Below, in pieces: positions 1-20,871 of a stretch of 20,871 nucleotides of DNA; position 1 is the first letter of the stretch; every line of letters begins with the position of its first letter. Under the pieces are notes generated by a model. It was given only the letters and a program-made list of their open reading frames with translations. It did not search any database and was not told the DNA's origin. Location: positions 1 to 20,871 of IMG/VR virus record IMGVR_UViG_3300027659_000263. One strand, 5' to 3'. The position numbers and the translations under genes are program-made. Origin of the DNA: a virus.

Positions 1-150
1 GACTGTCCCACCTGATGCAGCCTCTACTCGGATGGCCTCTGCTGGACTCATGTCCCTGCGCCCTGAGAGGCACTGGTAGAGCCATTGTTCGTTGAGGCCG
101 ACCTTCTCGGCGAGTTCTTGGCGCTGCTGCGCTGTGAGTTTGTTGTCCAT
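1..150 (-). CDS. YdaS/Cro-like HTH transcriptional regulator (partial, 3' end outside window)
   Basis: Only the first 50 codons are present; the frame is still open at the window edge. The ATG is at 150-148 on the minus strand. The visible protein begins MDNKLTAQQRQELAEKVG and carries a short helix-turn-helix: 'LAEKVGLNEQWLYQCLSG' at about residues 13-30 gives the turn and recognition helix, followed by 'PAEAIRVEAASGGTV' (36-50). This last pattern (an AxRxExxxGG stretch after the HTH) is typical of YdaS-type antitoxin/Cro-like regulators of temperate phages. It is divergent from the cassette starting at 316, so a role as repressor of that cassette and of itself is the natural inference. No good Shine-Dalgarno sequence precedes the ATG (CTTCTTCGC), so it may be weakly translated or have a very short leader. 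The family assignment is fairly secure; the regulatory role is inferred from position. Confidence 0.75.
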   Translation of the reverse strand, partial: MDNKLTAQQRQELAEKVGLNEQWLYQCLSGRRDMSPAEAIRVEAASGGTV

Positions 151-161
151 GCGAAGAAGTC

Positions 162-174
162 TAGCAGACTGCTA
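162..174. promoter_or_regulatory. putative operator 1, TAGCAGACTGCTA
   Basis: This is a perfect 13-bp palindrome with a single central base, ending 12 bp upstream of the regulator's ATG. It shares the TAGC-N5-GCTA frame with the site at 249-263. It sits in the leader or promoter of the leftward regulator gene, so occupancy would be expected to affect that gene, for example by autoregulation. This is an inference from position and symmetry. Confidence 0.5.
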
Positions 175-207
175 TAGCGTCAAGTCAAGGAATTTGGCTA
201 GGTGTTT

Positions 208-219
208 ACCCTTAAGGGT
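208..219. promoter_or_regulatory. palindrome ACCCTTAAGGGT in the switch region
   Basis: This is a perfect 12-bp inverted repeat midway between the two TAGC-N5-GCTA sites. Its sequence differs from theirs, so it may bind another regulator or host factor. It has no T tract placed to make it a terminator, and a chance palindrome remains possible. Confidence 0.3.
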
Positions 220-238
220 TTTCAGTTGAAATAATTCC

Positions 239-266
239 TTGTGCTGCACTAGCGTGACGCTAGAAT
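239..266 (+). promoter_or_regulatory. candidate early promoter for the rightward cassette
   Basis: TTGTGC (239-244) and TAGAAT (261-266) are separated by 16 bp and resemble sigma-70 -35 and -10 boxes (three and five matches to consensus). A start site near 273 would give a leader of about 43 nt before the ATG at 316. The palindrome at 249-263 fills the spacer and overlaps the -10 box, which would suit repression by steric block. The weak -35 box limits confidence. Confidence 0.4.
249..263. promoter_or_regulatory. putative operator 2, CTAGCGTGACGCTAG
   Basis: This is a perfect 15-bp palindrome with one central base, containing the same TAGC-N5-GCTA frame as the site at 162-174. It overlaps the candidate -10 box of the rightward promoter. 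Its centre lies 88 bp from that of the first site. It is the best candidate for the site through which the leftward HTH protein would shut off the cassette. Confidence 0.55.
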
Positions 267-315
267 CTCACTCAAGCCCTCGCACTGTGCATAGGGACTC
301 AACCAGGAAAACATC

Positions 316-714
316 ATGAAACCCATCAGAATCACACCAGAAAACATCCAAGCCTTGGATGTTGCTCTTAGACAGGTTAACGGTAATGCAAAAGCTCACA
401 CCGTTACTGTTAGTGACATCCTTCTATTTTCAGTGTGGGCTGACAACCAGGTGAAGGATTTGGTTGGCAACAAGAAGGATATGCCTGGCGCAATGGCTCG
501 GTTTCGCAGCGGCTCTGTTTTGCCGAACGCTTACAAGTACAGCCGCAAAGTCACCCGCATCACAATCTATCGGAAAGCCAAGGATTGGTGGCTGACAAAT
601 GTGGTGGCTGATGATGCCAGGAATGATGCTGGTGATATGCGCGTGGTGCTGACCGAGGCGCAGGATGCAATCGCTAAAGCAAAGTTCAGCAAGCAATATG
701 AGGTGTCGAAATGA
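316..714 (+). CDS. hypothetical protein, first gene of early cassette (132 aa)
   Basis: I do not recognise a family. The 132-residue protein is basic and soluble-looking, with no membrane segment. Residues 1-25 ('RITPENIQALDVALRQVNG') look helical. The middle (72-97) has the alternating polar/hydrophobic pattern of beta strands ('TRITIYRKAKDWWLTNV'). The C-terminus is helical. The ATG at 316 is preceded by AGGA at 305-308, a suitable spacing. It is the promoter-proximal gene of the rightward cassette, so it would be the first made when the switch opens. Its stop overlaps the next start as ATGA, implying translational coupling. An early host-interaction or DNA-related role is possible but not shown by the sequence. 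Confidence 0.75.
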   Translation: MKPIRITPENIQALDVALRQVNGNAKAHTVTVSDILLFSVWADNQVKDLVGNKKDMPGAMARFRSGSVLPNAYKYSRKVTRITIYRKAKDWWLTNVVADDARNDAGDMRVVLTEAQDAIAKAKFSKQYEVSK

Positions 715-860
715 TTGATTACGACGAAGACTTGGCGGCTTACATGAGCGACGACAGTGAGCCTTGCGAGACTGACATCTGCCCTGCTTGCAATGGCAGT
801 GGCGAGGGTGAGTTTGATGGCGCTGTGTGCCTGACTTGCCGTGGTCGGGGTGAAGCATGA
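711..860 (+). CDS. small zinc-knuckle protein with two DnaJ-like CxxCxGxG motifs (49 aa)
   Basis: The reading frame gives a 49-residue protein. The N-terminal half is acidic (MIDYDEDLAAYMSDDSE). The second half carries C24-PA-C27-N-G-S-G and C40-LT-C43-R-G-R-G, the two-knuckle pattern of the DnaJ central zinc finger; C19 is an extra cysteine. Four cysteines in two CxxC pairs are enough for one zinc ion. The ATG overlaps the previous stop (ATGA) and is preceded by GAGGTG. The stop overlaps the next gene in the same way. Small proteins of this kind occur in phage early regions; the partner is unknown. It could be a decoy or adaptor for a host chaperone or RNA polymerase, but that is speculation. 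Confidence 0.75.
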   Translation: MIDYDEDLAAYMSDDSEPCETDICPACNGSGEGEFDGAVCLTCRGRGEA

Positions 861-1066
861 ACTGGCTGGCTGCAGGGTTGATCGCCTTGGTGATGTCGGC
901 GGCTTACCTGCTGGATGGTCCCTCTGAGCATGACGCCAGGGTGGATACGGCAGAGGAGAAGATTCAAAAGCTCTGTGGAGAAAACGCAGGCTGGAAGCTG
1001 TTAGACGATGGCAGCATCCAGTGCTTTACTCACCGTGGTTTCAAAACAAAGAAGGTAACTTTATGA
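857..1066 (+). CDS. small membrane-anchored hypothetical protein (69 aa)
   Basis: Residues 3-18 ('WLAAGLIALVMSAAYL') form one hydrophobic helix at the extreme N-terminus, either a signal anchor or an uncleaved signal peptide. A polar tail of about 50 residues follows, containing two cysteines (C40 and C56) that could form a disulphide if the tail is periplasmic. The motif 'GWKLLDDGSIQCFTHRG' looks like a small beta hairpin. The start is fixed by the ATGA overlap with the zinc-knuckle gene; the end overlaps the next start in the same manner. No family is recognised. Membrane topology and location are inferred from hydrophobicity only. Confidence 0.7.
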   Translation: MNWLAAGLIALVMSAAYLLDGPSEHDARVDTAEEKIQKLCGENAGWKLLDDGSIQCFTHRGFKTKKVTL

Positions 1067-1284
1067 GCGACAGAATGGAACTGACAGAACACACAGTGTT
1101 CATCCTCAACGGCATCAAGCTGTTGCCGCATTACACCCTTCCAGTGTTCGTGACGCCAGGGCATACTAAGGACACACCGATGAAGCTGTGGACGGTGGAG
1201 CAGCTCAAGGATGCTGGTGCTGTTCAGAGCAGCGCCTTCTTGTGGACCCGGCACACCTTGGCGGCAGGGGGTTGGCATGGATGA
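1063..1284 (+). CDS. hypothetical protein (73 aa)
   Basis: I chose the ATG at 1063 rather than the in-frame ATG at 1021. The former overlaps the previous stop (ATGA) and has AAGGT seven bases upstream, while the latter would overlap the upstream gene by 46 bp. The product starts MSDRMELTEHTVFILNGIKL and has a beta-rich first half ('TVFILNGIKLLPHYTLPVFV') and a more polar second half containing 'KLWTVEQLKDAG'. No family is recognised and no cysteine or metal motif is visible. It is part of the coupled early cassette; its stop overlaps the next start by eight bases. Confidence 0.65.
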   Translation: MSDRMELTEHTVFILNGIKLLPHYTLPVFVTPGHTKDTPMKLWTVEQLKDAGAVQSSAFLWTRHTLAAGGWHG

Positions 1285-1399
1285 CAACGACGATTACGAA
1301 CTTGCCAACTGGATGCACCTCATTGCCACCTGCATCCTGGCGCTGTTTGCCCTGGTTGGCGTTGCAGGGCTGGCGGGATTCATTTGGGGAATGCTATGA
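1277..1399 (+). CDS. single-span small membrane protein (40 aa)
   Basis: This is a 40-residue protein with a short acidic N-terminus (MDDNDDYELANW) and one long hydrophobic helix covering about residues 14-38 ('LIATCILALFALVGVAGLAGF'). By the charge rule the acidic N-terminus should face outward or be inserted without strong cytoplasmic retention. The ATG at 1277 has AGGGGG upstream and overlaps the previous stop; the stop overlaps the next ATG (ATGA). Small early membrane proteins of this sort may act in superinfection exclusion or in altering host membrane proteins, but no function can be read from the sequence. Confidence 0.6.
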   Translation: MDDNDDYELANWMHLIATCILALFALVGVAGLAGFIWGML

Positions 1400-1548
1400 A
1401 CGCAGAAGACTTTTACCAACACTTCAAGGATGCCCTCAAGTACCTGGGGCTGACTTGGGGCGAGATGGACCAGGCTGTCGTCAGAATTATTGATGGCAAG
1501 TTCACCGTGACAGCAGCAGGGAAGTCCTGCACATTGGAGTTGAAATGA
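1396..1548 (+). CDS. hypothetical protein (50 aa)
   Basis: This is a 50-residue soluble-looking protein. It has an N-terminal helix ('AEDFYQHFKDALKYLGL'), then 'TWGEMDQAVVRIIDGKFTVTAAGKS', which suggests a beta hairpin. No family is recognised. The ATG overlaps the previous stop as ATGA and has GGGGA upstream; the stop overlaps the next ATG. Its reality rests on this precise coupling on both sides and on the absence of any alternative coding frame that fits the cassette. Confidence 0.6.
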   Translation: MNAEDFYQHFKDALKYLGLTWGEMDQAVVRIIDGKFTVTAAGKSCTLELK

Positions 1549-1766
1549 GCCGCGACGACATCATCCGCATGGCAGACGCATCCGGGCTGTCGTTTTACGG
1601 CATGGGCAAGGACAGAGAGAAGTTTATCTATTACCTTGAAGCCTTTGCCGCCCTTGTCGCCGGGCATGAGCGTAAGGCTTGCGCGATAGTAGCTGAAAAT
1701 AAAGAAGCGTGGTACGACGATAGCCGAGGAATCGCCAAAGCTATCAGAGCAAGGAGCAACAAATGA
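1545..1766 (+). CDS. conserved phage hypothetical protein, MSRDDIIRMA family (73 aa)
   Basis: The N-terminus 'MSRDDIIRMADASGL' and the stretch 'LEAFAALVAGHERKACA' (about 31-47) match a small-protein type seen repeatedly in proteobacterial phages and prophages and left unnamed there. The stretch is strongly helical. 'GIAKAIRARSNK' closes the protein with a basic helix. There are no membrane segments. The ATG has GGAG upstream and overlaps the preceding stop; the stop overlaps the next start, which lies directly after AAGGAG. The function is unknown. Confidence 0.7.
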   Translation: MSRDDIIRMADASGLSFYGMGKDREKFIYYLEAFAALVAGHERKACAIVAENKEAWYDDSRGIAKAIRARSNK

Positions 1767-1990
1767 CAATCACAGTGATGAGTAAGCGCATCCGTGACGC
1801 CCTGGCTGCAGCACCTGACGGCATGACTGCTAGAGAGCTGGCGTTTGCTCTGAATGCGGAGCCATCAGCCATCAGTCGCAGCCTGGCGCTGATGCCTGAC
1901 ACTTACATTGATCGCTGGGTCCGAACTGCCACCAAGTATGCTGGTGTCCACTGCCTAGCGTTTGTGCCAGATGATTGTCCGCATCCTTAG
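1763..1990 (+). CDS. small winged-helix-like DNA-binding protein (75 aa)
   Basis: Residues about 7-45 ('SKRIRDALAAAPDGMTARE', then 'LAFALNAEPSAISRSLALM') follow the three-helix order of a MarR/GntR-like winged helix, with 'EPSAISRSLALM' as a candidate recognition helix. Residues 46-66 could form the wing. The start at 1763 overlaps the previous stop and lies after a strong AAGGAG; an internal ATG at 1778 (MSKRI) is possible but lacks the coupling. It may be a second regulator in the early cassette, perhaps acting at the palindrome at 208-219, though that is only an inference. Phage proteins of this shape are common and usually uncharacterised. Confidence 0.6.
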   Translation: MTITVMSKRIRDALAAAPDGMTARELAFALNAEPSAISRSLALMPDTYIDRWVRTATKYAGVHCLAFVPDDCPHP

Positions 1991-2014
1991 CGTTATTTTT
2001 TACGGAGAGTTCAA

Positions 2015-2227
2015 GTGAAGAAAATTGTTTTTTACTGCGGTGTTGAAGGTGACAATTTTGTAAATGCTTACGTTAGCAACAGCCGTGAATACCTAAGAAT
2101 GGACCACCCAGAACGTCTTGCTGCTTTAACAGGAATTATTGCTGAACTGACACAAGAGCTGCAATTTGTGACTGCACAAGTTAACGCCCAAGATAGTCTA
2201 ATAAAGATTGCAAACCTTCCTCAGTAA
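2015..2227 (+). CDS. hypothetical protein with GTG start, last gene of cassette (70 aa)
   Basis: It starts with GTG at 2015 behind GGAGAG (2004-2009). Residues 1-25 look like a beta hairpin ('KKIVFYCGVEGDNFVNAYV') and residues 35-65 a long, possibly coiled-coil helix ('LAALTGIIAELTQELQFV'). Unlike the eight genes before it, this one is not coupled by overlap. It is also poorer in GC: 22 of 60 bases at 2041-2100, against 36 of 60 at 1801-1860. It may be a later addition. Its last 47 bp overlap the end of the opposing late gene (2181-3740). It could be spurious, but the ribosome site and clean structure favour a real gene. Confidence 0.55.
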   Translation: MKKIVFYCGVEGDNFVNAYVSNSREYLRMDHPERLAALTGIIAELTQELQFVTAQVNAQDSLIKIANLPQ

Positions 2228-3740
2228 ATTGTTCACCTTGGTGAGACATCCGCATCTTTGCCAATATTTGATCATCTCTAGCACCTCTTGCTCGTTGTTC
2301 CGCAAATAGTTTAGGAAACAGCAGGCTGGAGGGTACTCCAGTTTCTTGATTTGCAATGTTTAACCCGCCAACATAACGGCCTGGTATCCCTGCAGAATAT
2401 GATTGATGTTGGTAATCAGGCAGGACAATATTCCTGTCTGGAATTGATTCAAACAGAGTTTGTCCAGCGTATCCTGGACGCAGCCCTTGTTCAGTCATTA
2501 CTTTCTGCGTGTCTCCGTAAACAGGGAAACCAAGATCACGAAATTTTGCTGTGTTGACTGCTTTCGAGATCGCTGTGCGTAATTGGCCTGGCGTGTAATC
2601 TGCAGCTCCTTTAACGGTCAACAATTCCTCAATGTTTGGCGAATCGATTCCCGCAAAATTTTTGAACGGATAAGTTCTGACTTTCTTTGTAGAACCAGCA
2701 ACAGCCACTTCAACAGGAAAATTTTTGATGGTGTTGTTGAAAAGTTTTATTGCTTCTTTTTTAGGCTTTAACGCATCAAGTTGTCGCACAAATGATTGAG
2801 CCATATGGTGACTAAAATCTACAGACTCAGGACTGCCACCAAAGAAAACTCCAAGGACATCTTCACCTGGATATTTGTTGAGGTTGGCAATTTTGCTTGC
2901 AGCCGCACCTGGTTCAGATGCATATGCAATTTCTTGTTGAACATTAGGCTGTACCAAAGAGTATTTCCTACCAGCTTGTTGAGTTACGGGTTTAGTGAGT
3001 GGCACACCAGCAACTTGGGAGACATCCCCACCAATTGGTGACAGATCACCAAAAACTGGTACTAAGCGTTTGCCGACAAGGTTTTCTGGGTTGTATTGAA
3101 TTTCTGGAATTAAATTTAATCCTGGCGTGGGAGTTACGATGTCACCACCTGCCAAACGCATTTCTTCTCGCCGCATTACAGCCTGATTAGACAGGGACTT
3201 CTCAAAACTAGTGATGGCTGATTTTTCTGCTGGTGTCAATACTGCTTTATTGGGATAAAGCAACTCTCGCACTGGTACACCGCCCACATTCGGACTGCGG
3301 CTGGTTGCCATGCTTTGCGTTCCTTGCGACATATCTTGCAACAAATCAGCAAGTAAACCACCACGCTCCATCACCCTTGGCACTGCACGTTCCGCAAAGC
3401 GTTCACCAGCTCGTCCTGCTGCCATAGCGCCTGCGCCTGCTGCTCGGGCTGCTGGTGCTGCCATTGGCGCAACAGCCATTGCTGCCTCAAGTGCCTCTGG
3501 CCTGATGCGTGTTGTGCCGCCAAGTCCTCCAGCACCTGTTGTCAGTGGTTGACCATAAGAAAGCCTATCAAGCGTTTCGCTGATTGCTGGCGCACCCATA
3601 AACTTTGAAACACCCTGCATCTGTTGGGTGCGCTCTGGAGAATAACTTTTTGCAATGAAATCAGAAAGCAAACCAAGAATTTGATTTCTTGGCGTTGCTT
3701 GTAATTTTGCAAACAGTTCCTCATCATCAAGCAGCCCCAT
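2181..3740 (-). CDS. putative internal/ejection virion protein, last gene of late operon (519 aa)
   Basis: This large protein sits at the end of the late operon. Residues 1-30 ('LLDDEELFAKLQATPRNQIL') are helical; residues about 80-115 are an Ala/Gly-rich helix. From about residue 120 onward the sequence is a folded, mixed alpha/beta domain with motifs such as 'PESVDFSHHMAQSFVRQLDA' and, near the end, 'ARDDQILAKMRMSHQGEQF' followed by 'TEEGLQSLLDYLG'. Proteins with this ending occur as the last structural gene in many uncultured podoviruses. Position and composition suggest a virion-internal protein, possibly of the polyvalent type delivered with DNA. No catalytic motif is secure. Composition changes sharply: 40 of 60 bases are GC at 3421-3480 but 42 of 120 at 2641-2760. 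Confidence 0.6.
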   Translation of the reverse strand: MGLLDDEELFAKLQATPRNQILGLLSDFIAKSYSPERTQQMQGVSKFMGAPAISETLDRLSYGQPLTTGAGGLGGTTRIRPEALEAAMAVAPMAAPAARAAGAGAMAAGRAGERFAERAVPRVMERGGLLADLLQDMSQGTQSMATSRSPNVGGVPVRELLYPNKAVLTPAEKSAITSFEKSLSNQAVMRREEMRLAGGDIVTPTPGLNLIPEIQYNPENLVGKRLVPVFGDLSPIGGDVSQVAGVPLTKPVTQQAGRKYSLVQPNVQQEIAYASEPGAAASKIANLNKYPGEDVLGVFFGGSPESVDFSHHMAQSFVRQLDALKPKKEAIKLFNNTIKNFPVEVAVAGSTKKVRTYPFKNFAGIDSPNIEELLTVKGAADYTPGQLRTAISKAVNTAKFRDLGFPVYGDTQKVMTEQGLRPGYAGQTLFESIPDRNIVLPDYQHQSYSAGIPGRYVGGLNIANQETGVPSSLLFPKLFAEQRARGARDDQILAKMRMSHQGEQFTEEGLQSLLDYLGR

Positions 3741-3749
3741 GATGCGCCC

Positions 3750-4064
3750 CTAGCTGATCTGCGTGATGGACACATCGGTGGCAGTAGCGCCACGGATCAC
3801 AGCTACCTTGTCACCAGAGGCGCAGGCCACATATTCGATGGCATTCGCTGGCAGCATCGGTGAGGTGGTCAGGCTGGCGGTAGGGCTGGCTCCAATGGCA
3901 AAGTGGCAGTGCGCTGCAGAGCCATTCGCCAGGCGCAGTATGGTGACGCCTGTTGCCACTGCCGTTGACTGTACGCTGCTGGCTGTAACTGTCATCACCT
4001 GGGTGGTGCCAAGTGCGCCAAAGATTGTGACCTGACCGTTGTCGTCCCGAGATAGCTTGCTCAT
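3750..4064 (-). CDS. small beta-rich virion protein, possible decoration protein (104 aa)
   Basis: The sequence is almost wholly short beta-type stretches rich in Thr, Ala, Ser and Val ('TIFGALGTTQVMTVTASS', 'TGVTILRLANGSAAHCHFAI'), ending 'EYVACASGDKVAVIRGATAT' and 'DVSITQIS'. The order (atypical-value strand, 'LPANAIEYV', 'GDKVAVI', 'VSITQ') is a recurrent small structural-protein pattern in podoviruses and resembles a single beta sandwich of about 100 residues. A capsid or tail surface decoration is likely; the exact place in the virion is unknown. TAGGAG lies ahead of the ATG at 4064. Its position between two large internal proteins is notable, since it is the only small virion protein in that block. 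Confidence 0.6.
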   Translation of the reverse strand: MSKLSRDDNGQVTIFGALGTTQVMTVTASSVQSTAVATGVTILRLANGSAAHCHFAIGASPTASLTTSPMLPANAIEYVACASGDKVAVIRGATATDVSITQIS

Positions 4065-4094
4065 TGTGATGCTCCTATTAAGATGTTGAGAATA

Positions 4095-6182
4095 TTATGG
4101 TGCAAAATAACTAGGGGCCATGCCACCTACCTGACCCGCACCAAAGCCTGCAGCACCCGCCGCCCTTGCCCGTGATGCGTTCAGTTGTCTGATGATTTCA
4201 GAAAGCTGCTGTAGTTGCCTGGGGTCACGCGAAAGCAAAATCTTTCCTATTTCATTGCGAACAGCCTCTGGCGTTTGCGTCTGTCGAGCCAGGTTGGTGG
4301 CGGCTGCAATGATGCCTGTGGGACTGCCAGTGGATGCAGCAGCCACAGCCTGACCCAATGGCGCAATGTCCAGATCAGCAGTTCCAGCTAATCTCGCAGC
4401 AGTCTGCGAGCCTTGTCCAATTGACTCAAATTTCTTCATTTGACCTTCTCGCAAAACAGCAGCAGAAAATGCTTTGTAGTCATTCCCAAACGCTGTCTTC
4501 AGTCGCTCCTGCGTTGCTGGCTCTTTATAAAACTTGAGCAATGATGTGCGCCCAGCCTCAGTACCAGTTTGCTGGCGTAGGGCTTGCAGCACACCAATTC
4601 GGTATGCGTCCATCTCAGATTGGCTCAGCCCTTTCACGGCTTGCTGAACATCCAAAATGTCGCCGCGCATGACCTTGCGACCAATCTCAGCTGCATCAAT
4701 CATTTGTGATGGTCCAGCATAGGTTTTCATTGCCAAACCATAAGCAGACTGTCCACCAATCTTTGGTGATTTTTCAGTCAGAAAGTCAATCAAGTCTGTG
4801 CGAATCTTATCGGTTGCCAAGGCATCATTAGTTTCACCAGCTTTTTTCAATCCTTGAGCAGCATCGTAAAGTGATTGCTTTAGAGTATCCAGAACATTCA
4901 TGGGTACGGGCTGACCAAACTTTAGCTGAGACAAATCAAGGTCTAAACCAGTTTGCTTTGTGTAAAGACCTTCAGCCTTTTTTTGCAAAGTTTGTGATTT
5001 TTTCAGTAGCGTGATTAGATTGTTGTCAACCTGTACATTGGAATTATCAACTACAGCGTAATATGGGCGAGACTCTATAAACCGCTGATCTTTGAAGTTG
5101 TCAATGCTTTGAGTAAATCTCGCACCTTCCGTTCCAAGCGTTTGATCAGACGCCGCCATTAGTCGAGGACCAGCACTAACTTGACGCGCACGAATGGCAC
5201 GTTCCAAAGCATCTGCCGTGGTGCCTGGCAATGTAGCCTGGACATCCAGAAGGTTGCGTGTGGACTTCCCGCCAACGTCAGCAATACGCGCCTCTGGACC
5301 AAGTTTCAAGAGCCTGGCCTGCGCCATGTTCAGTGCGCTTGGGGCTAAGTTCTCTGGTCTATCACGAATCAAAGCCTCGGCAACTTTTTGCTGGGCGTAG
5401 GTTCCAGCGGCTGTGGGGGACATTCTTGCTGTGGCTTGTCTGCCAGCAGCACCCAACACGCTCATGGTGGGCTGTGATACACCGCCAAGAGTGCCACCAA
5501 TCAGTGAGCTTCTGGCTGCATCGTTGAGTATGTCCATTGCGTCACTCTCATTGGATGCGCCTAGACCGCTAATAAACCCGTAGCCAGCACCAGAGCCAGC
5601 AGCTTGAGCTGTGCGCTGACCTAAACCCATTGCCGTACCAGCACCAGGCGCTGCTGTCATGTATCTGCCTGCGGCCTGGACAGTTGGTGCTACGGTTGGT
5701 AATGCACGGGTGATGGCTGGCATAACTGCCCTGCCAATGGCGGCTGGTGCGCTGATCATTCCCATAGGCAAACTGGTTGTAAGTTGCAGGCCAGCAGCAG
5801 TGAATGGGGATTCTTGCTCAAACGATTCTGTTTGACCTCGAACAACATCTCGTCCTTGCTCATACGCCTGGCCTAGCGGAATGTTTTGCGTTACCGCTGT
5901 GAATGGTGCGCTGACTGCGCCATACAACTCGTCAGCAAACCCAAAGGTTGGCCCTTGCAGTGCAGTTAAGGCACCGCGCTGCAGTGTGGATTTTTCTGTG
6001 CCTTCGCGGTAGGCAGGAGACTGCCCCAGGAACTTTAAGATTTCTGCTGGCTTGTATTGCTGCTCCAATGCAGCCAAGACTTGAGGCCCAACGTCTGGAA
6101 GCTGCGCCAAAAACTGGACGATATCCTCGTCCCTGTAACCAGCTTTTTTGGCCTGTTTGATTTTGTCTTCAATGCCATCCAT
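4095..6182 (-). CDS. putative internal virion / DNA-ejection protein (695 aa)
   Basis: This is the largest gene in the window. Residues 1-55 hold two short helical units, 'IKQAKKAGYRDEDIVQFLAQ' and 'EQQYKPAEILKFLGQS', of the same type as the repeats in the 430-residue protein at 8884-10176. Residues about 70-260 are rich in Ala, Gly, Thr and Pro with several weakly hydrophobic stretches. Residues about 330-560 are strongly helical and charged, and the C-terminus is again Ala/Gly-rich. Such a layout is usual for podoviral proteins stored in the capsid and ejected with DNA. No lysozyme or transglycosylase motif is visible. It is separated from the next gene (4064) by 30 bp holding TAGGAG. Confidence 0.6.
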   Translation of the reverse strand: MDGIEDKIKQAKKAGYRDEDIVQFLAQLPDVGPQVLAALEQQYKPAEILKFLGQSPAYREGTEKSTLQRGALTALQGPTFGFADELYGAVSAPFTAVTQNIPLGQAYEQGRDVVRGQTESFEQESPFTAAGLQLTTSLPMGMISAPAAIGRAVMPAITRALPTVAPTVQAAGRYMTAAPGAGTAMGLGQRTAQAAGSGAGYGFISGLGASNESDAMDILNDAARSSLIGGTLGGVSQPTMSVLGAAGRQATARMSPTAAGTYAQQKVAEALIRDRPENLAPSALNMAQARLLKLGPEARIADVGGKSTRNLLDVQATLPGTTADALERAIRARQVSAGPRLMAASDQTLGTEGARFTQSIDNFKDQRFIESRPYYAVVDNSNVQVDNNLITLLKKSQTLQKKAEGLYTKQTGLDLDLSQLKFGQPVPMNVLDTLKQSLYDAAQGLKKAGETNDALATDKIRTDLIDFLTEKSPKIGGQSAYGLAMKTYAGPSQMIDAAEIGRKVMRGDILDVQQAVKGLSQSEMDAYRIGVLQALRQQTGTEAGRTSLLKFYKEPATQERLKTAFGNDYKAFSAAVLREGQMKKFESIGQGSQTAARLAGTADLDIAPLGQAVAAASTGSPTGIIAAATNLARQTQTPEAVRNEIGKILLSRDPRQLQQLSEIIRQLNASRARAAGAAGFGAGQVGGMAPSYFAP

Positions 6183-6184
6183 GA

Positions 6185-7690
6185 TTAGTTCCCCGGTGCG
6201 CCAAAGATGTTATTTAAAGTTGGTCTACCACCACCCATACCTGGTGCCGCAACAGGACCACCTGGTTGCCTAACTATGGATGGCACATTAACTGGCGCAC
6301 CAATAGCAGTGCTTATGTTAGGAAGTTGATATGCCTCAGCAAATGCCTGGTACTCACTTCGTTTATTGTTGTATGCCTGACCTGCTGCTGCATACAACTC
6401 ATTAGACAAAGCCTTAAATTCAATGCGCTGTGTTGGAGTTAACTTCTGACCTGTCATCGCTTGATTGAGATAATTTTTCAATCTGTCCATGCGTCCAGCA
6501 GCAGCCATTGCAAGTGCAAGTTCAGACTCTCTTACTGTAGAACCCTCATCCATCATTTTCATCATTTTGGTTGCACCAGCAAGGTCGCCAATTGGAGTCT
6601 CTTGGTTTAGCGCAGTATTTACTTGATTAAACGCTGTTTGCATTCCTTGATATTCTTTGTAGATAGGCTCACCCTTAAAGGCGGCACCTATCTTCATTAC
6701 ATTCTCAAGCCCCTTTTGTCCTTCGTTTAAGATGATTGTTTGCGGCGGTGCGTTGTTAATTTCTTTTTGTATCCTAGCTTTAATTTGGCTTCTTATTTCT
6801 GGGTCAGTTGCTCCAGCCAATTCAGCTTGAAGTTGCGATAGTAGGGTTCCTGCCCTTGGCGCAGTTGGAGCAAATTCAGATTCCTTTTTAATTGCGGCTG
6901 TCAATATTGGTATCAACGGACTACCAGGAGGCAGCGCAGCGCGTTCTGCAATTAACTTTGACAAAGTTGTTCCAGTGGCAGTGTTTACTGGGTCAAGTTT
7001 ATATGCCAGTTCCTCATACTTCATGGCCTGCTCACCTTGACCAGCCATATTCAACATTTGTGCTGCTTGACGATACTGGTTAGCTTTAGCAACATTCTGG
7101 TTCATTGGGGCTGCCATACCTTGCGCTGTTGGCGGCATTGCTGCACCAGCAGTGGGTAGCTGAACCGTAGACCCCTTGTAATTCTTCAAGGCATCTAAAT
7201 CAGCTTGAGTGGTATACATCTGCTGCATCTGGTCCATAGGCACTTGATCTTCTCTGCGCTCTGGATTGTCAATAATGCTTCTGCGTAAATACGGGTCACC
7301 AACTTGCGGTAGTGGTTCTGGTGTCACTGCAGTCTGCATAGCTGCTGGCGCTGCTGCTTGAGGTGCAAATACACCTGCAATCATTTTCTGCAAATCTTTC
7401 GCTTTCTTTGCCTCGTCCATCTTCTGCTTCAGCGCCATCTGGGTTAGCGCACCCGTCTGGGCTTTCTCGTACCCGGCTTGTCCTGCCTCAAACGCACTGC
7501 CCAAAGCTTCACCAATGCCAATACGCCTGGTGCTTTCCCCACCAGCCTTCAGCAAGGCTGCTGACGCTGCCAGCATTGAATTGCGCTGCATTGCAGCCCT
7601 CTGCTCTGGTGTCAGGTACTCGTCCAGGAAGTTACCGCCACCGCCGCCAAAGACGTTGCCCAGCAACCCTTCAAGATTAAATTCAGCCAT
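6185..7690 (-). CDS. putative internal virion protein (501 aa)
   Basis: The N-terminus has a Gly-rich segment (residues 11-20, 'NVFGGGGGNF') followed by 'LDEYLTPEQRAAMQRNSMLA', then helical Ala/Lys/Gln-rich sequence to about residue 110. The middle (about 110-220) is rich in Pro, Ala and Met. The rest (about 240-470) is helical with few aromatic residues. There is no membrane segment or known enzyme motif. Its place within a run of large Ala/Gln-rich genes after the tail nozzle, two bases ahead of the 695-residue gene, points to an ejected core protein. 'LTPEQRAAMQ' near the start is a common feature of such phage proteins. Confidence 0.6.
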   Translation of the reverse strand: MAEFNLEGLLGNVFGGGGGNFLDEYLTPEQRAAMQRNSMLAASAALLKAGGESTRRIGIGEALGSAFEAGQAGYEKAQTGALTQMALKQKMDEAKKAKDLQKMIAGVFAPQAAAPAAMQTAVTPEPLPQVGDPYLRRSIIDNPERREDQVPMDQMQQMYTTQADLDALKNYKGSTVQLPTAGAAMPPTAQGMAAPMNQNVAKANQYRQAAQMLNMAGQGEQAMKYEELAYKLDPVNTATGTTLSKLIAERAALPPGSPLIPILTAAIKKESEFAPTAPRAGTLLSQLQAELAGATDPEIRSQIKARIQKEINNAPPQTIILNEGQKGLENVMKIGAAFKGEPIYKEYQGMQTAFNQVNTALNQETPIGDLAGATKMMKMMDEGSTVRESELALAMAAAGRMDRLKNYLNQAMTGQKLTPTQRIEFKALSNELYAAAGQAYNNKRSEYQAFAEAYQLPNISTAIGAPVNVPSIVRQPGGPVAAPGMGGGRPTLNNIFGAPGN

Positions 7691-7703
7691 GATTGATTCT
7701 CCG

Positions 7704-8879
7704 TTAACCTAGCAGGCCAAGCAATGCACCAATGCCAGCACCCACCGGACCGCCAATTGCTGTCATGCCTGGTGCCGCACCAAGCTGGTAACCACCTAAG
7801 GCACCGCCAAATAAAGACGATATAGGGTTCTTGTAGGTTGGTTGTGTAGCAGTCTGACCAAGGTTTGGCAATGATGCTGACAATCCAGACTGAGCAATGC
7901 CCAGCTTTTCCACGCCAATCCCGCGCAGTGCATCCAGCTGCTGCTGAGTGAATTGCTGCTGGGCTTGTCCTGCGCCCATGACAGCCTGTGCGCCGCCAAG
8001 CCCAAGGTTCTGCTGCTGCTGCCCAAAGGCACCTAGTTGGCCTGCAGCAGCCAGACGCTGTGCGTTGGCGGCAGCGTAGGCTTGCTGGTTGGCAAGGTCA
8101 GATTGCTGGCCTAGAGATGCGTTGTACCTCTGCATCTCGTTCTGCGCTGCAGCGTTCTGCATCATGGCTTGGTTGGTTGCAGCAGCGCCGAACTGCATAG
8201 CACCAGTACCTTGCTGCGCTGTCTGCAGAGCAGCTTGCTGTGCGCGATTTAAGTCTTGCTGCATCAGGTTGGCAGAGGTGTCAAACCCTTGCTGCCTGAG
8301 CTGCGCTGACATCTGCGCTGCCCTGTCAGCATAGGCTTGGTTGGTGGCTGCTGTTGCAACCCCCTGGCGTGTACCGCCATACGCCTTGGCCCTGGTTGCA
8401 GCTTCACCCATCTGCTGCACAGCAGCCTGCCGTGCGGCCTCAATGTCACCCAGAACACCAGTGGTTTTCCCGGTCGTTGGGTCATACGCGCCGATTACCT
8501 GGCTGGTGTACGGGTTTAGGTAGTTGCTGATGTCGCCCATCTTGGCTTGAGCTGATATGACATCAGTTGGCTTGTAGCCCACAGCACCAAACTGGTTGGA
8601 CATCCCGGCATTGACATTGCCCGTGTAGTAGGGCTGGAACTGAGCTGCTTGGTTGGCGTATTCAGCGGCAATGTTGGTGGTGTCAATGCCACGCCCAGCC
8701 AGGCCAGTGTTCACCAGTTGCTGCTCACCAGCCCTGTAGATGGGGTTGAATCCCGCAAACTCTCTGACAGGCAATGCTGATGCCACGCTCTGCGCCTGCT
8801 GCAAGTTCTGCAGGTAGGCTTGCTTGATCTGCGGGTCAATTGATGTTGTGCTGGTTTGGCTGCTGCCGCTTTTGCTCAT
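7704..8879 (-). CDS. Gln/Ala-rich putative internal virion protein with C-terminal glycine-zipper segment (391 aa)
   Basis: After a Ser/Thr-rich N-terminus (SKSGSSQTSTTS), residues 15-40 are helical. Residues about 170-300 form one long Gln- and Ala-rich helical region ('NLMQQDLNRAQQAALQTAQQ'), which may be a coiled coil. The last 30 residues ('GAAPGMTAIGGPVGAG', 'IGALLGLLG') are a glycine-zipper hydrophobic segment that could insert in a membrane. This combination is typical of podoviral ejection proteins that line a channel through the cell envelope. That role is inferred from composition and neighbourhood. The ATG at 8879 is four bases after the preceding stop, with TTGGAG overlapping that gene's end. 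Confidence 0.6.
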   Translation of the reverse strand: MSKSGSSQTSTTSIDPQIKQAYLQNLQQAQSVASALPVREFAGFNPIYRAGEQQLVNTGLAGRGIDTTNIAAEYANQAAQFQPYYTGNVNAGMSNQFGAVGYKPTDVISAQAKMGDISNYLNPYTSQVIGAYDPTTGKTTGVLGDIEAARQAAVQQMGEAATRAKAYGGTRQGVATAATNQAYADRAAQMSAQLRQQGFDTSANLMQQDLNRAQQAALQTAQQGTGAMQFGAAATNQAMMQNAAAQNEMQRYNASLGQQSDLANQQAYAAANAQRLAAAGQLGAFGQQQQNLGLGGAQAVMGAGQAQQQFTQQQLDALRGIGVEKLGIAQSGLSASLPNLGQTATQPTYKNPISSLFGGALGGYQLGAAPGMTAIGGPVGAGIGALLGLLG

Positions 8880-8883
8880 GTTT

Positions 8884-10176
8884 TTACTCCAACAATGATT
8901 TCAGACGCTGGGCTGGGATTCGTCCTGCGTTGATTTGCTCGAAAATGTTTGCGCCGTATTTCTTCACTGCGCTCTTGCGAATGACGTACTCGCCATTGTC
9001 CAGGGCAGCATAACCATCGTCAGGACCAGGTGGGTTGTTCATCTGGGGTTTCATGTTGACCATGCCGCCTTTTGCGTATTGGCCTTCGCCAAAACTATCT
9101 GAGCCACCGCCAAAGTTGCCCATGCCTGCAGACCCAGCGACATTTGCTTCTGCCTGTGCTTCTCGATCTACTGCTGCTTGAAATTCTGCCAATGCAGCTG
9201 GCGTGTACGAAGACCGTTCATTAACTGGCGCTGGGTTCCCAAGCGAAACAGAAGACCCAAAAAGACCCGCCAATCTTCCAAGTCCAAGAGCCAGCGGGTC
9301 AATGTTTATCCCAGGTATTCCACCTGTATTCCCAGCTCCACGTTCAGCACCGCCTGGTACACCACCAGCACCGCCTACACCAGCGCCAGGTGTTGTCAGC
9401 AGCCCTGTTCCAGCCGCTGGGTTGTAGATGCTAGAGTCAAAGCCACCAAGGTTGGTGTTGGCTGCTGTGACGCCTGCTGGTCCTGCATAGCTCATTGGCA
9501 TTGTGCGCTGTGGTGTCAGGGACATCAGCGACATATACGGGTTTGAGGTTTGCATCGCCGATTGAATCTGCGCGTCAGTTGCCTGCTGCATTGTCGAAGG
9601 CGTGTAAACAGTTTGGTAAGGCGTATTGGCAATGGCTGTTTGCGTGAACGATGCAGGGGTCGCCTGGGTGTAGGTTGGTTGCCTTGGTGTAGTTGGCCTG
9701 ACAATTGGAGCAAACGGTGTTTGGGTTGTATTGACAGCTGTTGTTGTGGCTGGCCTTGGGTTAGCCGTCAGAGCCGTGGTGACAGCGGCAGGTGTTGGCA
9801 GGTAACGCTGCAGTCCTGTGGCAATGTCAGCATCACTGAACCCTTGCGCCCTAGAGGTTTCAATGGCCTGGGTCACTTGAGCTGGCGTATAGGTTGTTGC
9901 TGCTGGCGTAAAGGCACCAGCAGTTTGTGCAACAGGCACCCGGTAACGCTCAAGTCCAGTGGCAATGTCAGCATCGCTAAACCCTGCTGCTCTGGAGCTT
10001 GCAATTGCTTGGGTCACTTGAGCTGGCGTGTAACTTACTGGTGGTGCTAAAGCAGCAGCGGCCTGTTGTGCCGTGACGCCATAACTGGCAAGTCCTTTGA
10101 GAATGTCAGCTTCATTGAAACCCTGCTCTTTGGATACTCGAATTGCTTCTGCAATTTGATCTGCTGTGTAGGCCAT
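8884..10176 (-). CDS. putative internal virion protein with three N-terminal helical repeats (430 aa)
   Basis: Residues 3-34, 49-80 and 96-127 are three copies of a repeat with the core Y-T-x-x-Q-(I/V)...G-F-x-(D/E)-A-D-I-x-x-G-L, period 46-47 residues. A Thr/Pro/Ala-rich linker (about 130-260) and a Gly-rich stretch ('TTPGAGVGGAGGVPGGAERG') follow. The C-terminal 60 residues carry 'DDGYAALDNGEYVIRKSAVK' and 'NIFEQINAGRIPAQRLKSLL', a tail motif common in internal/structural proteins of podoviruses. The repeats are of the kind that form small three-helix units. This is the first of the block of large internal proteins; the start is fixed by AAGGAGC upstream. Confidence 0.6.
   Translation of the reverse strand: MAYTADQIAEAIRVSKEQGFNEADILKGLASYGVTAQQAAAALAPPVSYTPAQVTQAIASSRAAGFSDADIATGLERYRVPVAQTAGAFTPAATTYTPAQVTQAIETSRAQGFSDADIATGLQRYLPTPAAVTTALTANPRPATTTAVNTTQTPFAPIVRPTTPRQPTYTQATPASFTQTAIANTPYQTVYTPSTMQQATDAQIQSAMQTSNPYMSLMSLTPQRTMPMSYAGPAGVTAANTNLGGFDSSIYNPAAGTGLLTTPGAGVGGAGGVPGGAERGAGNTGGIPGINIDPLALGLGRLAGLFGSSVSLGNPAPVNERSSYTPAALAEFQAAVDREAQAEANVAGSAGMGNFGGGSDSFGEGQYAKGGMVNMKPQMNNPPGPDDGYAALDNGEYVIRKSAVKKYGANIFEQINAGRIPAQRLKSLLE
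9796..10170 (-). repeat. three coding repeats of about 138-141 bp in the 430-aa protein gene
   Basis: The three repeat units span roughly 10075-10170, 9937-10032 and 9796-9891 on the minus strand. The second and third are close at the nucleotide level: 'ggcaatgtcagcatc' and 'gggtcacttgagctggcgt' occur in both. The first has diverged. Recent duplication of the second or third unit is likely. Confidence 0.75.
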
Positions 10177-10177
10177 G

Positions 10178-10537
10178 TTATAGCTCCTTGCTCATAATCC
10201 ACCACTGTGGTGTGTAACCCGTCTTCGCCAAAAATGTTCGCTGCCAGCCCTTGCGTCCAGCAAGTGTGACGCGAGTGCATCCAAGTCCCTTGCCCCAGGA
10301 CTCAATCATTGGCGTCATCATTGCTAATTCGTTCATCTCGCCTGCTGCTAAAAAGTAGTTGAGGCATTTCTGTTGTGGATGGAGAACGATCTCCGTCACA
10401 ATCACCGAACTCTTTCCAGGCCAGAGTTGCATCCTGGCTTGCTGGACCAACTCAACGACATCATTAAATGTGTGAGTGTTCAAGGAATATTTTAAGGCTT
10501 TTTCAATCTCTGGCCTCAATCTCTCAATATCTGTCAT
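10178..10537 (-). CDS. conserved phage protein with GNAT-like pattern (119 aa)
   Basis: The order of elements resembles a small N-acetyltransferase-like fold. There is a helical start ('RLRPEIEKALKYSLNTHTF'), then 'SSVIVTEIVLHPQQKCLNYF' as a beta pair. A helix 'MTPMIESWGKGLGC' is followed by 'RVTLAGRKGWQRTFLAKTGY', the usual 'R-G-W-x-R-x-(F/L)...GY' ending of GNAT proteins. The cofactor loop is weak, so it may be a structural relative without catalysis. Genes of this type lie next to tail nozzle and internal protein genes in many podoviruses and are sometimes called internal virion proteins. The ATG at 10537 overlaps the previous stop (ATGA). Confidence 0.6.
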   Translation of the reverse strand: MTDIERLRPEIEKALKYSLNTHTFNDVVELVQQARMQLWPGKSSVIVTEIVLHPQQKCLNYFLAAGEMNELAMMTPMIESWGKGLGCTRVTLAGRKGWQRTFLAKTGYTPQWWIMSKEL

Positions 10538-10740
10538 AGCGCCGTTGCCGACAATGCCCCTGCGTTGCTGACCACCACAGAGAACCTGCTCCCATTTGGT
10601 GAGGTCAGTATCAGCTTGCTGGAGGCAATCTCAACGTCAGAATTGATCTTTCGGTTTTGCCTGTCAGCGTTCTCCAAAAGAAAGTTCCGCTGGGCCTCTG
10701 CCACTGGCGTGTAGGTTTGCGGTGGAGTCGGAACCTTCAT
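10534..10740 (-). CDS. conserved small structural-region protein (68 aa)
   Basis: I chose the ATG at 10740, which shares its A with the stop of the nozzle gene (TGATG), over an in-frame upstream ATG at 10791 that would overlap the nozzle gene by 52 bp. The protein begins MKVPTPPQTYTPVAEAQRNF; residues 16-35 are helical ('EAQRNFLLENADRQNRKIN') and the rest is a beta hairpin ('KLILTSPNGSRFSVVVSNAG'). Proteins with this start and size are widespread next to podoviral nozzle genes. The role is unknown; a small tail or tail-tip component is possible. Confidence 0.6.
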   Translation of the reverse strand: MKVPTPPQTYTPVAEAQRNFLLENADRQNRKINSDVEIASSKLILTSPNGSRFSVVVSNAGALSATAL

Positions 10741-12218
10741 CAGCGTTTCCCGGCTGGCACTGCATCCAGGCGCATCACCCCCACCCGCCAATCCGTCAGG
10801 CTGTCTGCTGTCACCTTCATCTTGACCTGGCGTCCTGAAAACCTGGCGTCAGTCGGGTTGGCACTGGTGAAGGGTCCAAAACTAGTCTCTGTCCCGGTGG
10901 GGTACAGGCGGCTGCTGAAACTGATGCTGACATCACCCAGGTTGCTTTCGTCAGGTATCACCTGCCGGACCTGCATGATCTGCTCACCATTGCCAATCTC
11001 CACTGGACCAGACTCAGCGAAGATGGTTTGGCTGTCGTAAGCAAAGCCCACCTCATGCTCATAGATAAACCCGTCAGAGCTGACCATCAGGGGCGAGTTG
11101 AAGACGCCCTTGTCAACACCAGCCAGCCTGGACAATGTGCCAAGACTCCAGTGGTTCTCGCGATAGTTGTAGATGCAGTAGGAGTCATTCTCGGTGGATG
11201 CTGCACTGGTGTAGAACCACCAGATTTCACCGAACTTGCTATTGTGGACCGCATACACCTTGCTGGCCTGCTCAAAGTTCATATTGCTGAACACGAAGTC
11301 GCCAATGTCGCTTGGCAAAGGCTTGACGTATCCGTCATAAATCCAGAATCCAGACCTGCTCATCCAGATCGCGGCAGTGTCGATTGCTGCTACAGCCTGG
11401 GGTCCAATCAAGCCGCAACCAGAGCCAGCCTTCTCAAAGCTGAAGACGAACGGCTGACCAATGTAGCTTGATGTGTGGACATCAACGTCAGTGAATATTA
11501 GGTTGACGCCGCGCACCCTCTTGCCAGCCACGATAGAGCCGACAGTTGTCAGTTCAAAGCTGCCTGCCTGGTTGTTGGCGGCTGGCGTCCAGGTGGTGTT
11601 GTCCTCCTGGTCACTCCATGCCACCAGGCGAGGGTTGCCACTAGCGCCAAGAGCAAAGACAAAACGCTCAGAGGTGGTCATCACCGCAGCGCAGCCTGTG
11701 GGTGCATTGACCAATGCAACGGCTTTGGTAGGTGTCGTGAATCCAAGCTGCCACTCCAACAGTTGCCCATCGCTGGTGCAGCAGCCCACCCAATACTGTC
11801 CCCAGGTGTCCATTGACCAGGTGGCAGCGTTGATGATGGCTCCAGTGTCTGGCCTGGCTACACCATAAGCAAAGTTGCCGTAGTTGTTGTAGCCGTAACC
11901 CGTTAGCAGGGTGGCATCAGCATTGCCAGGCGTGAAGGTTGTTGGCGTGATGTCCTTGAGGGTTCCGGTTTGGTTCATCACAAACAGTTTGGTGTTTGTC
12001 CCGGCAACAATCCATCGAGCTGAACTGTTGTCCCGCCAGTTGATGATTCCCCGGCACTTGCCCGTCACCTGGCTTGATGACCTCTTGCGCCAGCCGCCAA
12101 CTGGTCTGAGCGTGTTCTCAAACCAGCGCACCAGGTTGGCGTTGAACCACCGTCCCATGCTCTGGTACTCGGTGCCGTTGCGGTACACGCCTGCTGGTAT
12201 CTTGAGTGGCATCAACAT
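10740..12218 (-). CDS. putative tail nozzle/hub (phage stabilisation-like) protein (492 aa)
   Basis: The N-terminus ('LKIPAGVYRNGTEYQSMGRW', then 'ANLVRWFENTLRPVGGWRKR') is a conserved opening of podoviral tail hub/nozzle proteins. The remainder is beta-rich and Trp-rich, with recurring blade-like units such as 'INWRDNSSARWIVAGTNTKL' and 'IWMSRSGFWIYDGY', as in a beta-propeller. This fits the nozzle or gp10-like stabilisation protein that closes the portal and connects to the tail tip. Position before the internal protein genes supports it. An ATG at 12212 is an alternative start. The name is by analogy; no catalytic residues are expected. Confidence 0.65.
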   Translation of the reverse strand: MLMPLKIPAGVYRNGTEYQSMGRWFNANLVRWFENTLRPVGGWRKRSSSQVTGKCRGIINWRDNSSARWIVAGTNTKLFVMNQTGTLKDITPTTFTPGNADATLLTGYGYNNYGNFAYGVARPDTGAIINAATWSMDTWGQYWVGCCTSDGQLLEWQLGFTTPTKAVALVNAPTGCAAVMTTSERFVFALGASGNPRLVAWSDQEDNTTWTPAANNQAGSFELTTVGSIVAGKRVRGVNLIFTDVDVHTSSYIGQPFVFSFEKAGSGCGLIGPQAVAAIDTAAIWMSRSGFWIYDGYVKPLPSDIGDFVFSNMNFEQASKVYAVHNSKFGEIWWFYTSAASTENDSYCIYNYRENHWSLGTLSRLAGVDKGVFNSPLMVSSDGFIYEHEVGFAYDSQTIFAESGPVEIGNGEQIMQVRQVIPDESNLGDVSISFSSRLYPTGTETSFGPFTSANPTDARFSGRQVKMKVTADSLTDWRVGVMRLDAVPAGKR

Positions 12219-12227
12219 AGTGTTCTT

Positions 12228-12656
12228 TCAGACAAAAAGGCGGGTGCCTAATTTGTCAATGATAAGCCTTTGGCCTCTTGGCTTGTCAGCAATGCTGATG
12301 TGCGTCCAGCCACCACCAGCCACTGGGTCTGAGAATTCTCTGATGATCTGGTCAAACGGCAAGTTGGCTGCAATGATCGTCCTCACCACGGCATCAGGAA
12401 TCATCCCAGGCACTCGGAAATCACAAGCTAGTCCTTGCCTATGCTGTGAGGTGTCTCGACTGCCCACGGCGTCATTCACGGCCTTACTGCGAAAGGCACT
12501 GGAGATCATCACTGCCTTGCCGCCAAGTGTAGTTTTGACAGTCTCCAGGAACTCAGCCAGGCGCTGAAGGTTCGCCAGTTCAGCAGCATTGGGCGTGTTG
12601 TCAAACTGCCTGTGATCAGTGTGCGTCAACTCATCGAGGGAAAAGTGAGGTGTCAT
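12228..12656 (-). CDS. M15-family peptidase endolysin (142 aa)
   Basis: The protein opens 'MTPHFSLDELTHTDHRQFDN', a common start for M15A (peptidase_M15_3) phage endolysins. The core motif S-x-H-R-x-G-x-A-x-D-F supplies two zinc ligands, H72 and D79. 'GGGWTHISI' supplies the third, H119. 'MISSAFRS' (50-57) is the conserved strand-Arg motif. These cleave peptide cross-bridges or terminal D-Ala linkages of peptidoglycan. There is no signal peptide, so release would depend on a holin, consistent with the holin-like gene at 13086-13571. The ATG overlaps the previous stop as ATGA. The length is typical of single-domain Gram-negative phage endolysins. Confidence 0.9.
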   Translation of the reverse strand: MTPHFSLDELTHTDHRQFDNTPNAAELANLQRLAEFLETVKTTLGGKAVMISSAFRSKAVNDAVGSRDTSQHRQGLACDFRVPGMIPDAVVRTIIAANLPFDQIIREFSDPVAGGGWTHISIADKPRGQRLIIDKLGTRLFV

Positions 12657-12940
12657 TTGTTCCTCGCTGATATTGCTTTGGCCTTGGCCTTGGCGTCTGC
12701 CTTAGAACTGGCACCCCAGGCATTGAGACTCAGCAGCAGCCGGGTTGGTTTCCCGTCCTTGCGCTCTGGACCCGGCATATTGCCCATCCTTGCCAGAAAA
12801 CTGGCGCGTCGAGGGTTGTCACCAGACTTCACTGGTGCTTTGATGTCTTGACCAGCCGCTTTGAGGCTTGCCCGTCCAGCAGCATTTAACCCACCCTTGG
12901 GGTTCTGTCCTTCCTTGCGCTGCCAGGCTGGAGTCTTCAT
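12653..12940 (-). CDS. conserved basic protein, DUF6321-like (95 aa)
   Basis: The sequence 'MKTPAWQRKEGQNPKGGLNA', then 'GDNPRRASFLARMGNMPGPE', 'KPTRLLLSLNAWGASSKADA' and 'KAISARNK', is a highly conserved phage small-protein type. I place it with DUF6321 from memory, at moderate confidence. It is rich in Lys, Arg, Gly and Ala with very few acidic residues, so nucleic-acid or virion-internal binding is likely. It follows a second, very basic small gene (12937-13083) with an ATGA overlap and precedes the endolysin with another. Its position between holin and endolysin is common in podoviruses. Confidence 0.7.
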   Translation of the reverse strand: MKTPAWQRKEGQNPKGGLNAAGRASLKAAGQDIKAPVKSGDNPRRASFLARMGNMPGPERKDGKPTRLLLSLNAWGASSKADAKAKAKAISARNK

Positions 12941-13083
12941 TTCTTCTTGGCTGTCTTGGCGGCTTGCTTGAAGTCCTTGGCGCTAGGCGCTGCCTTGCTG
13001 CCGACCTTGTTCATCTTTTCCTTGGAGCCAGCGGCGATACGTGCTTGCTTGGCGTTGATGTTGGCATAAAGTCCAGGTTTCAT
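12937..13083 (-). CDS. very basic small conserved phage protein (48 aa)
   Basis: The product begins 'MKPGLYANINAKQARIAAGS' and ends 'FKQAAKTAKKK'. About a quarter of the residues are Lys or Arg. The sequence 'GLYANINAK(Q/R)xRIAAGS' recurs in many phages next to structural genes. It lacks a membrane segment and is probably nucleic-acid binding or DNA-condensing, though no experimental role is known to me. The ATG is at 13083; its stop overlaps the next start (ATGA). The pairing with the 95-residue basic protein is conserved in other phages as far as I recall. Confidence 0.7.
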   Translation of the reverse strand: MKPGLYANINAKQARIAAGSKEKMNKVGSKAAPSAKDFKQAAKTAKKK

Positions 13084-13085
13084 GG

Positions 13086-13571
13086 TTATTTCCTTGAAAG
13101 TAAATCTGTCTTGGCTTGGCTCCCGGCAGAACTGCCAAAATAATAAGCAATGATGCCCGTCCAGGCGGTTCCGAGTGACCCCAGCATCATCAGGATGGCG
13201 GGGTTGTTGGAGTCAATCTTCTGGAAGAACATCATCACCATGATGCTGAAGAATCCTAGGGTCACAGCAGCAGCCAGAATTGGCGGCATCATTGACCTGG
13301 TGGCAGACTGCATATCCCTTGCGGATTTCCTGTCCTCCACCTCCAGCTTCTCAAAGTTCAAGCCGAGTTCCTGCGCTTGTTTTTGCAGCTCAATCTCAGC
13401 CAGCTTGACCTGGGCAATCTGGTCTGCAGACAATTTGTTGCTGGAGATCAAGTCACCAACCTTCTCAGGGTCAACGCCAATGGCCTTGGAGATGGCGCTT
13501 ACCGCCATGCCAGCCAATGGACCACCTAATGCGGTGGCAATCGTTGGTGCGATTTGTTTTAGCCAATCCAT
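13086..13571 (-). CDS. putative holin, 3TM (GTA-type) family (161 aa)
   Basis: An N-terminal moderately hydrophobic helix (about 7-31, 'IAPTIATALGGPLAGMAVSA') is followed by a charged amphipathic region (about 33-92) with 'IELQKQAQELGLNFEKLEVE'. Two clear membrane spans come next, at about 95-116 ('MMPPILAAAVTLGFFSIMVM') and 124-147 ('AILMMLGSLGTAWTGIIAYY'), with the tail 'FGSSAGSQAKTDLLSRK'. This matches the three-span holin family first described from gene-transfer-agent release genes. A holin would permeabilise the inner membrane to release the M15 endolysin a few genes downstream. The ATG overlaps the previous TAA by one base. Confidence 0.75.
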   Translation of the reverse strand: MDWLKQIAPTIATALGGPLAGMAVSAISKAIGVDPEKVGDLISSNKLSADQIAQVKLAEIELQKQAQELGLNFEKLEVEDRKSARDMQSATRSMMPPILAAAVTLGFFSIMVMMFFQKIDSNNPAILMMLGSLGTAWTGIIAYYFGSSAGSQAKTDLLSRK

Positions 13572-13876
13572 TACTTCTTCTCCAGCTTGGTGTTGATCAC
13601 AGCAATCTCTTGTCGGTTGTGCATGATGTCGTCACGGTTCTTTTGGATTTCCTTTTCCAAGTCCTGTCTCAGCTTTTCCCTTGCCAACTCAGCGCCTGAG
13701 TTGCTGGCTTGCTTGTTGTCGCTGGTCACCACCAGGCTGATCTTGCTGTTGAGGATAGTCACCTCATGGCTCAAGTTGGACAGGGCGCTCATCAGATACA
13801 CAACGCAGCTAAACAGCAGCGGCAGTATCGCAAACGTAGCCTTCTCAATCAATGCGCCTTTGTCGTCATTCATCAT
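13571..13876 (-). CDS. membrane protein with one N-terminal span and coiled-coil tail (101 aa)
   Basis: I take the ATG at 13876, which overlaps the previous stop (ATGA), rather than the upstream in-frame ATG at 13945. It encodes MMNDDKGALIEKATFAILPL..., with a span at about 13-35 ('KATFAILPLLFSCVVYLMSA'). A long charged heptad-like tail follows (about 65-101, 'ELAREKLRQDLEKEIQKNRD'). This layout is like inner-membrane spanins (Rz), with the coiled coil in the periplasm, but no partner lipoprotein is recognised, so spanin is only one option. An accessory lysis or structural role is equally possible. It is in the membrane-protein cluster ahead of the endolysin. Confidence 0.6.
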   Translation of the reverse strand: MMNDDKGALIEKATFAILPLLFSCVVYLMSALSNLSHEVTILNSKISLVVTSDNKQASNSGAELAREKLRQDLEKEIQKNRDDIMHNRQEIAVINTKLEKK

Positions 13877-14349
13877 CTGTCTCCAACAATCTGCCAAGTC
13901 AACCAGGCCACCAGGCCCACTATGGATGCCACCAGCGCGGACCATAAACCAAAATTCACAATGTCGCTGATCTCTTCTGCTCTCACCGCCTTGGCGTGAG
14001 CTGCTTCAGCCTCTGCCTTCTTGCGCTCTGTCACCATCCTGTTGCGCTCCAGCATGATGGCGTTCCACACATCGTCATTGCCACTCCAGATCAGCATCTG
14101 CTTTAACTCTGCCTCTGCATCTTGAAGTTGTTTCAACTGCATCACTGTTTCAAATGCCACTGCTGTATCGCTCTGCCCAAACCCCTTGGGTTTCTTCTTT
14201 ACCGCTTCCTTTGCAACGACATCCTTCGCCTCAAAAAACTTCATCAAATCGCCAGAGATGGCGTTGATGTCCTTGCCCATCTTGATAGCGGCTTGCACTC
14301 CTTTGATTGCACCCTGCGCCACTGCGAAGGCGGTTAGCGGGTCAATCAT
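13873..14349 (-). CDS. helical protein with C-terminal membrane span (158 aa)
   Basis: The start at 14349 is chosen because its ATG overlaps the previous stop (ATGA); an in-frame ATG at 14361 is possible. The protein opens 'MIDPLTAFAVAQGAIKGVQA' and is helical and charged through about residue 130, with 'RNRMVTERKKAEAEAAHAKA' at about 101-120. It ends with a membrane span at about 132-154 ('NFGLWSALVASIVGLVAWLT'). A tail-anchored topology is implied. Proteins with the 'GAIKGVQAAIKMGKDINAIS' opening occur in other phages and remain unnamed. It could be an accessory lysis protein or a virion membrane-interacting protein. Confidence 0.6.
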   Translation of the reverse strand: MIDPLTAFAVAQGAIKGVQAAIKMGKDINAISGDLMKFFEAKDVVAKEAVKKKPKGFGQSDTAVAFETVMQLKQLQDAEAELKQMLIWSGNDDVWNAIMLERNRMVTERKKAEAEAAHAKAVRAEEISDIVNFGLWSALVASIVGLVAWLTWQIVGDR

Positions 14350-14492
14350 TTCTTGTTCCACATTTCAAATAGCTGCTTGACCTTCTCCTCCAACACTGCT
14401 ACCCGCAAGTCGAGTTTTGCCAGGACGATTATCAAGGTGATGATCGCCAGCAGTATGGGCCATGCTTTCGACAGGATGTCGAAGAAATCCAT
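14346..14492 (-). CDS. small membrane protein (48 aa)
   Basis: The frame from the ATG at 14492 to the TGA at 14346 gives MDFFDILSKAWPILLAIITL followed by 'IIVLAKLDLRVAVLEEKVKQ' and 'LFEMWNKK'. There is one membrane span at about 9-26, then a short amphipathic or coiled-coil helix. It is preceded by the stop of the 55-residue gene three bases upstream and overlaps the next start as ATGA. The organisation is like small antiholin or holin-accessory proteins, but nothing in the sequence fixes that. Confidence 0.6.
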   Translation of the reverse strand: MDFFDILSKAWPILLAIITLIIVLAKLDLRVAVLEEKVKQLFEMWNKK

Positions 14493-14494
14493 AA

Positions 14495-14662
14495 TTAACG
14501 ATGCAGCGTGAGAGATGCATAAACGATGGCAGACATACTGAAGATAAGCACCCCGGCGGTCTTGATGAGGATGCCCTCCAGCCGCTTTAGCCGTGCGTTG
14601 ATCTGGTCGTACCTCTCGGCACAGACTGCCTCATGGGCAGAGAATTGTGCTTCAAGGCTCAC
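14495..14662 (-). CDS. small XhlA-like protein, coiled coil plus C-terminal span (55 aa)
   Basis: The start is GTG at 14662, overlapping the preceding stop as GTGA; a longer frame to 14728 would overlap the upstream gene by 70 bp. The protein has a heptad-like helix ('AERYDQINARLKRLEGILIK', about 15-34) and one membrane span (about 33-51, 'IKTAGVLIFSMSAIVYASL'). This layout matches the haemolysin XhlA-type lysis accessory proteins. It is the first of several membrane proteins in the lysis-like cluster. Its identity as XhlA-like is by topology, not by a sequence match I can be sure of. Confidence 0.55.
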   Translation of the reverse strand: MSLEAQFSAHEAVCAERYDQINARLKRLEGILIKTAGVLIFSMSAIVYASLTLHR

Positions 14663-14907
14663 GGCTGGCTTTCTGCTTGTGCTGCTTGATATGCCGCAAC
14701 CACATCCGCTGTCCATGCCGTATTGCAATGAGCAACAACATTGGCAGGGACGCCTGTCAGGTCTTGACCCGGTGTGAGGCTTGAACGATGGTAGGTTTGG
14801 CTCAGTTGGACGCCATCCTCCATGATGCGTGTTGCATTGCGGTAGAGAATTGTGCCGTTTTCGGTGACGGTGATTTGATCAACGGCTGTGGTTTTGGTGA
14901 GTGACAT
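14659..14907 (-). CDS. conserved small fibre-region protein (82 aa)
   Basis: The opening 'MSLTKTTAVDQITVTENGTI' followed by 'LYRNATRIMEDGVQLSQTYH' and 'RSSLTPGQDLTGVPANVVAH' is a common small protein type next to phage tail-fibre genes: a beta hairpin region carrying 'EDGV(Q/E)(I/L)S' and 'LTPG'. The C-terminus is helical. It is preceded by AAAAGGAAA. The 50-bp gap upstream (14908-14957) is the longest in the late operon and shows no clear promoter or terminator. A chaperone or minor fibre role has been guessed for such proteins; no evidence is visible here. Confidence 0.6.
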   Translation of the reverse strand: MSLTKTTAVDQITVTENGTILYRNATRIMEDGVQLSQTYHRSSLTPGQDLTGVPANVVAHCNTAWTADVVAAYQAAQAESQP

Positions 14908-14957
14908 GATTTTCCTTTTAAGTTAAGTGTCCGACTGCATCAATCTAATGTAGTTAT

Positions 14958-16250
14958 TTAAAGTTGATAAACCCCAGAAAATACAAGATATAAACCATCA
15001 ACAATATCTCCATAAAGTATTTCTGAAGTAGACCCAGTTCCATTTGGATAGCGAATATTAAAATACGAAGTACCACTTTCAATCATAAATTCTCGTGGTG
15101 CGTTGTTTGCAGTAATTTGTTGGGTATTTCCTACCGCTAATGCACCACGACCACCAGTAGTTGCAAATGGCAAGGATATTCGAACAGAGCCAGACCCAGT
15201 ACCTTTACTGTTAACAGTAATAGCACCTTGTATTAACACCATATTTCCAATTTTTGTGTAGTGACCTGTTTGGTCGGTGTAAGTAACACCAGAAGTTGAA
15301 GTGCTATAAGTAAGAACTGGTGCAAAAACCCCCTCCTCATAATCATCCAGCGTGTTGGCGTTTGCCACCGCTACCGCAGTGGCGGGAAACGCAAGACCAC
15401 CAGCACCAGCAGTTGCGCCGCCCACCGCTGCGCCTGTTGTCGCACTCAGCGTCCCGGTGACTGCTAGTCCGGTGGAGGTAAATGATGCTACCTTTGTCCC
15501 AGAAGCATCAGACCCTGCATATATCCCTACTTGGTTGGCTTGCCCTTCAATAGCGGCTTGTGCAGTTGCGCCGTTATAAAATCCTAAAATTCCACCACGA
15601 GCATTACCTTGCAGTTTTAGAACGCCATACCCGTTAACAGTTGTGTTAATAACTGTAATTATTGGGGTTACACCATCATCAGTTGCGGCTGCACTAAACG
15701 TCCCCGTAGTCCCAGTAAATGCACCCGTAGCGCCGAGAGTAGTAAACGCACCCGTGGTCGCAGTCGTAGCGCCGACAGTCATGCCGTTAATTGTCCCGCC
15801 TGTCAGCGTTGCACCGCTTGAGACAAGTGTGTTGAGCGTAGCCGTGGACGATGCGCCGAGAGTGGTGAATGAACCAGCAGCCGGGGTTGTAGCGCCGACA
15901 GTGCCGTTCATTACCGCACCCGTTAGCGTCTTATTGGTCAACGTGTCAGTCGTTGCCTTTCCCACCAAAGTGTCAGTTGCAGCAGGCAGTGTAAGCACTG
16001 TAGTGCCAGCCACAGCAGTCGCAGCAACTGTCGTAGTGCCTGAAGTAGAACCAGCAAACTTGACTGTACCCGCAAGAGTCAAAGTCTTGCCAGAGCCAAC
16101 ATTGAGTCCCACGCTGGTGCCTGTGCCAGCAGCATCAAACACTGAGTCAACCAACCCCAAATCCGTATTTATCTTTGTACCCCACGTGTCAGTTGAGGCT
16201 CCAACCTCTGGCTTAGTCAGCAGTAGGTTGGTCGTTGTGGTATCTGCCAT
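14958..16250 (-). CDS. tail fibre / receptor-binding protein (430 aa)
   Basis: The N-terminus '[20 protein letters not shown]' plus '[17 protein letters not shown]' is a widespread virion-attachment segment of phage fibre genes. The shaft (about 45-190) is Thr/Gly/Ala-rich with repeats, '[18 protein letters not shown]' (119-136) and '[18 protein letters not shown]' (160-177), as in triple-stranded beta-helical fibres. After a linker ending '[18 protein letters not shown]' (301-318), the C-terminal 110 residues form a distinct beta-rich tip, probably receptor binding. The tip is AT-rich (about 117 of 300 GC at 15001-15300) while the shaft is about half GC. RBS TTAGGAGCG precedes the ATG. Trimeric assembly is inferred from the family. 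Confidence 0.8.
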
Positions 16251-16263
16251 TTTTCGCTCCTAA

Positions 16264-16965
16264 TCAAACAGGTGTCCAAGTTTCAGAATTATCTGCGATT
16301 GCAGTCCAAGTCTCTGCTGTATCGCTAATCGCCGTGTACGTTTCTGCCGTGTTTCCAATTGAGGTCCAAGTCTCTGCAGTGTCACTGATTGCCGTGTAAC
16401 TCTCTGCCGTGTTGGGGATAGCACCCCAGCCAAATCCAAAGACGATGCCCACCGAACCAGTGGCTGCATTCCCGCTAATCGCAGCCGCCTTGCTGTGACC
16501 CACACTGCCAACATTACCCGCTGCCCCATTACCCGTGATGGCCTGGAACACCAGGACTTCAGAGGGCATCGTCTGCACAGCACCCGTTGCCGCATTGCCT
16601 GTCAAAGCCCTGCTGACTGCAACACCAGCATTGCCAGCCGCACCAGCAGCCTGGTTGCCGTTAACGTCAACCGCCTTGCTGTGATTGACACTGCCAACCG
16701 CTAGGGTTGCCGCATTGCCTGTCACAGCCTTGTCTGCTGATGGTGTTACCGAGTCAACTGCACCTGTAGCCTGGTTGCCTGTGATGCCAACCGACAACGT
16801 GAGCGTTACTGTGCCAACATTGCCAGTGGCAACAGTCCCATCCTCCTGGACGGACCTATCTGCCAGCAGCGTACCAACATCACTAGTAGCAGTGTTGCCG
16901 CTGATGACAACATTGCCTATGCCATAAACACCAAGCCCGTAATAGCCTGTTCCATAAGCAGCCAT
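16264..16965 (-). CDS. repetitive structural protein with 20-residue and 10-residue repeats (233 aa)
   Basis: It starts with an aromatic/Gly segment ('YGTGYYGLGVYGIG', 4-17). Eight copies of a roughly 20-residue unit built on '(I/V/L)-(T/S)-G-N-x-A-(T/A)-G-x-V-G-x-V' follow (residues 21-175). A short hydrophobic linker ('VFGFGWGAIP') comes next, then five decapeptides 'I-x-(D/N)-T-A-E-(T/S)-(W/Y)-T-x' (183-233). Regular repeats with small residues and N point to a beta-solenoid-like fold; the W/Y decapeptides may form a tip or interaction surface. It lies next to the fibre gene, so a tail or surface spike role is plausible. No enzymatic motif is present. Confidence 0.65.
   Translation of the reverse strand: MAAYGTGYYGLGVYGIGNVVISGNTATSDVGTLLADRSVQEDGTVATGNVGTVTLTLSVGITGNQATGAVDSVTPSADKAVTGNAATLAVGSVNHSKAVDVNGNQAAGAAGNAGVAVSRALTGNAATGAVQTMPSEVLVFQAITGNGAAGNVGSVGHSKAAAISGNAATGSVGIVFGFGWGAIPNTAESYTAISDTAETWTSIGNTAETYTAISDTAETWTAIADNSETWTPV
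16270..16419 (-). repeat. 30-bp coding repeat (decapeptide) x5
   Basis: Five consecutive 30-bp units encode I-x-(D/N)-T-A-E-(T/S)-(W/Y)-T-x at the C-terminus of the 233-residue protein. Units two and four encode nearly identical peptides (ISDTAETWT with S or A last), which gives a 60-bp superperiod alternating W and Y. The last unit is the most diverged (IADNSETWTP). Confidence 0.8.
16441..16905 (-). repeat. 60-bp coding repeat (20-residue unit), about eight copies
   Basis: Units start at residues 21, 41, 61, 81, 101, 121, 143 and 163 of the 233-residue protein. The spacing is exactly 20 residues, except one unit of 22. The core is TGN-x-A-T-G-x-V-G-x-V. The nucleotide sequences have diverged between copies, although 'gccgcattgcctgtca' recurs, so the repeat is old and kept by selection on the protein. 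Confidence 0.75.
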
Positions 16966-16978
16966 GCTGCCCCCTTGC

Positions 16979-17434
16979 TTACGCCAGCCTGATCAGGCCA
17001 GTGCTTGCATCATTTGTCGGCATGGTCAGCGTAAACGTCCCGGCAGTCACTGTCTGGCTGCCAAAGGTGTGGACGCTGACTGCCTTGTTTGATTGGGTGC
17101 TGTTGTAGATCAGGACCGCATCAAACGCTGTGGATAGCGTCACAGAGGTGAATGCAATGCTGGCGCTGGGCGTGACAAAGGCAGTTGTACCGCTGGTGCT
17201 TGGCGCAGTGCCAAAGGTCACAGTGACGCCACCTGTGGTGTAGCCAGTGCCTGACACCTCACCTGTGCCACTGAATGCGGTGGTGCTTGCGTTGACGGTG
17301 GCAGAGGCCAGGTACAGCGCAGCCTTGAAGGTGTCGGCAGCGGTTGAACCTCGGGTTACGCCAGTGCCAAAGTTGTGGTGTCCCACCAGCAGCTCACCCT
17401 TGAAGCTGGTACACATTGCTTGAGTGTTAGCCAT
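16979..17434 (-). CDS. beta-rich virion protein (151 aa)
   Basis: The start 'MANTQAMCTSFKGELLVGHH' and the block 'ADTFKAALYLASATVNASTT' followed by 'EVSGTGYTTGGVTVTFG' belong to a frequent small structural protein type in podoviruses and siphoviruses. Most of the protein is Thr/Ser/Ala/Val-rich beta sequence with 'FDAVLIYNSTQSNKAVSVHT' and 'GTFTLTMPTNDA' near the end. It sits between the head-tail adaptor genes and the fibre genes, which suits a tail or neck component. AAGGAACTGCT precedes the ATG. The exact virion location is not known to me. Confidence 0.65.
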   Translation of the reverse strand: MANTQAMCTSFKGELLVGHHNFGTGVTRGSTAADTFKAALYLASATVNASTTAFSGTGEVSGTGYTTGGVTVTFGTAPSTSGTTAFVTPSASIAFTSVTLSTAFDAVLIYNSTQSNKAVSVHTFGSQTVTAGTFTLTMPTNDASTGLIRLA

Positions 17435-17443
17435 AGCAGTTCC

Positions 17444-17632
17444 TTAAATTTGTTGCGTTTCGCCTTGGGCAAAAACGGAGCGTTTCAAAACCATGTTGAC
17501 AGAACGATGCACCAACTCGCCATCATGCCAATACTCAACCCATTCAGTTGATTCATTGCTGTTGTCCAAAGACCCCTCGCGCTTGTCCAGCAAGGAGTCA
17601 TCCATCTCGCCTTTGGTCGTGGTCACAATCAT
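17444..17632 (-). CDS. conserved small structural-region protein (62 aa)
   Basis: The sequence 'MIVTTTKGEMDDSLLDKREG' followed by 'STEWVEYWHDGELVHRSVNM' and 'VLKRSVFA' matches a small conserved protein type placed after the head-tail adaptor in many uncultured podoviruses. It is polar and acidic in the first half, with a beta hairpin ('WVEYWHDGELVHRSV') in the second. There is no membrane segment or catalytic motif. It lies one to four bases after the adaptor stop and nine before the next gene. The role is unknown; a neck or assembly factor is possible. Confidence 0.6.
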   Translation of the reverse strand: MIVTTTKGEMDDSLLDKREGSLDNSNESTEWVEYWHDGELVHRSVNMVLKRSVFAQGETQQI

Positions 17633-17635
17633 TGA

Positions 17636-18259
17636 TTACCCCAAGGTTCTGGCACGGGTTAACAGTGCGCCGCCAGAGGTGGATGCACGGTCATCTGCCA
17701 CCTGCAAGTCGGTCAAAGCTCGTTCGTACAGTCCAGCCCAAACGGGAATTCGGTTGTCGTCCTGGAGGTAGGGCGCGGCCTGCAGCAAGCTGCCGTAAAG
17801 GTAAGCGTCTGGGCTAGAGTCCAGGATGAAGTTGGTGGCAACAGAACTGGACAACTTGCTCAACTTTGCGTAGTACACCAACTCAGTGGCGTAGTTAGTG
17901 TCAGGCACTGGAGCCAGCCTAAATTGGCCTCCCACCACAGTGAAGAATCTTGGCTTGCCACTGGCACTTAGCCTGGTGGACTCCTGGTCCATTGCGTCAA
18001 TGGTCAGGAATGTCAATGGTGTGGGTGGGTTGGTGCCTGAGAGTTTGAATGTCCTGACTTCAAGGAAGTCGGCAGGCGTTGCCCCAAACTCCACATTGAA
18101 GGATGCATTGGAGCGAACAATCATCTGCCGGGTGCGTAGGGTGCGCTCCATCTGAGCCTCGGCGAGACTGATGAAGTCGGCAATTGCTGCTGTCAGGTCA
18201 GTGCGATTGAGCCAATCAGCAACTGATGCCTTGAGTTCGGTGTAGGTCGTGAGAGCCAT
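17636..18259 (-). CDS. head-tail adaptor protein, SU10-type (207 aa)
   Basis: The opening 'YTELKASVADWLNRTDLTAA' followed by 'IADFISLAEAQMERTLRTRQ' is the standard N-terminal helix pair of podoviral (SU10/gp4-like) adaptor proteins that bind beneath the portal. The central part is beta-rich ('DFLEVRTFKLSG', 'PRFFTVVGGQFRLAPVPDTN', 'TELVYYAKLSKLS') and the last third is helical ('DAYLYGSLLQAAPYLQDDNR', then 'WAGLYERALTDLQVADDRA'). Length and order agree with the family. The gene directly follows the glycosyltransferase gene with no gap (stop at 18260). Confidence 0.8.
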   Translation of the reverse strand: MALTTYTELKASVADWLNRTDLTAAIADFISLAEAQMERTLRTRQMIVRSNASFNVEFGATPADFLEVRTFKLSGTNPPTPLTFLTIDAMDQESTRLSASGKPRFFTVVGGQFRLAPVPDTNYATELVYYAKLSKLSSSVATNFILDSSPDAYLYGSLLQAAPYLQDDNRIPVWAGLYERALTDLQVADDRASTSGGALLTRARTLG

Positions 18260-18895
18260 TTACGCCTCCTTGTCCTGCAAATCCTTGACCACCCATGTAT
18301 GCTCGTGCCGAAATTCAAAGGTTCCAATATGGCCTATCTCTCGGGAGACATCGTGGTCAATGTAGATTTTATACCCAATTTCCTTGGCCTTGAGGCAGAA
18401 GAACACATCCTCGCCCACATAGCCGCGCTTGTCATTGCGCCAGGGAGTCTCAAACCAAGGCTCGGACATCTTGCGGAATACGTCTGCCTTGATCAGCATG
18501 ACGCCCATGCCAATGGTGTCCACCTCCTGCAGACCGTGGTCCTCCATCGTGCTGTAGACCAGCCTGTTGCCAACCTTGGCTGTTGGGCCTGTGGGCATCC
18601 TGCGCCTGGCGCAGTTGGTTGCCACAATGTCAAGGTCATGCGCCAGCAGCCGCTGAATCATGTCCTGTGGGAAGGTCATGTCTGAGTCAATGAACAGGAT
18701 GTGGGTGCAACCCTCTCGCATGGCGTCCAGCGCCAGCTCTGCCCGTTGGTTCTGAATCAGCGTACCCTGCATGATTTTCAGATCAATCCGGTCGTCCGTA
18801 TTGCAGGCGTGGTAGGCCACCATGTTCACCAGGCAATAGGCGTACTGCGTGTGAACCATATCCCGCGCTGGGGTGCAGACCGCAATGATTGTCAT
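18260..18895 (-). CDS. GT-A fold glycosyltransferase (family 2-like, 211 aa)
   Basis: The nucleotide-sugar fold is visible from 'TIIAVCTPARDMVHTQYAYC' at the N-terminus. 'GTLIQNQRAELALDAMREGC' precedes 'THILFIDSDMTFPQDMI', where D70-S-D72 is the metal-binding DxD motif. 'GYVGEDVFFCLKAKEIGY' (158-175) carries the ED acceptor-side motif, and a His-rich tail 'GHIGTFEFRHEHT' follows. The protein lacks a membrane anchor. It sits between capsid and adaptor genes, so it may glycosylate a virion protein or modify a host surface glycan; the substrate cannot be read. Its ATG overlaps the previous stop (ATGA). The family call is strong, the target is not. Confidence 0.8.
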   Translation of the reverse strand: MTIIAVCTPARDMVHTQYAYCLVNMVAYHACNTDDRIDLKIMQGTLIQNQRAELALDAMREGCTHILFIDSDMTFPQDMIQRLLAHDLDIVATNCARRRMPTGPTAKVGNRLVYSTMEDHGLQEVDTIGMGVMLIKADVFRKMSEPWFETPWRNDKRGYVGEDVFFCLKAKEIGYKIYIDHDVSREIGHIGTFEFRHEHTWVVKDLQDKEA

Positions 18896-19206
18896 ACTTG
18901 TCCTGGCCTTGTTCTAAAGAATCGGTTGTCGGGGTCATTAAGCCAGCGTTTCATGTACGCCTGGTCTGTGATCTTGCCGCTGGCCTGCAGCTCGTAGTAG
19001 ATGTTCAGTGGAATGCTTGCCACCTTGTGCCACTCGCCTGTCCAGTTGGCCTTGTTGTCGGTGGCGTTGAACTGGTCCTTGTTCTCCTCCACCACATTGG
19101 TGACATCCTGCTGAGTCTCAATAGTTGCCTCGTCAGTCTCGGGGTCATAGTGCCAGAGCCTGGTAATGCCAGTAGCATCGTTTCTGTCAAAGAGTCGTGT
19201 TTCCAT
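18892..19206 (-). CDS. conserved virion-region protein downstream of the capsid gene (104 aa)
   Basis: The start is taken as ATG at 19206 (METRLFDRNDATGITRLWHY). An in-frame GTG at 19239 directly abuts the GGAGG element with no spacer, so it is an unlikely start. The protein has 'DPETDEATIETQQDVTNVVE', then 'WHKVASIPLNIYYELQASGK' and 'KRWLNDPDNRFFRTRPGQV', a conserved module found after the capsid gene in many podoviruses. It is soluble and lacks catalytic signatures. A head-completion or minor capsid role is possible. Expression probably relies on the hairpin described at 19216-19239. The end overlaps the glycosyltransferase start by four bases. Confidence 0.7.
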   Translation of the reverse strand: METRLFDRNDATGITRLWHYDPETDEATIETQQDVTNVVEENKDQFNATDNKANWTGEWHKVASIPLNIYYELQASGKITDQAYMKRWLNDPDNRFFRTRPGQV

Positions 19207-19215
19207 CTTTTGCAG

Positions 19216-19246
19216 ATGGACCAGGTTGCCCTGGCCCACCCTCCTT
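19216..19246 (-). promoter_or_regulatory. structured ribosome binding site: AAGGAGG followed by GNRA-loop hairpin
   Basis: On the minus strand, AAGGAGG ends at 19240. It is followed immediately by a 10-bp stem with a GCAA tetraloop (arms GTGGGCCAGG and CCTGGTCCAT, two G-T wobbles). Nine bases later comes the ATG at 19206. Folding would shorten the SD-to-ATG distance from 33 to about 9 nt. There is no T tract after the stem, so an intrinsic terminator is unlikely. A comparable hairpin is known in the ribosome site of phage T4 gene 25. Confidence 0.6.
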
Positions 19247-20209
19247 TTAGGACGTTGTCAAATCAGCAGCAAGACCGTGAGCATTCTCACTGGTGATCTT
19301 GAGGCCATACTCAACAATTAACAGACGCTTTTCAGCGTCACCCGTCTTCGCCAGCTCAATTTGCTGGAAAGGACGCAGGTACGCAACTGATGCGTACTCA
19401 GGGTCCAGCACCAGCGCATCGCGCTCACGTTGGAACCTGTTTGCCACTACTGTCACATTGCCAAAGTCACTGACATAGACATCAGCAGCACCAACGATGG
19501 TTGCGGGTTTAGCGCCACCTTCAATGTTGTAACGGGTTGCAGCAATACCTGCAAATCCGCTAACGCGCTGCTTGTTCACCGGACCTGTCATCAGGATTTT
19601 CGGTGTGCCGCCAGAGGTCCAGGTCTTTTGAATCACATTCTTGAGAATGGTTTCAGTGAAGGCCCGAACATTACCATCGGTACGCAAGCTGTTTGGCAGC
19701 GTTGTGTAGGACGGCTCAGCGCCGTTGGTCTGTGCATCGGTGTTGGTCTTGATGAAAGCCAAAATCGAGCCAGTAGTACGGGCAGCACTGGTGCTGCCTG
19801 CACTTGCGACTTGGCTTTGAACCATCACCAATTCCATATCACGCTTCAACTCAGCGCCCTTCTTAGCCAACTGATAGGCCAGTTCAGACTTACGTCCAGC
19901 CTTGTTGACAATCTCCTCAGTGGCTGACAGCACCACAGTTTTGCGGCTGATCTGGCAGTAGTTCTGCATCCGCACCGTTGCGGTCACAGGGTCATACGTG
20001 CCAATATCGTCCCCTTCAAGCTGAGCATTAGTTTGAGCTGCCTGTAGTGAGTCCGTTTGCCATTCATATAACGTGTTTTGTACGCTGTCTTTTCCAATAT
20101 TGGATTGGAACGGTGTCTCCTCTGGTGAGATGTTGTAGATGATATTTGCGAGATTTTCACGAATACCCTTTGCAGAGTAAGTTGTGAAAGTGTTAGTTAC
20201 GATACTCAT
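19247..20209 (-). CDS. major capsid protein, SU10-type HK97-fold (320 aa)
   Basis: The protein begins 'MSIVTNTFTTYSAKGIRENL' and 'ANIIYNISPEETPFQSNIGK', the usual opening of SU10-type capsid proteins (Pfam DUF5309, now SU10 major capsid protein). 'YCQISRKTVVLSATEEIVNK' and 'RKSELAYQLAKKGAELKRDM' carry the long spine-helix region. 'GGTPKILMTGPVNKQRVSGF' and 'YVSDFGNVTVVANRFQRERD' follow, with the P-domain and 'ASVAYLRPFQQIELAKTGDA' near the end, typical of HK97-fold shells. The length (320) fits. It is preceded by the scaffold gene by 5 bp with GAGGTAA as ribosome site. High expression is expected; the following gene is probably read by a structured ribosome site. Confidence 0.9.
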   Translation of the reverse strand: MSIVTNTFTTYSAKGIRENLANIIYNISPEETPFQSNIGKDSVQNTLYEWQTDSLQAAQTNAQLEGDDIGTYDPVTATVRMQNYCQISRKTVVLSATEEIVNKAGRKSELAYQLAKKGAELKRDMELVMVQSQVASAGSTSAARTTGSILAFIKTNTDAQTNGAEPSYTTLPNSLRTDGNVRAFTETILKNVIQKTWTSGGTPKILMTGPVNKQRVSGFAGIAATRYNIEGGAKPATIVGAADVYVSDFGNVTVVANRFQRERDALVLDPEYASVAYLRPFQQIELAKTGDAEKRLLIVEYGLKITSENAHGLAADLTTS

Positions 20210-20214
20210 TTAAA

Positions 20215-20871
20215 TTACCTCAAAAGATGTTCAATTGCGGAAGCCGCATCGTTGACGCGACCAGTTTTAGCAAGTCTTTGTTGCGACCGTCTTGAATCCG
20301 TTGTGTTGTCCATTCTCCCCGCTGCGCCTGGCTTGGCGGGTTTAGGCCCATTGTTGACCGCTGGCCTGATGTTGCCCCTCTTGGTCATCATCTGGTCGTA
20401 CAGCGCAGCCTTACGCAGCGCAACGACAGCTCGGTGGTCAAAAATATTCTTCAGCTCATCGGAGGAAAAGCCTAGCTTCTGCCCCCACTCAATCAGCAAC
20501 GTCTTTTCAGCCTTGGCCTTGTCGGGGTTAGCCCACTCGGGAATGGCTTTGAGCATGGCATCTTGCTGTTGTGCAAGGTGTGCCTGCATAGACTGATATT
20601 GCTCTTGCGCCTGGATGTGAGAGAGTCGCTGCTGCTCAGACTGAATAGCTGCGTGTACTTTTTCGGCATCTCTTGCAAGTTCCTTTTGCCGCACCCATTC
20701 GATTGGGTCTTCGTTGTAAAGACGATCCATGTCGATCTGTGGTGCAGCGTTTTGCTGAAGTTGCGCCTGGAGTGAACCCAGCAACTGGGAATACTGTTGG
20801 CGCTCCGTCCGCACAAGTTCAGCCTCTGCTGCGAACGCTCTTCGTTCTTCAGACACTTGCTGAGTCTTGCG
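20215..20871 (-). CDS. capsid scaffolding protein (partial, 5' end outside window)
   Basis: The frame is open through the right edge, with 218 codons visible. The possible GTG start at 20856 has five codons before it (RKTQQ), so the gene most likely begins outside the window. It is highly charged and helical, with a coiled-coil tract (about 20-115 of the visible part; 'ELARDAEKVHAAIQSEQQRL') and 'PEWANPDKAKAEKTLLIEWG' then 'FSSDELKNIFDHRAVVALRK', a conserved scaffold signature. The Pro/Lys-rich linker 'NNGPKPAKPGAAGRM' precedes a basic helical tail ('SRRSQQRLAKTGRVNDA') that could bind the capsid protein. It is directly upstream of the capsid gene, the standard order. Confidence 0.75.
   Translation of the reverse strand, partial: RKTQQVSEERRAFAAEAELVRTERQQYSQLLGSLQAQLQQNAAPQIDMDRLYNEDPIEWVRQKELARDAEKVHAAIQSEQQRLSHIQAQEQYQSMQAHLAQQQDAMLKAIPEWANPDKAKAEKTLLIEWGQKLGFSSDELKNIFDHRAVVALRKAALYDQMMTKRGNIRPAVNNGPKPAKPGAAGRMDNTTDSRRSQQRLAKTGRVNDAASAIEHLLR

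Follow-up and report, generated by a model that had tools for sequence, protein, structure and literature searches.

The 20,871-nt stretch of viral DNA analysed here, referred to as the window, carries a control region between divergent early promoters, and its two dyads are very probably (at roughly 0.85) operators at which a Cro/YdaS-like helix-turn-helix (HTH) protein would repress both the promoter of its own gene, PL, and the divergent promoter, PR. The elements of this region, in coordinates of the window, are the following:

1–150, minus strand: first 50 codons, encoding the N-terminus, of the Cro/YdaS-like HTH gene, an open reading frame that runs off the window (full length in relatives, 68 aa)
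158–163, minus strand: predicted −10 box of PL, the HTH-gene promoter, TAGACT, with the ATG 7 nt after it
161–175, no strand: putative operator O1, from sequence and conservation, ATAGC-AGTCT-GCTAG on the HTH strand, overlapping the PL −10 box
199–219, no strand: central element TAGGTGTTTACCCTTAAGGGT, which includes the palindrome at 208–219 and has the core TAGGTG-N3-WCCCTWW
239–244, plus strand: predicted −35 box of PR, TTGTGC, weak in the window (TTGAC(A/G/C) in 81 of 110 relatives)
249–263, no strand: putative operator O2, CTAGC-GTGAC-GCTAG, between the −35 and −10 boxes of PR and overlapping the latter, arms kept in relatives
261–266, plus strand: predicted −10 box of PR, TAGAAT (TAGAAT, TAGATA or TAGACT in all 110 relatives sharing the arrangement)
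316–714, plus strand: gene for a 132-aa protein without family match that opens the rightward operon; most relatives have other genes in its place

All three palindromes of this region, TAGCAGACTGCTA (162–174), ACCCTTAAGGGT (208–219) and CTAGCGTGACGCTAG (249–263), are perfect and had been placed correctly to the base in the first-pass annotation; the 88 bp it gave between the two dyads is also the centre-to-centre distance of O1 and O2 measured here. Across the 20,871 bases there are just two matches to TAGC-N5-GCTA, and both lie within the control region; dinucleotide shuffles yielded a mean of 0.15 occurrences and two in only 1 of 100 cases. Perfect palindromes with arms of at least six bases are frequent in the window (16 vs. 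about 11 in mononucleotide shuffles), and palindromes by themselves are therefore weak evidence; there is a strong case, from sequence comparison, that conservation among relatives rather than palindromicity decides on the sites. This abundance would suit a reading of the dyads as chance palindromes of A+T-rich intergenic DNA, but in more than 100 diverged regions the arms alone are conserved, and indels are not multiples of three, so that this reading, vanishingly improbable, can be regarded as already refuted. A perfect 21-nt palindrome among the opening codons of the 132-aa gene (AACATCCAAGCCTTGGATGTT, 343–363) was considered as an additional operator and rejected; as it is not conserved in the relatives L001–L004, it is probably a coincidence of the coding sequence.

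A search with the 50 N-terminal HTH residues retrieved 41 viral loci and profile searches added further ones, resulting in 205 loci in all, some of them on repeated contigs, and in 127 distinct 130-nt upstream regions. Seven loci lie in bacterial genomes, all from Burkholderiales (Acidovorax, Polaromonas, Rhodoferax, Paucibacter and Azohydromonas) going by the record titles. Conservation in related phages, a point on which the first-pass annotation had considered its proposal open to refutation, was checked, and the proposal withstands the check: 110 of the 127 regions retain the CTAGC/GCTAG arms, with a proximal O1 at about −25 and a distal O2 at −89 to −127. Over 39 distinct O2 sequences, the columns of CTAGC and GCTAG carry 1.7–2.0 bits each and the five inner ones 0.1–0.7 bits, and kept arms around a free inner five are the pattern expected from a dimer that reads two half-sites without inner contacts. 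Among 25 long contigs, CWAGC-N5-GCTAG is found almost wholly at the switch, and a reversed control pattern gave zero occurrences in the same contigs. The first divergent gene varies among relatives and the control region stays constant, so the conservation is that of the control region itself. The code is also present upstream of HTH relatives in genomes of Comamonadaceae and other Burkholderiales, beside differing neighbours. A recognition-helix stretch, EQ(W/Y)LYQCL(S/T)GR, is common to the Burkholderiales HTH relatives, most of which have the code, and the code is missing in three YdaS relatives whose recognition helices differ, i.e., those of Bordetella PHB09, Escherichia CharmingMan and Pseudomonas PseuP_224. 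A literature search for the site sequences gave nothing relevant. In several sister phages an extra CTAGC-N5-GCTAG lies 5–6.5 kb from the switch (L213:1241–1255, L214:1162–1176, L215:1222–1236, L216:1264–1278, L217:1270–1284 and L218:886–900), with its TAG terminating a conserved gene of 67 aa; this distant site, absent in the window's clade, is possibly an additional operator or a roadblock.

The overlap of the second dyad with a −10 box, already proposed in the first reading of the sequence, is borne out (TAGAAT, 261–266), and the first dyad overlaps a −10 box as well (TAGACT, minus strand, 163–158), which supports the placement of O1 and O2 on two divergent predicted promoters. The PL −10 box reads TAGACT, TAGAGT or TAGAAT in 120 of 125 distinct relatives, and its distance to the ATG is 5–9 nt in all of them. 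Because the gene thus begins 5–9 nt past its own −10 box, the HTH-gene mRNA is probably leaderless. The cI mRNA of phage lambda is known as leaderless. The same applies to the paaR2 mRNA of CP-933P (PMC8630535) and to the cI and cro mRNAs of PY54 (PMC4488713). For PR, most relatives conform to TTGAC(A/G/C)-N16-TAGA(A/T)(T/A), i.e., to a spacer of 16. A good −35 box is missing from most PL promoters, suggesting that the strength of PL depends on a further factor. Both promoters were recognised solely by comparison of relatives: a scan of positions 1–700 for the sigma-70 consensus called no promoter, since the −35 box of PR is weak and that of PL absent. A hairpin in the PR leader beats most shuffles in two sister phages, at L090:2335–2380 and L103:2340–2395, minus strand (z −2.4 and −1.9, respectively); the corresponding hairpin in the window is no better than shuffles.

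With regard to the protein, full-length relatives of the HTH comprise 68 aa and share 94–96% identity. Profile comparison matched YdaS (Cro) of prophage CP-933P (PDB 8co2/8c7k, E ~2e-13), and 8c7k and 8co2 were also the top Foldseek matches of an AlphaFold monomer model of middling confidence (pLDDT 79). The HTH is thus a Cro/YdaS-type protein that matches the N-terminal HTH domain of YdaS in sequence and fold, in agreement with the family assignment of the first-pass annotation; it is a one-domain protein without evident oligomerisation domain. The Pfam name of the family, YdaS_toxin (PF15943), and additional weak matches to HigA would point to a toxin-antitoxin-like module. This is highly improbable, as the window-type protein scores 25.9 bits, below the curated gathering cut-off of 30, no partner toxin gene adjoins it, and the operators, the first place in a lytic operon and the prophage relatives all fit Cro.

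The set of operators differs between relatives. A third site, 21–22 bp from O2 and overlapping the −35 box of PR, is present in 77 of the 110 regions. In prophage-like relatives, three sites (about −71, −47 and −25) adjoin a CI-type gene (L043–L045 and L049–L051), the latter being of the S24 type in L045 and encoding other HTH repressors in L043 and L044. The middle site, retained in sister phages and prophages, has been lost in the window's clade; with O1 and O2 alone remaining, the arrangement resembles a lambda-like operator set that has been reduced. Since a CI-type protein shares the operators in the prophage relatives, the code alone is no proof of binding by the small HTH; no other candidate ligand was found in the window's clade.

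The palindrome between the operators had been attributed to a second regulator. That it is a separate conserved element, distinct from O1 and O2, is supported by the comparison, and it may serve a second regulator. With up to one mismatch, TAGGTG-N3-WCCCTWW occurs in 22 of the 25 long contigs, with few exceptions as a single copy located at the switch, and variants of the element are present in 108 of the 110 regions, the palindrome reading ACCCTTAAGGGT in the window's clade and AACCCTAATAGGGTT or TAGGTGNTTTCCCTA in sister clades. The core flips strand between clades, but TAGGTG itself stays some 50 bp away from the start of the HTH gene. Several candidate explanations were tried and rejected. 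A winged-HTH-like protein of 75 aa (phrog_1368), encoded at 1763–1990 at the end of the rightward operon and patchy among relatives, was rejected as owner of the palindrome, as its gene was not found in G008, G010, G011 and G012, where the palindrome is kept. Essentially a single occurrence per genome speaks against a promoter of a phage single-subunit RNA polymerase; a search for such a polymerase gave no match, but neither did its control. The position upstream of both predicted start sites speaks against an RNA hairpin.

Distances between the elements vary: O2 lies 41.5–44, 50–54 or 61–63 bp from the centre of the central element and O1 34.5–35 or 43.5–46 bp, and in asymmetric, three-operator phages a constant 23 bp separates the centre from O1 in 69 of 69 regions. 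The distances shift in steps of 9–11 bp, which suggests helical phasing of the elements. On a tree, 33 of 46 changes of the O1–O2 distance were found between clusters, and the two sub-intervals showed 7 and 8 changes, figures that recombination may inflate. A permutation test on distinct distances gave p ~0.01, uncorrected for relatedness, and the best single period, for O1–O2 alone, was nearer 12 than 10.5. Of the proposal that the HTH controls both directions through two operators, the part that stands is that the protein most likely uses both dyads as operators; a loop joining the two sites is possible but unproven, and the phasing would also be explained by a shared activator at the central site, without an 88-bp loop by a 68-aa protein. 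The central element might even be the main control, a host or phage activator driving PL and PR in class I geometry, with the spacing steps reflecting contact between activator and RNA polymerase rather than HTH looping. We consider this a serious contender, though at somewhat less than even odds. It gains from the near-uniform single occurrence of the element, from its position (in the window, about 62 bp separate the palindrome centre from the predicted start of PL and about 60 bp from that of PR, with shifts of about one turn elsewhere), from the fixed distance to O1 in three-operator regions and from the general lack of a −35 box in PL. It loses from the missing winged-HTH gene in genomes that keep the palindrome and from the changing half-site spacing (ACCCTTAAGGGT vs. 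AACCCTAATAGGGTT), which is odd for a rigid dimer. Such an activator is compatible with repression by the HTH at O1 and O2 and adds to it.

The genomic setting is best seen in G003, a 34.4-kb genome that is near complete, as both of its ends fall inside the same region. Its HTH gene heads a co-directional run of genes for resolvase, nuclease, primase-helicase, terminase, portal, capsid and tail, and the divergent operon comprises about nine small genes. The HTH operon of G003 also encodes a Vut_1 transporter (L219:11830–12303), a member of the family of queuosine-precursor transporters and unusual for a phage. In near-full-length contigs of the window's clade, some of which are possibly incomplete, as the window itself is a 20.9-kb fragment, neither tyrosine nor serine integrases were found; the long contigs of the clade likewise contain no S24 repressor, and their weak HTH_3 matches are the HTH itself and no other gene. 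The window phage, of freshwater origin, is thus apparently non-lysogenic, and the temperate setting assumed in the first-pass annotation is unsupported, the clade being without integrase, S24 repressor or other CI. A lambda-like lysis-lysogeny switch of a temperate phage, with a repressor looping from O1 to O2, is accordingly an improbable reading. The three operators beside CI-type genes in prophage relatives and the stepwise spacing would accord with it; besides the lack of lysogeny genes in the available, perhaps partly incomplete contigs, it is opposed by the single small domain of the HTH, by the two operators that remain and by a divergent first gene of no known family where no divergent CI-type repressor was found.

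Several characterised switches resemble the one proposed here. In CP-933P of E. coli O157:H7, YdaS, of the same protein family as the window HTH, and the CI-type PaaR2 bind operators over both divergent promoters according to EMSA and DNase I footprinting (PMC8630535; PDB 8co2, 8c7k). As in the window, the operators overlap two divergent promoters and one transcript is leaderless, by prediction in the case of the window. CP-933P differs in its CI-type partner PaaR2 and in a half-site consensus GTTTAGTAA in 18-bp repeats, whereas the window has CTAGC-N5-GCTAG, one operator per promoter, no CI that could be found, a Cro-like gene that is itself predicted to be leaderless, and a conserved central element. 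With lambda OR (Cro, CI) the window shares divergent promoters, operators over promoter elements and a Cro-like gene heading the lytic operon. The prophage relatives resemble OR in their three operators 22–24 bp apart, in contrast to the window's clade with two operators 88 bp apart and neither CI nor integrase found. The telomere phage PY54 likewise has a reduced set of Cro operators and leaderless mRNA (predicted in the window), but its Cro has a single site and leaves its own gene unrepressed, and the phage is temperate (PMC4488713). The Rco switch of pLS20 also combines divergent promoters with two operators tens of bp apart; protein and element are unrelated, and looping, for which evidence was presented there, may or may not apply to the window (PMC4207663).

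On the reading that we prefer, an HTH dimer on O1 would cover the −10 box of PL, the predicted leaderless promoter of the HTH gene itself, from which a long co-directional operon with replication and virion genes starts, and a dimer on O2 would cover the −10 box of PR, the presumed promoter of a few clustered, variable early genes. Both early promoters would be turned down as the HTH protein builds up after infection, as with lambda Cro; autorepression and repression of the divergent early operon are the reading that is supported. The central element would be the site of another regulator, in the simplest case one that activates PL and perhaps also PR. More tentatively, and rather doubtfully, a lambdoid immunity region may have been adopted by phages without detectable lysogeny genes, in which CI was lost, Cro times both early operons and a helically phased regulator at the central element replaces activation by CI.

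CTAGC-N5-GCTAG would thus represent an operator code for a YdaS/Cro subfamily with which uncultured phages can be screened, and the natural spacing variants make helical phasing among operators, activator site and promoters directly testable. Nor can a Cro-type gene, even where its operators are intact, be taken on its own as a marker of a temperate phage.
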